Notes under the pieces: generated by a model
What the model was told of the DNA's origin: nothing
Databases searched by the model: none
What the model saw: only the letters and a program-made list of their open reading frames with translations
Program-made: the position numbers and the translations under genes
Assembly (NCBI RefSeq): GCF_031082295.1
Contig: NZ_JAVHLD010000007.1
Span: forward strand, 1 to 64,000
DNA: 64,000 nt
DNA from: Humidesulfovibrio sp.
GTDB taxonomy: Bacteria > Desulfobacterota > Desulfovibrionia > Desulfovibrionales > Desulfovibrionaceae
Reading direction: 5' to 3'
Part shown: positions 1-64,000 of the stretch, piece after piece
Position numbering within the stretch: position 1 is the first letter of the stretch
Layout: each line of letters opens with the position of its first letter

Positions 1-35
1 CGCAGGTATTTCGGCGTCTTCGCCGAAAACCTGCG
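1..35. repeat. Strong inverted repeat at the window edge
   Basis: Bases 1-7 pair with 29-35 and 9-16 pair with 21-28, giving a 15-bp stem with one bulged A (position 8) and a TCTT loop. No T-run follows on either strand. All three forward frames are open across 1-178, which means little at this GC content, so I cannot tell whether this is intergenic or the tail of an upstream gene. Nothing else in 1-178 could be assigned. Confidence 0.5.
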
Positions 36-178
36 CGCATTGCCTTCGCCCAGCCGAGCCGACGCGCCTGTCCTCGCCACCCTGTCCAGCCCCATTGGGG
101 GGTCCGGGGGCCTCAGGCCACCGGCCGCCGGAGGCGTCTCCCGGTCCAGGCGAAGCCCCTGGCCCGGCGTCTCGTCGG

Positions 179-625
179 CTAGCGCTTGCCCCAGGTTCTG
201 TGGTGCTTGTCCTTGAGTTGCCGGAGGGAGCGGCCGAGCTGGGTGGCCAGGGACGGTCCGCTGTTGTGGCTTGTGTGGGTCTGGCCCGTGAAGTTCTGGC
301 CGGGGTTGGCCTGGCCGGGATTGGGCTGTGTTTCGGCGGTCTGGCCGCCATTGGCTTTGCCGAGTTTGCGGTACTTGATCTTCATGCGCAGCATGCCGCC
401 GATGAGCAGCAGGCTGACGCCGTTGGCGGCGATGACGGCCGGGGCCTTGATGAGGACGCCGTAGGCCAGCCAGAGCGTGACGCCCAGGAACATGGACGTG
501 TACATGACAAGCGAGATGTCGCCCACGGCCTTGGTGCGCCATGTTTTCCAGACCTGCGGCAGGTAGGCCGCGGTGGTCAGCGTGCCTGCGGCCAGGCCGA
601 TGTATTCGATGTAGATGCGTTCCAT
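179..625 (-). CDS. SemiSWEET/PQ-loop membrane protein
   Basis: A 148-residue protein with three predicted membrane helices in its first 85 residues. The first helix carries the PQ-loop signature (AYLPQVWKTWRTKA), typical of bacterial SemiSWEET (MtN3) proteins, which dimerise to form a small-sugar facilitator in the inner membrane. SemiSWEETs are usually about 85-100 residues. Here a hydrophilic tail of about 60 residues follows, rich in N, G, Q and T with repeated NPGQ-like units, then a basic end. I chose ATG 625 because AAAGGA lies just upstream; longer in-frame starts would add a sequence unlike a membrane protein. It is transcribed away from the zinc-type ABC genes. The substrate cannot be inferred. 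Confidence 0.8.
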   Translation of the reverse strand: MERIYIEYIGLAAGTLTTAAYLPQVWKTWRTKAVGDISLVMYTSMFLGVTLWLAYGVLIKAPAVIAANGVSLLLIGGMLRMKIKYRKLGKANGGQTAETQPNPGQANPGQNFTGQTHTSHNSGPSLATQLGRSLRQLKDKHHRTWGKR

Positions 626-825
626 GCGGTGTTCCTTTCCGGCGCTGGCGGCTGGCGGCATTGCGTCGGGGGCTTCTTCGGGGGCACTGATACCCGAGTC
701 CGCGCGGCGGGGCAACCGCCAGGTCGCGAGGTTTTCGGCGCGCGCAAAACCGTTGCCTTGCACCCGCCCGTGGGGGTATTGCAGCGGGGATGCGCCATGC
801 GCGCGATTTTGGAAAGGGGACAAAA

Positions 826-1704
826 GTGCAGCACCCGGCAATCGAAATCGACGACCTCTGGTTCGCCTACGGCGGCGTGCGCGTGCTGGACAAGGTGCGC
901 CTGGCGCTGCCCGCGGGCGAGTTCCTGGCGGTGCTGGGGCCCAACGGCGGGGGCAAGTCGACGCTGTTGCGGGTGCTACTCGGTTTGGTGAAGCCCGGAG
1001 GCGGCAGCGTGCGCGTGCTGGGCCAGGAGCCGGGGCTTGCGGGCGGCCGCATCGGCTATCTGCCGCAGTTCACCAGCGTGTCCGCGAGCTTTCCCATCAC
1101 GGTGCTTGGCGCGGTGAGCCTGGGCCTGGTGCGGCCCGGCTTTTCGGGGCTGGGCGCGGGCCTTGTCTCGTCGGTGACGGGGTGGCTCAACCCGGCTGTC
1201 CGCCGCGCCGAGCGCGAGGCCTCTCTGCACGCGCTTTCCCGCGTGGGCCTGGCTGACCAGGCCGGGCGCAGGTTGTCGGAGCTTTCCGGCGGGCAGCGCC
1301 AGCGGGTGTTCATCGCCCGGGCCATCGTGAGCGGGCCGGAGCTGCTGCTGCTGGACGAGCCCACGGCCAGCGTGGACGGCAGGAGCAGGCAGGAGCTCAT
1401 GGAGCTTCTGGCCGAGCTGAACCGCGACATGACCATCGTCATGGTCAGCCACGACATGAGCACCGTGGACGGCTGCGTGACGTCCATCGCCTGCGTGAAC
1501 AGGAGCCTGCACCACCACGCCGAGAGCAGGCTGACCCCGGAGATCTTTGCCGAGGCCGCAGGCGTGGACCTGAAGGCCACGTGCCCGGTGGAGCTGGTGG
1601 CGCACGGGCCGGTGCCGCACCGCGTGCTGCTCGACCACGACCACCCGGACTGCTGCGGCGGCGCGCACCGCCACGATGGAAAGGGCGAAGGGGGCGCGTC
1701 ATGA
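826..1704 (+). CDS. znuC: Zinc/manganese-type ABC importer, ATP-binding subunit
   Basis: A 292-residue ABC ATPase with a complete set of motifs: Walker A (GPNGGGKST), a Q-loop in YLPQF, the signature LSGGQRQR, Walker B (LLLLDEPTA) and the switch His in VSHDM. The size, the following permease and a His-rich C-terminus ([15 protein letters not shown]) fit the ZnuC/MntB/TroB group that powers uptake of Zn(II) or Mn(II). The preferred start is GTG 826, six bases after GGAAAGGGG; an ATG at 790 in frame has no such site. It overlaps the permease gene by ATGA. No periplasmic binding protein (ZnuA) is in the window, so the metal is unproven. Confidence 0.85.
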
Positions 1705-2516
1705 TGGAGGCGCTCGGCTTCGAGTTTTTCCGCAACGCGCTCCTGGCGGGGCTGCTGGCCAGCGTCATTTGCGGGGTCATCGGGTCGCTGGTGGTGGTGA
1801 ACCGCATCGTGTTCCTGGCGGGCGGGGTGGCCCACGCCTCCTACGGCGGGGTTGGGCTGGCCTTTTTCCTGGGCCTGCCGGTGCTGCCCGTGACTACCGC
1901 CTTCTCCACCTGCGCGGCCCTGGGCATGGCCTGGGTGACGCTCGACGCGCGCGAGCGCTCGGACACGGTGGTGGGGGTGCTGTGGGCGGCGGGCATGGCG
2001 CTCGGCATCATCCTGCTGGACCTGACGCCCGGCTACAATTCCGACCTCATGAGCTACCTGTTCGGCAGCATCCTGGCGGTGCCGCAGAGCGATCTGGTGC
2101 TCATGGCGGGACTCTCCGCGCTGGTTCTGGCGCTGGCCGCGCTGTTCTCGCGCGGGCTCCTGGTCATGAGCTTCGACTCCGAGTTCGCCCGTTCGCGCGG
2201 GGTGCCCGTGCGCTTCCTGCACTTCCTGCTCATGGCGCTGGTGGCGGTGTGCGTGGTGCTGGTGATCCGGGTGGTGGGCCTGATCCTGGTCATGGCGCTT
2301 CTGACCATTCCGCCCTTCATGGCCGAGCGCCGGGTGCGCTCGCTGCCGGGCATGATGTTTTTGTCCGCCGTCTTGAGCGCCGTGTTCTGCGTGGCCGGGC
2401 TGTATCTTTCCTACATGCTGGACCTGACCTCCGGGGCCACCATCATCGCCACTGCCTGCGCGGGCTTCGCGCTGTCGCTTGCGGTGCCGGGCAGGAAGCG
2501 GGGGGCCGCGTCGTGA
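1701..2516 (+). CDS. znuB: Zinc/manganese-type ABC importer, permease subunit
   Basis: A 271-residue integral membrane protein of the ABC-3 (ZnuB/TroC/MntB) family with about eight hydrophobic helices. The family sequence GGVAHASYGGVGLAFFLG near residue 40 and the loop ending EFARSRGVP near residue 160 are visible. It would form the membrane channel driven by the ATPase encoded just upstream. The start codon ATG 1701 overlaps the ATPase stop codon (ATGA), which implies translational coupling. Its own stop overlaps the GTG start of the next gene, so the three genes form one tight operon. Confidence 0.87.
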   Translation: MMEALGFEFFRNALLAGLLASVICGVIGSLVVVNRIVFLAGGVAHASYGGVGLAFFLGLPVLPVTTAFSTCAALGMAWVTLDARERSDTVVGVLWAAGMALGIILLDLTPGYNSDLMSYLFGSILAVPQSDLVLMAGLSALVLALAALFSRGLLVMSFDSEFARSRGVPVRFLHFLLMALVAVCVVLVIRVVGLILVMALLTIPPFMAERRVRSLPGMMFLSAVLSAVFCVAGLYLSYMLDLTSGATIIATACAGFALSLAVPGRKRGAAS

Positions 2517-3013
2517 GCCACCTGCGCGAATACGTGGAGGTCGGGGACATCGCCCGGCACATCCGGCGCATGGCTCTGCTGGTGCGCTCGGCCGTGACCG
2601 GCGGGCCGTTCGCGTCGAGGTCCACGGACGTTGGCGGGAGCGTGCCGACGGGCGGCTGCGACGCCACCGGCTGCCGGGACAAGGGCTGCGCGTCCGGGGG
2701 GTGCGCCTCAAAGGGCGCGCCGCAGCCGGAGGAGCCCGGGGCCGGACGCGGCTGGTGGGTGCTGGCCCAGGGCGGGCCGCTCGACGAGCATGACTTTCAG
2801 GCGCGGGAGGCCGCGCGCGAGGCGTTGCTGGAGCGGGTGCGCCGGGCTGGCGTGCTGGTGGGCGAGAACGTCTGGGTCTGGGACCTGTCGGGCCGTGCGC
2901 AGCTGGTGCTGACCACCCTGCCGACGCTTGAGCGCGCGCGCAAGGTGGCCGTGCGCCTGCGCCAGAAGGGCCTGGCCATCGTCATCCGGCGGGAGATGCC
3001 CGAGGCCCCGTAG
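2513..3013 (+). CDS. Uncharacterised protein with evenly spaced Cys cluster, third gene of the metal ABC operon
   Basis: A 166-residue soluble protein that I do not recognise. Residues 1-35 look helical and basic. Residues 49-64 carry four cysteines at exact five-residue intervals (C49, C54, C59, C64; CX4CX4CX4C) set in Gly-rich sequence, a probable metal-binding or thiol-rich patch. Residues 75-166 form an alpha/beta domain with a WWVLAQGG strand and a helix-strand end. The GTG start overlaps the permease stop codon, so it is almost certainly co-translated with the importer. By position it could be a metal chaperone, sensor or delivery partner; that is inference only. No signal peptide is seen, so it should be cytoplasmic. 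Confidence 0.75.
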   Translation: MSHLREYVEVGDIARHIRRMALLVRSAVTGGPFASRSTDVGGSVPTGGCDATGCRDKGCASGGCASKGAPQPEEPGAGRGWWVLAQGGPLDEHDFQAREAAREALLERVRRAGVLVGENVWVWDLSGRAQLVLTTLPTLERARKVAVRLRQKGLAIVIRREMPEAP

Positions 3014-3028
3014 GCCGGGACTGCGCGG

Positions 3029-3550
3029 CTAAACGGCCGCTCGGGAGAAGGCTCCGGGGCGTGCGCCGCTGATAACCAGCAGGTCCGCCGGGGCGATCTC
3101 CAGGGTGCGGTCAGGCCTGCCGAAGCCGCAGTACAGCGTGGGCGTGATGCCGAGCACGTCCTCATCGACATGGATCATGGCGCCCCCGTAGAACGGCAGG
3201 GGCAGCGGCGAGACGCTGCCGGGCTCCACGCCGAGCCGCGCGAGCACCTCCGCCGGGGCCAGCGCGGCCACGTCGCGCCGGTTCACGCCAAGCGCCGCCG
3301 CCAGCTTCGCATAATCGACCCGAAGGGTTCCGCGCAGGGCGGCCAGCACAAGGCGTCCGTCGCGCAGGCCGAAGGCGATGGTCTTGACGATGCGCGTCAC
3401 GTCGAGGCTCAGGTTTGCCCGGGCCTCGTCGATGGTGCGCGTGCTCTGGTGGGCGTGCAGCGTGTGGGGCACGCCGCTTCCTTCCACAAGGGCGCGCAAC
3501 GATTCGAAGGGTGTCCCGCCCCCGGGGGGCGAGGCTGGCGATGGCGTCAT
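3029..3550 (-). CDS. YbaK/ProX-type aminoacyl-tRNA deacylase-like protein
   Basis: A 173-residue protein matching the YbaK/EbsC/ProX editing domain, which hydrolyses mischarged tRNAs (for example Cys-tRNAPro). Visible family features are the early helix ESLRALVEGSG, the strand TRIVKTIAF, the central RVDYAKLAAALG helix and the substrate-pocket loop PGSVSPLPL near residue 120. The length is normal. Its ATG overlaps the stop of the preceding response-regulator gene (ATGA), so the two are probably translated together. Its exact tRNA substrate cannot be read from sequence. Confidence 0.82.
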   Translation of the reverse strand: MTPSPASPPGGGTPFESLRALVEGSGVPHTLHAHQSTRTIDEARANLSLDVTRIVKTIAFGLRDGRLVLAALRGTLRVDYAKLAAALGVNRRDVAALAPAEVLARLGVEPGSVSPLPLPFYGGAMIHVDEDVLGITPTLYCGFGRPDRTLEIAPADLLVISGARPGAFSRAAV

Positions 3551-3978
3551 GATCCCGGGGCGGGGGCCTCGGCCCAGCAGCCCAGCAGCCCCAGCTTGCT
3601 CAGCTCCTCGCGGATCTGCGCGGCGCGGAAGGGCTTTGTCATGTACGACACGGCCTGGCCGTGGATGAAGGCGCGGGAGGCCGTCTTGTCGTCGTCCAGG
3701 GTGGTGGTGATGATGACCGGCACGCGCCTTTCCTGCGGGACGCCGTGCCTGTCCTCCAGGGCGCGCAGCTGCTCCAGGGCCTGCAGGCCGTTGATGCCGG
3801 GCAGCATGATGTCCAGAAAGACCACGTCGAAGGGCTGGTTCTGCTCCAGGGCGGTTCGCTGGGCCGCCACGGCGTCCTCGCCGGAGCTGACGGCCAGGCA
3901 GTCGCCCAGGCCGCGCAGGGACAGCCGCAGGAACTCCCGGTTCACCGGCTCGTCCTCAACGATCAGGATGCGCAGCAT
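3547..3978 (-). CDS. Single-domain response regulator (CheY-like)
   Basis: A 143-residue receiver domain without an output domain. The acidic pocket (E8, D9), the phosphoacceptor D56 in VVFLDIMLPG, and the conserved lysine K115 in MTKPF are all present. There is a longer than usual loop before the final strand (RALEDRHGVPQERR). Such stand-alone regulators act by protein contact, as CheY or phosphorelay carriers do. GGGGAGAG precedes ATG 3978. It lies 44 bases downstream of gmhA and overlaps the deacylase gene by four bases. No partner kinase is adjacent on this strand. Confidence 0.88.
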   Translation of the reverse strand: MLRILIVEDEPVNREFLRLSLRGLGDCLAVSSGEDAVAAQRTALEQNQPFDVVFLDIMLPGINGLQALEQLRALEDRHGVPQERRVPVIITTTLDDDKTASRAFIHGQAVSYMTKPFRAAQIREELSKLGLLGCWAEAPAPGS

Positions 3979-4022
3979 ATCTCTCCCCGGCGGTCACGAT
4001 CGGCGGCAAGCCCTTCGCGGCG

Positions 4023-4637
4023 CTAGCCCTTGGGCCTGGCGCCCAGCTCCATGACGGACTCGAAGAGGAAGTGGTCCACCACGTGGCAGAGCATGTGCCC
4101 GGCCGCGATGTGCACCTCCTGCACCTGGGGGGTGTCCTTGCTGCCCACGCTGATAAGGTGGTCGCAGAGGGGCTCCATCTCGCCGACCATGGCCCCGCAC
4201 ATGCCGATGGTGGTCAGCCCGCGGCTCTTGGCCTCGCGCAGGGCGGCCAGCACGTTGCGGCTGGTGCCGGAGGTGGAAAGTCCCACCAGGATGTCGCCCG
4301 CCTGGCCCAGGGCCTGGACCTGCTTCACGAACACGAGGTCGAAGCCGTAGTCGTTGCCGATGGCGGTGATGATGGATGTGTCGGTGGTCAGCGCGATGGC
4401 TGGCAGCGGCGGGCGCTCCAGCTTGAAGCGGTTCACGAATTCGGCTGCCAGGTGCTGGCAGTCGGCTGCGCTGCCGCCGTTGCCGCAGAAGAGCACCTTT
4501 CCGCCCTCGGTGAGGCACAGGGCCACGGCGCGGGCGATGCCGACCAGGTGGGCGGCGTGCTCCTCGAAGAAGGCTTCGCGCACGCGCAATCCTTCGCGGG
4601 CGTGGTCCAGAACCTTGCGGATGGCTTTTTCAGACAT
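4023..4637 (-). CDS. gmhA: Sedoheptulose-7-phosphate isomerase
   Basis: A 204-residue SIS-domain protein. GmhA converts sedoheptulose 7-phosphate to D-glycero-D-manno-heptose 7-phosphate, the first step of ADP-heptose synthesis for lipopolysaccharide inner core. Family markers are GGKVLFCGNGGSAADCQHLAAE (quoted in part: GNGGSAADCQHLAAEF), the LSTSGTSRNV phosphate loop, and the late EVHIAAGHMLCH motif with the metal/catalytic His. ATG 4637 is chosen because GGAGA lies upstream and the product then begins MSEKAIRK; an in-frame upstream start is possible. It appears to head the three-gene minus-strand operon. Confidence 0.92.
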   Translation of the reverse strand: MSEKAIRKVLDHAREGLRVREAFFEEHAAHLVGIARAVALCLTEGGKVLFCGNGGSAADCQHLAAEFVNRFKLERPPLPAIALTTDTSIITAIGNDYGFDLVFVKQVQALGQAGDILVGLSTSGTSRNVLAALREAKSRGLTTIGMCGAMVGEMEPLCDHLISVGSKDTPQVQEVHIAAGHMLCHVVDHFLFESVMELGARPKG

Positions 4638-4824
4638 GGGGTCTCCGGTGTCTCGGTCAATGTGTCGCGCAACCGGGATCTGATACACGCTTTTGCCCTC
4701 GCAGGCAACGCGCCGCCTCTGCCCAGGGCGCCGAATAATGTTCGGCGTCTATGTCCGACCGTCATTCTGTGAGAAATGCTTTGAACTCCCGTTCTGATTG
4801 AGGTAAGGAACTGAGCACATAGGT

Positions 4825-4837
4825 TTGTGTTGCACAA
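4825..4837. repeat. Short palindrome upstream of liv operon
   Basis: TTGTG-TTG-CACAA, 28 bases before the first liv start codon. It sits in the AT-richest part of the 227-base spacer and could be an operator, but I recognise no regulator for it and see no convincing -35/-10 pair nearby. Confidence 0.25.
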
Positions 4838-4864
4838 TTTTCTACAATTTTGGAGGAGGAACGG

Positions 4865-6049
4865 ATGAAAAAGACGACTATGAAACTGCTGGTGGCGTTC
4901 CTGGCCCTGGCTCTGGGCGCGTTTGCGCTCATGGGTTGCGGCAAGGACAGCGACACGATCAAGATCGGCTTCAACCTTGAGCTTACGGGCGACATCCCGA
5001 AGGTCGGCGAGGCTTCCAAGTTCGCCGCCGAGATGCTGAAGGAAGACATCAACAGCAAGGGCGGCCTGGAAGTGGGCGGCAAGAAGTACAAGGTCGAGTT
5101 CGTCTACCAGGACAACGAGGCCAAGGCTGAGAGCGCCGTCAACGCCGCTCTGAAGCTCATCACCCAGGACAACGTCGTGGCCATCATCGGCCCCAACTCC
5201 TCCAAGCAGGCCATCCCCGCCGGCGGCGCCTGCAACGACAACCAGACCCCCATGGTGAGCCCCTGGTCCACCAACCCCGACACCACCAAGGACCGTCCCT
5301 GGGTGTTCCGCGCCGCCTTCCTCGACCCCTTCCAGGGTCCCGTGGCCGCGAATTTCGCCGCCAAGCAGTTCGGCGCCAAGACCTCCGCGGTGCTCTTCGA
5401 CATCGCCAACGACTACTCCAAGGGCCTGGCTGAGATCTTCAAGGCCGAGTGGGAGAAGAAGAGCGGCGCCGGCACCGTGGTGGCTTTCGAGTCCCACGGC
5501 ACCAAGGACCAGGACTTCTCGGCCCAGCTGACCAAGATCGTGGCCGCCAACCCGGACTTCATCTTCGTGCCCGACAACTACAACCAGGTCGCCCTCATCG
5601 TGAAGCAGGCGCGTGACCTCGGCTACAAGGGTCCCTTCATGGGCTCCGACGCCTGGGGTTCCGCTGAGCTCATGACCCTGTGCGGCAAGGAATGCATCGG
5701 CCAGTTCTTCAGCACCCACTACGCCGCCGCCGGCGCCCAGGGCGCGACCAAGGAATTCATCGATCGCTACAACGCCAAGTACAAGTACGTTCCGGACGAC
5801 GTGGCCGCCCTGACCTGGGACGCCACCCGCCTGGTGCTCCAGGCCATCCAGGAGGCCGGCAAGGTCGAGAAGGACATCAAGGCCGAGCGCAAGCTCGTGC
5901 GTGATGCCCTGGCCAACATCAAGGAATTCGCCGGCATCACCGGCACCATGAAGTTCGCCGGCACTGGCGACCCCAACAAGTGCGCCGTGGTTGTCCAGAT
6001 CAGCCCCGAGGGCAAGTTCGAGTTCAAGGAATCCGTCTGCCCCCAGTAG
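4865..6049 (+). CDS. livJ: Branched-chain amino acid ABC transporter, substrate-binding lipoprotein
   Basis: A 394-residue type 1 periplasmic binding protein. The N-terminus is a lipoprotein signal (basic MKKTTMK, hydrophobic core, lipobox LMGC with Cys at about residue 25), so it is anchored in the envelope. The fold is shown by IKIGFNLELTGDIP near residue 33, IIGPNSSKQAI near residue 120, and the C-terminal TGTMKFAGTGDPNK. It should bind leucine, isoleucine, valine or a related amino acid and pass it to the permease below. The ATG at 4865 follows a perfect GGAGGAGG at 4852-4859; an in-frame TTG at 4850 lies inside that site and is rejected. It is the first gene of livJHMGF and is followed by a hairpin. 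Confidence 0.93.
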   Translation: MKKTTMKLLVAFLALALGAFALMGCGKDSDTIKIGFNLELTGDIPKVGEASKFAAEMLKEDINSKGGLEVGGKKYKVEFVYQDNEAKAESAVNAALKLITQDNVVAIIGPNSSKQAIPAGGACNDNQTPMVSPWSTNPDTTKDRPWVFRAAFLDPFQGPVAANFAAKQFGAKTSAVLFDIANDYSKGLAEIFKAEWEKKSGAGTVVAFESHGTKDQDFSAQLTKIVAANPDFIFVPDNYNQVALIVKQARDLGYKGPFMGSDAWGSAELMTLCGKECIGQFFSTHYAAAGAQGATKEFIDRYNAKYKYVPDDVAALTWDATRLVLQAIQEAGKVEKDIKAERKLVRDALANIKEFAGITGTMKFAGTGDPNKCAVVVQISPEGKFEFKESVCPQ

Positions 6050-6071
6050 CCGGATAGGCATGCTTTGCGCG

Positions 6072-6095
6072 GCGGGGACCACCAAAGGTCCCCGC
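6072..6095 (+). terminator. Hairpin between livJ and livH (attenuating or stabilising)
   Basis: A perfect 9-bp GC-rich stem (GCGGGGACC/GGTCCCCGC) with a six-base loop, 22 bases after the livJ stop and followed by a weak T-rich stretch. In this position it most likely lowers read-through into the permease genes or protects the livJ mRNA end, giving excess binding protein over membrane subunits. Confidence 0.6.
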
Positions 6096-6168
6096 CCGCT
6101 TTGTGTTTAAAACGCGGGCCAGGCGCTCCCGGCCCGCTCAAGCTCTCTCCCAAGGCAAGGTGTCTGCG

Positions 6169-7089
6169 GTGGAATTCTTTCAGCATTTATTGAACGCGTT
6201 GCAGTTCGGCAGCTTTTACGCCCTCATCGCCCTGGGCTACACACTTGTGTACGGCGTGCTGCGCCTGATCAACTTCGCGCACGGCGACATTTTCATGGTC
6301 GGCGCGTACATAGCGTATTTCGTGGCGGTGCTGCTCCTCGGCGGCGAGGGCATGAACGGCCTGGGGCTCTCGCCCGGGCTCACGCTCGCCATCACCGTGC
6401 CCGCCACCATGATCCTTACCTCGCTGGTGGGCGTGACGCTTGAGCGCACCATGTACCGGCCGCTCCGCCGCAAGGGCGCGGACCGGCTCTACGTGGTCAT
6501 CACCGCGCTCATGGCCGGACTGATCCTGGAGAACGGCAACCTGGCCCTCTTGGGCGCCAGCCGCAAGAGCTTCCCCGAGCTGATGGAGAAGGTCGTCTGG
6601 ACCTTTGGCGGCATCTCGGTGACGAACCTGAAGCTCGTCGTCGTGGTGGCGGCCATCGCGGTCTTCGTGCTGCTCGAGTTCATCGTCAGCAAGACCAAGA
6701 TCGGCATGGCCATGCGCGGCATCAGCTACGACAAGTTCGCCATCCCGCTCATGGGCATCCCGCTGGACACCATCATCGTGTTCACCTTCATTCTCGGTTC
6801 GAGCATGGCCGGGCTGGCGGGCATCCTCTTCGCCATGAGCTACCCCATCCTTGAACCCTACATGGGCGCGCTCATCGGCTGGAAGGCCTTCATCGCAGCC
6901 GTCGTGGGGGGCATCGGCGACATCCGCGGGGCCATCGTCGGCGGGTTCCTGCTCGGCTTCATCGAGATCGGCGTGGTGGCCGTGTTCCCCAGCACCCTGC
7001 GCGACCTGTTCGCCTTCTCGGTGCTGCTAGGCATCCTCTGGCTCAAGCCCACAGGCCTCTTCGGCGTAGCCAAGACCACGAAGATCTAG
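6169..7089 (+). CDS. livH: Branched-chain amino acid ABC transporter, permease LivH
   Basis: A membrane permease of about 306 residues from GTG 6169. The sequence GSFYALIALGYTLVYGVLRL followed by NFAHGD near residues 15-45 is diagnostic of LivH, and GGIGDIRGAIVGG near the C-terminus is the conserved coupling-region pattern. About eight helices are visible. I prefer GTG 6169 because AAGGTG lies six bases before it and the product then matches the usual LivH N-terminus; GTG 6160 is the alternative. It forms the channel with LivM. Confidence 0.9.
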   Translation: MEFFQHLLNALQFGSFYALIALGYTLVYGVLRLINFAHGDIFMVGAYIAYFVAVLLLGGEGMNGLGLSPGLTLAITVPATMILTSLVGVTLERTMYRPLRRKGADRLYVVITALMAGLILENGNLALLGASRKSFPELMEKVVWTFGGISVTNLKLVVVVAAIAVFVLLEFIVSKTKIGMAMRGISYDKFAIPLMGIPLDTIIVFTFILGSSMAGLAGILFAMSYPILEPYMGALIGWKAFIAAVVGGIGDIRGAIVGGFLLGFIEIGVVAVFPSTLRDLFAFSVLLGILWLKPTGLFGVAKTTKI

Positions 7090-7099
7090 CGAGAAGAGC

Positions 7100-8113
7100 A
7101 TGCAGAAACACACCTTCACCATCTCGCTCTTCGTCGGCATCTTCGCGCTCACGGTGCTGGCGCAGCTTGGCGTCATCAACCAGTATCTGCAGTCCGTCAT
7201 CATGCTCATGGGCGTGAACATCATCCTGTCCACCAGCCTGAACCTCGTCAACGGCTACATGGGCGAGTTCTCCTGCGGGCACGGCGGGTTCATGTGCGTG
7301 GGCGCCTACGTCACCTCCGTGGTCACGGTCCTGTGCTTCAGCAAGAACCACATCCTGGGCGCGCCGCTGCTGCCGCCGTCCATGGCGCTCTTCGCCTTCC
7401 CCATCGCGCTGTTCGCCGGGGCGGCCGCTGCCGCCGTGGCCGGCCTGGTGGTGGCCATCCCCTCGTTCAAGACCCGCGGTGACTACCTGGCCATCATCAC
7501 GCTGGCGGCCAACTACATCGTCATCTCCGCCATCGACAACCTGGAAATCATCGGCGGGCCGCGCGGGTTCATGGGCATGAACGCCGCCGTCAACGGCATG
7601 GAGGGCATCGTCGACATCCCCTGGATGCTCCTGTGGGTGCTCTTCGGCACGCTGTTCAGCGTGTGGCTGCTCCGGCGCTTCGTGTCCTCCACCCTCGGCA
7701 AGGGCGTGCCGGCCATCGCACAGGACGAAATCGCCGCCGAGATCATGAGCGTGGACACCAACCGCATGAAGCTCATCGCCTTCATGCTGTCCTCGGGCAT
7801 CGCAGGCCTGGCGGGCGGGCTCTTCGCCCACATCCTGGGCTACGTGAACCCGCACTCCTTCGACATCATGAAGTCCACCGAGGTCATGGTCATGGTGTAC
7901 CTGGGCGGCATGGGCTCGCTCTCGGGCGCCACGCTCTCCGCCGTGCTGTTCACCGTGCTGCTCGAGGTCCTGCGCCCCCTGGAGATCTGGAAATGGGTGG
8001 TCATCCCCCTGCTCCTGATCCTGCTCATGCAGTTCCGGCCCGAGGGCATCATGGGCAACAAGGAGTTGTCCGACCTGTTCCCGAAGCTCAAAAAGTACTA
8101 TTCTTTCAAATAG
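7100..8113 (+). CDS. livM: Branched-chain amino acid ABC transporter, permease LivM
   Basis: A 337-residue membrane protein of the LivM family, the second permease subunit. Visible are the family region SLNLVNGYMGEFSCGHGGFM near residue 50 (quoted in part), the RGDYLAIITLA segment near residue 130 and the EAA-like MVYLGGMGSLSGA loop near residue 265. About nine to ten helices are present. ATG 7100 lies 11 bases after the livH stop, preceded by a GAGAAGAG site. It is co-transcribed with livH, livG and livF. Confidence 0.92.
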   Translation: MQKHTFTISLFVGIFALTVLAQLGVINQYLQSVIMLMGVNIILSTSLNLVNGYMGEFSCGHGGFMCVGAYVTSVVTVLCFSKNHILGAPLLPPSMALFAFPIALFAGAAAAAVAGLVVAIPSFKTRGDYLAIITLAANYIVISAIDNLEIIGGPRGFMGMNAAVNGMEGIVDIPWMLLWVLFGTLFSVWLLRRFVSSTLGKGVPAIAQDEIAAEIMSVDTNRMKLIAFMLSSGIAGLAGGLFAHILGYVNPHSFDIMKSTEVMVMVYLGGMGSLSGATLSAVLFTVLLEVLRPLEIWKWVVIPLLLILLMQFRPEGIMGNKELSDLFPKLKKYYSFK

Positions 8114-8128
8114 TCCCCTGGAGAGAGC

Positions 8129-8896
8129 ATGCCCCTTCTTGAAGTAAAAGGACTCACGCGACGCTTCGGCGGCCTCATCGCCGTCAACGACTTCAACATC
8201 GACCTTGGCGAGCGCGAAATGGTGGCCTTGATCGGCCCCAACGGCGCCGGCAAGACCACGGTGTTCAACCTCGTGTCCGGCTTCTACCAGCCGAGCGAGG
8301 GCGCCATCACCATCAACGGCCGCGATACCAAGGGCATGCGCCCGCACCAGGTGACCAGCCTGGGCGTGGCGCGCACCTTCCAGGGCATTCGCCTTTGGGG
8401 CGAGATGACCGTGCTCGACAACATCCGCGTCTCGCAGCACTACCGCGCGGGCTACAGCCTGCTGGACTGCTTCCTGCGGACCAAGAAGTACATGGTCCGC
8501 GAGAAGGAGATCGAGCGCATCGCCTGGGAGCTTTTGGAAGCCATGGACCTGAAGGAATATGCGCTGGAACTGCCGCGCAACCTGTCCTACGGCATGCAGC
8601 GCCGCGTGGAGATCGCCCGGGCCATGAGCCTCAAGCCCTCGCTGCTTTTGCTCGACGAGCCCGCCGCGGGCCTGAACTCCGCCGACGTGGAAGGGTTGAT
8701 CAAGCTGGTGCGCTGGATCCACGACACCTTCCCGGTGACCATCTGGATGATCGAGCACCAGATGAAGGTGGTCATGAGCCTGTGCACGCGCATCAAGGTC
8801 GTGGACTTCGGGGCCACCATCGCCGACGGCACGCCCGAGCAGATCCAGAACAACCCGCTGGTCATCAAAGCCTATCTGGGAGACGACACGATTTGA
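8129..8896 (+). CDS. livG: Branched-chain amino acid ABC transporter, ATPase LivG
   Basis: A 255-residue ABC ATPase. Walker A is GPNGAGKTT, the signature is the LivG-type LSYGMQRRVEIARAM rather than canonical LSGGQ, and Walker B is LLLLDEPAAGLN. The LivG-specific extra segment after VARTFQ (about residues 80-120) and the C-terminal DFGATIADGTPEQIQ are present. It hydrolyses ATP on the cytoplasmic face as a heterodimer with LivF. GAGAGAG precedes the ATG. Its stop codon overlaps the next start. Confidence 0.93.
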   Translation: MPLLEVKGLTRRFGGLIAVNDFNIDLGEREMVALIGPNGAGKTTVFNLVSGFYQPSEGAITINGRDTKGMRPHQVTSLGVARTFQGIRLWGEMTVLDNIRVSQHYRAGYSLLDCFLRTKKYMVREKEIERIAWELLEAMDLKEYALELPRNLSYGMQRRVEIARAMSLKPSLLLLDEPAAGLNSADVEGLIKLVRWIHDTFPVTIWMIEHQMKVVMSLCTRIKVVDFGATIADGTPEQIQNNPLVIKAYLGDDTI

Positions 8897-9627
8897 ACAC
8901 GCTCTTGGAAGTCAAGAACCTCAAGGTTCGCTACGGCAATATCGAGGCCCTGCACGGCATCTCCTTCGACGTGAAGGAGGGCGAGATCGTGACCTTGATC
9001 GGCGCCAACGGCGCGGGCAAGTCCACGACGCTTCTGTCCATCTGCCGCCTGCCACCCCCGGAGGCCCCGCGCGTCACCGAGGGCGACATCCTGTTCAAGG
9101 GCCAGAGCCTCTTGAACGTTCCGCCGCACAAGATCGTCAGCGAGCTGAACATGGCGCTGGTGCCGGAGGGCCGAAGAATATTCGGCAACCTCACGGTGGA
9201 GGAAAACCTGAAGCTGGCCACCTACGCCCGCACCGACGGGCACGAGGCCATCCACCGCGACTTCGAGCGCGTGTACACGCTGTTCTCGCGTCTGGCCGAG
9301 CGCCGCAAGCAGCGCAGCGAGTCGCTCTCCGGCGGCGAGCAGCAGATGCTGGCCGTTGGCCGCGCGCTCATGAGCAAGTGCAGCTTCATCATGCTCGACG
9401 AGCCCAGCATGGGCCTGGCCCCGCTCTTGATGTACGACATGTTCCGCACGCTCAAGGTGCTGAACCAGGAGGGCATGACCATCCTCTTGATCGAGCAGAA
9501 CGCCAACCTGGCCCTGCGCTTCGCCCACCGCGGCTACGTGCTGGACACCGGCGAGATCGTGGCCCGCGGCACCAGCGAGGAGCTGCTGGCCGACCCGGAG
9601 GTCAAGAAGGCGTATCTCGGAGGATAG
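8893..9627 (+). CDS. livF: Branched-chain amino acid ABC transporter, ATPase LivF
   Basis: A 244-residue ABC ATPase with Walker A GANGAGKST, signature LSGGEQQMLAVGRAL and Walker B IMLDEPSMGLAP, the last typical of LivF. The C-terminus (ARGTSEELLADPEVKKAYLGG) is also characteristic. The start is the TTG at 8893, overlapping the livG stop as TTGA, with GGGAGA upstream; no ATG or GTG is available at the right place. This overlap suggests coupled translation so the two ATPases are made in equal amounts. A strong terminator follows, closing the operon. Confidence 0.92.
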   Translation: MNTLLEVKNLKVRYGNIEALHGISFDVKEGEIVTLIGANGAGKSTTLLSICRLPPPEAPRVTEGDILFKGQSLLNVPPHKIVSELNMALVPEGRRIFGNLTVEENLKLATYARTDGHEAIHRDFERVYTLFSRLAERRKQRSESLSGGEQQMLAVGRALMSKCSFIMLDEPSMGLAPLLMYDMFRTLKVLNQEGMTILLIEQNANLALRFAHRGYVLDTGEIVARGTSEELLADPEVKKAYLGG

Positions 9628-9665
9628 CTCGCGCGACGGAAACGTCGTTTTACTGAAATTGTATG

Positions 9666-9693
9666 GGGGGGGCTTCGGCTCCCCTCTTTTTTT
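9666..9693 (+). terminator. Rho-independent terminator of liv operon
   Basis: A stem of GGGGGGC and GCTCCCC (one G-U pair) on a TTCG tetraloop, followed by CTTTTTTT. It lies 39 bases after livF. Nearly the same hairpin occurs after the next gene. Confidence 0.9.
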
Positions 9694-9771
9694 GCGCGTA
9701 TACGATATTTCGGGCTAGAGTTTTGCGCCTGCGTGATATAGGTTGCACGAAATGGACGCGCAGGAGGACGC

Positions 9772-11940
9772 ATGGTTACGGTGAAGGATATCGAGAAGCT
9801 GCGGGCGATGAGCGTTGAAATCGACGTGCTCTACGGCAACGGCGAAGACCAGCAGGGCCAGCATCGACTGGATGAGGCCTTGAAGCTGGCGGAAGGGCTG
9901 GATCCTGCCTACGCCAATTTCTTCCAGGGGGAGGTGGCGGACTATGTCAAGAACGACAACAAGCGCCAGGAGGCCCTTTTCCGCAAAGCGCTGGCCCTGA
10001 GGCCGGAAGACCATTTCCTCCTGCGGGGGCTTGGTGTCAGCCTGTCCAAGCAGGGCAAGCTGGCGGAGGCCCTGCAATTATATGACAAGGCCCTCTTGCT
10101 GGGTCCGAAGGACGGGCGCGCCTGGTGCAGCAAGGGGGTTGTCCTCTCCGAGATGGACAGGGAGGACGACGCCATCGCCTGCTACGATCAGGCCCTGGCG
10201 CTGAACCCAAAAGACTTCAACGCGTTGCGAAACAAGGGCATCGCTCTGTATAAGCTGGGCAAGGAGCCCGAAGCGCTCGCATACTATGACCAGGCCCTGG
10301 CGCTCAACCCCAAGGACTACAACTCCTGGCGCGTCAAAGGCGTTTCCCTGGGCCAGCAGGGCAACCATCGCAAGGCTCTTGAATGCACCGAAACAGCCCT
10401 GAAGCTCAAACCGAACGATGTCCAGGCCCAGGCGAACAAGGCCTTGCAGTTGCACCAGCTGGGCAACGTCGATGAGGCGATGCGGCTCATTCGGAAGGTT
10501 GCAAAGGAGAACCCTGGCGATGGGTATGTGCAGCGTTTCAGCCGGTATTTGAACGTTCTGCAAGGCAAGAAGCAAATAACGGCAGCTGCCACGGGCAGCC
10601 AGAAACAGCAGTTGGATGACCTGATGGCTGTTGTGGAGAGGGTGCGCAGCGAGTTCAACGAGTCCATCAATGAGATCTGCAAGAAGATGGAGGAGAGCAC
10701 TCGCCACATCAACGACTTTCTGGAGCCGGAGTCGTTGCTCCGAGACGACCAGGCGCTGTTCTTCATCCTGCGCAAGTGGAATTCTTATACCCCCTGCATA
10801 CCGCGTGAGGATGGTGAGCGGAGCATCGGCGGCGGCTACTTCTTCCTTGTGAACGGGATCGGCACTGTGGTTGATCCAGGCTACAACTTCCTTGAAAATT
10901 TCAACCGCATCGGCGGGCGCATCACCGATATCCACAACATCGTCATCACCCACGCTCACAACGACCACACGGCGGACCTGGAATCAATCCTCTCACTCGT
11001 GTACAAGTACAATGATGACAAGGAATTGAGGGAGCCGACGGACGAAGGCTTCAAGTCCGTCAAGCTGTTCCTCAACGCCGGGTGCCAGATGAAGTTCTCC
11101 GGCCTCATCGATCTGCGCGGCGCTCACCATCTCGAAGATGTGCAGACCCTCATGCCCGGCCACCGCTATGACCTTGGCGAGGGGCTGGTCCTGCGGGTAT
11201 TGCCTGCCTACCACGACGAGGTGGTGGCAAAGAAGTATGCCGTGGGTTTGGAGTTTACCTTGGGTGCCCAGGACGACAGCGCTACACGCGTGGTCATCAC
11301 CGCTGATACGGGGCTGTTTCCGCAGACCAAGGACCGAAAAGCCGACATCGAGGGTGAGGAGATCTGGAAGCGTTACGGCCTGGAGCCCGGCGGCACGCAT
11401 CTTCTCGTTCCGCACCTTGGCTCTGTTAAGGAAAAAGAGTTCACCGCAACGCTGCCCACGGACACGCAAGGCGTCTTCTACCCCAACCACCTGGGGCTCA
11501 TGGGTACGGTGCGAGTCATATCCTCTCTGCGTCCGGAACTGGCCATGGTGTCGGAGTTCGGCGAGGAACTGAAGGAATTTCAGCAGAAGCTGGTGGAGAT
11601 GATCGCGGAGTGCGTGCAAAGCTTCCAAACGACTGAAGCCACCCGGACGTTGGTGCTGCCCGGCGACCTGACCTTCATCTATGAATTGCGGGAGCGCAAG
11701 GTGTACTGCATCAAGAGCAAAGGCCCCGTTCGACCCTCCGCCGCGCTCGAGGCCGAGCTCTGCAAGGAGGAACGGCTGGCCCTGTTCTATTATCACAGCA
11801 CGGAGACGAGGGGGCTGCGGAACTTCAACGAACTGGTCAAGGACTTTGAGAAAGCCTTGAGAGAGCGTTGCCTGACCTTCATCCACAAACAGGCCGCAGG
11901 GGAGAAACCGCCCAAGCCTTCCTCCCGAAAGCGCGGATAG
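9772..11940 (+). CDS. TPR repeats fused to metallo-beta-lactamase-fold hydrolase
   Basis: A 722-residue cytoplasmic protein. Residues about 45-260 hold about five to six TPR units (for example DDAIACYDQALALNPKDFNA). A charged helix (about 280-320) links them to a metallo-beta-lactamase fold at about 350-655. Metal ligands are visible: H394-A-H396-N-D398-H399 (THAHNDH), a likely bridging D512 (ITADTG), and further histidines H548 (PHLG) and H573 (PNHLG). The end is Lys/Pro rich and probably disordered. The family acts on phosphoesters, nucleic acids or thioesters; the substrate here is unknown. GGAGG precedes the ATG. It stands alone between two matching terminators, and codon use seems less GC-extreme than in its neighbours, suggesting possible transfer. 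Confidence 0.82.
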   Translation: MVTVKDIEKLRAMSVEIDVLYGNGEDQQGQHRLDEALKLAEGLDPAYANFFQGEVADYVKNDNKRQEALFRKALALRPEDHFLLRGLGVSLSKQGKLAEALQLYDKALLLGPKDGRAWCSKGVVLSEMDREDDAIACYDQALALNPKDFNALRNKGIALYKLGKEPEALAYYDQALALNPKDYNSWRVKGVSLGQQGNHRKALECTETALKLKPNDVQAQANKALQLHQLGNVDEAMRLIRKVAKENPGDGYVQRFSRYLNVLQGKKQITAAATGSQKQQLDDLMAVVERVRSEFNESINEICKKMEESTRHINDFLEPESLLRDDQALFFILRKWNSYTPCIPREDGERSIGGGYFFLVNGIGTVVDPGYNFLENFNRIGGRITDIHNIVITHAHNDHTADLESILSLVYKYNDDKELREPTDEGFKSVKLFLNAGCQMKFSGLIDLRGAHHLEDVQTLMPGHRYDLGEGLVLRVLPAYHDEVVAKKYAVGLEFTLGAQDDSATRVVITADTGLFPQTKDRKADIEGEEIWKRYGLEPGGTHLLVPHLGSVKEKEFTATLPTDTQGVFYPNHLGLMGTVRVISSLRPELAMVSEFGEELKEFQQKLVEMIAECVQSFQTTEATRTLVLPGDLTFIYELRERKVYCIKSKGPVRPSAALEAELCKEERLALFYYHSTETRGLRNFNELVKDFEKALRERCLTFIHKQAAGEKPPKPSSRKRG

Positions 11941-11948
11941 GGTGCATG

Positions 11949-11973
11949 GGGGAGCTTCGGCTCCCCTTTTTTT
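11949..11973 (+). terminator. Rho-independent terminator
   Basis: A perfect 7-bp stem GGGGAGC/GCTCCCC on a TTCG loop followed by seven T. It starts nine bases after the TPR/hydrolase stop codon and is almost identical to the terminator just before that gene. Confidence 0.92.
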
Positions 11974-12084
11974 CGCCTCGTTCCTTTCCGCACAATGCTT
12001 GCCAAATTCTCCTGGCGGATTATAGAGGAGGTCTCGCGCGGCGATTCCCGCTGCCGAGGATGCGCGAGCGCGCAAGGAACGCCC

Positions 12085-13287
12085 ATGCCCCGCAGCAAGA
12101 AAACTTCGGCCCAGGCCTGCCCGGTCCCGTCGCCGCCCGTCCGCCAGGAGCTCATGGCGATCATGGGGGCGGCCCCGCCCGCTGTGCGCCGTTCCATGGG
12201 CGAGCTCATGCTCTCCATCAAGGCCGGGCTCACCGCCGCCAACCAAACCCCCAAGTTCGTCGACGCCCGCGCGAAGATCTACGACTGGCGGAACCTCCTG
12301 CCCATGCTCGCCGACATCCGCGTCAAGCTCGACAAGCCCGTGGCCGCGCGCCTGCGCCGCCGGGGCAAGGCCAAGACAGAGCTGAACCGCCTGGAGGAGA
12401 AGTTCGCGCTCCTGCGCCGCGCCCACGAGCGCATGTCGCTCATGGTCCAGATCACCTACGCGCTGGTCAACGTGGGCGGAGAGTTCCAGACGCCCGAGGA
12501 GGTGCTGGAGCAGAGCGCCGAGGTCCTCATCGAGCTGCTGGAGGCCGACCTTTTCGTCTGCCGCCTGCGCGACGAGTATGAGGAATGGGTCAACGTGGCG
12601 GCCAATACCCAGCACGGCGCCAGCACGCCGATCCTGGTGCGCGCCATGGAGGAGAGCATCCCCGGCCACCCGGTGATGCAGGCCGTGGCCAGCAAGCAGT
12701 GGAGCTACGTGCTCTCGAACAACCTCATGAGCTCCGAGCGCGGGGGCGAGTCCTACGACTGCGTGGCCTATCAGGAGGGCTACCGCTCGCGTCTGGCCTT
12801 CATCCTGCGCGGGCACGACACCCGCCCCTTCGGCCTGATCATGCTCTATTCGCGCGTGGAGGGCTTCTTCAGCGGCTACGAGCACCAGTTCCTCATCGAC
12901 TGCTCGCGCATCGTCTCGCTCACGGTGGGCTCGCGCCTGGAGGTGGGCCGCGACGCCCTGGCCAAGGCCTCCGGGGGCATGGCGCACGTGGGCAACAACG
13001 CCCTGTCGGTCATCAAGAACTGCCTGGAGCTGGTGAAGGAGGACCTGGAGGCGGGCATCCAGGCCGGGGCCGTGCCGGTGCTCCGGCAAGTGCGCTCCGG
13101 GCTCGACCTGGCGCGCGAGATCGAGCTCATCGCCTGCGCCCTGGGCGGGGCCGAGCGCCTGCGCGGGGCCATCGCCAACCTGCTGGACGCCGTGGACCAC
13201 CCGCGCATCATGCACTACATCCGCGGCGAGGAGGTTCTCGACCTCGACCCGGTGGGCCTTCCCGGCAAGTACGGCAACCAAAGCTGA
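12085..13287 (+). CDS. GAF-domain protein with histidine-kinase-like H-box but no ATPase domain
   Basis: A 400-residue soluble protein. Residues about 1-90 are basic and helical, 85-125 form a predicted coiled coil (ending LRRAHERMSLM), and about 125-285 form a GAF-like sensor domain. Residues 296-320 (SGGMAHVGNNALSVIKNCLEL) resemble the dimerisation/phosphoacceptor helix of histidine kinases, with H301 as the candidate phospho-His. A further helical pair follows, but no HATPase_c boxes (N, G1, F, G2) are present before the stop. It may be phosphorylated by another kinase, act as a phosphotransfer protein, or be a degenerate kinase. ATG 12085 has AAGGA six bases upstream; a start at 11995 is less likely. 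Confidence 0.7.
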   Translation: MPRSKKTSAQACPVPSPPVRQELMAIMGAAPPAVRRSMGELMLSIKAGLTAANQTPKFVDARAKIYDWRNLLPMLADIRVKLDKPVAARLRRRGKAKTELNRLEEKFALLRRAHERMSLMVQITYALVNVGGEFQTPEEVLEQSAEVLIELLEADLFVCRLRDEYEEWVNVAANTQHGASTPILVRAMEESIPGHPVMQAVASKQWSYVLSNNLMSSERGGESYDCVAYQEGYRSRLAFILRGHDTRPFGLIMLYSRVEGFFSGYEHQFLIDCSRIVSLTVGSRLEVGRDALAKASGGMAHVGNNALSVIKNCLELVKEDLEAGIQAGAVPVLRQVRSGLDLAREIELIACALGGAERLRGAIANLLDAVDHPRIMHYIRGEEVLDLDPVGLPGKYGNQS

Positions 13288-13491
13288 AGCCGGTTCCGGC
13301 AACCGCTGGCAAAACCGGCGGGTGTCCGTGCGCGTCGCCTCCCCCCCCATAAGGCCCGGCATGGGGCCGTCCCCCCGGTCAAGGCTCTCCTCTGCGAGGG
13401 GTTCGTGTGTCTTTGCCCACCGCCGGATTGCCATGTTTCCCTGCTTCGGGTATGACTTGTCAAAAGTCCCCGCACCCGCAAGGAGGCACCC

Positions 13492-15234
13492 ATGCGCCCA
13501 CGCCAATCCGTCTGGACCCTGCGCGCGGTCCTTGCCCTGGCCGCGCTGCTGACCCTGGCCCTGCTGGCGCCCACCGCCTGGGCCGAGACCCCGCAGCACC
13601 GCCTGGCCCTGGTCATCGGCAACTCGAACTACGAGACCTCGCCCTTGAAGAATCCCGTCAACGACGCCACGGACATGGGCAACATGCTGAAAAGCATGGG
13701 TTTTGAGGTCATCCGAGAGCTGAACGCCAACCAGAAGCAGATGGAGAACGCCATCCGCACCTTCCAGGGCAAGCTCGGCAAGGACTCCGTGGGCCTGTTC
13801 TTTTACGCGGGCCACGGCATGCAGGTCTCCGGCACCAACTACCTGGTGCCCGTGGGCGCGAAGATCAACCAGGAGTCCGACGTCAAGTACGAGTGCGTGG
13901 ACGCGGGCCGGGTGCTCGACGCCATGCACACCGCCGGCAACCCGCTGAACATAGTCATCCTGGACGCCTGCCGCGACAACCCCTTCGCCCGCAGCTACCG
14001 CTCCAGCACCAAGGGCCTGGCGCGCATGGACGCGCCCACCGGCACGTTCATCGCCTACGCCACGGCCCCCGGAGACACCGCCGCCGACGGCACCGGCAAG
14101 AACGGCGTGTTCACCAAGTACATGCTCGAGTACATGCCCACCCCGAACCTGGAGGTGGACAAGGTGCTCAAGAAGGTCCGCGTGTCCGTCATGCGCGAGA
14201 CGGGAAAGAAGCAGGTGCCCTGGCAGGCGTCCTCGCTCACCGGCGACTTCTTCTTCAAGGGCGGCGGCGCGGCCGAGGGTCCGGCCGACAAGGCCGTGGC
14301 CGAGGAATGGGCGCGCATCGAGAAGGAGCGCCAGGAAATCAACGAGATGAAAAGCCAGCTGGAGCGCAGCAAGGCCGCCTCGGCCCAGGCGCCCCAGGCC
14401 GCACCCCAGGCTCCGGCGGGCAAGGCTGCCGTAGCGCCCCAGGCCGCGCCGGCGGCCCTGAAGCCCGTCGCCGCCAAGCCTCCCAAGCTCATGTTCCTGC
14501 TGCAGGAGGACTGCGTGAACTGCCCGGTGAAGGGCATGAACATGGCCGAGAACGAGCTCATCGCCAAGCTCAGCCAAAAGGGCTACCCGCTCATCGACAA
14601 GAGCCAGCTTGAGGCCGCCAACCAGATGGGCCAGGCCCGGCTGGCGCTCTCGGGCAACGTGGACGCGGCCAAGCAACTGGGCGCCATGTTCGGCGCCAAG
14701 TACGTGCTGGTGGGCAAGGCCGTCATCCAGGACGGCGGCGAGATCATGCCCGGCACGGGACTCAAGTCCATCCAGACCAACATCCAGCTCAAGATCATCA
14801 GCTCCCAGACCGGGCAGATCGTCGGGGCCACGGTGAAGACCGCCAGCGCCGCCCACATCAGCGCGCTCAACGGCGCGCAGAAGGCCCTGGCCCAGGCCGC
14901 GCAGGAAACCGTGGACGGCTTCGTGGCGCCCACCCTGGCGGAGGCCGCGGCCAAGGCCGGGGCGGAGGGCGGGGCGGTGCGCGTGTTCGCCACCGGGGTC
15001 AAGGACATGGCCGTGTACGGCGCGCTCATCGCGGCCCTGGAAAAGACCCCCCGGGTGACCCAGGTCAACACCGACCGCTTCAACAAGCAGAGCGGCCTGC
15101 TGGTGCTCGACCTGCTCTTCGGCGGCAGCGGCGAAGACCTGGCCGTGGCCGTGGACAACCAGTCCCTGGGCGGCAAGCGCAAGATCTTCGTGCAGGACTT
15201 CGGCGCCGAGCAGGTGGATATCCGCGTCAAGTAG
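13492..15234 (+). CDS. Exported caspase-like (peptidase C14) protein with C-terminal CsgG/LpoB-like domain
   Basis: A 580-residue exported protein with a cleavable signal peptide (cleavage probably after PTAWA, residue 31). Residues about 35-255 form a caspase/metacaspase p20-like domain: RLALVIGNSNY, the His loop YAGHG (H108) and the Cys loop LDACRDNPF (C160), so the catalytic dyad looks intact. A charged helix (285-310) and an Ala/Pro-rich linker (310-345) follow. Residues about 347-580 resemble the alpha/beta fold of CsgG, LpoB and FlgT (AENELIAKLSQKGYPLIDKS, then AKYVLVGKAV). RBS AAGGAGG precedes the ATG. The role is unknown; periplasmic processing of the neighbouring exported proteins is one possibility. 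Confidence 0.82.
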   Translation: MRPRQSVWTLRAVLALAALLTLALLAPTAWAETPQHRLALVIGNSNYETSPLKNPVNDATDMGNMLKSMGFEVIRELNANQKQMENAIRTFQGKLGKDSVGLFFYAGHGMQVSGTNYLVPVGAKINQESDVKYECVDAGRVLDAMHTAGNPLNIVILDACRDNPFARSYRSSTKGLARMDAPTGTFIAYATAPGDTAADGTGKNGVFTKYMLEYMPTPNLEVDKVLKKVRVSVMRETGKKQVPWQASSLTGDFFFKGGGAAEGPADKAVAEEWARIEKERQEINEMKSQLERSKAASAQAPQAAPQAPAGKAAVAPQAAPAALKPVAAKPPKLMFLLQEDCVNCPVKGMNMAENELIAKLSQKGYPLIDKSQLEAANQMGQARLALSGNVDAAKQLGAMFGAKYVLVGKAVIQDGGEIMPGTGLKSIQTNIQLKIISSQTGQIVGATVKTASAAHISALNGAQKALAQAAQETVDGFVAPTLAEAAAKAGAEGGAVRVFATGVKDMAVYGALIAALEKTPRVTQVNTDRFNKQSGLLVLDLLFGGSGEDLAVAVDNQSLGGKRKIFVQDFGAEQVDIRVK

Positions 15235-15256
15235 CCGCACAGCGCCGCCGACAACA

Positions 15257-15291
15257 AAAGGCCCTGCCGGAGCGCATCCGACAGGGCCTTT
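15257..15291. terminator. Bidirectional terminator between convergent genes
   Basis: AAAGGCCCTG and CAGGGCCTTT form a 10-bp stem, extended by an inner CCGG/TCCG segment. A-rich and T-rich flanks let it work on both strands, ending the caspase gene (+) and the CsgG-like gene (-). Confidence 0.85.
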
Positions 15292-15311
15292 CCCATTGTG
15301 GTGACGGGAGG

Positions 15312-16022
15312 TTACTTCAGCGCGCCGAGCACGCCGTCCACCTGGCGCTTGTAGGCCGGGTCGGCGGCCACGGTCTCGGCGAAGAGCTTCTCGGCCCCGG
15401 CCTTGTCGCCCTTGTCCAGCGCCTCCAGCGCCCGGGAGTAGAGCATGGCCGCGTCCATGCCGCCGCGCGCGGCGGGCGCCTCGGCAAGGCTGACCTTGAG
15501 GGCCGCGGCGATCTTCTCGGCCAGTTGGCGCTCAAGCTTCATGAAGTCGTCCTTGTGGCCCATGATGGACGAGGCCAGGATGCACTCGCTGGTCTCCACC
15601 TTGATGATGCGGGCGTCCATGCGCACGTCCTTGCCGAGCACCATGAAGGAGCCGAAGGCGATGGCCTGCGCGCCCAGCAACCGCCCCGCCTGCACCGCCG
15701 TGCCGGAGTCGATCATGCCGGTCTGCCCCATGGCGATTTCCTTGAGCAGGGCGGCGATCTGGGCGCGCTCGATGACCTTGAGGCTCGTCCCGGCCAGCTT
15801 GAGGTCAGTGATGAGCATGGCCGCGAGGCCCTGGGCCAGCGGGCCGTACGACGCATGGTCGGTGACGGCGTTGTTCTCGAAGGGCAGCACGGCCAGGGTG
15901 GTGGGCGCGGCGTCCTGGGCCTGGGCGCGAACGGGCGCGAGGCAGACCAGGGCGGCCAGCAGGGCGAAAGCGGCCAGGGCGGCCAGGGGCCGGGCCGTCA
16001 GCGTATGGGAAAGGGTGCGCAT
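15312..16022 (-). CDS. Exported CsgG-like protein with C-terminal TPR-like segment
   Basis: A 236-residue exported protein with a long signal peptide (to about residue 36, ARAQAQ). Residues 40-170 match the CsgG/curli-assembly family core: TLAVLPFENNA, LAQGLAAMLITDLKLAG, KVIERAQIAALLKEI and GAQAIAFGSFMVLGKDVRMDARIIKVET. CsgG proteins form the outer-membrane pore for curli subunits, but there is no lipobox Cys here, so this may be a periplasmic relative instead. Residues about 185-230 look like one TPR hairpin. GAGGAGGA precedes the ATG. It is transcribed after the gene at 16059-16553. Confidence 0.78.
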   Translation of the reverse strand: MRTLSHTLTARPLAALAAFALLAALVCLAPVRAQAQDAAPTTLAVLPFENNAVTDHASYGPLAQGLAAMLITDLKLAGTSLKVIERAQIAALLKEIAMGQTGMIDSGTAVQAGRLLGAQAIAFGSFMVLGKDVRMDARIIKVETSECILASSIMGHKDDFMKLERQLAEKIAAALKVSLAEAPAARGGMDAAMLYSRALEALDKGDKAGAEKLFAETVAADPAYKRQVDGVLGALK

Positions 16023-16058
16023 CGCGGATCCTCCTCGGGGATGGGCATGTGTCGCGGG

Positions 16059-16553
16059 TTATTGCTTCTTGCGGGACGAGCGCCGCCTGCCGGAGTCGTA
16101 GCCGGGCTCCGTCCGATACGAGGCGAAGTCGATGCTGAAGCTCTCTCCGTCGCCGTAGTCCTTCTGGCAGTAGCCGGTGTTGTATTCGTCGATGTAGGCG
16201 GTCAGGGGCTGGTTGCCCACCTTCACGGCGTAGCCGTAGATCTGGCCGCTCGGCAGGATATACAGGCCCAGGGTTTCCTGGCCTTTCTTGAAGACGCGGA
16301 TGTTGGTCTCGTCGCCGGGAATCTCCGGGAACTTGTCCTCGAACTTCTCTCCGGCGAAGCGGTAGCCCGCGCGGATGAGCTGATCCTCGGAGGGTTTCGG
16401 GTTGTAGGCCTTGTCCGCCGCCATTGCCATTGGCGGAAGCAGGGCGCCGAGAGCGACGCCGAGAGCGACGACGATGGCGGCGCCGAGGGCGAGCGCCTGC
16501 CAGCGCGCATGCGGGAAAGTTCGGTGGGTGCTGCGGTCATCCGGTGCGGACAT
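16059..16553 (-). CDS. Uncharacterised exported protein
   Basis: A 164-residue protein with an N-terminal membrane signal (hydrophobic residues about 19-40, likely cleaved after PPMAMA at about 45). The mature part has the strands RAGYRFAGEKFEDKFPEIPG, LGLYILPSGQIYGYAVKVG and TAYIDEYNTGYC, and ends in a strongly basic tail (SGRRRSSRKKQ). I do not recognise the family. GGAGG lies before ATG 16553. It precedes the CsgG-like gene by 36 bases on the same strand, so they are probably one operon and the product probably acts in the periplasm with it. Confidence 0.68.
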   Translation of the reverse strand: MSAPDDRSTHRTFPHARWQALALGAAIVVALGVALGALLPPMAMAADKAYNPKPSEDQLIRAGYRFAGEKFEDKFPEIPGDETNIRVFKKGQETLGLYILPSGQIYGYAVKVGNQPLTAYIDEYNTGYCQKDYGDGESFSIDFASYRTEPGYDSGRRRSSRKKQ

Positions 16554-16608
16554 CTCGTTCCTCCCAGGCCCGGAGAAGGGGGGATGCGGGCGCCAATTGG
16601 TCATATTG

Positions 16609-16632
16609 TGCCAGAAGTGGGGCTTTCTGGCA
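16609..16632. repeat. Perfect inverted repeat in divergent promoter region
   Basis: TGCCAGAA and TTCTGGCA, 8 bp each with an eight-base spacer, lie 56 bases upstream of the minus-strand exported-protein gene and 162 bases upstream of the plus-strand one. It could be an operator for the divergent pair or an early transcript hairpin. No T-run follows. Confidence 0.45.
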
Positions 16633-16793
16633 ACCTCCGGGCCGGTTGCGCCGCATGGTTGCCGCGCCGTCTTGAGGCATGGGCGCGCACCTTGCGCGCG
16701 GGCGAAATCTTTGGCAAGAATGGACCAGGACCAGAAGCATCTCAGGCATGAACGCGCCAGGCTCCCCGCCTGCGCCACAACCCTGGAGGTCGC

Positions 16794-17123
16794 ATGAACG
16801 CAGGCCCCCGTTTTCCCCGCTGTCTGTCTTTCGGGCTGGCTTTCGCCGGCGCCGCCCTGGCCCTCTCCGTGGCCTTGACCAGCCCGGCCCTGGCCGAGGA
16901 GGTCAGGCGCTACAAGCCCGTGGTGGTGCAGGGCGGCGACAACAACCTCTATCCGCCCAAGGTGCTCATCGTGGATACCCGTGACGGCCACCTCTGGCTC
17001 TGGCAGGAGCGCGGCAAGAAGGACTCCCAGGACGGCCTGGCCGACACGCAGCTCATTTACCAGGGCAAGGTGGCCCCCGGCCGCGCCGCCGGGGACGTGA
17101 TCTCCACCATCAAGCGCAAGTAG
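16794..17123 (+). CDS. Small exported protein, unknown function
   Basis: A 109-residue protein with a signal peptide (cleavage probably after SPALA, residue 34). The mature 75 residues contain GDNNLYPPKVLIVDTRDGHL followed by WLWQERG, a beta-rich pattern, then a hydrophilic end. I do not recognise a family. GGAGG precedes the ATG. It is convergent with the repeat-protein gene at 17135-17527, only 11 bases away, and divergent from the minus-strand pair, so it belongs to the same exported-protein neighbourhood. Confidence 0.68.
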   Translation: MNAGPRFPRCLSFGLAFAGAALALSVALTSPALAEEVRRYKPVVVQGGDNNLYPPKVLIVDTRDGHLWLWQERGKKDSQDGLADTQLIYQGKVAPGRAAGDVISTIKRK

Positions 17124-17134
17124 GCCGGGCCGAA

Positions 17135-17527
17135 CTACTTGTTGCCGCCCACGGTGACGCCGCCGATGGCGCTGTCGGCGCTGGTGTTCTGGCCTCCGGC
17201 CTGGGTGGTCACGCGGTCGGCCTTGCCGCTGACGTTGACATCGCCGGTGTGGCTGCCGCGCCGGATGTCAATGGTGTGGACGCTGGTCCGGGCCTCGGTC
17301 TTGTCGCCCGTGGCGCTGGTGGAGACCTTGCCCACCTTGCTCGACACCATCAGGTCCGTCTCGCGGATCTGCCCGGCCTGGGCCGCGCCCGTGGGCAGTG
17401 CCGTCGCCAGGAGCGCCAGGAGCGTGAGGCTGGCCAGGGCGGTCAGCGGCTTCGGAGCCCGACGAGGGAGGGGACCCGTCAGCGGCGTCTCATGGGGGAG
17501 TGTTGTAACGAGGTCGCGGCGGAGCAT
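17135..17527 (-). CDS. Exported two-repeat protein (possible fibre/amyloid-type subunit)
   Basis: A 130-residue protein with an extended signal region (cleavage near residue 50, AAQA). The mature part is two imperfect repeats of about 37 residues; the second (residues about 92-129) reads HTGDVNVSGKADRVTTQ then AGGQNTSADSAIGGVTVGG. The same pattern, TGDI.V.GKA..VT....GQ, occurs in the product at 19965-20258. It is rich in G, T, S, N, Q and V with alternating polar and aliphatic residues, as in beta-solenoid or amyloid-type subunits. AGGAGGTG sits before ATG 17527; a longer frame starting at 17644 is rejected. The fibre role is inference. Confidence 0.7.
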   Translation of the reverse strand: MLRRDLVTTLPHETPLTGPLPRRAPKPLTALASLTLLALLATALPTGAAQAGQIRETDLMVSSKVGKVSTSATGDKTEARTSVHTIDIRRGSHTGDVNVSGKADRVTTQAGGQNTSADSAIGGVTVGGNK

Positions 17528-17828
17528 GCGGCACCTCCTGGCCTGTTGTCGGCCCTCTGGAGTCGGATCGGACTGTTGCGGGCGCGGTTTCGCTGCGCCT
17601 CCCGCAAGAAATGGTGATGCCATGTGTATGGAATTAAATAGCACAAGGCCGTGAAGAGAGCAACGCCTTGGCCTTCTGCTGAGTTGTGGCAGAGGGTGCG
17701 CGCCTTGACAGGGCTATGGGCTTCGGAGTAATTTCAATGCATCCTGTGGGACCTCTCCCCAGCGGTCCTTGCCTGGGCATGGTGCCCAGGGACGACGGCT
17801 GGCAGGGTCTGGCCCGCAAGGGGGACAC

Positions 17829-18143
17829 ATGAAACGCGCCTCGCTCATCCCGTTCATTCTGGCCCTGACCCTGGTATTCTGCGGGTCGGCCCTGGCCAAG
17901 GACATGGACGACAAGATCGGCAACGATGACGGGTTCGAGTTCGACAACGACCTGAAGAGAAGCACCAACGTCAAGTACACGAAGGTCAAGGCCAAGAGCG
18001 ACGCCAAGCGCGACAAGGGCGGCTCCATCGAGGCCGGCGACGGCGACACCAACATCAACAGTGTCGTGGCCGGGGGCAACATCTACGGCGATATCGTGAT
18101 CATTGACGAAGGCAAGGGCAACAAGAACATCATCAAGAAGTAG
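17829..18143 (+). CDS. Small exported acidic/basic repeat-like protein
   Basis: A 104-residue protein with a clear signal peptide (cleavage after GSALA, residue 23). The mature part is highly charged: an acidic start (KDMDDKIGNDDGFEFDNDL), a Lys-rich middle, then GGSIEAGDGDTNINSVVAGG and NIYGDIVIIDEGKGNKN. The alternating Gly, Asn, Asp and Val of the last 45 residues recall the two repeat proteins nearby but are not clearly the same repeat. AAGGGGG precedes the ATG. It sits 58 bases before the CsgG/DUF4384 lipoprotein gene on the same strand and could be a cargo or accessory of it. Confidence 0.7.
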   Translation: MKRASLIPFILALTLVFCGSALAKDMDDKIGNDDGFEFDNDLKRSTNVKYTKVKAKSDAKRDKGGSIEAGDGDTNINSVVAGGNIYGDIVIIDEGKGNKNIIKK

Positions 18144-18201
18144 ACGCCCGCGGCAGGCGCCGCGCGGCTCGCAAGCCGCCACACGGCAAGGAGTTGGCAC
18201 C

Positions 18202-19860
18202 ATGAAAAAACGCCTGATGCTTGTTACCCTGCTCGCCTTGAGCCTGCTTTTGTCCTCGTGCAAGCAGCCCACGGACGTGACCCTGCCCGTGGAGGCGCCC
18301 AAGGCCACCGAAACATCCTATTCACAGGCCCTGAAGAAGTTCGGGCGCCTGACGCGCGAATTCCGGGTGAGCACCCTGCGCGTGCAGACCACCCAGGTGC
18401 AGGACGACACGGGTTCCTCCGCAGCCACGGGCGCGGAGATCCCGTTTGACATCACCAAGATGATCATGAGCGCCATCAACGGCATCGGCGGCAGCATCCA
18501 GTTCATCCCCTACGACCCCATCTACATCAAGAACCAGGCCGCCCTGAACATGACCACGCTGGAAGGCAAGATGAAGCCGGAAATCGTGCTGAACGGCGGC
18601 ATCACCGAGTTCGACCGGTCCATCGAGTCCGGCAGCTCCGGGTTCGACTTCGGCGGCAGCTTCGGCGCGGGCAAGAACTCCCCCAGCCTTGACGCGGGCA
18701 AGCAGGACCGCGATTCCGTGTCGAGCATCACCATCGACCTGAACATCACCGACGTGGAGACCATGGCCATGGTGCCGCGCGTGCAGGCCGTGAACACCAT
18801 GAAGGTCTTCAAGGCCGCCAGCGACCTCGACCTCGGCTTCTCCATCTTCGGCGCAAGCTTCGGCTACAAGAGCAGCATCAAGAAGATCCAGGGCCGCCAC
18901 GCCGCAGTGCGCGTGCTGGTGGACCTCTCTGTGCTGGAGACCCTCGGCAAGTACCTGAACCTGCCCTACTGGAAGTGCGTGGACCAGGGCGCCAAGCCCG
19001 ATCCCGTGGTCATCGAGAACATCCGCGACCAGTACCTCGAGGCCAACCAGCAGGGCCGTGTGCGCATGATCCAGAACCTGCTCTACGTCTACGGCTTCCG
19101 GGGCCTGCGCGCCACCGGCAACCTCGACGGCGACACCGTGGCGGCCATCAAGGCCGTGAGCGCGGCGTACGGCTTCCAGGCCCAGACGCTGGACGAGAAC
19201 TTCTACGAGCAGCTCTTCCTGAACGCCCCTGTGCTGGGCGAAAAGAGCAAGGTCCAGGGCAGCGCCGGCGCAGCCGCGCAGAACATGACCATCGACGGCT
19301 CCGTGGTGGGCCGCGCGGCCAGCCAGAGCGCCCAGCCCGGCGTGCCCTTGAGCGTGGACATCAAGACCGACAAGGCCGTGTACAAGCAGGGCGAGAAGAT
19401 CCGCATCACCCTCCAGGGCAACAAGGACTTCTACGGCAAGATCGTGTACCTCACCGCCGACGGCCAGACCGTGCAGCTGCTGCCAAACGGCATGCGCAGC
19501 CTGGACTTCTTCAAGGGCGGCCGCACCTACAATGTGCCCGAGGACTCCGACGGCTTCAGCCTCGACGTGGCTCCGCCCTACGGCGCGGAGCGCATCATGC
19601 TCTACGCCAGCGAGTCCCCGCTGCCACCGGTCAAGACCCGCTCGCTGGGCGAGGGCACGGGCGGCATGCTGAGTCTTGAGGGCGGAAAGCAGGCCCTGAC
19701 CAACCTCTCGCGCGGCATCAAGATTTCCCAGGCCGCGCCTGCAAAACCCGTGGCGACCGAGGCCCGCGAGGCGGCACCCCCCATGAAGCCGCAGCCGGTC
19801 CAGGGCGCCAGCACCAGCGTGGTGGAGCGCGCCGTCGCCATCACCACCAAGGCCAAGTAG
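18202..19860 (+). CDS. Outer-membrane lipoprotein: CsgG-like, peptidoglycan-binding-like and DUF4384 domains
   Basis: A 552-residue lipoprotein (signal MKKRLMLVTL, lipobox LSSC with C20). Residues about 40-260 resemble the CsgG curli-secretion family (ALNMTTLEGKMKPEIVLNGG and the ITIDLNITDVETMAMVP strand). Residues about 287-330 resemble a PG_binding_1 fold (RMIQNLLYVYGF, then GDTVAAIKAVSAAYGF). Residues about 380-475 match DUF4384 (YKQGEKIRITLQGNKDFYGK, then LLPNG). AAGGAG precedes the ATG. The combination suggests an export or assembly factor held at the outer membrane and cell wall. It lies between two genes for small exported proteins. Confidence 0.78.
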   Translation: MKKRLMLVTLLALSLLLSSCKQPTDVTLPVEAPKATETSYSQALKKFGRLTREFRVSTLRVQTTQVQDDTGSSAATGAEIPFDITKMIMSAINGIGGSIQFIPYDPIYIKNQAALNMTTLEGKMKPEIVLNGGITEFDRSIESGSSGFDFGGSFGAGKNSPSLDAGKQDRDSVSSITIDLNITDVETMAMVPRVQAVNTMKVFKAASDLDLGFSIFGASFGYKSSIKKIQGRHAAVRVLVDLSVLETLGKYLNLPYWKCVDQGAKPDPVVIENIRDQYLEANQQGRVRMIQNLLYVYGFRGLRATGNLDGDTVAAIKAVSAAYGFQAQTLDENFYEQLFLNAPVLGEKSKVQGSAGAAAQNMTIDGSVVGRAASQSAQPGVPLSVDIKTDKAVYKQGEKIRITLQGNKDFYGKIVYLTADGQTVQLLPNGMRSLDFFKGGRTYNVPEDSDGFSLDVAPPYGAERIMLYASESPLPPVKTRSLGEGTGGMLSLEGGKQALTNLSRGIKISQAAPAKPVATEAREAAPPMKPQPVQGASTSVVERAVAITTKAK

Positions 19861-19868
19861 GGGCACCA

Positions 19869-19907
19869 TGCCGGGGCGTTTCGCCTCTCGAGGAGAAGGC
19901 CCCGGCA
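19869..19907 (+). repeat. Hairpin between lipoprotein and repeat-protein genes
   Basis: TGCCGGGGC (19869-19877) pairs perfectly with GCCCCGGCA (19899-19907), with partial pairing inside. No T-run follows. It probably uncouples expression of the small repeat protein from the lipoprotein or protects mRNA ends. An imperfect 16-bp palindrome follows at 19919-19934. Confidence 0.55.
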
Positions 19908-19964
19908 CAGACTGGAGAGTTGTACACGTGCAACGTAACCTGTAGCCTTTCAAGGGGGAGTCTC

Positions 19965-20258
19965 ATGAAAAAGCTCGTATTGTGCGCGTTCATCGTCCTG
20001 GCTAGCGCATCCCTGGCCCTGGCCGCCACCAAAACCGGCGACATCAGCGTGGACAGCAAGGCCGGCACCGTGACCAACGTGGGCATGGGGCAGAACGTGA
20101 AAGCCACCACCGACGTCCATTCCGTTGACGTGAAGGGCGGCTCCAAGACCGGCGACATCAAGGTCAAGGGCAAGGCCGGTCAGGTCACCAACGTGGGCAT
20201 GGGCCAGGGCGTGAAGGCCGAGACCAAGGTCGGCAGCGTGAAGGTCGGCGGACAGTAA
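19965..20258 (+). CDS. Exported two-repeat protein (possible fibre/amyloid-type subunit)
   Basis: A 97-residue protein with a signal peptide (cleavage after SLALA, residue 21). The mature part is two tandem 38-residue repeats, starting KTGDISVDSKAG at residue 23 and KTGDIKVKGKAG at residue 61; both contain TVTNVGMGQ or QVTNVGMGQ, and the second ends VGSVKVGG. This is the same pattern as the protein at 17135-17527. Such short exported proteins of regular beta repeats beside CsgG-like genes suggest a secreted polymer subunit, but nothing proves it. AAGGGGGAG precedes ATG 19965. A strong terminator follows. Confidence 0.75.
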   Translation: MKKLVLCAFIVLASASLALAATKTGDISVDSKAGTVTNVGMGQNVKATTDVHSVDVKGGSKTGDIKVKGKAGQVTNVGMGQGVKAETKVGSVKVGGQ

Positions 20259-20281
20259 GCAACAGCGAAAGAACAAGCGAA

Positions 20282-20308
20282 GAGGCGGGGCGACCCGCCT
20301 CTTTTTTT
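20282..20308 (+). terminator. Rho-independent terminator
   Basis: A perfect 8-bp stem GAGGCGGG/CCCGCCTC with a GCGA loop and seven T. It ends the repeat-protein transcript and separates it from the convergent ABC permease gene. Confidence 0.93.
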
Positions 20309-20332
20309 GCGCCGTGGATGCCGGAGGAAGGT

Positions 20333-21558
20333 CTACTCGTAGCGCAGGGCGTCGATGGGGTTCAGCCGCGCGGCCTTCCGGGCCGGGTAGAACCCGAAGA
20401 AGATGCCGATGGCGCTGGAAAAGGCCACGGCCAGCCCGATGGCGTTGGCCGAGATGAGCGTCGGCCAGTCGAACAGGGCAGAGATGAGGAGCGCGCCGCC
20501 CACGCCCATGAGGATGCCGATGACGCCGCCGAGCAGGGTCAAGAGCACTGCCTCGGCCAGGAATTGCAGCAGGATGTCCTTCTCCCGGGCGCCTATGGCC
20601 ATGCGGATGCCGATCTCCCGGGTGCGCTCGGTGACGGAGACGAGCATGATGTTCATGATGCCGATGCCGCCCACGATGAGCGAAATTGAGGCCACCGCGC
20701 CGAGCAGCATGCTCATGACCTGGGAGGACTGCTGCGACACGGCCAGGATCTCGGTCAGGTTGCGCACGGTGAAGTCGCGCTCGCGCGTGGGGCCAACGCG
20801 GTGGCGCTGGTCGAGGAGCGCTGTGACCTCCTTCTCGGCCTGGGCGAGCAGGCTCTGGTCCTTGGCCTGCAGCAGGATGACCCCCACGGTGCCCGGGATG
20901 GGACTGCCGAAGAGCTTGCGCTGGGCCGTGGTGATGGGCACGTAGACCACATCGTCCTGGTCCGAGCCCTGGGGCGAGCGGCCCTTGACCTCCAGCACGC
21001 CGATGACCGTGAACGGCATGCCCTTGATGCGCACCTGCTTGCCCGTGGGATCCTCGTCGCCGAAGAGGGTCTCGGCCACGGTGTTGCCCAGGGCGCAGAC
21101 CTTCTGGGCCGTGTCCGAATCGTTCTGGGTCAGCTCCCGGCCGCGCACGGTCTTCCATTCGCGGATCCAGAGGAAATCCGGCGTCACGCCCTGGATCATG
21201 GTGGACCAGTTCATGTTGCCGAAGACCACCTGGGCCGTGCCGCGGACCGTGGGCGCGGCGAGCGCCACCGCCGGACACTCGTTGCGGATGGCCTTGACGT
21301 CGTCATAGGTCAGCGTCGGCGCGGAGCCGCCGCCAGCGCTGATGCCGCCGCTGGTGGTGGAACCGGGCAACACCAGGATGAGGTTGGAGCCCATGGTGGC
21401 GATCTGGCCGGCGATCTGCCTTGACGCGCCCGTGCCCACGGCCACCATGACGATGACCGCGCCGATGCCGATCATGATGCCGAGCATGGTCAGAAACGAG
21501 CGCATCTTGTTCACGCGCAGGGCGCGCAGCGCGATCTTGAGCGGCAGCAGGAGGTCCA

Positions 21559-21559
<1 letters not shown>
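20333..21559 (-). CDS. MacB-type ABC transporter permease
   Basis: A 408-residue FtsX/MacB_PCD permease. An N-terminal helix follows LRVNKMRSFLTMLGIMIGI, then comes a large periplasmic domain of about 220 residues, and three C-terminal helices (family stretch GIGIMNIMLVSVTERTREIG near residue 290). It has no fused ATPase; the separate ATPase gene lies immediately upstream with an ATGA overlap. With the adaptor protein it should form a tripartite pump moving peptides, lipoproteins or toxic compounds from the periplasm outward. No outer-membrane TolC-like gene is adjacent. The neighbouring exported-protein cluster makes these proteins possible substrates, but the genes are convergent. Confidence 0.88.
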
Positions 21560-22296
<737 letters not shown>

Positions 22297-23544
22297 CTAG
22301 AGCCTCGGCCCCATGGGCGGGCCGCTCTGGGTGGAGGACTTGGCCGCGCCGTTCTTGCCCTTGGCGCTCACGGCCTCGACGATGACCTCGGCGTCGGCGG
22401 GCAGCTCGCCTCCGGCGATCTCGGTCTCCTTGTCGTTGCCGATGCCGAGCTGCACGCTGACCGCAACCGGCTTGCCGTCCTTGAGGATGTAAATCCTCTT
22501 GCCTGCCTTGCCCTTGTCGGCGGCCTTTCCGCCGCTCTTGTCGGGCGTCTTCTGGCTGGCGTCGGCGTCGGTGGCCTTGGGCCGGAAGCGCAGGGCGGGG
22601 GTGGGGATCTTGAGCGCGTCGGCCTTGCTGGCGGTGATGAAGGTCACGTTGGCGGTCATGCCGGGCTTGAGGCGCAGGTCGGAGTTGTCCACCCCGACGA
22701 CAACCGTGTATGTGACGACGTTTGACACCGTGGTGGCTGCGTTGCGCACCTGGGTGACCACCCCGGCGAAGTTCGACTCGGGATAGGCGTCAACAGTAAA
22801 GGTGGCGTTGCCGCCCTCCTTGACCTTGCCGATGTCCGACTCGTCCACCGTGGCGTAAATCTGCATCTTGGTCAGGTCCTGGGCGATGGTGAACAGGGTG
22901 GGCGTGGTGAAGCTGGCGGCCACGGTCTGGCCCACGTCCACCGCGCGGGAGATGACGATGCCGTCCACCGGGGAGCGGATGGTGGCGTAGTCGAGGTTGG
23001 TCCTGGCCTGGTCGAAGCTGCCCTTGGCCTGGGCCACGGAGCCCTGGGCCGCGCCGAGGGCGGCTTTGGCAGAGGCCGCGGCGGTGGCGGCGGTGTCGTA
23101 GTCGCTCTGGGACACGGAGCCGTCGTGCACGAGGCTCTTGTAGCGGTTCAGCGTGCGGGTGGTGTCGGCCAGGGTGACCTTGGCCTTCTCCAGGTTGGCC
23201 TGGGCGGCCAGATAGTTGCCTTTGCTCTGCTCCACCTGCGCGCGGAAGGTTGCCGGGTCGATCTGCGCGATGACCTGGCCCTTCTTCACCTGGGAGTTGA
23301 AGTCCACGAACAGTTCCTTGATGGTGCCGGACACCGGCGCGCCCACGTTCACCGTCACCACCGGGGTGATGTTGCCGGAGCTGGTCACGGTGGCCACGAT
23401 CTCGCCGCGCGTGGCCTTGGCCGTGCGGTAGGTCTCCGCCGCGTTGCCGCCCCGGAAATAATAGAAGGCCCCGCCCGCGAGGGCCAGTGCCAGCGTGGCC
23501 GCAAGGGCGAAGCCCAGGGGCTTCTTGTTGATGAGGGTGGGCAT
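22297..23544 (-). CDS. MacA-type periplasmic adaptor (membrane fusion protein)
   Basis: A 415-residue HlyD/MacA-family adaptor. One N-terminal membrane helix (about residues 11-30) is followed by the lipoyl half-motif with APVSGTIKELFVDFNSQVKKG, a long alpha-helical hairpin (about 100-190), the second lipoyl half (ATIRSPVDGIVISRAVDVGQ) and beta-barrel domains. A Lys/Asp-rich insertion lies near residue 330. It joins the inner-membrane MacB-like pump to an outer-membrane channel. CCAGGAG precedes the ATG. It is the first gene of the three-gene operon running to 20333. Confidence 0.9.
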   Translation of the reverse strand: MPTLINKKPLGFALAATLALALAGGAFYYFRGGNAAETYRTAKATRGEIVATVTSSGNITPVVTVNVGAPVSGTIKELFVDFNSQVKKGQVIAQIDPATFRAQVEQSKGNYLAAQANLEKAKVTLADTTRTLNRYKSLVHDGSVSQSDYDTAATAAASAKAALGAAQGSVAQAKGSFDQARTNLDYATIRSPVDGIVISRAVDVGQTVAASFTTPTLFTIAQDLTKMQIYATVDESDIGKVKEGGNATFTVDAYPESNFAGVVTQVRNAATTVSNVVTYTVVVGVDNSDLRLKPGMTANVTFITASKADALKIPTPALRFRPKATDADASQKTPDKSGGKAADKGKAGKRIYILKDGKPVAVSVQLGIGNDKETEIAGGELPADAEVIVEAVSAKGKNGAAKSSTQSGPPMGPRL

Positions 23545-23905
23545 TTATCTGTTCTCCTGGGAGACGATTTCCGGGTGTTCAGGCAGCGCGGTCCAGGGGG
23601 TGGCCCTGTCCCAGATGGTCTGTGCGGGCGTTCTTGCAGTCAAGGTTCATGGCGCACTACGTAGCGAGAAGCGTGCCAAGGGCGATTGCCCCGGAAATAC
23701 AGCCTATTTCTCTCGACACGCCAGCCGTTGTGCAAAGCCTTGCGCGCACTTGTGCACATGTCCATGCTGGCCTTTCAGGGGCTGCGCGTGTTAGCCTTGA
23801 TTGCAGTTCCGGTGCTTCCAGCCGGGGAGCGTCTTCACGACGTGCCAGAGCAAGACGCGCTGGCCTTCCGTTTGGTTACCGGAGGCGACTCAAGGGGAGG
23901 CCGCC
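23545..23905. other. Intergenic region between divergent macA-like and MFS genes
   Basis: 361 bases that should hold promoters for both strands. I found no convincing -35/-10 pair, operator or small gene. An RBS (AGGGGAGG) for the MFS gene ends it. Confidence 0.4.
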
Positions 23906-25159
23906 ATGCATCCGCTCTCCGCGCAGGTGTCCGTGATGACCGGCTTGAACGCCGTGGGCTTTCTGGCCCGCTTCTCCTACGCCCTGGCCAGAAACCCGGT
24001 GCTGCCGCTGTTCGCCCTGTTCCTGGGCGCGGGGCCGGAGGCCGTGGGCCTGGCCGTGGGCATCTCCACGGTGACGGGCATATTCTTCAAGATGCCCGCC
24101 GGGGCGCTGTCCGACGTGGTGGGCCGCAAGCGCACCATGCTGGCCGGGCTGTTCGTGTTCGGCCTGCTGCCCTTCGCCTACCTGTTCATCCAAAGCTACG
24201 AGGCCCTGGTGGTGGTGCGCTTCGTCCATGGCCTGGCCACCGCCATCTACGGGCCCGTGGCCATGGCCGTGGTGGCCGAGATGGCGGGCGAGCGCCGGGG
24301 CGAGATGCTCGGCTGGTTCTCCTCGGTCATGATCATCGGCACGCTCTTGGGCGCGCCCCTGGGCGGCTACATGCTGCACCACGCGCCAAACGCCGCCGCT
24401 CCCGGCCTGTGGGACTTCCGGCTGGTGTTCCTGGTGAGCGGAGCGGCGGGCATGTCCGCGCTGTTGCTGGGCCTGTGGCTGCTGCGAGGACCGGAAGAGC
24501 ACGCCGAGGCGGGCAGCCCCCTGGCCGACCGCCTGGCCAGGTTCCGCCAGGGCATCCGCGAGGTGGTGGCGGACCGGCGCGTGCTGCTGACCTCGGCCAT
24601 GGAGGGCGTGCAGAACATGGGCATGGGCGCGCTGGAGGCCTTCCTGCCCGTGTACGCCGTGACCCGCGCGGGCCTGAACGAGCTGGAGGCCGGAATGCTC
24701 TGGGCCGTGCAGATTTCCGTGACCATGGTGGGCAAGCCCCTGCTGGGGCGGCTGGGCGACGCCCACGGCCGCAAGGCTCCCATCGCCGCGGGGCTGGCCT
24801 GCTGCGCCCTGGGCCTGGGGGCGGTGCCCTGGCTGGCGGGCTTCTGGGCCCTGGCCGTGGCGGCGCTCCTCTTCGGCCTGGGCGAGGCGCTCGTCACCTC
24901 GTCCTCGGCCGCCCTGGTGGCCGACCTCTGCCGCAAGCGCCATTACGGCGCGGCAATGGGCACCTTCGGCACCATCTTCGACGTGGGCCACGCTTCCGGG
25001 CCCATCCTGGGCGGCGTGCTCGTGGCATGGCTGGATTTCCGGCTGGCCTTCGCGGTGCTCGCCGTGGTATTGCTGGCGGCGATACCGGTATTTCTCGCCG
25101 GAGTGAGCCTTGACGACGGCTCAAACGACAACACCGATGACCGTGCGGCTGCCGCATAG
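23906..25159 (+). CDS. Major facilitator superfamily transporter
   Basis: A 417-residue protein with about twelve hydrophobic helices. The MFS loop 2-3 signature is visible as GALSDVVGRKRTMLAG near residue 65, repeated in the second half as LLGRLGDAHGRKAPIAAG. A charged central loop (residues about 190-220) separates the halves. It is probably a drug/proton or small-molecule carrier in the inner membrane; the substrate is unknown. ATG 23906 has AGGGGAGG just upstream. It is 11 bases before the rhodanese-HD gene and appears to head that operon. Confidence 0.9.
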   Translation: MHPLSAQVSVMTGLNAVGFLARFSYALARNPVLPLFALFLGAGPEAVGLAVGISTVTGIFFKMPAGALSDVVGRKRTMLAGLFVFGLLPFAYLFIQSYEALVVVRFVHGLATAIYGPVAMAVVAEMAGERRGEMLGWFSSVMIIGTLLGAPLGGYMLHHAPNAAAPGLWDFRLVFLVSGAAGMSALLLGLWLLRGPEEHAEAGSPLADRLARFRQGIREVVADRRVLLTSAMEGVQNMGMGALEAFLPVYAVTRAGLNELEAGMLWAVQISVTMVGKPLLGRLGDAHGRKAPIAAGLACCALGLGAVPWLAGFWALAVAALLFGLGEALVTSSSAALVADLCRKRHYGAAMGTFGTIFDVGHASGPILGGVLVAWLDFRLAFAVLAVVLLAAIPVFLAGVSLDDGSNDNTDDRAAAA

Positions 25160-25170
25160 GGAGCGACTCC

Positions 25171-26016
25171 ATGAAAAAGACCCTGACCCCCGCCGAATTG
25201 CGCCAGGAACTGGCTTCGGACAAACCGCCCCTGGTCATCGACGTGCGCCGGGTGGACGACCACGAGGGCGGGCCGGAGGGCATCCCCGGCGCGGACTGGC
25301 GCGCCCCGACACTGCTTGAGGACTGGGCGGGTGGCATCCCCGAGGGCGCCGACGTGGTGGTCTACTGCGTGCGCGGCGGCGGCGTGAGCCAGGGCGTGCA
25401 GACGGTGCTGGCGAAGCGCGGGGTGGCTGCGCGCTACCTGGAAGGCGGGCTGGCGGCCTGGGCCGCCGACGAGGCGCTTGAGCGCGACCCGGACCTGGAA
25501 CTGCTGCGCACCCAGGGCGTGGGCGACAAGGGTCTGCGGCACGCCCTGCAGGTGGCCCGGGTGGCCCTGTGGCTGGCGGCGGGCCTCGACGGGGCCAAGG
25601 CCGGGCCGGTGGACGCGGAGGTCCTCAGGCGCGGGGCGCTGCTTCATGATCTGGGAAAGGTGCGCGACACGGGCAACCTGCACGGAGTCGTGGGCGCGGA
25701 GCTGGGGCGCGGGCTGGGCCTGCCGGAGGCGGTGCTCGGCTGCATCGAGAAGCACGTGCGCCACGGGGTGCCGCTGGACCAGGCCGAGGCCCTGGGCCTG
25801 CCCCGGCGCGATTTTTCCTTCACGCGCCTGGAGGAACGCCTGGTGTCCTATGCGGACAAGATAGCCGACATCCTGGCCGCCGGACTGGCCGAAGGGCCTG
25901 CGGACGCGCACGCGCGCCTGCCGGAGATCCTGGCCGCGCACCCGGCCCTGGCCAAGGACGACGCCACCAAGGCCCGCTACCTGGAGAGCCGGGGCCTGCT
26001 GGAGGGCCATGCGTGA
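25171..26016 (+). CDS. Rhodanese domain fused to HD hydrolase domain
   Basis: A 281-residue cytoplasmic fusion. Residues about 4-100 are a rhodanese fold (PPLVIDVRRVDDHEGG, then the catalytic loop VVYCVRGGG with C66). Residues about 118-260 are an HD phosphohydrolase domain: H124 in LRHALQVAR, H159-D160 in ALLHDLGK, and later H and D ligands (GCIEKHVRHG, VSYADKIAD). The two activities, sulfane-sulfur transfer and metal-dependent phosphohydrolysis, are rarely combined and the substrate is unknown. AGGGAG precedes the ATG. Its stop overlaps the next gene start. Confidence 0.85.
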   Translation: MKKTLTPAELRQELASDKPPLVIDVRRVDDHEGGPEGIPGADWRAPTLLEDWAGGIPEGADVVVYCVRGGGVSQGVQTVLAKRGVAARYLEGGLAAWAADEALERDPDLELLRTQGVGDKGLRHALQVARVALWLAAGLDGAKAGPVDAEVLRRGALLHDLGKVRDTGNLHGVVGAELGRGLGLPEAVLGCIEKHVRHGVPLDQAEALGLPRRDFSFTRLEERLVSYADKIADILAAGLAEGPADAHARLPEILAAHPALAKDDATKARYLESRGLLEGHA

Positions 26017-26240
26017 GCGTGGGAGACCGGCCCGTGCTCTGCCTCTGCCGGGGCCTGACCCGGGAGGGGGTGCTGCTGTCCCTGGAGGCCGGGGCGCGCA
26101 GCCTGGGCGAGGTGCGCGGGTTCTGCGAGGCCAACGGGCACGTGGTCGCGCCCGCCCCGGACGCCATGCATGACTGTTGCACGGACGTGCTGGCCGGGTT
26201 GCTGCGCCAGGCCCAGCAAACACCCAGCATCGAATCATGA
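26013..26240 (+). CDS. Small BFD-like [2Fe-2S] protein
   Basis: A 75-residue protein starting at a GTG that overlaps the previous stop codon. It resembles bacterioferritin-associated ferredoxin-like (BFD) domains: C10-x-C12 (VLCLCRGLTREGV), a helix SLGEVRGFCEA and an end-helix CCTDVLAGLLRQ. In BFD the last two cysteines are CxxC; here they are adjacent (C55-C56) and an extra C38 is present, so cluster binding is plausible but unproven. It lies between the rhodanese-HD and chrA genes and may supply electrons or sense redox state for them. Confidence 0.62.
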   Translation: MSVGDRPVLCLCRGLTREGVLLSLEAGARSLGEVRGFCEANGHVVAPAPDAMHDCCTDVLAGLLRQAQQTPSIES

Positions 26241-26248
26241 GGAGAGCC

Positions 26249-27526
26249 ATGAGCCCCGCCCCCACCTTCCGCGAGTTCTTCCGCTACTGGCTGCGCCTGG
26301 GGTTCATCAACTTCGGCGGGCCGGCGGGCCAGATCGCCATGATGCACAAGGACATCGTGGACGAGCGGCGATGGGTGCCGGAGAAGCTCTTCCAGCGCGC
26401 GCTGGGCTTCTGCATGATCCTGCCCGGGCCGGAGGCGCACCAGCTGGCCGTGTACCTGGGCTGGCGGCTCTTCGGCTATGGCGGCGGCTGCGTGGCCGGG
26501 CTGTTCTTCCTGCTGCCGTCCGTGGCGCTCATGCTCTTCCTGTCCTGGCTGGCGGCGGCCCATGGCGGCGTGCCGCTGGTCCAGGGCGTGTTCCGGGGCA
26601 TCGCCGGGGCGGTGGTGGCCATCGTGGCCCAGGCCGTGTGGCGCATCGCCAAGAAATCCCTCAAGCACCCCGTGCTGTATGCTTTCGCCGCCGCCAGCTT
26701 CCTCATGGGCTACGCGCTCAGGCTCAAGTTCCCCGGCATCGTGGTGGCGGCGGGGCTGCTGGGGCTGTGGCTGGGCCAGGTGCGGCCGGACATCTTTTGC
26801 CCGAAGGGCGCGTGCGAGCCCGAGGACGAGCTGCCGCCGCCCGCGGCGCGGCCACTAAAGCATCTGGCGCGGGTGGGCGGGGTGTGCGCCGGGCTGTGGC
26901 TGGCGGTGGCCCTGCCGACCTACCTGCTCTCCGGGCCGGACTCGCTGCTGCCGAAGATCCTGAGCTTTTACTCCCGCGCCAGCTTCGTGACCTTTGGCGG
27001 GGCCTACGCGGTGTTGTCCTACGTGTCGGACATGGCCATGCGGCTGGGCTGGGTGGGGCAGGAGCAGCTGGTGCTGGGCCTGGGCCTGGCCGAGACCACG
27101 CCAGGACCGCTCATCATGGTCACGCAGTACGTGGGCTTCCTCACGGCCTGGAACCACCCCGGCGGGCTTGACCCGCTCACGGCGGGCATCCTGGGCGGGC
27201 TCTTGACCACCTTCGGCATGTTCCTGCCGAGCTTCCTGCTGGTGTTCGCGGGCGCGCCGTTCATCGAAGCCCTCACCGCCAACGCCCGGCTGCGGGCGGC
27301 TCTCACGGGCATCACGGCGGCGGTGGTGGGCGTGGTGCTGAAGCTCGGCGTGGTTTTCGCCACGGCCACCTTCTGGCCGAAGTTCCTGGGCGGCGGGGTT
27401 GACCTGTTCGCCGTGGCGGTGGCCGCGGCCTGCGGCGTGGCCCTGTGGCGCTGGAACACCGGGGTGCATTACCTGGTGCTGGCCTGCGGGGCGCTGGGCG
27501 CGGCCATGACCCTGGCGGGTGGGTAG
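26249..27526 (+). CDS. chrA: Chromate/anion transporter, ChrA family
   Basis: A 425-residue protein with two homologous membrane halves, as in long-chain ChrA. The first half shows FINFGGPAGQIAMMHKDIVDE (quoted in part), LPGPEAHQLAVYLGW, and the second FVTFGGAYAVLSYVSD and LGLAETTPGPLIMVTQYVGF, all family motifs. ChrA exports chromate, competing with sulfate; in a sulfate reducer an oxyanion role is reasonable but the true substrate is unknown. GAGGAGAG precedes ATG 26249, only eight bases after the BFD-like gene. Confidence 0.9.
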   Translation: MSPAPTFREFFRYWLRLGFINFGGPAGQIAMMHKDIVDERRWVPEKLFQRALGFCMILPGPEAHQLAVYLGWRLFGYGGGCVAGLFFLLPSVALMLFLSWLAAAHGGVPLVQGVFRGIAGAVVAIVAQAVWRIAKKSLKHPVLYAFAAASFLMGYALRLKFPGIVVAAGLLGLWLGQVRPDIFCPKGACEPEDELPPPAARPLKHLARVGGVCAGLWLAVALPTYLLSGPDSLLPKILSFYSRASFVTFGGAYAVLSYVSDMAMRLGWVGQEQLVLGLGLAETTPGPLIMVTQYVGFLTAWNHPGGLDPLTAGILGGLLTTFGMFLPSFLLVFAGAPFIEALTANARLRAALTGITAAVVGVVLKLGVVFATATFWPKFLGGGVDLFAVAVAAACGVALWRWNTGVHYLVLACGALGAAMTLAGG

Positions 27527-27637
27527 GCTGGGCTTATCTGGCAAATTGCCTTTCGCCAGGGGTTGGAGTAGGAAGCGGCCAGTTGCGGCCCCACCCTCTG
27601 ACCCCCGGGGCCGCGCCGCCATGAACCGGAGACCGCC

Positions 27638-28261
27638 ATGCGCCTCACGCCCCGAATCATCGCCCAATGCTTCTGCATCATCGTCCTGTCCGGCGTTTTC
27701 GCCTTTGGCGTCAACGCGCTGCGGCCCGATGGCCTGCCCCTGGCCCAGGCCGCGGCCAAGCCGGCGCCCAGCGCCGTGAAGCTCTCGCCCGTGACCGGCG
27801 AGATCGCGCTGAAGGACGCGGCCATGCTGTTCCTGTCCGACCGCGCAGTGTTCCTCGACGCCCGCTCGGCCTACGAGTACCAGCTGGGCCACATCAAGGG
27901 CGCGCTCAGCCTGCCCGTGCGCAGCTTCGCCTCGGACTTCCAGGACATCAAGCCCCGGCTGGCGGGCAAGGACGCGGTCATCGCCTACTGCGACGGCGCG
28001 GACTGCCCCCTAAGCCACGCCCTGGCCAAGCACCTGGTCGAGGCCGGGGTCAAGAACGTCTACGTGCTGGTGAACGGCTGGACCCTGTGGCAGGCCGAGA
28101 AGCTGCCGGTGGCCCAGGGAACGGAGGCCCAGGGCGCGCCAGCCAAGGTTTCGGCGGCGGTCCCGGCGGCCAAGCCCGTTTCGGCCAAGGCCAAGGACCC
28201 GGCCAAGGCCAAGGATTCGGACAAGGGCAAGGCCAAGCTGTGCACCGACTGCACCAACTGA
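27638..28261 (+). CDS. Exported rhodanese-like protein
   Basis: A 207-residue protein with an N-terminal signal or anchor (residues about 8-28). The rhodanese domain (about 50-145) has FLDARSAYEYQLGHIKGALS and the active-site loop AYCDGADCPLS with C118. A low-complexity Ala/Lys/Pro tail (KAKDPAKAKDSDKGKAK) ends with a CTDC motif that could bind metal or form a disulfide. GGAGA precedes the ATG. Its stop codon overlaps the next start (TGATG), so the two products are likely made together in the envelope. Confidence 0.85.
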   Translation: MRLTPRIIAQCFCIIVLSGVFAFGVNALRPDGLPLAQAAAKPAPSAVKLSPVTGEIALKDAAMLFLSDRAVFLDARSAYEYQLGHIKGALSLPVRSFASDFQDIKPRLAGKDAVIAYCDGADCPLSHALAKHLVEAGVKNVYVLVNGWTLWQAEKLPVAQGTEAQGAPAKVSAAVPAAKPVSAKAKDPAKAKDSDKGKAKLCTDCTN

Positions 28262-28713
28262 TGCCCCTGCCGTCGCGCGCGGCGGACTTCACGCTGCGCT
28301 TCGCCCTGGCGCTGGTGCTGTTCTACGCCAGCGCGGACAAGCTGCTGCACCCGCAGAATTTCGCGGCCATCGTGGCGGGCTACCACATCCTGCCGGACGC
28401 GCTCATCGCGCCGGTGGCCGTGTGGCTGCCGTGGTTCGAGCTGCTGCTCGGCCTGTGCCTGGTGTCCGGGGTCTGGTGCGAGGGCGCGGCATCGCTCACC
28501 GCCGCGCTGTTCGCCGTGTTCTGGGTGCTGCTCATCGTCAGCTGGGCGCGCGGCATCGACGTGAACTGCGGCTGCTTCTCCACCAGGCCTGTGGACCCCG
28601 ACGCCGAGCCCACGCCCGTGCTCTTCTACGTCGGCCGCGACGCGGCGCTGCTCGGCCTGGCGCTGCTCACGGCCTGGGCGCGGCTCAAGGTGGCGCGGGA
28701 AGGCGCGGAGTAG
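28261..28713 (+). CDS. MauE/DoxX-like membrane protein
   Basis: A 150-residue protein with four hydrophobic helices and the family start FTLRFALALVLFYASADKLLHP. A periplasmic-side pair of cysteines (DVNCGCFST, near residue 102) is typical of the MauE/DoxX-like redox group, which passes electrons or sulfur across the membrane. It overlaps the upstream exported rhodanese gene by one base, which supports a joint sulfur- or thiol-redox role. It ends the plus-strand group that began with the MFS gene. Confidence 0.82.
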   Translation: MPLPSRAADFTLRFALALVLFYASADKLLHPQNFAAIVAGYHILPDALIAPVAVWLPWFELLLGLCLVSGVWCEGAASLTAALFAVFWVLLIVSWARGIDVNCGCFSTRPVDPDAEPTPVLFYVGRDAALLGLALLTAWARLKVAREGAE

Positions 28714-28728
28714 GCGAGGCGTCGAGCC

Positions 28729-29577
28729 CTATTTGATGAACGTCCCGTCCTGATACTCGCGGAAGGCCGCCTGGATCTCCGCCTCGGTGTTCATGACGAT
28801 GGGGCCGCGCCAGGCGATAGGTTCGCCCAGGGGCCGCCCTGTGAGCAGCAGGAAGCGCACGCCCTGTCCGTTCGGCCCGCCGCCCCCCAGCACGCAAAGC
28901 TCGTCCCCATCCTCAAACAGCACCAGGGTGCGGTCCGCCACGGGCGTTCCGTTCACCGAGCCCTGCCCCCCGATGACGTAGATGAAGGCCGTGTACCCGC
29001 GCCGCGTGGGGTGCGTGAACTCCACGCCCGCAGGCACCGAGCAGTCCAGGTACTCCGGGTCGATGACGATCTCCTCCATGGGGCCGCGCAGGCCGCCCAC
29101 CTCGCCGGCGATGACCTTCACGCGGGTTCCGCCGGGCAGCGTCGCCTCGGGGATTTCCGCCGCGGTGATGCCCCGGTAGCGCGGGGCCATCATCTTCTGC
29201 CGCGCCGGGAGGTTGGCCCAGAGCTGGAAGCCGTGCATGGAGCCGTGGGCGTCGCCCTTGGGCATCTCCTGGTGGATGATGCCGCTTCCGGCGGTCATCC
29301 ATTGCACGTCGCCGGAGGAGATGACGCCCGTGTTGCCCATGCTGTCGCCGTGCTCCACGTCGCCCTTGAGCACGTAGGTGATGGTCTCGATGCCGCGATG
29401 CGGATGCCAGGGAAAGCCTTTGAGGAAGTCCGCCGGGTCGTCGGCGCGGAAGTCGTCGAGCATGAGGAAGGGGTCGAAGGTCGGCGCCTCGTAGTAGCCG
29501 AAGATGCGGCGCAGGCGCACGCCCGCTCCCTCGGTGACGCTCTCGCCCCTGTAGATGTCCTTGATGGCCCTGCGCAT
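28729..29577 (-). CDS. Pirin family protein
   Basis: A 282-residue bicupin. The metal ligands of the pirin N-terminal cupin are present: H58, H60 (WHPHRGIETITYVL), H102 and E104 (GSGIIHQEMP). The C-terminal pirin domain follows from about residue 175. Some pirins are quercetin dioxygenases and others are redox-dependent regulators; this one cannot be assigned to either. GGAGG precedes ATG 29577. It lies convergent with the MauE-like gene and downstream of a terminator that ends the exchanger operon. Confidence 0.9.
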   Translation of the reverse strand: MRRAIKDIYRGESVTEGAGVRLRRIFGYYEAPTFDPFLMLDDFRADDPADFLKGFPWHPHRGIETITYVLKGDVEHGDSMGNTGVISSGDVQWMTAGSGIIHQEMPKGDAHGSMHGFQLWANLPARQKMMAPRYRGITAAEIPEATLPGGTRVKVIAGEVGGLRGPMEEIVIDPEYLDCSVPAGVEFTHPTRRGYTAFIYVIGGQGSVNGTPVADRTLVLFEDGDELCVLGGGGPNGQGVRFLLLTGRPLGEPIAWRGPIVMNTEAEIQAAFREYQDGTFIK

Positions 29578-29660
29578 GGCTGTGCCTCCGGTTTGCGGAT
29601 TGCTGATGGGGGCAGGATAGGCCAAGCGGCGGGGATGTCAATCGGGGAGGCGAAATAGAC

Positions 29661-29700
29661 AAGCCCCGCCACCATCCATGCGGACAGCGGCGGGGCCTTG
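29661..29700 (-). terminator. Likely terminator of exchanger operon
   Basis: AAGCCCCGCC and GGCGGGGC form an 8- to 10-bp stem with an 18-base loop, immediately after the minus-strand exchanger stop. The following sequence on the minus strand is only moderately T-rich. Confidence 0.55.
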
Positions 29701-29720
29701 CAGTCTCAATAATACGCGCG

Positions 29721-30956
29721 CTACTCGATGATCCGCTGCTCCACCGCCGCGCCGCGCCGCAGGTCCCAGACGTCGTGGCGTTTCATCCAGACAACGATGA
29801 GGAACAGCGCCACGTAGCCCGCGCTGAAGATCTGGTGGATGCCGTCGGTGTCGCCGCCCCAGGGCAGGTCGAGGTTCATGCCTTCCAGCAGGGACGGCCC
29901 GGCCAGCTGGCCCGCGAACATGAAGAACAAAAGCGCCGCGGCCCCAGGCCCAAGCGACAGCGCGGCCAAGAGCGCCACGGCCAGGAGCGACTGCGCCGCC
30001 GTCAGGAAGAGCTCGTGCAGCTGGTACGGCCCCAGCGGCAGCGGGTGCTCGAAACCGCCGCTGGCCAGTCCGTACACCCCGGGGATCATGCCGACGAGCA
30101 GGGTCCACTGGTTGAGCTTGCTGGAGAGCAGGCTGCCCATGGCCACCGCCGCCTGGCCGCGCAGCACGAACATGATGGCCACGATGAACTCCGGGGCCTC
30201 GCTGGCAATGGGCGCCAGCCACTGCACCAGCAGAAACTCGTTGATGCCGAAGACCTTGCCCGAGGCCACCAGGTTCTCGCTGAACAGCTCGGCGCTGGCC
30301 AGGATGACCCCGGCGGCGAACACGAACAGGCCGATGGTGGCCCAGCGGCGGCGAATCTTGGGCAGCGCGCCGATGAGCTCGGCCGGGCCTTCCAGTTCGC
30401 AGTCCTCGCAGGGGCGCTGGGCCGCCAGCCGGATGTACCAGGCATAGATGGCGAAGAACACCAGTCCGTCGTACCAGGCGAGGCTGCCCTTGATGGGGAT
30501 AAGGAAGGCGTACGCCGTGGCGATGCCCAGAAACAGCACCTCGGTGCGCTGGTCCTGGTGCAGAAACACGCGTCGACGCGACTTGAACCAATGGATGGCG
30601 GCGATGCTCGTCCAGGCCACGCCGATCAGGAGCCGGTTGGCCCCGGTCATGTTGGCGATGGCGTAGTGCGCGTAGTCCGAGCCGGGGTTCTTGCCCGCCT
30701 GCCAGGTGAAGTACATGTCCACCGCGTATTCCGGCAGCACCGCGATGAGCGCCACGACCGCGAGGGCCAGGGTCTGCGGGATGTCCATCTGGGCCACGTC
30801 GCAGGCCCACAGGAGCAGGAACGACGCGCCCAGGATGGCCATGCCGGACAGCAGGGCGGCGGGCGGCGGCGCAAGATGCACGCCGGAAAGCTTGAGCCAC
30901 AGGCCAGGCAGGGTGATCAGCGCGGCGAGGATGAGGGGCAGGGCCTTCTTGTTCAT
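29721..30956 (-). CDS. Sodium/calcium exchanger family membrane protein
   Basis: A 411-residue protein with about eleven helices in two inverted halves. The two alpha-repeats that bind cation are recognisable: LIAVLPEYAVDMYFTWQAG, then IANMTGANRLLIG in the first, and APIASEAPEFIVAIMFVLRG with SSKLNQWTLLVGMIP in the second. These carry the conserved P-E and N residues of the CaCA superfamily. Ion specificity cannot be read. A central loop has CEDCELEGP. Ten consecutive Gs lie just upstream of the start, an odd tract that could slip. It is the last gene of an operon with the small protein and the YkgJ-like protein. Confidence 0.82.
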   Translation of the reverse strand: MNKKALPLILAALITLPGLWLKLSGVHLAPPPAALLSGMAILGASFLLLWACDVAQMDIPQTLALAVVALIAVLPEYAVDMYFTWQAGKNPGSDYAHYAIANMTGANRLLIGVAWTSIAAIHWFKSRRRVFLHQDQRTEVLFLGIATAYAFLIPIKGSLAWYDGLVFFAIYAWYIRLAAQRPCEDCELEGPAELIGALPKIRRRWATIGLFVFAAGVILASAELFSENLVASGKVFGINEFLLVQWLAPIASEAPEFIVAIMFVLRGQAAVAMGSLLSSKLNQWTLLVGMIPGVYGLASGGFEHPLPLGPYQLHELFLTAAQSLLAVALLAALSLGPGAAALLFFMFAGQLAGPSLLEGMNLDLPWGGDTDGIHQIFSAGYVALFLIVVWMKRHDVWDLRRGAAVEQRIIE

Positions 30957-30976
30957 GGGGGGGGGTGGGCTCCGGG

Positions 30977-31234
30977 TTAGCCGTCGGCCAGCAGGCGCTC
31001 GGCCACGGCGACGTCGTACAGGCTGGTGGGGTCGCTTTCCTTGCCGCTGGCCTTGAACATGGCCGCGGCCTGCTCAATGACCTCGTAAGGCAGCCAGTTG
31101 TGCTTGTCCCACACGCTCTGGTCGCTCTGGTGCCACATGCGGAACTCGATGCGCCCGCCGAAGCGCCGCACGTACATGCGCGCCTCCGGGTGCTGGGGGT
31201 TGGGATAGTAGTACAGGCCGAGCTGGTCCTTCAT
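30977..31234 (-). CDS. Small conserved-looking protein of unknown function
   Basis: An 85-residue soluble protein rich in aromatic and charged residues (QLGLYYYPNPQHPEARMYV, then FRMWHQSDQSVWDKHNWLP). The C-terminal half is a helix (PYEVIEQAAAMFKASGK). I do not recognise the family. GGAG lies eight bases before its ATG, within the end of the upstream gene, and the exchanger gene starts 20 bases after it. It is probably translated as the middle gene of this operon. Confidence 0.68.
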   Translation of the reverse strand: MKDQLGLYYYPNPQHPEARMYVRRFGGRIEFRMWHQSDQSVWDKHNWLPYEVIEQAAAMFKASGKESDPTSLYDVAVAERLLADG

Positions 31235-31236
31235 GT

Positions 31237-31995
31237 CTAGAACTCCAGGTTGGTTGGCAGGGGCGTGGCGACGGGCGCGCTCAAGGGGTCGGCCTGCACG
31301 CGCAGGCCGGTGCGGGCGTCCGGGCGCAGGGAGAGCCCTGCGGCGGCGAAAAGGGCGCCCGCGTCGCGGCCGAGGAAAAACTCATGGTACTCCGGCTCGA
31401 TGTTCGCACGTTCGGTGAGCCCGGCGCGGAAGGCGCGGTCGGTGAGCGCCATGCGCGTCAGCTCGTCCTGGGCGTCCAGGGCGTCCTGGCCGCCCGCGCG
31501 CAGGGCCGCGGCCAGGGGCGCGATGCGCGCCGGGGGCACCAGGGCGTCGTGCTCGGCCATGACGGCCAGCAGGCCGTGGCCCTTCGGCAGCAGGTCCGCG
31601 CGGGTCAGGCGGTCGACCTCGTACATGGCGGCGATGGCCTCCGTGTCCTGGCAGGACAGTACGCGGCACTCGACCGGGCGGCGGTCGTACAGGGCGCACT
31701 CGTTGCCGGGCTGGGTCAAAAGGGCGCAGGCCCAGCCGGTGCCGCCGCTGACCCTGTCGGCGTTGGCCCCGCCCCCGCGCAGCTTCAGCACCTCGGTCTG
31801 CAGGGGCAGCAGGCGTCCCTTGGGCTGGTCGAAGCAGAGCTCGCCCGCGCGCAGGGTCACGATCATGGACAGGGCCAGCGCGCCCGGGCCTTCAAAGAGG
31901 GCGAGGTCCTGGGTGTGCAGGGCCGGGCCGCTCTTGCGGCAGCAAGTTCCGCAGCGGCGGCAGACAGGTTTTGTGGAGTCGGGTGCGATTTTCAA
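31237..31995 (-). CDS. YkgJ-type Cys-cluster (zinc/iron-chelating) protein
   Basis: A 252-residue protein with the YkgJ CxxCxxCC cluster near its start (CRRCGTCCRKSGPA, residues about 12-25) and a later ECALYDRRPVECRVLSC motif near residue 100-115 that completes the usual pattern. These proteins bind Zn or an Fe-S cluster; the reaction is unknown. The only suitable start that keeps the cluster is TTG 31995, which has a poor ribosome site, so expression may be low or the start uncertain. The remainder (about 120-250) is helical and specific to this protein. It heads the operon running to 29721. Confidence 0.75.
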   Translation of the reverse strand: MKIAPDSTKPVCRRCGTCCRKSGPALHTQDLALFEGPGALALSMIVTLRAGELCFDQPKGRLLPLQTEVLKLRGGGANADRVSGGTGWACALLTQPGNECALYDRRPVECRVLSCQDTEAIAAMYEVDRLTRADLLPKGHGLLAVMAEHDALVPPARIAPLAAALRAGGQDALDAQDELTRMALTDRAFRAGLTERANIEPEYHEFFLGRDAGALFAAAGLSLRPDARTGLRVQADPLSAPVATPLPTNLEF

Positions 31996-32365
31996 AATAT
32001 TTATTGCCTGAGGGAAGATTTTTTTGCTACGTAATGAACTCTCATCGGGAACAGCTGCTTACCCTGGCGCGGGCCGGAAAGCAACCCGCCGGGACCACCG
32101 GAGACGGTCGTTCCGGCGGAGTGTAATGCTTGCCGGAGTGTGTGTTTTACCGGATTTATGTTGACAAAGACGGTGGATTTTCCGTAACTGATGGGCAATC
32201 ATGCGCTGGACTTGGACGGGGCGGGGTTCATCCCGCCAATTCGTTCTGTAGGCGTCTCGCAAGATGGAGGAAAGGCATCCGACAGAGTCCGCGCGCCAGC
32301 GGACAAGGGCCGGATGGTTTTTGGAGTGTGGCAACATCTTAAATCAAACAACGGAGGTTAAGGGA
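31996..32365. other. Intergenic regulatory region upstream of dsrA
   Basis: 370 bases separating the divergent YkgJ-like gene and dsrA. It holds an AT-rich stretch by the minus-strand start (31990-32045), a 7-bp inverted repeat (CCGCCGG 32086-32092, CCGGCGG 32113-32119) with a nested GACC/GGTC pair, a perfect -35 element, and a strong dsrA ribosome site (GGAGG with AGGGA). No small gene is convincing. Confidence 0.6.
32161..32189 (+). promoter_or_regulatory. Possible dsrA promoter
   Basis: A perfect TTGACA at 32161-32166 with a weak -10 region (GTAACT at 32184-32189, 17-base spacing). If used, the dsr transcript would have a leader of about 170 bases. The poor -10 keeps this tentative. Confidence 0.35.
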
Positions 32366-33679
32366 ATGGCGAAACACAAAACCCCCTTGTTGGACCAGCT
32401 GGAGAGCGGCCCGTGGCCCAGCTTTGTGTCCGACATCAAGCAGGAAGTAGAGCACAGATACGCGAATCCGAAGGGCATCGACTACCAGATTCCCGCGGAG
32501 TGCCCGGACGACCTGCTGGGTATCCTTGAGCTGTCCTATGTCGAAGGTGAGACCCACTGGAAGCATGGCGGCATCGTGGGCGTGTTCGGTTACGGCGGCG
32601 GCGTCATTGGTCGTTACTGCGACCAGCCCGAGAAGTACCCGGGCGTTGCCCACTTCCACACCGTGCGTCTGAACCAGCCCTCCGGCATGTTCTACAAGAC
32701 CGACTTCCTGCGCCAGCTCTGCGACATCTGGGAACTGCGCGGCTCCGGTCTGACCAACATGCACGGCGCCACCGGCGACATCGTGCTTCTGGGCACCAGC
32801 ACTCCCCAGCTGGAAGAAATCTTCTGGGAAGTCACCCACAACATGAACAACGACCTGGGCGGCTCGGGCTCCAACCTGCGCACCCCGGCCTGCTGCCTCG
32901 GTGAGAGCCGCTGCGAGTACGCTTGCTACGACTCTCAGGAGCTGTGCTACAACCTGACCAACGAGTATCAGGACGAACTGCACCGCCCCGCCTTCCCCTA
33001 CAAGTTCAAGTTCAAGTTCGACGGCTGCTCCCTGTGCTGCGTGGCCTCCATCGCCCGCTCCGACATGAGCTTCATCGGCACCTGGCGCGACGAGATCCGC
33101 GTTGACCAGAAAGTCGTTGCCGCTTACGTGGGCGGCGAGCTGGCCCCCAACGCCGGCGCCTACGCCGGTCGCGACTGGGGCAAGTTCGACATCCAGAAGG
33201 AAGTCGTGGACCTGTGCCCCTCCGGCTGCATCCGCTACGAGGGTGGCAAGCTCGAGATCAACAACAAAGAATGCGTCCGCTGCATGCACTGCATCTGCGT
33301 CATGCCCCGCGCGCTCAAGATCGGCAACGACCGCGGCCTGTCCATCCTGGTCGGCGCCAAGGCCCCGATCCTCGACGGCCCGCAGATGGGCTCGCTCACC
33401 ATCCCCTTCATCAAGGCCGAGGGCGACTTCTCCGAGATCAAGGAATTCGTGGAAGCGACCTGGGATTGGTGGATGGAAGAGGGCAAGAACCGCGAGCGCA
33501 TTGGTGAGACCCTGAAGCGCCTCGGCTTCTCTCGCCTGCTCGAAGTTACCGGCACCAAGGCTGATCCGCGCCACGTGAAGGAACCCCGCCACAACCCCTA
33601 CATCTTCTGGAAGGAAGAGGAAGTGGAAGGCGGCTGGCAGCGTGAGATCTCCGATTACCGCTCCAGACACCAGAAATAA
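32366..33679 (+). CDS. dsrA: Dissimilatory sulfite reductase alpha subunit
   Basis: A 437-residue protein, the same length as Desulfovibrio DsrA. With DsrB it forms the siroheme [4Fe-4S] enzyme that reduces sulfite in the cytoplasm, the last step of sulfate respiration. Cluster/siroheme cysteines follow the DsrA pattern: C177 and C183 (CLGESRC), C221 and C225. The second pair reads CSLCC, with an extra C224, where Desulfovibrio proteins I remember have CPNGC or similar. The inserted ferredoxin domain has C284, C303, C306 and C309 (CVRCMHC). The N-terminus (MAKHKTP) and C-terminus ([10 protein letters not shown]) are typical. GGAGG precedes ATG 32366. dsrB follows after 20 bases. Confidence 0.98.
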
Positions 33680-33699
33680 GTAGGACAGGAGGAAACATC

Positions 33700-34845
33700 A
33701 TGGCTTTCATTTCTTCCGGATACAATCCCGCGAAACCGATGGAGGGACGCATCACCGACATCGGTCCGCGTCACTTCACCGACTTCCTGCCCCCGGTCCT
33801 GGCCAAGAACAAAGGCGCCTGGGACTACCACGAGATCATCGAGCCGGGCATCCTGCTGCACGTGGGCCTCTCCGGCGACAAGGTCTACACCGTTCGCTGC
33901 GGCGCTGCCCGTCTGATGTCCGTCACGCACATCCGCGAGATCTGCGACATCGCCGACAAGTACTGCGGCGGTCACCTGCGCTTCACCACCCGCAACAACA
34001 TCGAGTTCATGGTTGCCACTCTTGACGAGGCCAAGGCCCTCAAGACCTTCCTGAACGGCCAGAAGTTCGCGGGCGGCTCCTACAAGTTCCCCGTTGGCGG
34101 CACCGGCGCCGGCGTCACCAACATCGTCCACACCCAGGGTTGGGTCCACTGCCACACGCCCGCCACGGACGCCTCCGGCACCGTCAAGGCGACCATGGAC
34201 GTGGTCTTTGAAGAGTTCCAGCAGATGCGCCTCCCGGCTCCCGTGCGCATCTCCATGGCTTGCTGCCTGAACATGTGCGGCGCGGTGCACTGCTCCGACA
34301 TCGCCATCCTGGGCATCCACCGCAAGCCCCCGATCCTCGACCACGAGAACCTGGACAACATCTGCGAAGTGCCCCTGGCCGTCGCCGCTTGTCCGACCGG
34401 CGCCATCCGCCCGACCAAGATCGAGTTCCAGGGCAAGCAGGTCAACACCGTTGCCGTCAAGAACGAGCGCTGCATGTTCTGCGGTAACTGCTACACCATG
34501 TGCCCGGCCATGCCTCTTGCTGACAAGACCGGTGACGGCATCGCCATCATGGTCGGCGGCAAGATCAGCAACCGCATCACCCAGCCCAAGTTCTCCAAGG
34601 TCGTTGTGCCCTTCATCCCCAACGAGCCCCCGCGTTGGCCGAAAATGACCAAGGTCATCAAGCAGATCCTGGATGCCTACGCCAAGGACGCCCGCAAGTA
34701 CGAGCGTCTGGGCGACTGGGCCAACCGCATCGGCTGGGAGCGCTTCTTCGAGAAGTGCGACCTGGAGTTCTCGGCTCACCTGATCGACGACTTCCGTGAT
34801 CCGGCGTACTACACCTGGCGCCAGACCACCCAGTTCAAGTTCTAG
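33700..34845 (+). CDS. dsrB: Dissimilatory sulfite reductase beta subunit
   Basis: A 381-residue protein, the usual DsrB length. It carries the catalytic siroheme site with DsrA. The siroheme/cluster cysteines are in [15 protein letters not shown] (residues about 187-200) and the earlier [10 protein letters not shown] loop; the ferredoxin domain has CPTGAIRP and [15 protein letters not shown] (about residues 230-275). The N-terminus [10 protein letters not shown] and the end [13 protein letters not shown] match Desulfovibrio DsrB. AGGAGG precedes the ATG. It is co-transcribed with dsrA and followed by a strong hairpin. Confidence 0.98.
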
Positions 34846-34860
34846 CCAAAGACTGCAAAC

Positions 34861-34888
34861 GGGGCGCGGAGGGCAACCTCCGCGCCCC
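34861..34888 (+). repeat. Very stable hairpin between dsrB and dsrD
   Basis: GGGGCGCGGAGG pairs perfectly with CCTCCGCGCCCC (12 bp, GCAA loop), 15 bases after dsrB. There is no T-run, and an A-rich stretch follows. It is likely to protect the dsrAB mRNA 3' end or reduce read-through, allowing different amounts of DsrAB and DsrD. Confidence 0.8.
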
Positions 34889-34911
34889 TCACAACAAAAA
34901 GGGGCAACACC

Positions 34912-35154
34912 ATGGCGCTCGTTTACGAAGAAGCCAAGGCCAAGATCATCGAGTTCTGCAACTCCAAGGCCAAGAGCAAGAGCAAGTTCTACTTCAACGA
35001 CTTCACCGCCCTCTTCCCCGAAGAGAAGGGCCGCGACGTGAAGAAGATCCTGACCCAGATGATCAACGAGGAAGTCCTCGTGTTCTGGTCCAGCGGCAGT
35101 ACCTCCATGTACGGCCTGGCTGGCGCCGGCAAACACGCCGACGGCGAGGACTAA
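34912..35154 (+). CDS. dsrD: DsrD, allosteric activator of sulfite reductase
   Basis: An 80-residue winged-helix protein matching DsrD: KSKSKFYFNDFTALFPEEKG in the middle and FWSSGSTSMYGLAGAGKH near the end. DsrD occurs in sulfate reducers and has been reported to stimulate DsrAB activity. It lies after dsrB as in Desulfovibrio. The ATG follows AAAAAGGGG. A good terminator closes the transcript 31 bases later. Confidence 0.96.
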   Translation: MALVYEEAKAKIIEFCNSKAKSKSKFYFNDFTALFPEEKGRDVKKILTQMINEEVLVFWSSGSTSMYGLAGAGKHADGED

Positions 35155-35185
35155 ACTCCTCCAGCCTCAAAGCTTAGTTCGAGGG

Positions 35186-35214
35186 GCCTTGCCCAGATAA
35201 TGGGCAAGGCTTTT
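35186..35214 (+). terminator. Rho-independent terminator of dsrABD
   Basis: A perfect 10-bp stem GCCTTGCCCA/TGGGCAAGGC with a GATAA loop and TTTT, then CTCGTTT. It separates dsrABD from the amidase gene, although some read-through is possible. Confidence 0.88.
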
Positions 35215-35260
35215 CTCGTTTGCAAAAGCAAATGCGCCGCACCACCCAGGCCAAAGCCAC

Positions 35261-36676
35261 ATGACAGCCTTTCCCCGCATCATCCTGGCCGGACTTTCCG
35301 GCGGCTCGGGCAAGACCTTCGTCTCCGCCGGGATCTGCCGCGCGTTCGCCCGCCGCGGCCTGTCCGTCAAGCCCTTCAAGAAAGGCCCGGACTACATCGA
35401 CGCCTCCTGGCTTTCCCACGCCGCGCGTTCGCCCGCCTGCAACCTCGACCCCTTCCTGCTGCCGCAGGCCGTCGTGGCCGGCTTGTTCCAGGAGAAGGCC
35501 GCGAAGGCCGACATCTCCATCGTGGAAGGCAATCGCGGCCTGTTCGACGGCAAGGATTTCGAGGGCACCTGCTCCACCGCCGAGCTGGCGCGCCAGCTTT
35601 CCGCACCCGTGATCCTCGTGCTCGACGCCACCAAGATGACCCGCACCGCCGCCGCCATAGTGGCCGGGTGCCGCGCCTTCGAGCCCGGCCTGAACCTCGC
35701 CGGGGTCATCCTGAACCGCACCGCGGGCGAGCGCCATCGCGGCATCCTGAAAGAGTGCATCGAGGGCCTGGCCGGGGTACCGGTCCTGGGCGCGCTGCCC
35801 AAAAGCAGCAGCAACCCCATCCCCGAACGCCACATGGGCCTTGTGTCCGACCAGGAACACTCCGGCCGCGAACAGGCGCTCGACGCCATCGCCGACACCA
35901 TCGAGGCCTGCGTGGACCTCGACCGCGTGCTCGAAATTGCCCGCGGCGCGCCCGCCCAAACAGCGGCAGAGCCCGTGCCCTGGCCCGAGCCGGTTTGCGC
36001 GCCGGCGAAAGCCCCGGTCATCGGCTACGTGTTCGACGCCGCCCTGTGGTTCTACTACCCCGAAAATCTCCAGGCGCTGGAACGCGCCGGGGCCAGGCTT
36101 CACCCATTGAGCCTGCTCTCAAACGAGCCCTGGCCGGACATCCACGGCCTGTACCTGGGCGGCGGCTTCCCCGAAACCCAGGCGGAGGCGCTCTCCGCCA
36201 ACACCGCCGTGCGCGACCGCGTGCGCGCCCTGGCCCTGGCCGGGCTGCCCATCTACGCCGAATGCGGCGGCTTCATGTACCTCTGCGAAAGCCTGACCCT
36301 CGGCAGCGGCGCGGATCAAAGCGCGCACAGCCTGGCCGGAGTCTTCTCCCTGGCCACGCGCCTTTGCCCCCGGCCCCAGGGCCTGGGCTACGTCGAGGCC
36401 CTCGTGGAGGTCGAAAACCCTTTCCACCCCCTCGGCGCGCACATCACCGGGCACGAGTTCCACTACTCCGCCTGCATGGACCCCGCGCTGCCCACCCTCG
36501 CGCCGCCCACAGCCCTCAAGATGCTGCGCGGCCAAGGCATGATCGGCAAACGCGACGGCCTCGTCAGCAACAACACCTTCGCCTCCTATACCCACATCCA
36601 CGCCCTCGGCACCCCGCACTGGGCACCAAACTTCGTCCGCGCCGCCCTGGCCTGGCAGCAGCAGAAAGGCCAATAG
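35261..36676 (+). CDS. CbiA/DsrN-type glutamine amidotransferase (cobyrinate or siroheme amidation)
   Basis: A 471-residue CobB/CbiA family enzyme. Residues about 5-200 are the ATP-binding domain (GLSGGSGKTFVSAG P-loop, KPFKKGPDYIDASW, VEGNRGLFDGKD). Residues about 270-460 are the triad glutaminase: YLGGGFPE, the nucleophile Cys in YAECGGFMYL, and a late His in TGHEFHYS. CbiA amidates cobyrinate; next to dsr genes the homologue DsrN is thought to amidate siroheme for DsrAB. Position right after dsrABD favours the siroheme role, but the sequence alone does not decide. RBS is weak (AGG). It is separated from dsrD by a terminator, so may be expressed less. Confidence 0.9.
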   Translation: MTAFPRIILAGLSGGSGKTFVSAGICRAFARRGLSVKPFKKGPDYIDASWLSHAARSPACNLDPFLLPQAVVAGLFQEKAAKADISIVEGNRGLFDGKDFEGTCSTAELARQLSAPVILVLDATKMTRTAAAIVAGCRAFEPGLNLAGVILNRTAGERHRGILKECIEGLAGVPVLGALPKSSSNPIPERHMGLVSDQEHSGREQALDAIADTIEACVDLDRVLEIARGAPAQTAAEPVPWPEPVCAPAKAPVIGYVFDAALWFYYPENLQALERAGARLHPLSLLSNEPWPDIHGLYLGGGFPETQAEALSANTAVRDRVRALALAGLPIYAECGGFMYLCESLTLGSGADQSAHSLAGVFSLATRLCPRPQGLGYVEALVEVENPFHPLGAHITGHEFHYSACMDPALPTLAPPTALKMLRGQGMIGKRDGLVSNNTFASYTHIHALGTPHWAPNFVRAALAWQQQKGQ

Positions 36677-36754
36677 CCTCCAGGCGGGGTGCGGGGGCAC
36701 CACCGTGCCGATGAAGAGAATGGATTATGGGGATTCCAGGATTTGCTATTGTCT

Positions 36755-37663
36755 CTAAGGATGCTTGAGCCAATCGCTTTCGACAACCAAAGGTTGTAGC
36801 CCAGCTTTCTCTCGAGCTATAGCGATTTGTGTTTTTAGCAACTGATGTATGCGGTAGCCACGGTTGTAGATCGAGTAGCCGAAGTTGAAGTCTTGCCCAA
36901 TCGACTTAACACATAAATGCGCAATTTTCGGAGACCAAATGCCGTAAGAATAGTTTAATCTTGTTTCTGAAATGTCAGTCAGATTAATGCAAACTGTTCG
37001 TGTCGCATGCATTCCGCTTTTAACGGCAAGCCTAGATTCAGTTAATACGAAAAACCCATTGATGTAGTTGAGAAGCAAAGATGTATGAAATATAATCTGA
37101 TGAACAGCAAGTATGATAAATACAATTAGTAGCGCATAAAATTGAGCGGCATTCTCATATATATTGATTGTGCAATACAACATCAGTGCTAAAAAGAGAA
37201 ATTCTTGAAAATAAAGTTGTGATGGTGCGTCAAATCGCTCGATATAAATAATTTTCTCGTGTTGTGGCGTGACGGAGTCAATGTAGGCTTGCGCCCGCAT
37301 GCGTCGCCATTCGCCAAGCGCAATTTTGTGCTTGCGCTTAATAAAGTAGATTGGAAGTTTGTGGAGAATATATAATATAAATACAGATACAGACAAAATA
37401 TCATATGCCACAAGCCAGCTAACAAGTATAGTTGCGGAATGTGGATGTGTGTTCAACAGACGGTCAACGATGAACCAAACTCCAACAACGCTTGCCACCC
37501 AAAGGCAACAGAGCGATGCTCTGAAAGGCGTCAGTGTGGGCAGTGCACCATCTTTCCGCCAGTCTTCATTTCCTGGAATTTCATCTAAAGGTTCGAACAG
37601 TGTCGTTTCTGCCTTGAAGCTGAGACGGTCATACCATGAGCGTTCCTCAGGATTGCTTTTCAT
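36755..37663 (-). CDS. AT-rich orphan membrane protein with PH-like segment
   Basis: A 302-residue protein with two helices near residues 48-100 and two more at about 150-195, then a cytoplasmic C-terminal domain. Residues about 200-275 (NGFFVLTESRLAVKSGMH, then CINLTDISETRLNYSYG) resemble bacterial PH-like domains. I cannot name its function. The gene and its flanks are markedly AT-rich compared with the window, with TTT and ATA-type codons, a good sign of recent transfer. No mobility gene or flanking repeat is seen. It is bounded by the cbiA-type gene and the cyclase gene. Confidence 0.72.
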   Translation of the reverse strand: MKSNPEERSWYDRLSFKAETTLFEPLDEIPGNEDWRKDGALPTLTPFRASLCCLWVASVVGVWFIVDRLLNTHPHSATILVSWLVAYDILSVSVFILYILHKLPIYFIKRKHKIALGEWRRMRAQAYIDSVTPQHEKIIYIERFDAPSQLYFQEFLFLALMLYCTINIYENAAQFYALLIVFIILAVHQIIFHTSLLLNYINGFFVLTESRLAVKSGMHATRTVCINLTDISETRLNYSYGIWSPKIAHLCVKSIGQDFNFGYSIYNRGYRIHQLLKTQIAIAREKAGLQPLVVESDWLKHP

Positions 37664-37732
37664 ATTACTGGTTGTGCCTCATCCAGAGCATTAAGGTCAT
37701 CGTCTTAGCGGCACAGGTCTGGCCTGTGCGAT

Positions 37733-39739
37733 TCATACGCCGTCGCCCTCTGGCAACTGCACGCTGACGACTTCGACTTCCTGGTCGAAGCCTTTGACCT
37801 TGATGCGTGTGGGTTCGTTGAGGTTGAAGTGGTCGTGCACGAGGGCGGCGGTGCGGGCGGAGAGCAGCACCCCGCCCTTGGGCGCGTTGGATTCCAGGCG
37901 TTGGGCGAGGTTGACGTTTCGGCCGAGGAGGGTGAACTCGCGTCGCGTGCGGGAGCCCATGTCGCCCACCACGCAGTGGCCGGTGTTGACGCCGATGCGG
38001 ATCTGGATCTCGTGGCGGCCCTGGGCGCGCCAGCGGGCGTTCAGGCGTTTGAGCGCGGCCTGCATGTCCACGCTTGCGGACACGGCGGCCACGGCGGAGC
38101 GCCGGGCGTTTTCCACGCTGTCGACGCCGGGCGCCTCCGGATAGCCGAAGAAGGCCATGATGCCGTCGCCCATGAACTTGTCCACCGCGCCGCCGTGCCT
38201 GAAGATGCAGGCAGTCATCTCCTCCAGGTACTCGCCCAGGAAGCGTTGCACCTCGGCGGGTTCCATGCGGTCGCTCATGGCCGTGAACCCTGCGATGTCG
38301 GAGAACAGGATGGACAGGTCCACGCCGCGGCCTTCCATAATGTCCGTGCCGGAGGCAAGGATTTGCCGGGCGATGCTGGGGGAGAAATAGGCTTCGAGCA
38401 TGCGCTTTTGGCGGGCGCTGTCGCGGGCGGTGCGGGCCAGGCCATCGGCCAGCAGGCCGAGGGTGAAGGTCAGGCAGGCCAGGGTGCTGGCCGTGAGGTT
38501 CAGCGCCAGGCCTGTGGACGCGTAGATGCCGAGGGCGGTGGCGGGGCAGAGGGCCGCCGTGCCCAGGCTCACCGGCAGGAACAGCCGGATGGGCAGGCGC
38601 AGGTAGAGCAGGGTCAGCAGCGCCAGGAAGCAGGCTGTAAGCGCGCTGGACTGCCAGGCCGGGGCTTGGCGCAGGAAGCTGCGGGAGAGGATGGTGTTCA
38701 TGAGGTTGGCGTGCAGCGTCGCCAGGGGCTCTGCCGGGGAGAGCGGCGTGGCCTTGATGTCCGTGGTGCCGGAGGCGGCGAGGGCGACCAGCACGATCTT
38801 GTTCTTGAGGCCTTCGCTCAGGAAGGCCATGCGCGCGGGGTCGGCGGCGGACTCCAGCACCTCCGCGTAGGACAGGTGCCAGAACCCCTGGCCCCAGGGC
38901 GCGGCGAGGTTCACCGGCAGCAGCCCCTCGGCATCGGTCGGCACGCTGATCGACCCGGCCTGGGTCGTCACTCCGTTGCGCGCTCCGCCTGCCCAGGTGA
39001 TGTCGAGCTGGCCGGGGCGGGCCTGGGCCGTTGCGTCCAGGCGGCGAAGCACGGCGGTCAGCGCCAGGGAGGGCAGCAGTTGCCCGTGATAGCCCACGTA
39101 GAGCGGCATGCGCCGGAACACGCCGTCGGCGTCCGGGGTGGCGGCCACGTGGCCCAGGCCCAGGCTGTGGCGCGAGAGCCGCGCCAGGGGCAGGAAGGTC
39201 CGCTCGGCCTGGCGCAGGTCCGGCACGTGCAGCTGGCCTGGCGGCAGCAGCGAGGGCAGGAGCGGCAGGTCGTCAGCCTCCGGGGTCAGGCGCACCACTT
39301 CATTTTCAGTGACCAGTCCCACCCCCACCGGGAGCACAACCCGGCCATTGCGGACGATGGCCGCCTCGAGGGCGGCGTCCTCGGCGGAGCCTTTGTCGCC
39401 GCCCTGTCCATCTGCCGACGGGCCGTGGAACACGATGTCGTAGGCGACCAGGTCGACGCCGCAGTCCGTCAGGATGTCCAGCACCTTGGCGTGGGCAGAG
39501 CGGGCAAGCGGCCATTTGCCGAACAGGCGCACGGAGTCGTCGTCGATGTCCAGGAACACGATGTCCGGGTTGGGCAGCGGGCGGGCGGCCAGCCGGAAGC
39601 GAACGTCGGACAGGGACAGCTCAAGGCGCGTGAAGGCGGCGGGGAAGGCCAGGAGCAGCGCGCAAAACAGGGCCAGCAGCGCGCCGCCCACAGCCAGGCC
39701 GCGCGCCTTGGCCGACAGGATGCCTTTGGGGCCGGACAC
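37733..39739 (-). CDS. CHASE2-domain class III adenylate cyclase
   Basis: A 668-residue membrane protein. An N-terminal helix (about 13-35) is followed by an extracytoplasmic CHASE2 sensor (about 40-330; NPDIVFLDIDDDSVRLFGKW), three helices (about 345-435) and a class III cyclase domain (about 465-655). Metal Asp residues are in LFSDIAGFTAM and FMGDGIMAFF; the base-contacting Lys is in VDKFMGD and a Thr in REFTLLGRNVNLA, the Lys-Thr pair common in bacterial adenylate cyclases. It makes cAMP in response to an unknown envelope signal. Start is GTG 39739, ten bases after the preceding exported-protein gene, so the two form an operon. Confidence 0.9.
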   Translation of the reverse strand: MSGPKGILSAKARGLAVGGALLALFCALLLAFPAAFTRLELSLSDVRFRLAARPLPNPDIVFLDIDDDSVRLFGKWPLARSAHAKVLDILTDCGVDLVAYDIVFHGPSADGQGGDKGSAEDAALEAAIVRNGRVVLPVGVGLVTENEVVRLTPEADDLPLLPSLLPPGQLHVPDLRQAERTFLPLARLSRHSLGLGHVAATPDADGVFRRMPLYVGYHGQLLPSLALTAVLRRLDATAQARPGQLDITWAGGARNGVTTQAGSISVPTDAEGLLPVNLAAPWGQGFWHLSYAEVLESAADPARMAFLSEGLKNKIVLVALAASGTTDIKATPLSPAEPLATLHANLMNTILSRSFLRQAPAWQSSALTACFLALLTLLYLRLPIRLFLPVSLGTAALCPATALGIYASTGLALNLTASTLACLTFTLGLLADGLARTARDSARQKRMLEAYFSPSIARQILASGTDIMEGRGVDLSILFSDIAGFTAMSDRMEPAEVQRFLGEYLEEMTACIFRHGGAVDKFMGDGIMAFFGYPEAPGVDSVENARRSAVAAVSASVDMQAALKRLNARWRAQGRHEIQIRIGVNTGHCVVGDMGSRTRREFTLLGRNVNLAQRLESNAPKGGVLLSARTAALVHDHFNLNEPTRIKVKGFDQEVEVVSVQLPEGDGV

Positions 39740-39748
39740 CCGGGCCGC

Positions 39749-40684
39749 CTACGGGAGGTCCTTGCCGGGCGTTCCAGGCACGGGGAAGCCGCCCTCGCGC
39801 CCGGCGGCGCCGGTCATGTTCACAGGCGACTGGGAGCCCTTCTGGCGCATGGAGCGCGTGGGCTTGGTGGCAACTCCCGGCAGCGCGGACTTGACCTCCA
39901 CGCATTCCGAGACGACGCCCTGCATGGTGGTCGGCTTGGGCTTGCCGGCGCGGGCCTTGCCCAGGGCCTCGTCGAGGGTGGGGGCTATGGCCGGGGCCGC
40001 GAGGCCGCCAGTACAGGCCAGCACGCGCAGGGAGGCCGGGGCGCTGAACTTGGGCAAGCTTTGTTGCATGGGCTTGCCCGGAGCCAGCCGGTAGGCCGCG
40101 CCACCGCCGCCCGGCAGGAGCTCGTCCTCCACGTCGGCGCCGGAGTCCACGGCGATCATGACCTCGCAGGCGCGGTTGGCCTGCAACTGGACCTGGGCGC
40201 TGTCCGCGGCGATCTGCAGCACAGGCAGGGCCAGTGCTGCGGGCGGGGGCTCGGGCAGGGGCTTCAGCCGCAACTCCACCAGCACCACGGCGCGCACCGA
40301 GGCCAGGCCCATGGGCGGGGTGCTGTGCGCGGCGATGACCCGCATGCCCTGGGGCGAGAGGTCCAGCGCGTTGCCGCCGCCGAGGGCGGCGTAGTGCTTG
40401 GCGGCCAACAGGCGCGCACTGTGCAGGGCGTCCTGTTCGGCCTCGTCAGCGCCCACGCCCTGGCCAACGGCTTTGACGAGGACGTGGCGCACCGGGCCGG
40501 GGGCAAGGCCACGGTCTTCATCAGCTTGGGGAGAAGCGGCCTGGGGCGCGTCGGCCTGGGCTGCGGCGGCCTGGGCTGCGGCGGCCTGGGCCGGGGTGCT
40601 CAGGCAGGGCAAGAGCGTCAGGGCGAAGAGCGCCCAGGCAATGGCGCGAAGGGGGCGAGGGGTGGCGCAGGGGCGTGGGTTCAT
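39749..40684 (-). CDS. Exported protein with DUF4384-like segment, partner of the cyclase
   Basis: A 311-residue exported protein (signal cleaved near residue 34, TPAQA). An Ala/Gln-rich linker (AQAAAAQADAPQAAS) follows. Residues about 65-140 show a pattern of LPP20-like secreted proteins (GQGVGADEAEQDALHSARLL). Residues about 155-220 (LQIAADSAQVQLQANRACEV) loosely resemble DUF4384, also found in the lipoprotein at 18.2 kb. The end is Pro/Gly-rich. It sits just before the CHASE2 cyclase gene and could be the periplasmic ligand-binding partner of that sensor. Family assignment is weak. Confidence 0.62.
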   Translation of the reverse strand: MNPRPCATPRPLRAIAWALFALTLLPCLSTPAQAAAAQAAAAQADAPQAASPQADEDRGLAPGPVRHVLVKAVGQGVGADEAEQDALHSARLLAAKHYAALGGGNALDLSPQGMRVIAAHSTPPMGLASVRAVVLVELRLKPLPEPPPAALALPVLQIAADSAQVQLQANRACEVMIAVDSGADVEDELLPGGGGAAYRLAPGKPMQQSLPKFSAPASLRVLACTGGLAAPAIAPTLDEALGKARAGKPKPTTMQGVVSECVEVKSALPGVATKPTRSMRQKGSQSPVNMTGAAGREGGFPVPGTPGKDLP

Positions 40685-40888
40685 GGCGGCCTCCTGGGTT
40701 GAGCGGTCGTGCGCATCCTAGCGCAGATCAGGGCTCAAGACAATGCGCCCCAAGGGTCTTTCGGCAGCGCAGCCACCTCGCCGGGGCCAATCCACGCCCG
40801 GCGGGCGTTGCCCTGGCGGGCCAGGTCTGGTAGAAGGCTGACGCGGCGCAGATGAGCGCCTGAACCATTCACAGAAGGAGTTTGCGAG

Positions 40889-41506
40889 ATGCAGCGTCTT
40901 TTCCGCGCGGCCCTGTCTGCGGCCCTGGTGATCGTGATGACCCTCGCCTTGTCCGGCCTGGCGCTGGCCCAGGGCAACCCGGCGGCCACCCCGCAGCCCG
41001 GCAAGACCCTGGTGAAGATCGAGACCACCAAGGGCGACATCGTGCTGCAACTGTTCAAGGACAAGGCTCCGCAGTCCGTGGGCAGCTTCCTCAAGTACGC
41101 CAAGAGCGGCCACTACGATGGAACCATCTTCCACCGCGTCATCAACAGCTTCATGATCCAGGGCGGCGGCTTCGACATCATGATGCAGGAAAAGCCCACC
41201 GGCGCGCCCATCCGGAACGAGGCCGACAATGGGCTCAAGAACTCCCTGTACACCATCGCCATGGCCCGCACCTCCGACCCGCACTCGGCCTCGGCCCAGT
41301 TCTATATCAACGTGAAGGACAACCGCTCGCTGGATTTCCGCAGCAAGACCGAGGAAGGCTGGGGCTACGCGGTGTTCGGCGTGGTGGTGGACGGCAAGCG
41401 CGTGGTGGACGAGATCAAGGGCGTGGCCACGGGCAGCCGCGGCCCCTACGACGACGTGCCCCTGAAGCCCATTCTCATCAAGAAGGTCGTGGTGCTGTCG
41501 GAATAG
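40889..41506 (+). CDS. Exported peptidyl-prolyl cis-trans isomerase (cyclophilin)
   Basis: A 205-residue cyclophilin with a signal peptide (cleaved after LALAQ, about residue 28). The catalytic domain shows FHRVINSFMIQGGGF (catalytic Arg, Phe, Gln), SASAQFYINV and GYAVFGVVVDG. It would speed proline isomerisation during folding of exported proteins. AAGGAG precedes the ATG. It is a single-gene unit with a terminator after it. Confidence 0.93.
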   Translation: MQRLFRAALSAALVIVMTLALSGLALAQGNPAATPQPGKTLVKIETTKGDIVLQLFKDKAPQSVGSFLKYAKSGHYDGTIFHRVINSFMIQGGGFDIMMQEKPTGAPIRNEADNGLKNSLYTIAMARTSDPHSASAQFYINVKDNRSLDFRSKTEEGWGYAVFGVVVDGKRVVDEIKGVATGSRGPYDDVPLKPILIKKVVVLSE

Positions 41507-41534
41507 CCGACGCGGCCCACGCGACGCATGAACG

Positions 41535-41566
41535 AGGCGGTCCCGCATGGGGCCGCCTTTATTTTT
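41535..41566 (+). terminator. Rho-independent terminator
   Basis: AGGCGGTCCC and GGGGCCGCCT form a 10-bp stem (one T-G pair) on a GCAT loop, followed by TTATTTTT. It ends the cyclophilin transcript. Confidence 0.88.
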
Positions 41567-41570
41567 GGGC

Positions 41571-41765
41571 CTAGGCCGCCTTTTCGGACTGGCTGCTCGC
41601 GAAGAACTCGTAGCTGACGCGGTGGGCTTCCTCGTGGGACAGGCCGCGCCCGTGACGCAACATGGTGTAGAGCAGCCCCACCGGGTGGGTCGGGGTGGGG
41701 GACAAGGTGGGGCTGGCAGGTTCGCTGACGAGAGACAGGAAGCGCGTGTTCGTATGGTGTGCCAT
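41571..41765 (-). CDS. Small protein of unknown function
   Basis: A 64-residue soluble protein, TRFLSLVSEPASPTLSPTPT in the first half and HEEAHRVSYEFFASSQSEKAA at the end. I do not recognise it. A good ribosome site (GGAGGAAAC) precedes ATG 41765, which argues that it is real. It ends five bases from the cyclophilin terminator, which may serve both strands. Confidence 0.6.
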   Translation of the reverse strand: MAHHTNTRFLSLVSEPASPTLSPTPTHPVGLLYTMLRHGRGLSHEEAHRVSYEFFASSQSEKAA

Positions 41766-42247
41766 GTTTCCTCCGGGGGTAAGGAAGGTTTCTGCGATCG
41801 TTAAGGCAATATTCGCGCCAACTTCTGTATGCCATTAAGAATAAAGCTTATTCAGATGAAGAGGCCTTTCTCTGCCTCAAAATAATTATCAAAAATGTTA
41901 ATATCTATGTGGTTCTTGTCAGGAATTGTTATTAGGTTAATCGCATTCGGAACAAGATTTCAACGTTCCAGGTGAAACTTGGCGGATCAGCGGGCGGGCT
42001 TGCGCTTCTGCGGATGGGGTTATGGCTGGGCGGCATGGCCATGGCCTCCGGGGCTCGCGGGCGAGGGAAGCGCCCGCCTGCCGGAAAAATATGCCTGGGC
42101 TGTGTGACGGCAGCGTGAAGGCGGGGTGACTGTTTGCCCAAGGTGGTGGTATGCTGAGCGTCAGCGAGAAGAATGTTGCATCCTTTTGCGTCCTCTGCCG
42201 TCTTCACTACACATCATGCCGCTGCTGCGGCACAGGGAGGCGAGGAC
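41766..42247. other. Intergenic region upstream of arsM
   Basis: 482 bases without a supported gene. Bases about 41800-41960 are clearly AT-rich and probably contain the promoter of the small minus-strand gene and perhaps of arsM. Open frames here (for example minus strand 41932-42207) have no ribosome site and protein-like composition is poor. I could not identify an ArsR-type operator. Confidence 0.4.
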
Positions 42248-43045
42248 ATGCATATGAGCAAGGACAGCGAGATCAGGGAAGCGGTTCGCAGGCGCTACTC
42301 GGAGACGGCACTTTCCGGCGCTGCCGGTTGCGGTTGCGGCGGCGGGTGCTGCAGCCCGCACAACACGGCCACGTCCGGGGCGCTGGCCATCTCGGTCGGC
42401 TATTCTGAAGAGGAGCTGCAAAGCGTTCCGGAGGGCGCCAACATGGGCCTTGGCTGCGGCAACCCGCAAGCCATTGCGGCGCTTACACCGGGCGAGGTGG
42501 TGGTGGATCTGGGGAGCGGCGGCGGTTTCGACTGCTTCCTTGCCGCGAGGCAGTTGGGCGCGGCAGGTCGTGTCATCGGCGTGGACATGACGCCGGAGAT
42601 GGTGGAGAAGGCCAGGAGAAACGCGGCGGCTGCCGGGTTCACCAACGTCACCTTTCGCCTGGGGGAGATCGAGCATCTGCCCGTGGCCGACGCCGAGGCC
42701 GACGTCGTGTTGTCCAATTGCGTCATCAACCTGAGCACGGACAAGGCACAGGTGTTCCGTGAGGCGTTTCGGGTGCTGAAAAGCGGGGGCAGGCTGGCCA
42801 TCACGGACATCGTGGCCGTGGCGGATATGCCCGAGGACCTCCGGGCGAACGTCATGCTCCATGCCGAGTGCCTGGCTGGCGCGGCGCGGGTTGAGGCGCT
42901 GGAGGAGATGATGCGCCAGGCGGGGTTTGCGCAGGTCTCCATCCGCGTGAACCCCGCAAGCGCCCAGATGATGGACACGATGTTCCCCGGCCTGGGTCTG
43001 GGCGGGGTTGTGGCCTCGGCGGTGCTCGAGGCGGTCAAGGCCTAG
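42248..43045 (+). CDS. arsM: Arsenite S-adenosylmethionine methyltransferase
   Basis: A 265-residue methyltransferase. SAM motif I is VVDLGSGGGFDCFLAA (residues about 85-100). The arsenite-binding cysteines of ArsM are at the expected places: C70 (MGLGCGNP), C158 (LSNCVINL) and C208 (HAECLAGA). An N-terminal Cys-rich patch (GCGCGGGCC, residues 27-35) is an addition seen in many ArsM proteins. It methylates As(III) in the cytoplasm to volatile or exportable species. ATG 42248 or 42254 is the start; GAGG upstream suits 42254 better. The sigma-factor gene starts 12 bases later, so they form an operon. No arsR, arsB or arsC is adjacent. Confidence 0.92.
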   Translation: MHMSKDSEIREAVRRRYSETALSGAAGCGCGGGCCSPHNTATSGALAISVGYSEEELQSVPEGANMGLGCGNPQAIAALTPGEVVVDLGSGGGFDCFLAARQLGAAGRVIGVDMTPEMVEKARRNAAAAGFTNVTFRLGEIEHLPVADAEADVVLSNCVINLSTDKAQVFREAFRVLKSGGRLAITDIVAVADMPEDLRANVMLHAECLAGAARVEALEEMMRQAGFAQVSIRVNPASAQMMDTMFPGLGLGGVVASAVLEAVKA

Positions 43046-43056
43046 GGGGGAAGCGC

Positions 43057-43653
43057 ATGGTGCAGACTCCGGAAGCCGTCTGGCAGGAGCACCGGGGCGT
43101 GCTCAAGTCCTTCATTCTGAAGCGGGTGCGCGGCGCGCCCGAGGCCGAGGACATCCTGCAGGACGTGTTTCTCAAGATGCTTGCGGGCCTGGGGTCCGTG
43201 CAGCGGATGGACAATTTGCGGGCCTGGCTGTTCACCGTGGCGCGCAACGCGGTGACGGACCACTTCCGCGGCAAACGGCCCACGCAGGAGCTTCCTGAGG
43301 ATCTGGCCGGGGACCCGGCCGACCACAGACAGGAGGGGACCAACGGCCAATTGGAGGACGTGGGCGCCTGCCTGAGTCCCATGATCGCCGCCTTGCCGGA
43401 GAAGCTCCGTCTGGCGCTGGTCCTGGCCGACCTGGAAGGCCTGAAGCAACGGGAGGTGGCGCAACGTCTGGGCATATCCCTTGCCGCGGTCAAGTCCAGG
43501 GTCCTGCGCGGACGTCTCCTGGTCAGGCGGATGATCGAGGACTGCTGCCACCTGGAACTGGACGCCAGGGGGAGCATCATGGACTATACGGTCAAGCCCA
43601 AGGGCTGCCCGCAGTGCGGCCAGGAAACAGGGCTGCGCAAGTTCCAGAAATAG
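43057..43653 (+). CDS. ECF sigma factor, SigZ-like, with C-terminal Cys motifs
   Basis: A 198-residue sigma-70 family protein. Region 2 is residues about 15-72 (EAEDILQDVFLKMLAGL, then LRAWLFTVARNAVTDHFR) and region 4 about 108-158 (LKQREVAQRLGISLAAVKSR). Beyond region 4 is a Cys-bearing tail: C163-C164 (DCCHLELDARG) and C184-x-x-C187 (GCPQCGQ). No anti-sigma gene follows. Pairing with arsM suggests an arsenic or thiol stress role, with the tail as a possible sensor; that is inference. GGGGGGAAG precedes the ATG. A terminator follows directly. Confidence 0.88.
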   Translation: MVQTPEAVWQEHRGVLKSFILKRVRGAPEAEDILQDVFLKMLAGLGSVQRMDNLRAWLFTVARNAVTDHFRGKRPTQELPEDLAGDPADHRQEGTNGQLEDVGACLSPMIAALPEKLRLALVLADLEGLKQREVAQRLGISLAAVKSRVLRGRLLVRRMIEDCCHLELDARGSIMDYTVKPKGCPQCGQETGLRKFQK

Positions 43654-43655
43654 AA

Positions 43656-43690
43656 AAGGCCCCGTCGGTTGGCGGGGCCTTCTTGATTTT
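43656..43690. terminator. Bidirectional terminator
   Basis: AAGGCCCCG and CGGGGCCTT form a 9-bp stem, with ATTTTTT on the plus strand and TTTTCTATTT on the minus strand. It serves both the sigma-factor gene and the convergent acyl-CoA ligase gene. Confidence 0.88.
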
Positions 43691-43700
43691 TTGTGGGAGC

Positions 43701-45428
43701 TCAGCCCTCTGAGCTGGTGTCGTCCACCACGGGGGGCACGCCGCAGGCCTTGGCGCGTTCGTTTTCCTCGGCGCGCAGGGCGCGGCGCAGCACCTTGCCG
43801 ACCATGGTCTTGGGCAGGCTTTCGCGGAACTCCACGTGCCGGGGCACCTTGTAGCCGGCCAGCTTTTTGCGGCAGAAGGCGATGACGTCGGCCTTGGCCA
43901 GGGTCTCGCCGGACTTGACCACCACGTATGCCTTGACCACCTCGCCGCGCGCGTCGCAGGGCACGCCCACGGACACGGCTTCCTGGATCTTCGGGTGCTG
44001 GTGCAGCACTTCGTCGATCTCGCGGGGGTAGATGTTGTACCCGGCGCTGATGATGAGGTCCTTCTTGCGGTCCACGATGAAGAAGTAGCCTTCCTCGTCC
44101 ATGTAGGCGATGTCGCCGGTGTAGAGCCAGCCGTTCCTGAGCACGTCGGCGGTTTCGTCGGGCCGGTTGTAGTACCCGGCCATGACCTGCGGGCCGCGGA
44201 TGACCAGCTCGCCCATCTTGCCCGGGGGCAGGGCCGGGCCGCCCAGGTCCTGGTCCACGATCTTGGCGTCGGTGCCGGGCACCGGCAGGCCGATGGAGCC
44301 GTGCTTGGCCACGCCGTCCAGCGGGTTGATGTGCGTCACCGGGCTGGCTTCGGAAAGCCCGTAGCCCTCGCAGATGCGCGCGCCCGTGACTTTCTTGAAC
44401 TGCTCGAACCACTCCACGGGCATGGGCGCGGAGCCGGACACGCAGTACTTGACGGAGGACAGGTCGTAGGCGGCGATGTTTTTCTGCTGGAGCAGCGAGA
44501 TGTACACCGAGGGCGCGCCGGGGAAGGCCGTGGGCCTGTGCTTCTGGATGGCCTTCAGAAGGTCGCCGGGCACGAAGCGCGGAAAGAGGATCTGCGTGGC
44601 GCCCTTGGCCGTGGCCAGGTTCAGGCACACGGTGAGCCCGTAAATGTGGAAGAAGGGCAGCACGCCGAGGAATATCTGGTGGCCCTTGGACAGTCCCGGG
44701 AGCATGGCCACGGCCTGGCTGGCATTGGCCTGGAGGTTGGCGTGGGTGATCATGCAGCCCTTGGCCAGGCCGGTGGTGCCGCCGGTGTACTGCAAGAGCG
44801 CCAGGTCCTTCTCGGGGATGATCTTGTCGCAGGTGTAGCCGCCGATGCCGCGCTGCAGGGCGGACCAGGGCAGCACTTTGGGATCGTCCACGGGCACCGA
44901 GGACTTCTGGCCCTCGCGCCAGCACTTGAGGCGGTAAAGCAGGCCCAGCGGGAAGCGCAGGCCGTCGCTGATGCTGGTGACGAAATATTTTTCGATGGGC
45001 AGTTGGTCGCGCAGGGGCGCGATCTTGGGCCAGAGCAGGTCCAGCAGGATCAGGAAGCGCGCGCCGGAGTCCTGGAACTGATGGACGATCTCGGTCTCCA
45101 TATAGAGCGGGTTGGTGAAGACCACGGTGCCGCCCGCGCGCAGCACGCCCCAGTAGGCGATGACGGCTTGCGGGGTGTTGGGCAGCATGACGGCCACGCG
45201 GTCGCCCCGCTTGAGCCCCTGCTTGCGGAGGTTGGCCGCCAAAAGCGACGAGAGCCTGTTCAGCCGGGAGTAAGTGATGCTCAGGTTCTGGAAGATCAGC
45301 GCGGTCCGGTCGGGCCATTGCTTTGCGGCGTCTTCGAGCAGCGAGTGCACGGGCCTCGGCGACGCGGTAAAGGTGTGTGGCACTTCCGGGTCATAGTGGG
45401 CAAGCCAGGGGCGCTGAATATCGGGCAT
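43701..45428 (-). CDS. Long-chain fatty acid-CoA ligase
   Basis: A 575-residue ANL-superfamily enzyme of the FadD group, which activates fatty acids via acyl-adenylate to acyl-CoA. The P-loop is LLQYTGGTTGLAKG, the adenine motif is GYGLSEASPVTH, and the hinge/D motif is GWLYTGDIAYMDEEGY with DRKKDLIISAGYNIYP. The catalytic lysine is in LPKTMVGKVLRR near the end. ATG 45428 is preferred with AGAGGTTGG upstream; an earlier in-frame start would add 16 residues. It is a single-gene transcript on the minus strand. Confidence 0.92.
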   Translation of the reverse strand: MPDIQRPWLAHYDPEVPHTFTASPRPVHSLLEDAAKQWPDRTALIFQNLSITYSRLNRLSSLLAANLRKQGLKRGDRVAVMLPNTPQAVIAYWGVLRAGGTVVFTNPLYMETEIVHQFQDSGARFLILLDLLWPKIAPLRDQLPIEKYFVTSISDGLRFPLGLLYRLKCWREGQKSSVPVDDPKVLPWSALQRGIGGYTCDKIIPEKDLALLQYTGGTTGLAKGCMITHANLQANASQAVAMLPGLSKGHQIFLGVLPFFHIYGLTVCLNLATAKGATQILFPRFVPGDLLKAIQKHRPTAFPGAPSVYISLLQQKNIAAYDLSSVKYCVSGSAPMPVEWFEQFKKVTGARICEGYGLSEASPVTHINPLDGVAKHGSIGLPVPGTDAKIVDQDLGGPALPPGKMGELVIRGPQVMAGYYNRPDETADVLRNGWLYTGDIAYMDEEGYFFIVDRKKDLIISAGYNIYPREIDEVLHQHPKIQEAVSVGVPCDARGEVVKAYVVVKSGETLAKADVIAFCRKKLAGYKVPRHVEFRESLPKTMVGKVLRRALRAEENERAKACGVPPVVDDTSSEG

Positions 45429-45861
45429 GAACCAACCTCTTGGGGGGGGAGATGCAAGGACGCCTTGAGGCGCCAAAGGAGTATAGGGGGCGGCCAGACT
45501 TGAGGCAAGGGGAAATGCGAACCCCGAGGGCAGGCCCGTGCGTGAGGTAAAGATTGTGTGAAAAAATCCGATCTTTCATTGTGTCCATGAATGATTTTGC
45601 GAAATGTTGAAGATTCCTGCCCCAGTGTCATAAGGTCGCCAATTCCCGCCGGGATGTTGACAATACTTGCCTGGTGCGGATAAAGGTACCGTAGAGCCTG
45701 TTGCGGGTGGAGGCGTGAAATCATTGACTGGCTGAATGATCCGTGCAGACTTGGCGCGAGGATTGCAAAAAGCTTAACGCAATTCCGCGACGGCAGACTC
45801 TTCCGGACCGGGATTGCCTGCAAGGGACCGGTTTGAACGCATCGCACCAACCATTGGGTGA
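45429..45861. other. Divergent intergenic region, acyl-CoA ligase / regulator
   Basis: 433 bases, less GC-rich than its surroundings. It contains the promoter at 45657-45684 for the plus-strand regulator. The ligase promoter must also lie here but I could not define it. No small gene is convincing. Confidence 0.45.
45657..45684 (+). promoter_or_regulatory. Possible sigma-70 promoter for regulator-neuB
   Basis: TTGACA at 45657-45662, a 16-base spacer and GATAAA at 45679-45684 (four of six consensus). The predicted leader is about 170 bases. Confidence 0.45.
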
Positions 45862-46482
45862 ATGAACATGCTGCTCGCTGACGGAAAATACATCAAGCCA
45901 AGCAAGGAAACCAGGGTGCTCGCCATCCTGAACTCCCTGTCCCAGGACTCCGCGCTGTCGCAGATTGAGCTGGGCAAACGGCTCAAGCTCTCCGGCGCCA
46001 TGGTCAACCAGTACCTGAAGCTCCTGCAGGAGCAGAATCTCATCGAGTACCGCCCGGTGAACGGCAAGAGCTATCGCTACGTGCTGACCAGCGGCGGCGA
46101 GAAGAGCCGCAGACAGATGTTCTCCGACTATTCCAGCGAAACCATCCGCCTGTACACCAACATCAAGGACTTCATCCTCTCCAAGCTGCGCAGCCTGGAG
46201 CGGCGCGGGCGCAAGAAGATCGTCCTGTTCGGGGCCTCGGAAACCTGCGAGGTGGTGCTCTCCGCCCTGCGTGACACCGCCTTCATGGTGGTGGCCGTGG
46301 TCGACACCGACCACGAGAAGCACGGCTCCATCTTCCACGGCTACGTTGTGTCATCGCCCCTGGTGCTGGACCACGTGGACTGCCAATGCGTGGTCATCAC
46401 GTCCTTCGGCCGCCAGGATGAAATATATCAGCAACTGCAGCCTGTGGCACAGAAGCGCGGGCTCGAAATCGTGAGGCTGTGA
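45862..46482 (+). CDS. Winged-helix regulator with Rossmann/PglD-like domain
   Basis: A 206-residue protein. Residues about 15-75 form a winged helix (RVLAILNSLSQDSALSQIEL, then GAMVNQYLKLLQEQNLIEYR). A helical linker follows, and residues about 118-205 form a Rossmann-like domain (KIVLFGASETCEVVLSALRD, VVAVVDTDHEKHG, VVITSFGRQDEIYQQL) similar to the N-terminal domain of sugar N-acyltransferases such as PglD. It may sense a sugar nucleotide. Starts at 45862 or 45868 are both possible (GGGTG upstream). It immediately precedes neuB, so it is probably a local regulator of nonulosonate or surface-sugar synthesis. Confidence 0.75.
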   Translation: MNMLLADGKYIKPSKETRVLAILNSLSQDSALSQIELGKRLKLSGAMVNQYLKLLQEQNLIEYRPVNGKSYRYVLTSGGEKSRRQMFSDYSSETIRLYTNIKDFILSKLRSLERRGRKKIVLFGASETCEVVLSALRDTAFMVVAVVDTDHEKHGSIFHGYVVSSPLVLDHVDCQCVVITSFGRQDEIYQQLQPVAQKRGLEIVRL

Positions 46483-46484
46483 GC

Positions 46485-47579
46485 ATGGCTAACTCTCCCT
46501 ACGTCACCACCCGTTCTGGACTGCGCATCGGGCAGGGGCAGCCCTGCTTCATCGTGGCCGAGGTGGGCAACAACCACCAGGGCGAGATGGATCATGCTCG
46601 GCGCATGGTCGAAGAGGCCGCCAAGGCCGGCGTGCAGGCCGTGAAGTTCCAGAAGCGGCACCTGGAGTCCCTGCTGACCCGCAGCGGGCGCGAGGCACCC
46701 TACGGCGGCGCCAACAGCTTCGGCCCCACCTATGGCGCGCACCGCCTGGCGCTGGAGCTTGAGGCCTCGCAAATGGCCGAGCTGAAAGCCCTGGCGGAAT
46801 CCCTCGGCCTGGTGTTCTTCGCCTCGGCCTGGGACGAGGTCAGCCTGGACGAGATGCTCGCCCTCGACGTGGAGCTTCTGAAGGTCTGCTCCGCCGACCT
46901 GGTCAACGTGCCGCTCATGCGCCGCGTGGCCGCCACCCGCCTGCCGGTGATCCTGTCCACGGGCATGAGCAGCCTGGAGGAGATCGACGCCGCGGTCGCG
47001 CTCATCCGCTCCTATCACGACGACCTGGTGCTGCTGCACTGCAACAGCTCCTATCCCTGCCTCGAAGAACAGATCGGCCTGCCGGTGATGGACGCCCTGC
47101 GGGAGCGCTACAACCTGCCCGTGGGCTATTCCGGCCACGAGCGCGGGCTTGCCCCCAGCGTGGCCTCGGTCGCGCTCGGCGCCTGCGTCATCGAGCGCCA
47201 CTTCACCCTGGACAAGGGCCAGACCGGCACGGACCACAAGGCCTCCCTTGAGCCCGACGAGCTGGCGCTTTTGGTGCGCATGGTGCGCGAGGTGGAACAG
47301 GCCATGGTCCTCAAGGGCAAGAAGGTCTTCCCCGAGGAGCTGGCGGCGGCGAAAAAACTTCGCAAGTGTCTTGTCTTCTCGCGTGACCTTCCCGCCGGGC
47401 ATGTGCTAACGTCTGCCGACCTGACCACGCGCAGCCCGCTGGACGGCATTTCCCCGGCTCACTGGGACGAGGTGCTGGGCGCGGTGCTGCTGCGGCCCGT
47501 CAAGCACGAGGAACCCCTGCAGTGGGAAACCTTGGGCATCAGCGGCGCAGCGGCGCGGGCGGCCTCCTCGTCTACATAG
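46485..47579 (+). CDS. neuB: N-acetylneuraminate synthase family protein (NeuB-like)
   Basis: A 364-residue enzyme of the NeuB/SpsE family, which condenses phosphoenolpyruvate with an N-acetyl sugar to give a nonulosonic acid (sialic, legionaminic or pseudaminic acid). NeuB core motifs are IVAEVGNNHQGEMDHARRMV, VKFQKRH, ILSTGMSSLEEI, CNSSYPC and GYSGHERG, with IERHFTLDKGQTGTDHKASL (a signature stretch, quoted in full at 20). A SAF antifreeze-like domain is at about 285-345 (SRDLPAGHVLTSADLTTR). The exact sugar cannot be assigned. GAGG sits eight bases before ATG 46485. No cytidylyltransferase or epimerase is nearby. Confidence 0.9.
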   Translation: MANSPYVTTRSGLRIGQGQPCFIVAEVGNNHQGEMDHARRMVEEAAKAGVQAVKFQKRHLESLLTRSGREAPYGGANSFGPTYGAHRLALELEASQMAELKALAESLGLVFFASAWDEVSLDEMLALDVELLKVCSADLVNVPLMRRVAATRLPVILSTGMSSLEEIDAAVALIRSYHDDLVLLHCNSSYPCLEEQIGLPVMDALRERYNLPVGYSGHERGLAPSVASVALGACVIERHFTLDKGQTGTDHKASLEPDELALLVRMVREVEQAMVLKGKKVFPEELAAAKKLRKCLVFSRDLPAGHVLTSADLTTRSPLDGISPAHWDEVLGAVLLRPVKHEEPLQWETLGISGAAARAASSST

Positions 47580-47644
47580 ACGTCGCCGCGCGGGTTCAGG
47601 CAACGCACCGGGCTTCAAGCCCGTGAGCCCAGGGAGCGCATGCC

Positions 47645-48598
47645 ATGAATCAGACGAGCATCCTGCTGGAAAGCGGCACCAACGAGCTCGAGATCATCGA
47701 GCTCTATCTGCTGGAGCCCGGCCCAGACGGCAAGCCCGAACCCCATTACTTCGGCGTCAACGTGGCCAAGGTGCTCGAGATCATCGAGGCCTCGGACAAG
47801 CTTGAGCCTTCCGCCTCGTCACCCCATCCGAGCTTTCTCGGTGTCATCCCCCTGCGCGACATGGTCCTGCCCGTGGTGGACCTCTCCATCTGGCTCGGCG
47901 TGAGCCGCGTGCCCACCGCGCACGAGACCGTCATCGTCACCGAGTTCAACGGCGTGCGTTCGGGCTTCCTCGTCTCCGGCGTGACCATGATCCACCGCGT
48001 GGGCTGGGCCGAGGTGGAACCCCCGAGCCGCATGCTGGCGGACCTGCCCGGCAACTGCATCACCGGCACCGTGCGCCTGGGCGAGCACTTCGCCCTGCTG
48101 CTCGACCTGGAGCGCGCCCTGGTGGAGCTTGGCGCGGTGACCATCGACCTGCCGGACCACGTGGAGCAGAAGGACGAGGAGCGGCCCCTGCGCGTGCTCC
48201 TGGTGGACGATTCGACCTCGGTGCGCTTCCTGCTCAAGCGCAACTTCGAGAGCGCCGGGTTCGAGGTGGAGGCCAAGGGCAACGGCGAGGACGCCTGGAA
48301 TTTCCTCGTGGACCTGAAGGCCGAGGCCGCCAGCCGGAAGACGCCCATCACCGGCCTGCTGGACGCCGTGATCTCGGACGTGGAGATGCCGCGCATGGAC
48401 GGCTACACCCTCACCCGCAACATCAAGGCCGACAGCGAGCTCTCGCGCCTGCCCGTGGTGCTCTTCTCCTCGCTCATTTCGCCCGCGCTGCTGCACAAGG
48501 GCCAGAGCGTCGGGGCCGACGCCCAGATCACCAAGCCCGAGTTCGGCGGGCTCACCACCCAGGTGCGCGAGATCATAGAAAAGAGACGGGCGGGGTAG
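47645..48598 (+). CDS. cheV: Chemotaxis coupling protein CheV
   Basis: A 317-residue protein with a CheW domain (about residues 15-165; YFGVNVAKVLEIIE, LRDMVLPVVDLSIWLG) and a receiver domain (about 183-315; VLLVDDSTSVRFLLKR, phosphoacceptor Asp in AVISDVEMPRMDGYTL, Lys in AQITKPEFG). CheV links chemoreceptors to CheA and adapts signalling when phosphorylated. GGGAG precedes the ATG. It lies 65 bases after neuB; flagella are often decorated with nonulosonic acids, which could explain the pairing, but a terminator follows and no other che or fla genes are here. Confidence 0.93.
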   Translation: MNQTSILLESGTNELEIIELYLLEPGPDGKPEPHYFGVNVAKVLEIIEASDKLEPSASSPHPSFLGVIPLRDMVLPVVDLSIWLGVSRVPTAHETVIVTEFNGVRSGFLVSGVTMIHRVGWAEVEPPSRMLADLPGNCITGTVRLGEHFALLLDLERALVELGAVTIDLPDHVEQKDEERPLRVLLVDDSTSVRFLLKRNFESAGFEVEAKGNGEDAWNFLVDLKAEAASRKTPITGLLDAVISDVEMPRMDGYTLTRNIKADSELSRLPVVLFSSLISPALLHKGQSVGADAQITKPEFGGLTTQVREIIEKRRAG

Positions 48599-48630
48599 CC
48601 CGGCGCACTTTTCGCCCGGGCCGATTTTTT
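48598..48630 (+). terminator. Rho-independent terminator after cheV
   Basis: GCCCGGCG pairs with CGCCGGGC (one bulged C) around a CACTTTT loop, followed by GATTTTTT. It overlaps the cheV stop codon. Confidence 0.8.
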
Positions 48631-48714
48631 GTCGGCAGGGGGGCTTGACGAACCCGGACTTTCGGCGTTAGGCAGAAATCACGAACCAAACCCGCAACCT
48701 GCGAGACCCATGAC

Positions 48715-48810
48715 ATGAACCGCACCGCCGCCGCCCGCATGAGCCTAGCCCAGGCCCTCCGCGTCGACGTTGTCGTCGTCGTAGGAGTCGTAGGCAGACG
48801 CGTGTCGTAG
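48715..48810 (+). CDS. Valine-rich leader peptide of ilvBN
   Basis: A 31-residue open frame, MNRTAAARMSLAQALRV then DVVVVVGVV and GRRVS. Nine valines fall within fifteen residues. It lies between the cheV terminator and ilvB and is followed by a terminator hairpin, the classical arrangement for attenuation by charged Val-tRNA, as in E. coli ilvBN. A ribosome site is weak (GCGAG). No leucine or isoleucine codons are clustered. Confidence 0.8.
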   Translation: MNRTAAARMSLAQALRVDVVVVVGVVGRRVS

Positions 48811-48837
48811 CGGTCCAGGTCCTTTTCAAGGCAACCA

Positions 48838-48869
48838 AAACCCCCGTCGGCGCGCGCTGGCGGGGGTTT
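48838..48869 (+). terminator. Attenuator terminator of ilvBN
   Basis: AAACCCCCG and CGGGGGTTT make a 9-bp stem with further pairing inside, 28 bases after the leader stop. The following TTTCGCGTTT is a modest T-tract. Ribosome stalling at the Val codons would be expected to free an upstream antiterminator; I did not fold this. Confidence 0.72.
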
Positions 48870-48934
48870 CGCGTTTCCGGGGGGAGCGCAAGGTCCGCAC
48901 CAGCCGCACACGGGGCACCCACGGGAGGTGACCC

Positions 48935-50641
48935 ATGTTTGAAGGAAACGGCGCGGAACTTGTGATCCGGCTGCTGGAGCGCCAGGGCGTGAAACGCATT
49001 CCCGGCATTCCCGGCGGGGCCAACCTGCCCCTGTACGACGCGCTGGGCGCAAGCCGCCAGATCCGCCACATCCTGGCCCGGCACGAGCAGGGCGCGGGCT
49101 TCATGGCCCAGGGCATGGCCCGCACCACCGGCGCGCCCGCCGTGTTCTTCGCCACCTCCGGCCCCGGCGCCACCAACACCCTCACCGCCATCGCCGACGC
49201 CAAGCTCGACTCCGTGCCCATCATCTGCATCACCGGCCAGGTGCCCAGCTCCCTCATCGGCACCGACGCCTTCCAGGAGGTGGACATCTACGGCATGAGC
49301 CTGCCCGTGACCAAGCACAACTTTCTGGTGCGCAGCGTGGACGAGTTGGTCCACGTCATCCCCGAGGCCTTCCGCATCGCGTCGTCGGGCCGGCCCGGGC
49401 CGGTGCTGGTCGACATCCCCAAGGACGTGCAGACCGCCCGCGTAAGCCTGCGCGAGCTGCCCGAGCCCGCCCAGCCAGACCCCGTGGAGGCCCCCGACGC
49501 CCAGGCCATCAGCCAGGCCGCGCAGATGATCGGCCAGGCCAGCAGGCCCATCCTCATGCTCGGCGGCGGGGTGGCCGCCTCCGGGGCTTCCGCCGCCGCC
49601 CGGGCGCTCGCCGAGGCCGCGAGCCTGCCCTCCACCATGTCGCTGCTCGGCCTGGGCATCCTGCCCGACGCCCACCCGCTCAACCTCGGCATGCTCGGCA
49701 TGCACGGCACACGCGCGGCCAACATCCTGCTGGAGGAGTGCGACCTCTTGATCGTGGCCGGGGCGCGCCTGGACGACCGCGCCACCGGGCGGCTGGAGCG
49801 CTTCTGCCCGGCGGCCAGGCTCATCCATATGGACATCGACCAGAGCGAGCTGGACAAGCTCAAGGTGGCGCACCTCGGCATCACCGGCGACGTGGGAGCG
49901 TCCCTCGCGGCCTTGCTGCCGCTTGTGGGCGCCAACGGAAAGGAGAACGACCGGGCCGCCTGGCTGGCCCGCGTTGCCGAGTGCAAGGCCGCCAACCCGC
50001 ACACTTTTCCCGGCCTGGACAACCCGCTCACGCCCTACGGCCTGGTGCGCGTCACCGGCGAGCTGCTGGGGCAGGACGCCATCGTGGTCACGGACGTGGG
50101 CCAGCACCAGATGCGCGCGGCCCAGGCCTACCCGGACCTGAAGCCCCGCGCCTGGCTGACCTCCGGGGGGCTCGGCACCATGGGCTTCGGCCTGCCCACG
50201 GCCATCGGCGCGGCCCTGGCCAACCCGGCTCGGCCGGTGGTCTGCTTCAGCGGCGATGGCAGCCTCCAGATGAACATCCAGGAGCTGGCCACAGCGGCCG
50301 AGCTCGGCGTCAACGTCACCGTGGTGCTGGCCGACAACGGCGGCCTGGGCCTGGTGCAGCAGCAGCAGGACCTGTTCTACGGGCGGCGCATCTTCGGCTC
50401 GGACTACCGGGTGCGCATCGACTTCGTGAAGATCGCCGAGGGTTTCGGCGTGCGGGCGCTGGACCTGAACGAGAGCCGCGACCCCATGGCCGACCTGGAG
50501 CGCGCGCTCAAGCGCGAGGGGCCGTGCCTGGTGCGCGTGCCGGTGCAGGCGGAGGACAACGTGTATCCCATGGTGCCCCCGGGGGCGGCCAACATAGACA
50601 TGATCGGCGGGGAAACGTGCACAGAAAAGGGAGGGAACTAG
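48935..50641 (+). CDS. ilvB: Acetolactate synthase large subunit
   Basis: A 568-residue thiamine diphosphate enzyme that joins two pyruvates (or pyruvate and 2-ketobutyrate) in valine, leucine and isoleucine synthesis. The catalytic Glu is in RHEQGAGFMAQG (near residue 50). The TPP/Mg motif is CFSGDGSLQMNIQELATAAE followed by ADNGGLGLVQQQQ (about residues 445-480). The central FAD/NAD-like domain is present. GGGAGGTG precedes the ATG. It is followed at once by ilvN, and the valine leader upstream fits regulation by valine supply. The many ThDP relatives make adjacency to ilvN important for the assignment. Confidence 0.92.
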   Translation: MFEGNGAELVIRLLERQGVKRIPGIPGGANLPLYDALGASRQIRHILARHEQGAGFMAQGMARTTGAPAVFFATSGPGATNTLTAIADAKLDSVPIICITGQVPSSLIGTDAFQEVDIYGMSLPVTKHNFLVRSVDELVHVIPEAFRIASSGRPGPVLVDIPKDVQTARVSLRELPEPAQPDPVEAPDAQAISQAAQMIGQASRPILMLGGGVAASGASAAARALAEAASLPSTMSLLGLGILPDAHPLNLGMLGMHGTRAANILLEECDLLIVAGARLDDRATGRLERFCPAARLIHMDIDQSELDKLKVAHLGITGDVGASLAALLPLVGANGKENDRAAWLARVAECKAANPHTFPGLDNPLTPYGLVRVTGELLGQDAIVVTDVGQHQMRAAQAYPDLKPRAWLTSGGLGTMGFGLPTAIGAALANPARPVVCFSGDGSLQMNIQELATAAELGVNVTVVLADNGGLGLVQQQQDLFYGRRIFGSDYRVRIDFVKIAEGFGVRALDLNESRDPMADLERALKREGPCLVRVPVQAEDNVYPMVPPGAANIDMIGGETCTEKGGN

Positions 50642-50643
50642 CC

Positions 50644-50982
50644 ATGGGCGCGAACGGAATCGGAACCAACGGCTTCATGGCCCTGCGGCTCACGGTGAAC
50701 AACCACCCCGGCGTCATGAGCCATGTGTGCGGGCTGTTCGCCCGGCGCGCCTTCAACGTGGAGGGCATCCTGGTGACGCCCCAGCAGGGCGGTGATACGA
50801 GCCGCATCTGGCTGGTGGTCCACGCCGACGACCGGCTCGGCCAGATGATCCGCCAGGTGCGCAAGCTGCACGACGTGCTGGAGGTCCTGGCCTTTGAGGC
50901 CGACCAGAGCGCGCTCTCGCGCATGGACGAGTGCATGGCAGGGTGGGAACAGGCCGGGCCGTGCGCCGAAGCCGGAATGTAG
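50644..50982 (+). CDS. ilvN: Acetolactate synthase regulatory subunit
   Basis: A 112-residue protein with an ACT domain at about residues 12-80 (LRLTVNNHPGVMSHVCGLFA, then RRAFNVEGILV). It binds valine and adjusts activity of the large subunit. Length is in the short IlvN class. GGGAGG precedes ATG 50644, only two bases after ilvB. Its last codons (EAGM, stop) are formed by the first unit of a 14-bp tandem repeat that continues downstream, so changes in the repeat could alter the C-terminus. Confidence 0.92.
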   Translation: MGANGIGTNGFMALRLTVNNHPGVMSHVCGLFARRAFNVEGILVTPQQGGDTSRIWLVVHADDRLGQMIRQVRKLHDVLEVLAFEADQSALSRMDECMAGWEQAGPCAEAGM

Positions 50983-51069
50983 GGGCCGGAATGTAGGGGC
51001 CGGAATGTAGGGGCCGGAATGTAGCGGACGGAATGTAGCGGACGGAATGTAGCGGTCGGAATGGAGCGG
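50972..51069. repeat. 14-bp tandem repeat array (seven units)
   Basis: Seven head-to-tail 14-bp units with core CGGAATGTAG. Units 1-3 are CCGGAATGTAGGGG, unit 4 CCGGAATGTAGCGG, units 5-6 ACGGAATGTAGCGG and unit 7 TCGGAATGGAGCGG, so the array grades from one end to the other. The ilvN stop codon lies inside unit 1. There is no spacer, so it is not CRISPR; it is a minisatellite. Confidence 0.95.
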
Positions 51070-51194
51070 GCTGGCAGGCACGCGGGGGGCTGTTCCTCCG
51101 CCGGGCCAGTCGGAGTGGAGAGCCATGCCCCGCGATGAAAGTAAGTGCTCGCACGCAAAATCGCTGGTGGCCAACGAAAGGCCGAGGGGGAGAA

Positions 51195-52919
51195 ATGCGC
51201 AAGACGGTTCGTGACGTGTATTGCAGGAATATCGTGGGGGTCAGCGAGGATGTGCGGGTGTCCTTGGCCCTCGCCATCATGCGTGAACGCAAGATCAGCT
51301 CCATCTGCGTGCTGCGGGAAGAGCGCGCCGTGGGCATCTTCACCGAGCGCGACGTGGTGCGTTGCGTGTCCGAAAAGGGCGTCCACTTCGAAACGCTGCC
51401 CATCAGCGAGGTCATGTCCGCGAACGTGCTGGCGACCAGCGCGGACACCTGTCTCTTTGAGGCCTTCCAGGTGATGGCCGGGAACAACATCCGGCATCTG
51501 GTGGTGCTTGGCGATGACGGACGGGCCATCGGCATGGTCACCCAGTCGGACATGATCATGCACCTCGGCTACGAGTACTACGTCAAGGTCAAGAACGTGT
51601 CCCAGATCATGAGCCGCAAGGTGCACACCGTTTCCCGCTCCTGCACCGTGGAGGACGCCATCCGCGAGATGGCCCGCCTCAAGGTGAGCCTGCTGGTGGT
51701 CATCGAGGACCGGCGGCCCGTGGGCGTGTTCACCGAGCGCGACGTGCCCCGGCTCCTCGGCGTCATGAGCGAGATGAATCCGCTGCTCGTGGGCGAGGTC
51801 ATGAGCAGCCCGGTGATCACCATGCATGAGGACGAGGCGGTCTTCCACATGGTCGAGGTGCTCCTCGAGAAGCAGGTGCGCCGTGTGGTGGTGGTGGACG
51901 ACCAGGGGTGCGTTGTCGGGGTGGCCACCCAGACCGACCTGGTCCGGGGCATGGAGAGCAAGTACATTGATTCGCTCAAGAGCGTCGTCAAGGTGCAGAG
52001 CACGGAGCTGGACCGGGCCATCCGCCAGTTGTCCGAGAAGACCATGTATCTCGACAGCATCCTGCGCACGTCCATCTCCATAGGCATCGCTGCCACGGAC
52101 GCCGAGCTGAACATCGTCTACTTCAACCCCGCCGCCGAGGCTATCCTGAACGTTCCCCAGGCCGAGGTGCTGGGGCGCAACCTTCGGGAGCTGCACCTGG
52201 GCAAGGCGGACCGCTTCGATGCGTGCCTGCCCAAGCTGCGGCTGGGGCTGGACCACCTCTTCAGCTTCGAGCACGACGCCGGGGAGGGAGGGACGAAGCT
52301 GATCCAGGCCCGGGCCTCTGGCATAAAGGGCCTGCAGGGTTCCCTGGGCCTGGTGCTGATGCTGGAGGACGTGACCAGCCGCCGCAAGGCCGAGGAGACC
52401 ATCCGGCACCTGGCCTACTACGACCCCCTGACCGACTTGCCGAACCGGGCGCTGTTCCACGAGCGCCTGGAGCGCGACCTGATGCGGGCGAGGCGCAGCG
52501 GCAAGCTCCTGGCGCTCATGGTCATGGACGTGGACCGCTTCAAGGAGATCAACGACACCTTGGGCCACGCCGCGGGCGACAGCGTGTTGCGGGCCGTGGC
52601 CGACAGGCTGCGCGACCTGCTGCGCAAGTCTGACACCATGGCCAGGGTGGGGGGCGACGAATTCGTCTTCATTCTGCCGGAGGTCAACGACATGAACGAC
52701 GCCAGGGGCATCGCCGCGAAGGTTTTGACGGCGCTTGCGCCCGCCTTCAGCCTGGGAGACGCTGCCGTGCCCGTCTCTTTCAGCCTGGGCATAGCCCTGT
52801 TCCCCCAGGACGGCGAGGACGTGGAGTCGCTGTTGCGCCTCGCGGACCAGGCCATGTACCGGGCCAAGGAGCAGGGCAGGAGCACGCGCTCCTCCAGCGT
52901 CTGCCTGTCGGCCGGGTGA
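51195..52919 (+). CDS. Diguanylate cyclase with four CBS motifs and PAS domain
   Basis: A 574-residue cytoplasmic protein. Residues about 5-255 hold four CBS motifs (two Bateman modules; for example AVGIFTERDVVR, AIGMVTQSDM, PVGVFTERDVPR, VVGVATQTDL), which bind adenine nucleotides. A PAS domain follows at about 285-395, and a GGDEF domain at 405-565. The active-site motif GGDEF is intact (486-490), and the inhibitory site RKSD (477-480) sits five residues before it, so product inhibition by c-di-GMP is likely. It may couple cell energy state to c-di-GMP. ATG 51195 has GGGGGAG upstream. No EAL domain is fused. Confidence 0.92.
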   Translation: MRKTVRDVYCRNIVGVSEDVRVSLALAIMRERKISSICVLREERAVGIFTERDVVRCVSEKGVHFETLPISEVMSANVLATSADTCLFEAFQVMAGNNIRHLVVLGDDGRAIGMVTQSDMIMHLGYEYYVKVKNVSQIMSRKVHTVSRSCTVEDAIREMARLKVSLLVVIEDRRPVGVFTERDVPRLLGVMSEMNPLLVGEVMSSPVITMHEDEAVFHMVEVLLEKQVRRVVVVDDQGCVVGVATQTDLVRGMESKYIDSLKSVVKVQSTELDRAIRQLSEKTMYLDSILRTSISIGIAATDAELNIVYFNPAAEAILNVPQAEVLGRNLRELHLGKADRFDACLPKLRLGLDHLFSFEHDAGEGGTKLIQARASGIKGLQGSLGLVLMLEDVTSRRKAEETIRHLAYYDPLTDLPNRALFHERLERDLMRARRSGKLLALMVMDVDRFKEINDTLGHAAGDSVLRAVADRLRDLLRKSDTMARVGGDEFVFILPEVNDMNDARGIAAKVLTALAPAFSLGDAAVPVSFSLGIALFPQDGEDVESLLRLADQAMYRAKEQGRSTRSSSVCLSAG

Positions 52920-52928
52920 GGGTGCGGC

Positions 52929-53402
52929 CTAGTGCCGCAGCTTGGCCGCAAGCACGGCGCTCAGGCGCTCGTGCACGCCCTTTGAGTGGTCCGGCACGAA
53001 GAGGTTGGTGGGGGTCTTGGCCTTGCTGGTCACCGTGACCAGGGTGCCGCCCTGCTGCGGCGCGAAGTACACGCCCACGTTCTCGCCGTTGGAGAAGGCG
53101 CTCAGGCCATGCTCGGCCAGGATGTAGTGCCTGGACGGGTCCACCTCGACCACGTCAAGGCCCATCAGGCGCAGGGCGGTCTGCGCCGCCTGGAACACCG
53201 TTTCCGGGCTCTCGGGGTAGGGCATGGTCAGCCCCTGGGGGATGAAGGTGACATCGCCCGAGGCGTCCGTCTTGACCTTGCTGTCGGGCGCGATGGTCAG
53301 CTCGCCGGAGCTGTCGGCGTCGGGCCGCAGGGTTCCCACGCCGATGCAGCCGCCGAGGGCGGCGCAGAGCGCCAGGGAGAGGAGGAGCGCCGAAAACTTC
53401 AT
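52929..53402 (-). CDS. Small envelope lipoprotein, unknown function
   Basis: A 157-residue lipoprotein (lipobox LGGC near residue 19 after an ALLLSLALCA core). The mature part has a Thr/Asp-rich linker and a compact domain: SPETVFQAAQTALRLMGLDV, VYFAPQQGGTLVTVTSK. This resembles DUF3568-like small lipoproteins in shape, but I cannot be sure. AAAGGAGG precedes the ATG. It is the last gene of the long minus-strand block, 23 bases after ribE, and shows no link with riboflavin synthesis. Confidence 0.75.
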   Translation of the reverse strand: MKFSALLLSLALCAALGGCIGVGTLRPDADSSGELTIAPDSKVKTDASGDVTFIPQGLTMPYPESPETVFQAAQTALRLMGLDVVEVDPSRHYILAEHGLSAFSNGENVGVYFAPQQGGTLVTVTSKAKTPTNLFVPDHSKGVHERLSAVLAAKLRH

Positions 53403-53425
53403 GGGGTGCCTCCTTTGTGCGGGAG

Positions 53426-54103
53426 CTAGAACCCGTGCTCGCGCAGGAAGTCCATGCTGAGCGTGGAAGCGGGCCCGCCCTTCGAGCCGTGGCCGCCAGC
53501 CGCGAGCCAAGGCCCGATCATGTTGCGCACGTACTTGCCGATGAGGTCGGTCTCCATGTTCACCTTGGTGCCCGGGGTCCAGCCGGAGATGGTGGTCTCG
53601 CGCTGGGTGGCCGGGATGATGTTCACGGACAGGAACTCCGGCCCGCAGTCGTTCACGGTCAGGCTGATGCCGTCGAGCGTGATGGAGCCCTTGGGCACCA
53701 CGAGGGGGCCGTATTCCGCCGGGAAGGCGAGGGTATAGACGCGGCTCTCGCCGGCGGGCTTGATGTCGCTCACGGTGGCCAGGCAGTCCACGTGCCCGCT
53801 CACCAGGTGGCCGCCCAGGCGGTCGCCCAGGGCCAGGGCGCGCTCCAGGTTCACCGCGGCGCCGGTCTTCAAGCCCCCCAGGCTGGTGTGGGCCAGGGTC
53901 TCGGCGCTGGCGTAGACGGTGAACCAGTTCTCGCCGAAGGTTTCAACGGTCAGGCAGGCGCCGTTGACGGCGATGGACTCGCCAAGCACGATTTTCGGCA
54001 GGTCGAACAGGGCGCGTATCTTGAGCCGGGTCTCGCCGCCGCGCGCGCCGCCCTTCTCCGTGCTCTCCACGCGGCCCATGCCCTGCACCAATCCAGTGAA
54101 CAT
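53426..54103 (-). CDS. ribE: Riboflavin synthase alpha chain
   Basis: A 225-residue enzyme with the start MFTGLVQGMGRV and two homologous barrels. Each carries the family motif: VNGACLTV in the first and LDGISLTVND in the second, with HLVSGHVD between. It converts two 6,7-dimethyl-8-ribityllumazines to riboflavin and a pyrimidine. GGAG lies eight bases before ATG 54103, which is two bases after the ribD stop. The usual next genes (ribBA, ribH) do not follow here. Confidence 0.95.
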   Translation of the reverse strand: MFTGLVQGMGRVESTEKGGARGGETRLKIRALFDLPKIVLGESIAVNGACLTVETFGENWFTVYASAETLAHTSLGGLKTGAAVNLERALALGDRLGGHLVSGHVDCLATVSDIKPAGESRVYTLAFPAEYGPLVVPKGSITLDGISLTVNDCGPEFLSVNIIPATQRETTISGWTPGTKVNMETDLIGKYVRNMIGPWLAAGGHGSKGGPASTLSMDFLREHGF

Positions 54104-54105
54104 CT

Positions 54106-55266
54106 CTAGCTCCGGGGCTTGTAGGTCAATTTCAGGTCCTGGCCGCAGGAATCGGCCACGGCCAGGCGGAAGTTCAGGGTCTCGTCCATGCTCTGCACGG
54201 CGTCGCCCGCGAACAGGCTCTTGCCCTCGGCATCGCCCAGCACGCGCGGGGCCAGGTACAGCACGAACTCGTCCACCAGCTGCTGGCGCGCAAGGGAGAG
54301 GGCCAGCTGGCCGCCGCCCTCGCACAGGGTGCGGTAACAGCCGAAGTCCTGGCGCAGCCGCGCGAAAGCCCCGGCGAAGTCCAGGCCCTCGCCGTTGCCA
54401 AGGCGCATCTCCGGCAGGCCCCAGATGAGCGTGCCGCGCTCGCGCAGCTCGTCGGCCAGCGGGGTCTTGGCCGAGTACTCGCTGGTCCAGAACAGCACCT
54501 GCTCGGGCCGCTGGCGCAGCAGGTTGAAGGTGGAGTAGGCCTTGGGCAGGGTGCTGGTGACCACCACCGCCAGGGGCTGGCAGAAGCCTTTCAGCACGCC
54601 GTCGCCGTCCAGGCGGCAGGTGAGCTGGGGGTTGTCGCCGTAAAAAGTGTTGCCGCCCACGATGACCGCCTGGACCTGGGCGCGCAGCCTGTGCACGTCG
54701 GCCTGGGATTCCGGGCAGCTCACGGGTTGGGGGCGGCCGCCGCGCGCGGCGATCTTGCCGTCCAGCGTGCTCGCCATTTTCAGGATGGAGTAGGGGCGGT
54801 TGGTGGTCTGCCAGATGCGGAACTCGTCGATGAGGTCCTGGCACAGGGCTTCCTGCACGCCCAGGACGACCTCGACTCCGGCGGCGCGCAGGGCCTTGGC
54901 CCCGCCGCCCGTCACGTGCGGGTTGGGGTCGGCGCAGCCCACGACGACGCGCTTGATCCCGGCGTCCAGGATGGCCTTGGTGCAGGGCGGGGTCTTGCCC
55001 TGGTGGTTGCAGGGCTCAAGGGTCACGTAGAGGGTGCAGGCGGAAGGGTCCACGCCCTTGGCGCGCGCGTCGGCCAGGCATTCCACCTCGGCGTGCGGAC
55101 CGCCACAGGCCTTGTGCCAGCCCTCGGCCTTGATCTCTCCGTCTTTTGCCAGCACCGCGCCCACGCAGGGGTTCGGAGCAGTCGAGCCGCGTCCGCGCAG
55201 GGCCAGTCTGGCCGCGCGCAGCATGAACCGGTCATGCGGACCGGTAGTCTCCAGGCAGGTAGGCAT
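54106..55266 (-). CDS. ribD: Bifunctional riboflavin biosynthesis deaminase/reductase
   Basis: A 386-residue protein with an N-terminal zinc deaminase ([12 protein letters not shown], then [13 protein letters not shown]; about residues 15-145) and a C-terminal NADPH reductase (about 155-380; [35 protein letters not shown]). It performs two steps of riboflavin synthesis. ATG 55266 overlaps the upstream dCMP deaminase gene by 35 bases, with a GGGGGTGG site; ATG 55224 is an alternative without a clear site. Confidence 0.93.
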
Positions 55267-55696
55267 GTTCCACCCCCGCTTCTTTGAGCATGTCGTTGGC
55301 CAGTTCGTCCGGGTAGCTTTCCGCGAAATAGATGGCCTTGACCTGGCAGTTGATGAGCATCTTGGTGCAGATGAGGCACGGCTCGGTGGTGCAGTAGATC
55401 TCCGCCCCGGCCAGCGAGAGCCCGTGCAGCGCGCATTGGATGATGACGTTCTGCTCCGCGTGCAGCCCGCGGCACAGCTCATGGCGCTGGCCCGAGGGGA
55501 TCTGCATGCGCTCGCGGATGCAGCCGACCTCGGCGCAGTGGGCGACGTTGGTGGGGGTGCCGTTGTAGCCGGTGGCGATCATGCGCTTGTCGCGCACGGC
55601 AACGGCGCCCACACGGCGGCGCAGGCAGGTGGAGCGCTCGGCCACCAGGTGGGCGATGCGCATGAAATAGATGGGCCAGGGGACGCGGTCGTTCAT
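55232..55696 (-). CDS. Deoxycytidylate (dCMP) deaminase
   Basis: A 154-residue zinc-dependent deaminase converting dCMP to dUMP for thymidylate synthesis. The zinc motifs are [13 protein letters not shown] and [14 protein letters not shown]; extra Cys/His ([14 protein letters not shown]) are typical of dCMP deaminases such as ComEB. The C-terminal tail is short. It sits between glyA and ribD, both linked to one-carbon or pyrimidine-type chemistry. A strong hairpin lies just upstream. Confidence 0.93.
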
Positions 55697-55726
55697 CTGC
55701 CAAAGCCTCCCGAAGCCGTTGGTTCT

Positions 55727-55766
55727 CGCCGCCCGGCCCGAAGCCCTCGCTTCAGGCCGGGTGGCG
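55727..55766 (-). repeat. Long hairpin between glyA and dCMP deaminase genes
   Basis: CGCCGCCCGGCCCGAAGC pairs with GCTTCAGGCCGGGTGGCG over 18 positions, with one mismatch and one G-T pair, around a CCTC loop. No T-run follows. It may end, process or stabilise the glyA end of the operon transcript. Confidence 0.75.
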
Positions 55767-55790
55767 GGGATGGTCGATTACCAGGCCTGT

Positions 55791-57029
55791 CTACCAGGCA
55801 AAAAGGGGGAACTCGCGCGCGAAGTCTTCCACCTCGAGGCGGATCTCGTCCAGCACGGTGTCGTCGTTCATGTTCTCAAGGGCGGCGGTGATGGCCTCGG
55901 CCACGGCCTGCATGTCCTCTTCGACCATGCCGCGGGTGGTCATGGCCGGGGTGCCGATGCGGATGCCCGAGGTGATGGTGGGCGGCGTGGTGTCGAACGG
56001 GATGCCGTTCTTGTTCACCGTGATGCCCGCCTTCTCCAGCGCCGCCTGGGCGTCCTTGCCGGTGATCTTCTTGCTGCGCAGGTCCACCAGCATGAGGTGG
56101 TTGTCCGTGCCGCCGGAGACCAGGTCGAACCCGGCGTCCTTCAAGTAGCCCGCCAGCGCGCCGGCGTTCTTGACCACCTGCTCCTGGTACTGCTTGAAGC
56201 CGGGCTGCAGCGCCTCGCCGAAGGCCACGGCCTTGGCCGCGATGATGTGCATGAGCGGGCCGCCCTGGATGCCGGGGAAGATGTTGGAGTTGAGCGCCTT
56301 GCCCAGCTCCTCGGTCGACAGGATCATGCCGCCGCGGGGGCCGCGCAGGGTCTTGTGGGTGGTGGTGGTGGTGTAGTGGGCCTGACCGATGCTGGTGGGG
56401 TGCAGGTCGGTGGCGATGAGGCCCGCGATGTGCGCCACGTCGGCCATGAGCACGGCCCCGACCTCGTCGGCGATCTTGCGGAAGCGCTTGAAGTCGATGG
56501 TGCGCGGGTAGGCGCTGGCGCCCGCGATGATCATCTTGGGCTTGCTCTCCTTGGCGATCTTCTCCAGCTCGTCGTAGTCGATGGTCTGGGTGTCCTTGTT
56601 GACGCCGTAGGAGACGATGTTGAACAGCTTGCCGGAGAAGTTCACCGGGCTGCCGTGGGTCAGGTGCCCGCCGTGGGCCAGGTTCATGCCGAGCACGGTG
56701 TCGCCGGGCTTGCACGCGGCGAAGTACACGGCCATGTTGGCCTGGGAGCCGGAGTGCGGCTGCACGTTGACGTAGTCGCAGCCGAAGAGCTGCTTGGCGC
56801 GGTCACGGGCCAAATCCTCGGCCTGGTCCACGAACTCGCAGCCGCCGTAGTAGCGCTTGCTCGGGTAGCCTTCGGCGTACTTGTTGGTCAGCACGCTGCC
56901 GGCGGCCTGGCGCACGGCCGTGGAGACGAAGTTCTCGGAGGCGATGAGCTCAAGGCCGCCCACCTGGCGGTCGATTTCCCCGGCGATGACGGAGGCTATT
57001 TCCGGGTCCTGAATGAAAAGTTCTTCCAT
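55791..57029 (-). CDS. glyA: Serine hydroxymethyltransferase
   Basis: A 412-residue pyridoxal-phosphate enzyme that interconverts serine and glycine with tetrahydrofolate. The N-terminal [19 protein letters not shown] and [12 protein letters not shown] motifs and the PLP lysine in [14 protein letters not shown] (near residue 228) are present. Length is standard. GAGGAA precedes ATG 57029. It follows fabF by 40 bases. Such fab-glyA linkage is plausible for this group but not needed functionally. Confidence 0.96.
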
Positions 57030-57069
57030 GGCGTTGGTTCCTCGTGAAGTCCGTTGTGCGTGCTGGGCC

Positions 57070-58308
57070 TTAGCCTTCGTAGCGCTTGAAGAGCATGCAG
57101 GCGTTGGTGCCGCCGAAGCCGAACGAGTTCGACAGCGCGAACTCGGCCTGCTTTTGGCGTGCGCCGCCCGCGCCGTAGTCCAGGTCGCACTCCGGGTCCG
57201 GGGTGATCTGGTTCACGGTGCCGGGGATGATGCCGGTGTGAAGGGCCATGACGCTGAACACCGCCTCGACGCCGCCGGCGGCGCCCAGCAGGTGGCCTAT
57301 CTGGCTCTTGTTGCCGCAGATGGCGATGTCCTTGGCGTGGTCGCCGAACACGGTCTTGATGGCCCGGGTCTCGCCCAGGTCGCCCAAGTGGGTGGAGGTG
57401 GCGTGGGCGTTGATGTGGTCCACGCGGCTGGGCTCAATGCCCGCTTCCTCAATGGCCTTGCGCATGGCGATGACCGCGCCGGAGCCGTCCTCGGGCGGGG
57501 CGGCCATGTGGTAGGCGTCGCCGCTGGCGCCGGCTCCCACCACTTCGGCCAGGATGGTGGCGCCGCGCTTCTGCGCGTGCTCCAGGCTCTCCAGCAGCAG
57601 CAGGCCGCAGCCCTCGCCCATGATGAAGCCGTCGCGTTCCTTGTCGAAGGGGCGGGAGGCATGCTCCGGGTCGTCGTTGCGGGTGGAGAGCGCCTTCATG
57701 GCGTTGAACCCGGCGAAGGCCAGGGGCGTGATGGTGCTCTCGGCCCCGCCGCAGATCATGACGTCGTTGCGGGCGAGCTTGATCTCGGAAAAGGCGCTGC
57801 CCACTGCGTGGGTGCCCGAAGCGCAGGCCGTGGTGGTGCAGATGTTTGCTCCGCGCGCGCCGTGCTCGATGGAGACCATGCCCGCGGCCATGTTGGCGAT
57901 GATGGTGGGGATGAAAAACGGATTGATGCGCCCGGGACCGGCTTCCACGAGCTTCTTGTGCTGGGTCTCGATGCCTTCGAGCCCGCCCAGGCCGACGCCG
58001 ATGATGACTCCGGCGCGGTGGGCCTCCTCCGGCGGAATGCTCCAGCCGGCCTGCTCCATGAGCATCTTGGAGGCGGAAATGGCGTACTGGGTGAATTTCT
58101 CCATGCGCCGCGCGGCCTTGGGGTTGATGTACTTGGACGGGTCGAAATCCTTGACCTCGCCCGCAATCTGCGTGTCATGGCCGGTGGCGTCGAAGCTCGA
58201 GAGTCTGGCGATGCCGCTCTTCCCGGCCAGCAGGTTGGTCCAGCTGGTCTCAAGATCGTTTCCAAGGGGGGTGATGGCGGCCAAAGCCGTGACGACAACC
58301 CTGTTCAT
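57070..58308 (-). CDS. fabF: Beta-ketoacyl-ACP synthase II
   Basis: A 412-residue condensing enzyme that extends acyl-ACP with malonyl-ACP. The Cys-His-His triad is visible: [12 protein letters not shown] (Cys near residue 162), [11 protein letters not shown] and [15 protein letters not shown]. The start [18 protein letters not shown] is typical. ATG 58308 is preferred over the TTG six bases upstream. It follows acpP by 121 bases that contain a hairpin. Confidence 0.96.
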
Positions 58309-58350
58309 GGGCAAAGTCCGTGGTTCGGGTTCATCCCTGGCGGGAAAAGA

Positions 58351-58388
58351 CGGAGCGCTCCGCAGGCGCGCGGGCCGGGAGCGCTCCG
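58351..58388 (-). repeat. Inverted repeat between acpP and fabF
   Basis: CGGAGCGCTCC (58351-58361) and GGAGCGCTCCG (58378-58388) pair over 11 bp; each arm is itself nearly palindromic. It may limit read-through so that acyl carrier protein exceeds FabF. Confidence 0.6.
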
Positions 58389-58429
58389 GACAGGTCTAAG
58401 GAGATAAGGCGGCCCAGAGGGCGGCCTTC

Positions 58430-58660
58430 CTACTTGTTCTTCTCGATGTACTCGATGGCGTCCTTGACCTTCAGGATCTTCTGGGCCTCTTCGTCGTCGA
58501 TCTCGATGTCGAAGGCCTCTTCCATGGCCATGATCAGCTCGGTGAGGTCCAGCGAGTCGGCGCCCAGGTCTTCGACAAAGGAGGCCTCGGGCTTCACTTC
58601 GTCGGCGGACACGCCCAGCTGCTCAACGACAATGGCTTTAACTTTCTCGGCTACAGACAT
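58430..58660 (-). CDS. acpP: Acyl carrier protein
   Basis: A 76-residue acidic protein with the phosphopantetheine attachment serine S36 in [15 protein letters not shown]. It carries growing acyl chains for FabD/F/G/H and PlsX. The length and helix pattern are standard. GGAGGGAAT precedes the ATG. It lies between fabG and fabF. Confidence 0.97.
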
Positions 58661-58692
58661 ATTCCCTCCAAAAGGTGTTTTTGACGTGATGG

Positions 58693-59436
58693 TTACATGT
58701 ACATGCCGCCATTGACAGCCAGGATCTGGCCCGTGACGTAGCCTGCGCCCTCGCCCGCAAGGAACGAGACGGCGCTGGCGATGTCCTCGGGTCCGCCCAG
58801 GCGGCCAAGGGGAATGTTCTCCAGCATTTTTGAAACTATGGCTTCCGGCAATTCGGCGGTCATATCGGTCTGGATGAAGCCGGGGGTCACGGCGTTCACC
58901 GTGATGCCCCTGCTGGCCAGCTCGCGCGCGGCGCTCTTGGTGAGCCCGATCAGGCCCGCCTTGGCGGCCACGTAGTTGGCCTGGCCCGCGTTGCCCATCT
59001 GCCCGACCACGGACGCGATGTTCACGATGCGGCCCCGGCGCTGCTTGACCATGATCTTGGCGGCCTCGCGCAGGCAGGCGAAGGCGCCGGTCAGGTTCAC
59101 CTGGATGACGCGGTCCCAGTCCTCGTCCTTCATGCGAATCAGCAGGCCGTCCTTGGTGATGCCGGCGTTGTTCACCAGCACCTCAAGGCTGACCTTGTCC
59201 TTGATTTCCTCGGCAAAAAAGGCCGTCATGGCCTCGCGGTTGGAGGCGTCCAGGCGGAAGGCCTTGGCTTCGCCGCCGGCCTCGTTGATGGCGGCAACGA
59301 CCTTTTCGGCCTCCTCGGGCCTGCTGACGTAGGTCAGGTAGACCTCGAAGCCGTCCTTGGCCAGCCTTTCGGCGCAGGCGCGGCCGATGCCGCGGGAACC
59401 GCCCGTGACCAGCGCAACCTTGGGCAAGTCGCTCAT
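58693..59436 (-). CDS. fabG: 3-oxoacyl-ACP reductase
   Basis: A 247-residue short-chain dehydrogenase that reduces 3-ketoacyl-ACP with NADPH. The cofactor motif is [14 protein letters not shown], with NNAG, and the catalytic Ser-Tyr-Lys is in [20 protein letters not shown] followed by KAG. The C-terminus [16 protein letters not shown] is typical FabG. GAGGGAT precedes ATG 59436. It lies between fabH and acpP. Confidence 0.96.
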
Positions 59437-59541
59437 GTTATCCCTCGCTCGCGGCGGATTCTTCCGCCGAGTTGATCGCTCGCCATTACCCGAATTCGCG
59501 CCGGACTGCAAACGTCCGCAGGCCAGCGCGGCGCCTTGGTT

Positions 59542-60540
59542 CTAGAAGCGGACCAGGGCCGAGCCCCAGGTGAACCCGCCGCCAAAGGTGCTCAGCAGCA
59601 CCATGTCACCGTCCTTGACGAAGCCTTCCTCGCGCGCCTCGGAGAGGGCGATGATCACCGACGCGGCGGAGGTGTTGCCGTATTTCTGAACATTGGTGAA
59701 GACTTTCTCGGCGGGCATTTCCATGCGGCTGCCCACTGCGTCGATGATGCGCATGTTGGCCTGGTGCGGGATGAACACGTCGATCTGGTCATTGTTCAGG
59801 CCGTGCTTGGCCATCATGGTCTGGCAGATGCCGCTCATGGCGCGCACCGCGTACTTGTATACTTCGCGGCCGTTCATCTCCACGAAGAAGCTGCGGCCCA
59901 CGGTTTCGCCGGGCTTCACGGGCGAGCCGGAGCCGCCGCCCTTGACGGTCAGGAGGTCGTTGGCCGAGCCGTCGGTGGCCAGCAGCACATCGAGCACGCG
60001 GCCGCTGCCGGTCGGAAAGTCGGCGCCCGCGCCGGTGATGACCGCCGCGCCCGCGCCATCGCCGAAGAGCACGCAGATGCTGCGGTCGGAGTAGTCCACC
60101 CGGGAGGAGACCACGTCGGCGGCGGTGACCAGGATCTTGGCCTCGGGGTGCAGGCACACGAAGGCCCGCGCCGTCTCAATGGCGAAGAGGAAGCCGGAGC
60201 AGGCGGCGGAAATGTCCATGCACGTGCGGCCCTTGATGCCCAGGCGGTCGGCCAGCATGCACGCGGCGGAGGGGATGTAGGCGTCCGGGGTGAAGGTGGC
60301 CACCAGGATGTGGGTCAGTTCCTCGGCCGCGATGCCCGCATTGGCCAGCGCCTTGAGGGCGGCCTGGTGCGAGAGGCTGACGGTGGTCTCCCCGGCAGAG
60401 GCGATGCGCCGTTCCTTGATGCCCGTGCGGGTGGTGATCCACTCGTCGTTGGTGTCGCACATGCGCTCAAGGTCGGCGTTGGTGAGACGCTTCTCCGGCA
60501 CACAGTGTCCCAGTCCGCGGATGATGCAGGATGTTGTCAT
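59542..60540 (-). CDS. fabH: Beta-ketoacyl-ACP synthase III
   Basis: A 332-residue enzyme that starts fatty acid synthesis from acyl-CoA and malonyl-ACP. The Cys-His-Asn triad is visible in MDISAACSGFLFA (near residue 113), IPHQANMRI and KYGNTSAAS. The ending GGGFTWGSALVRF is characteristic. The ribosome site is weak (GAGC). It follows plsX by 82 bases. Confidence 0.96.
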   Translation of the reverse strand: MTTSCIIRGLGHCVPEKRLTNADLERMCDTNDEWITTRTGIKERRIASAGETTVSLSHQAALKALANAGIAAEELTHILVATFTPDAYIPSAACMLADRLGIKGRTCMDISAACSGFLFAIETARAFVCLHPEAKILVTAADVVSSRVDYSDRSICVLFGDGAGAAVITGAGADFPTGSGRVLDVLLATDGSANDLLTVKGGGSGSPVKPGETVGRSFFVEMNGREVYKYAVRAMSGICQTMMAKHGLNNDQIDVFIPHQANMRIIDAVGSRMEMPAEKVFTNVQKYGNTSAASVIIALSEAREEGFVKDGDMVLLSTFGGGFTWGSALVRF

Positions 60541-60622
60541 GGGGCTCGCTCGGTGTGGTGTTTGCCGGTGCTTACCGGCGGTTATCCTCGGTCCGGCCTT
60601 TGGGGCGCCGGGCCGGGGCGCA

Positions 60623-61660
60623 TCAGGCCTTGTGCCTGCTGAACTGCGCGAGTTCCGTGTGGGCGGTAAGCTCCGCCGCCAGATGCTCGTGGGACTTGCG
60701 CTCCACATAGGTCGCGGCCATGCGGATGGCGTTGGTCACGGCCTTGAGGTTGCTTGAACCGTGGCAGACGATGAGGATGCTCTTGAGCCCCAGAAGCGGC
60801 GCTCCGCCATACTCGGCGTAGTCCATCATCTGTGCGAAATTCTTGAGCGAACGCATGGAAAGGGCGGCCCCCATGCGCGAGAGCATGTGGCGCTTGAGCT
60901 CGCGCTTCAGGACCCGGCCGAAGGACCTGGCCAGCCCTTCGGAGAGCTTCAGGCAGATGTTGCCCACGAAGCCGTCGCACACGGCCACGTCCAGGTCGCC
61001 GGTGAAGATGTCGCGGCCCTCGACGTTGCCCACGAAGTTGAGCGAGGTGCGCTTGAGGAGGTCGTACGCCTCCTTGACCATGACGTTGCCCTTGCCCTCT
61101 TCCTCGCCGATGGAAAGCAGGCCCACGCGGGGCTTTTCCACGCCGAGCACGTCGCGGGCGAGCACGTCGGCCATGATGCCGAACTGGGCCAGGTGGAAGG
61201 GCTTGGAGTCCACGTTGGCGCCCACGTCGATGAGCACGACGGGCTCCTTTTCCGTGGGCATGATGGTGGCGAGCGCCGGGCGCTCCACACCCTTGATGCG
61301 GCCAAGCACGAAGATGCCGCAGGCCACGGAGGCCCCGGAATTTCCGGCGCTGACCACGCCGTCGGCCTTGCCTTCCTTCACCAGCTGGCAAGCCACCTGG
61401 ATGGAGGAGTCCTTCTTGCGGCGCAGGGCGTCGGAAGGCTTCTCCTTCATCTCCACCACCTGGGAGGCGTGGACGATGTCGATGGGCAGGCTGGCTGGGG
61501 CTTCCAGGCGCGAAAGTTCGCCACGCAGGACATCCGCATCGCCGACAAGGGTGATGCGGATGCCTTCGCGGGCGGCCTGAACGGCTGCAGCAACGTTGAT
61601 GCGGGGGCCTATGTCCCCCCCCATGGCATCAACGGCGATGCGGGGCGGGGTCTCAGGCAT
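60623..61660 (-). CDS. plsX: Phosphate acyltransferase PlsX
   Basis: A 345-residue enzyme making acyl-phosphate from acyl-ACP for phospholipid synthesis. Family motifs are IAVDAMGGDIGP at the start, VSAGNSGA near residue 97, LIDVGANVDSKP, LLSIGEEEGKGN and YGGAPLLG. ATG 61660 overlaps the end of rpmF by eight bases, so the two are translationally coupled, as in many bacteria. It precedes fabH. Confidence 0.96.
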   Translation of the reverse strand: MPETPPRIAVDAMGGDIGPRINVAAAVQAAREGIRITLVGDADVLRGELSRLEAPASLPIDIVHASQVVEMKEKPSDALRRKKDSSIQVACQLVKEGKADGVVSAGNSGASVACGIFVLGRIKGVERPALATIMPTEKEPVVLIDVGANVDSKPFHLAQFGIMADVLARDVLGVEKPRVGLLSIGEEEGKGNVMVKEAYDLLKRTSLNFVGNVEGRDIFTGDLDVAVCDGFVGNICLKLSEGLARSFGRVLKRELKRHMLSRMGAALSMRSLKNFAQMMDYAEYGGAPLLGLKSILIVCHGSSNLKAVTNAIRMAATYVERKSHEHLAAELTAHTELAQFSRHKA

Positions 61661-61832
61661 TCGCGGTGCTGACGGCCTGGCGGTCCTTGTAGTTGCCGCA
61701 GGCGGAGCAGGCGCGGTGCGAGAGCACGGGCTCGCCGCACTTGCACAGAACAACGTTGGGCGTGGCGCAGTGGTCGTGGGCGCGACGCATGTTCTTGCGG
61801 GACTTGGAGGTCTTTTTCTTCGGTAAGGCCAT
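61653..61832 (-). CDS. rpmF: 50S ribosomal protein L32
   Basis: A 59-residue protein with the L32 start MALPKKKTSKSRKNMRRAHD and four zinc-type cysteines (C30, C32 in CKCGEPVLSH; C42, C45 in CSACGNYK). It is part of the large ribosomal subunit. GGAG precedes the ATG. Its end overlaps plsX, the usual rpmF-plsX arrangement. Confidence 0.97.
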   Translation of the reverse strand: MALPKKKTSKSRKNMRRAHDHCATPNVVLCKCGEPVLSHRACSACGNYKDRQAVSTANA

Positions 61833-61888
61833 GAGGCACTCCTTATTTATGCTTGCCGAGCGGGGGAGGGACTCCTCCGGCGCGCGGG

Positions 61889-62410
61889 CTATTGTATCTT
61901 CAAATTGCGCAGGACCGCAAGCCTTGGATCGCCCGTGTCCTGGACGCAGCCGCAGGTTTCCTGGTTGCGGTTCACACCGCACTTGGGGCACAGGCCCTTG
62001 CAGTCCTCGGCACACAGGGGGCTCTCCGGCAGGGCCAGCATGAACTGCTCCCAGAGATAGCCGCTCGCGTCGAGATCGAGCACGCCCTTGGCGCGCCGGA
62101 TGCGACACTCGTCCAGGGGGTCGTCGTCCTTGGAGCGGGGCTCCTCGAAACTGTCGAACTCGCCGGACAGCGGAATCTCGAATTCCTCGGCGCAGCGGCC
62201 GCAGGCGGCCATGACCGACCCGGAAAAGCTCCCGGACACGAGAAAGCCGTCATCCTGCGGGGTGATGAACATGCTGGCCTCGAAATCCTTGCCGGGTTTG
62301 ACCGGAAGGCCGAGCTCGCGCATCGGGCCGGTCCACAGGGACTGGTCCGTGAAATGAAATTCCCGGCCCTCGGCCGGGATGTCCTTCAGCGCTATCCAGA
62401 GTTCAAACAT
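61889..62410 (-). CDS. DUF177/YceD-type protein
   Basis: A 173-residue protein with the YceD pattern: a beta-rich front half, the Cys pair CGRCAEEF (near residue 70) and a C-terminal zinc-type cluster CAEDCKGLCPKCGVNRN. It is the gene usually found before rpmF and has been linked to 23S rRNA accumulation in other organisms. GAGGCG precedes ATG 62410. It is the first gene of the long minus-strand block. Confidence 0.88.
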   Translation of the reverse strand: MFELWIALKDIPAEGREFHFTDQSLWTGPMRELGLPVKPGKDFEASMFITPQDDGFLVSGSFSGSVMAACGRCAEEFEIPLSGEFDSFEEPRSKDDDPLDECRIRRAKGVLDLDASGYLWEQFMLALPESPLCAEDCKGLCPKCGVNRNQETCGCVQDTGDPRLAVLRNLKIQ

Positions 62411-62469
62411 ATCGCCTCGCAGGCCGCATCTCTATCCGCATGGGTTTTTGTTTGTCAAGAAAAAAGCAC

Positions 62470-62498
62470 TTGCGTTTTTCCGTGGTCGGGGCTACAAG
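62470..62498 (+). promoter_or_regulatory. Possible promoter of rpmB
   Basis: TTGCGT at 62470-62475, a 17-base spacer and TACAAG at 62493-62498. The predicted transcript starts about 85 bases before rpmB. Confidence 0.45.
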
Positions 62499-62589
62499 TC
62501 CTCTTCCCTGATGCCGGGGAGCCCGGTTTCAGGCCTGCGCGGCTTTTTCGCGCACTGACAGAGCCAGTTAGTTTCAGGAGGATTCCAAT

Positions 62590-62805
62590 ATGTCCCAGAC
62601 CTGCGATATCTGCGGTAAGCACCCCAGCTCCGGCAACAACGTGAGCCACGCCAACAACCGCACCAGAAGGCGTTTCCTGCCGAACCTGCAGCGCGTCCGC
62701 GCCCTGCTGCCCTCCGGTGAAGTCCGCGCCCTGCGCGCCTGCACCCGCTGCATCCGCAGCGGCGCCGTGGTCAAGCCTCCCGTTCGCGTCATCCCTGCCG
62801 CTTAG
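62590..62805 (+). CDS. rpmB: 50S ribosomal protein L28
   Basis: A 71-residue L28 of the zinc-binding type, with CDICGK near the start and CTRCIRSG near residue 51. The core [19 protein letters not shown] is diagnostic. CAGGAGG precedes the ATG. It is a single-gene unit with a terminator at its end. Confidence 0.97.
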
Positions 62806-62849
62806 GCCCAACGCCTCAGCTTGCCGAGCCAGGCCGACGGCCTGCGAAA

Positions 62850-62879
62850 GAGCCCCGGAGAGATCCGGGGTTCTTTTTT
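62850..62879 (+). terminator. Rho-independent terminator of rpmB
   Basis: GAGCCCCGGA pairs with TCCGGGGTTC around a GAGA loop (one G-T pair), then TTTTTT. It lies 45 bases after rpmB. Confidence 0.88.
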
Positions 62880-63041
62880 CGCGTCCGCCACCCTGCCCTC
62901 CCCGCCCTTCCTGTCGGTCATCAGGAATTCTGAACGCCTCCTTCCGAAGTCGCCATTGGACCTTGGCCCGCGTCTCTGGCATATGCAAGACGTGGACGCA
63001 GGGCGCTGCATGGGCGGCGCCTATTAGATAAGGAGGGGGAC

Positions 63042-64000
63042 ATGTCGAGCCAAGAATATTTCGCCCAGGTGGCCGGAGACTGGGACCGGCTGCGCGCAGG
63101 ATTCTTTCCTGAGGCCGTGCGCGTGCGCGCGCTTGAACTCGCCGGAATCGGGGCCGAGGCGGCGCACGGCCGCCAGCCGGTCGTACGCACCGCCGCCGAT
63201 CTGGGCGCGGGCACCGGCTTTCTCACCGAGGCCCTGCTCGGCGCCGGTTTGTCCGTGGTCGCCATCGACCAGTCGCCGCAGATGCTCGCCGAGCTGCGCG
63301 CGAAGTTTTCCGCCAGTGGGCGCGTCACCCTTCTGGAAGGCAAGGCCGAGGCCCTGCCCCTGCCGGACGCCTCGGTGGACTATGTTTTCTCCAACATGTT
63401 CCTGCACCACGTGGACGACCCGGCCAGGGCCATCGCCGAGATGGCGAGGGTGGTGCGGCCCGGCGGGCGCGTGGTCATCACCGACCTGGACAGCCACACC
63501 TTCGACTTCCTGCTCACCGAGCACCACGACCGCTGGCCCGGCTTCGCCCGCGCCGACGTGGAGGCCTGGCTGCGCGCCGCCGGTCTGGCCGAGGCCAAGG
63601 TGGACTGCCTGGGCGAGAACTGCTGCGCCAGCTCCTGCGCCGACCCCTGCGGGGAAAATTCCCAGGCGCAGGTCTCCATCTTCGTCGCCCACGCCCGCAG
63701 GCCTCTGGTCCGGGCGTCCGGCCTGGCCGATCCTTCCGCCGTGGGCGCGCGGGCGCGGTCCTTCTTCGCGGATGCCGCGCCGCTGCTGTGCGCCGAGTCC
63801 GTGCTTCTGGCCGTGAGCGAGGCCCTGGGCGTGTCCTCGCCGTTGATTCCACGCCTGGCCACGGGCTTTTGCAGCGGGCTTGCGCGCACCTCCGGGCCGT
63901 GCGGGGCGCTTTCCGGCGGGGTCATGGCCCTTGGGCTGGCCCTGGGGCGCGGCTCGGGCCGCGAATCCCTGGACCCGGCCTACGCGGCTGTGCAGGAATA
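63042..64000 (+). CDS. SAM methyltransferase fused to C_GCAxxG_C_C redox domain (3' end cut by window)
   Basis: An open frame with no stop before the window edge, 319 codons visible. Residues about 45-165 are a class I methyltransferase (TAADLGAGTGFLTEALLGAG motif I, YVFSNMFLHHVDDP, VVRPGGRVVITDLD). A Cys-rich loop follows (CLGENCCASSCADPCGEN, near residues 196-213). From about residue 225 a second domain begins, with FCSGLARTSGPCGALSGGVM near 275-295, matching the C_GCAxxG_C_C family of probable redox-active proteins, often found near metal or electron-transfer genes. AGGAGGGGG precedes the ATG. The fusion suggests methylation of a metal or thiol substrate, but this is inference. Confidence 0.82.
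   Translation, partial: MSSQEYFAQVAGDWDRLRAGFFPEAVRVRALELAGIGAEAAHGRQPVVRTAADLGAGTGFLTEALLGAGLSVVAIDQSPQMLAELRAKFSASGRVTLLEGKAEALPLPDASVDYVFSNMFLHHVDDPARAIAEMARVVRPGGRVVITDLDSHTFDFLLTEHHDRWPGFARADVEAWLRAAGLAEAKVDCLGENCCASSCADPCGENSQAQVSIFVAHARRPLVRASGLADPSAVGARARSFFADAAPLLCAESVLLAVSEALGVSSPLIPRLATGFCSGLARTSGPCGALSGGVMALGLALGRGSGRESLDPAYAAVQE

Follow-up and report, generated by a model that had tools for sequence, protein, structure and literature searches.

A run of eight adjacent genes in a 64,000-nucleotide stretch of Humidesulfovibrio sp. DNA (the window) raises the question of whether a set of exported proteins, one of them related to the curli secretion channel CsgG, forms a functional unit, and of what such a unit might build. 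We favour, with a probability of roughly 0.6, the view that these genes make up a variable cassette dedicated to outer-membrane export and anchoring, a system parallel to curli and to Caulobacter HfaABD in which the product of the seventh gene (g7) would serve as the pore and solenoid proteins as its cargo. The eight open reading frames span 13492-20258 and all encode proteins with signal peptides, which confirms the first-pass annotation on this point: in every case a hydrophobic stretch at the N-terminus precedes an AXA-like site, as judged by a simple hydropathy rule and not by SignalP. Because the strands are mixed, a single operon is possible only for g6-g7-g8.

The block is a variable cassette within the genus

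The eight-gene block is a real unit, a variable cassette, and three observations bear out the earlier proposal that its genes are linked as one set. Orthologues of g1, g2 and g7 are present in the identical 4 of 15 genus genomes; those of g1 are full-length, caspase-only paralogues being numerous, and those of g2 share 79-83% identity. The block is flanked by a GAF gene and a MacB operon, and in all five informative relatives without it the spacing between these two is 0.2-1.8 kb, corresponding to an empty site. Finally, in genome G110 the block occupies another genomic site. The g3 gene was met only inside the cassette (79% identity in L020 and 62% in L021), and g1-g3 look genus-specific.

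g7 is a lipoprotein with a predicted CsgG fold

The g7 gene (18202..19860, + strand) encodes a lipoprotein of 552 aa to which an AF2 model, Foldseek and Pfam assign CsgG-fold, peptidoglycan (PG)-binding-like and DUF4384 regions. Its lipobox is LSSC with the cysteine at position 20, and C20 is among the residues conserved at 90% in a 58-sequence alignment of g7 relatives. Pfam recognizes DUF4384 (4.2e-22), with CsgG (20.0 bits against a cut-off of 20.8) and PG_binding_1 (19.8 bits against 23) falling below their cut-offs; only 5 of the 58 relatives match Pfam CsgG at E 0.01. In the model (mean pLDDT 77.4), a CsgG-fold module at about residues 34-268, with four long strands at 128-229, is followed by a peptidoglycan-binding-like helical segment at about 270-340 and, from about residue 380, by an Ig-like DUF4384 domain that the C-terminal strand completes. 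Block pLDDT ranges from 71 to 91 across the hairpin region 121-230.

When the model was compared with the PDB using Foldseek, the best 25 matches were all CsgG (top E 8.1e-12). VIA aligned CsgG chains with it at Z 14.5-16.5 over 175-215 residues, including a comparison at Z 16.5 over 212 residues with an rmsd of 5.5, and the superpositions are loose (rmsd 4.0-6.7 A in VIA, 5-15 A in Foldseek). The g7 sequence itself had no match in the PDB, where its profile found PG-binding-type domains and one chance row; against E. coli CsgG, the profile scored E 1.3e-5 (prob 80.6). The predicted structure thus has both the CsgG core and the long membrane hairpins, and on this model we assign the CsgG fold to g7. 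The first-pass annotation was prepared to drop its reading if the CsgG-like regions did not adopt that fold; the g7 model does adopt it.

The neighbouring repeat proteins have a homologue predicted to be a beta-solenoid

The proposed cargo is g8 (19965..20258, + strand), a small exported protein of 97 aa with two 37-38-residue repeats, whose identity of 70% at lag 38 was reached in 0 of 5000 shuffles. The small exported repeat protein g5 (17135..17527, - strand; 130 aa) is a g8 paralogue by pairwise identity, and the two do share a repeat type, as had been claimed (43.7% identity over 71 aa); the internal repeat of g5 is itself weak (26% at lag 38, reached in 54 of 5000 shuffles). A best lag of 35-40 was found in 59 of 64 members of the repeat family, the longest of which, L054, has 972 aa and 25 HMM-detected units.

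The family may fold as a beta-solenoid, as is confidently predicted for one member, the g8 homologue L046 (pLDDT 93.9, pTM 0.88). This homologue has seven repeats, while g8 itself has just two. VIA places the L046 model among generic beta-helices (Z up to 15.8), in a comparison where a missing row excludes nothing, and a search with it against the PDB gave no match below E 1e-3. The pentapeptide-repeat (solenoid) model is matched by 8 of the 64 members; among the 25 of 63 Pfam families listed for the repeat set, matches are scattered, with Pentapeptide_4 in four members (best 1.8e-9).

g6, g7 and a repeat protein form a conserved core

The conserved core consists of g6, g7 and a repeat protein, which recur in Desulfobacterota, Methylococcales, Nitrospirota and other groups. 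Its remaining member, g6 (17829..18143, + strand), encodes a small exported protein of 104 aa and is identified by its conserved neighbourhood as the core gene adjoining the pore gene upstream. There are 63 named g7 loci; the neighbourhood count was made on 58 and the clustering on 67. At 48 of 58 loci g6 lies directly upstream of g7 on the same strand with a gap of at most 200 bp, and a repeat HMM match lies within 3 kb of g7 at 34 of 58, the strict repeat HMM having no match at the other 24; reversed-protein controls gave 0 for g6 and 0 for the repeat HMM. Clustering places g6 at 54 of 67 loci and repeat proteins at up to 60 of 67. At L022/L035 (genome G020), g6-g7 is present and no repeat gene was found nearby. 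The initial reading had been staked on a neighbourhood conserved in related genomes, and the g6-g7-repeat core does recur there; moreover, the co-occurrence of the DUF4384 lipoprotein with repeat proteins extends across phyla, beyond the Desulfovibrionales. A cluster present at 24 of 67 loci has DUF2807, a putative adhesin domain, in its single scanned member, and OmpA-type neighbours are seen at some g7-family loci.

The idea that the g6 tail is one repeat-like rung was not adopted and amounts to no more than a lead. Profile comparison gave a probability of 35.8. Against the unit profile the probability was 6.3, versus 0.2 for the reversed control, and a pairwise test exceeded z = 2 at 11 of 47 loci versus 2 of 47 for an N-terminal control. 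The window's own g6-repeat pair gave z = 0.6, and in just 28 of 47 cases did the cargo of the same locus score above the average for cargo from elsewhere.

g1-g4 are probable accessories of narrower distribution

The 580-aa exported protein encoded by g1 (13492..15234, + strand), an accessory at the level of the genus, is caspase-like: Pfam C14 matches at 1.4e-41 (143.2 bits against a cut-off of 21.4), and the domain, at 37-254, has both the histidine (YAGHG) and the cysteine (LDACRD) of the dyad as read off a MALT1 alignment. Its C-terminal half matches only LpoB/FlgO in Pfam, below curated cut-offs, and profile comparison with CsgG and g7 found nothing in what is a weak test (2 of 4 sequences effective). 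The exported 236-aa product of g2 (15312..16022, - strand) matches CsgG in Pfam (PF03783, 5e-10) over model positions 4-106 of 210, roughly the N-terminal half, and by sequence it finds only designed helical proteins in the PDB (E above 0.007). The genome as a whole has seven CsgG Pfam matches. Of the three CsgG-like proteins originally listed, g7 therefore stands, by its predicted fold; nothing in the sequences of g1 and g2 points to a pore, or in g2 to membrane hairpins, g2 covering half a model and the C-terminal half of g1 showing no similarity in the profile comparison.

The caspase fared in a similarly divided way. The C14 domain and its dyad are there, but g1 is not a core partner. The genome has ten caspase matches, and clustering finds a caspase at just 12 of the 67 loci, a count that includes three instances of this cassette. 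The protease can therefore be no more than an accessory, and the suggested co-occurrence does not hold for the core. The small exported protein g3 (16059..16553, - strand; 164 aa) has no assigned family, with no Pfam match and one chance-level NCBIfam match. The small exported protein g4 (16794..17123, + strand; 109 aa), characterized by a seven-sequence alignment and its related loci, belongs to a family whose genes, in a divergent group of Desulfovibrionaceae, also lie upstream of genes related to g7. Homology of g4 to A7, a small family at 28 loci, was considered and not accepted (prob 46.7, suggestive only).

Relationship to known surface assembly systems

The block resembles curli in that g7 is a lipoprotein predicted to share the fold of the CsgG pore, and in that small exported repeat proteins are encoded next to it, one of whose homologues is predicted to be a beta-solenoid. 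Repeat number varies in the present family, as has been described for CsgA (PMC3521004, PMC10192328). The differences are nevertheless considerable. The best lag is 35-40 aa, compared with about 23 for curlin, and curlin motifs are rare: among the 64 repeat proteins, QXGX2N occurs in 2, X6QX10Q in 11 (2 of them with at least two copies) and NX5QXG in none, the last being absent also from E. coli CsgA and present five times in CsgB. A relationship between the repeat and curlin units was rejected (prob 1.4 versus 0.6 reversed), the repeat profile finding nothing in CsgA. As the first-pass annotation had noted, CsgA/CsgB, CsgE and CsgF are not to be found: the curlin repeat (PF07012), CsgE and CsgF each gave 0 matches in the genome with positive E. 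coli controls. In addition, g7 carries PG-binding-like and Ig-like domains, and the system has its own partner, g6, which showed no similarity to CsgE or CsgF by profile. We do not assign the block to curli, of which it has only the predicted CsgG-fold channel.

HfaABD is alike in that its CsgG-like member is required by partner proteins at the surface: Caulobacter HfaA and HfaD are described as dependent on HfaB and located outside (PMC6707917). HfaB is the best NCBIfam match of g7 (E 1.4e-6), but its 27.8 bits lie far under the equivalog cut-off of 300 (NF037935) in a comparison made through NCBIfam models and not HfaABD sequences, and there are no holdfast genes among the eight. Neisseria MafA, as described in PMC7738311, is an outer-membrane lipoprotein oligomer that its authors liken to CsgG, encoded beside its cargo and proposed to be an exporter dedicated to one neighbouring protein; its cargo is of another kind.

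We infer the following mechanism, which covers export, polymerization into fibres and what g6 and g1 would contribute. The g7 lipoprotein would be sorted to the outer membrane, where it would, like CsgG, probably assemble as a ring whose long beta-hairpins form a pore, tethered to the wall by the PG-binding-like segment and with the Ig-like DUF4384 domain on the periplasmic side. The repeat proteins g8 and g5 would reach the periplasm via Sec, pass unfolded through the pore and fold outside as beta-solenoids, which could build a fibre or coat by end-to-end stacking. We suspect that g6 acts beside the pore as a gatekeeper or chaperone, or as a nucleating cap, and that g1 (the caspase-like protease), g2, g3 and g4 are more narrowly distributed accessories that perhaps serve quality control.

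Alternatively, g7, g6 and the repeat proteins may constitute a complex on the cell surface to which polysaccharide or capsule is anchored, in the way that the Caulobacter holdfast is by HfaABD, without any fibre. The dependence and external location of HfaA and HfaD (PMC6707917), the HfaB match of g7, which recurs in 6 of 58 g7 relatives, and DUF2807-type and OmpA-type neighbours at some loci are consistent with this idea. We consider it unlikely, given how far the HfaB score falls short of its cut-off, the absence of polysaccharide genes among the eight, and the lack of any HfaA- or HfaD-named NCBIfam match at E 0.01 among 48 g6 and 64 repeat proteins, a result that counts only in so far as NCBIfam includes models of those names.

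CsgG-related folds also serve in polysaccharide export (PelC) and flagellar rings (FlgT), and g7 could instead be a periplasmic ring or lipoprotein scaffold of the PelC/FlgT/TolB type, with repeat proteins that have structural or stress functions in the periplasm and nothing crossing the outer membrane. The alpha-beta core is indeed related (FlgT Z 11.5, PelC Z 11.0; range for FlgT/PelC/LptE 8.1-11.5), g7 has its PG-binding-like segment, and the genome holds many paralogues of both the CsgG family and the caspase. CsgG nonetheless fits better, PelC and FlgT aligning at lower Z over 118-139 residues and FlgT/PelC-type chains overall over only 118-147, and a protein with the length and unit number of L054 is easier to picture as a filament on the surface than as a small protein of the periplasm, which makes a scaffold quite improbable in our estimation. 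It is harder still to credit a defence or toxin-type island with a caspase effector and sensor neighbours: the PADLOC caspase model does match g1 (5.7e-13, 46.9 bits) and the cassette is variable across the genus, but at E 0.01 PADLOC recognizes none of the remaining seven proteins, clustered caspases are confined to a minority of g7-family loci, and a caspase with a signal peptide would act in the periplasm.

Wider distribution and significance

Returning to a dedicated export and anchoring system, one attractive extension, which we hold tentatively and at somewhat less than even odds as a whole, is that, after curli and HfaABD, it represents a third and widespread type of surface assembly gated by CsgG. 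Such an assembly would combine a wall-tethered pore with solenoid subunits of 36-38-residue repeats, expanded within genes from 2 to about 25 units, and with a g6 protein, perhaps bearing a repeat-like rung in its tail, as nucleator or cap. It would have spread to Desulfobacterota, Pseudomonadota and Nitrospirota at the least, and within the genus the cassette would be gained, lost or relocated as a whole. A literature search, with most subscription papers and all preprints outside its reach, found, among the papers listed and judged mostly by title and the opening of the abstract, no published description of this gene set, and no co-mention of CsgG with DUF4384 or with Methylococcales. If our interpretation is correct, many sulfate-reducing, methane-oxidizing and Nitrospira-type bacteria possess an uncharacterized outer-membrane fibre or coat system, which would escape searches based on curlin, since curlin motifs are missing from its subunits. 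The family would also offer a natural graded-length series of solenoid subunits with a dedicated pore, and thereby a way to learn how CsgG-type pores choose their cargo. By clustering, the core is present in Methylotuvimicrobium buryatense 5G and Desulfobulbus elongatus DSM 2908, so the idea is testable in cultured strains. A plasmid search with a Desulfobulbus relative found nothing; for g7 itself, among the plasmid matches listed, two Azospirillum records hold full-length-type relatives (23-24% identity) and the remainder match DUF4384 alone.

A variable gene block with a widely conserved core

All eight signal-peptide ORFs that the first-pass annotation had placed at 13492-20258 are present, and its domain assignments proved broadly right: g1 (13492-15234, +) carries a caspase domain (143.2 bits), g2 (15312-16022, -) matches half of a CsgG model, and the lipoprotein g7 (18202-19860, +) contains DUF4384 together with borderline matches to CsgG and PG_binding_1. 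With g3 (16059-16553, -), g4 (16794-17123, +), g5 (17135-17527, -), g6 (17829-18143, +) and g8 (19965-20258, +), the strand order from g1 to g8 is + - - + - + + +. Because both strands are used, the eight genes do not form a single operon; g6, g7 and g8 follow one another on the same strand. The small repeat proteins g5 and g8 are paralogues (43.7% identity over 71 aa), and the internal repeat is far beyond chance in g8 (reached by 0 of 5000 shuffles) and weakly so in g5 (54 of 5000). To the left of the block, 9772-11940 encodes one 722-aa protein in which TPR repeats are fused to a metallo-beta-lactamase-type domain.

Within the genus (15 genomes, 8 of these at least 90% complete), the same four genomes, namely that of the window, G098, G110 and G247, carry g7, g2 and full-length g1, with orthologue identities of 81-89%, 79-83% and 75-88%, respectively. 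The GAF gene that flanks the block on the left was found in all 15. Its right side was compared in six of the eleven block-less genomes, one of which has a contig that ends too early, and in all five usable genomes the same stretch runs from the GAF gene to the MacB-type operon, which in the window flanks the block on its right. The gap between them is 244-466 bp in four of these genomes and 1756 bp in the fifth, whereas it is 7046 bp in the window. G110 has all eight genes in the order and relative orientation of the window, its GAF gene sits on a different contig, and none of the tested window flank genes was detected above 40% identity in the 18-kb stretch around its block. The G098 block borders the GAF gene on one side and, on the other, window genes from further right in place of the MacB operon; the G247 block is consistent with that of the window but divided over two contigs. 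The empty GAF-MacB sites, the different location of the block in G110 and the occurrence of g1, g2 and g7 in the same four genomes thus indicate that the eight genes were gained, lost or moved together. An extra 413-aa TPR protein with a CsgG-family match adjoins g8 in G110 (L021:7087-8328), and the window's genome has several proteins of this kind that match g2 and CsgG.

Beyond the genus, a g7 profile scan of named genomes returned 63 loci from Desulfovibrionaceae, Desulfobulbaceae, other Desulfobacterota-type groups, Methylococcales, other Gammaproteobacteria and Nitrospirota-type groups, plus single records labelled Elusimicrobia, Scalindua and Campylobacterales; the labels are record titles, mostly of MAGs. 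ORFs were clustered over 67 loci (the window, three further genomes and the 63 named loci, with six duplicates removed), giving a g7 family at 66 loci, a g6 family at 54 and a repeat family at 60 at most, an upper bound because this single-linkage cluster takes in antisense and some spurious ORFs. In a stricter profile test, restricted to the 58 loci that have 1.5 kb or more of upstream sequence, g6 lies directly upstream of g7 on the same strand (gap of at most 200 bp) at 48 and a repeat protein no more than 3 kb away at 34, with 0 matches for either profile in a reversed-protein control. Class-wide, 19 of 297 genomes have a match to the g7 profile, marginal in three cases and there limited to the peptidoglycan-binding part; g6 matches occur in 9 genomes, of which all except G186 are among those 19. 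The gene system is real, well delimited and widely conserved.

In a diverged Desulfovibrionaceae group (L028, L088, L089, L092, L094 and L095), profile comparison links a family of small proteins to g6 (probability 95.8, E 8e-9); at L028:9399-16724, a g7 relative lacking a DUF4384 match is followed by a different accessory set, comprising a protein of 726 aa, a MacB-like ABC transporter and an ORF that encodes an FGE-sulfatase domain. In G020 (L022:2302-5602), g6 and g7 are present with no repeat gene found nearby, and a divergently oriented gene encodes another protein that has a DUF4384-like match. An Azospirillum lipoferum plasmid (L116) encodes a g7 relative (23% identity) with OmpA downstream and, upstream, a 97-aa protein that by eye resembles two repeats (5909-6202), a pairing which suggests that g7 and the repeat protein reach Alphaproteobacteria. 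At L038, L039, L043 and L044 (Methylococcales and related Gammaproteobacteria), the repeat gene forms tandem arrays of two or three copies so similar that they look like recent duplicates.

A predicted CsgG-type pore

The prediction that g7 is a CsgG-type pore is well supported by modeling. Its AlphaFold2 model (58 sequences) has a mean pLDDT of 77.4 and a pTM of 0.58, and the best 25 Foldseek matches in the PDB are all CsgG (best E 8.1e-12). Residues 34-268 of the model align to CsgG with a Z of 16.5 (212 residues, rmsd 5.5), higher than the values of about 11 for FlgT and PelC. Judging from strand order and length in this single-chain model, four long strands at 128-229, within a hairpin stretch (121-230) of block pLDDT 71-91, are the likely counterparts of the CsgG membrane hairpins. 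Sequence comparison lends the relationship modest support: the g7 profile matches E. coli CsgG at E 1.3e-5 (probability 80.6), and only 5 of 58 g7 relatives match the Pfam CsgG model at E 0.01. C-terminal to the pore module are a peptidoglycan-binding-like segment, borderline in g7 and matched in 16 of 58 relatives, and the Ig-like DUF4384 domain, matched in 18. The modeled DUF4384 domain resembles domains of alpha2-macroglobulin, GbpA and RbmA (Z about 10), a likeness that may reflect a common fold alone.

Repeat proteins as candidate cargo

In 59 of 64 repeat-family members, the sequence matches itself best at a lag of 35-40 residues; self-identity is at least 0.5 in 22 of these and below 0.25 in 20, among which g5 alone was compared with shuffles. 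The longest member has 972 aa, and 25 units were detected at L054. A seven-repeat homologue (L046:1757-2572) is predicted to form a regular solenoid with a period of 36 residues (mean pLDDT 93.9, pTM 0.88); this model matched no PDB entry below E 1e-3, and a second structure comparison returned generic beta-helices. Matches of 8 of the 64 members to a pentapeptide-repeat model (best 3.2e-8) are consistent with a solenoid. The candidate cargo family is named by none of the family libraries used.

By the tests applied, these proteins are not curlins. The curlin consensus, described as spanning about 23 residues, with N and Q at set positions (PMC10192328, PMC3521004), is rare or missing in the 64 members, and the curlin-repeat model PF07012 has no match in the window's genome. 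The element G-x-x-N-x-A, which 28 of 64 members contain and which recurs five times in each of E. coli CsgA and CsgB, is interpreted as convergent or as the trace of a very distant relationship.

A plausible export and assembly pathway

Both curli and Caulobacter are described as using a CsgG-type protein to place amyloid-like surface proteins outside the cell; HfaA and HfaD need HfaB, itself likened to CsgG, to reach the outer membrane (PMC6707917). Here too, a predicted pore is accompanied by a small partner and adjoining repetitive exported proteins, and at some of the 67 loci by neighbors with DUF2807 (24), OmpA (16), VWA (13) or below-cut-off LPP20 (16) matches, the type of each cluster being taken from one scanned representative. 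By analogy, we propose that g7 exports the repeat proteins, which would then assemble on the surface, a mechanism that we consider plausible. The system would work like curli and HfaABD and, by the tests applied, is a member of neither: curlin repeats, CsgE and CsgF had no match in the genome, and g7 stays below the HfaB cut-off. By prediction, it falls within the wider superfamily of CsgG-fold pores. No description of this gene system was found within open-access papers and among the matches listed.

The small partner g6 would serve as either a periplasmic gatekeeper or the nucleating cap. Its tail resembles one repeat rung in some lineages, a weak signal that is not seen for the window's own pair of g6 and repeat protein. 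More speculatively, g1 could have a periplasmic role, maturing or degrading stalled cargo. Ten matches to the caspase domain occur in the window's genome, and at a second caspase locus there (G000:C25:26140-27285; L002, L029) such a domain is linked to DUF4384, which g7 carries as well.
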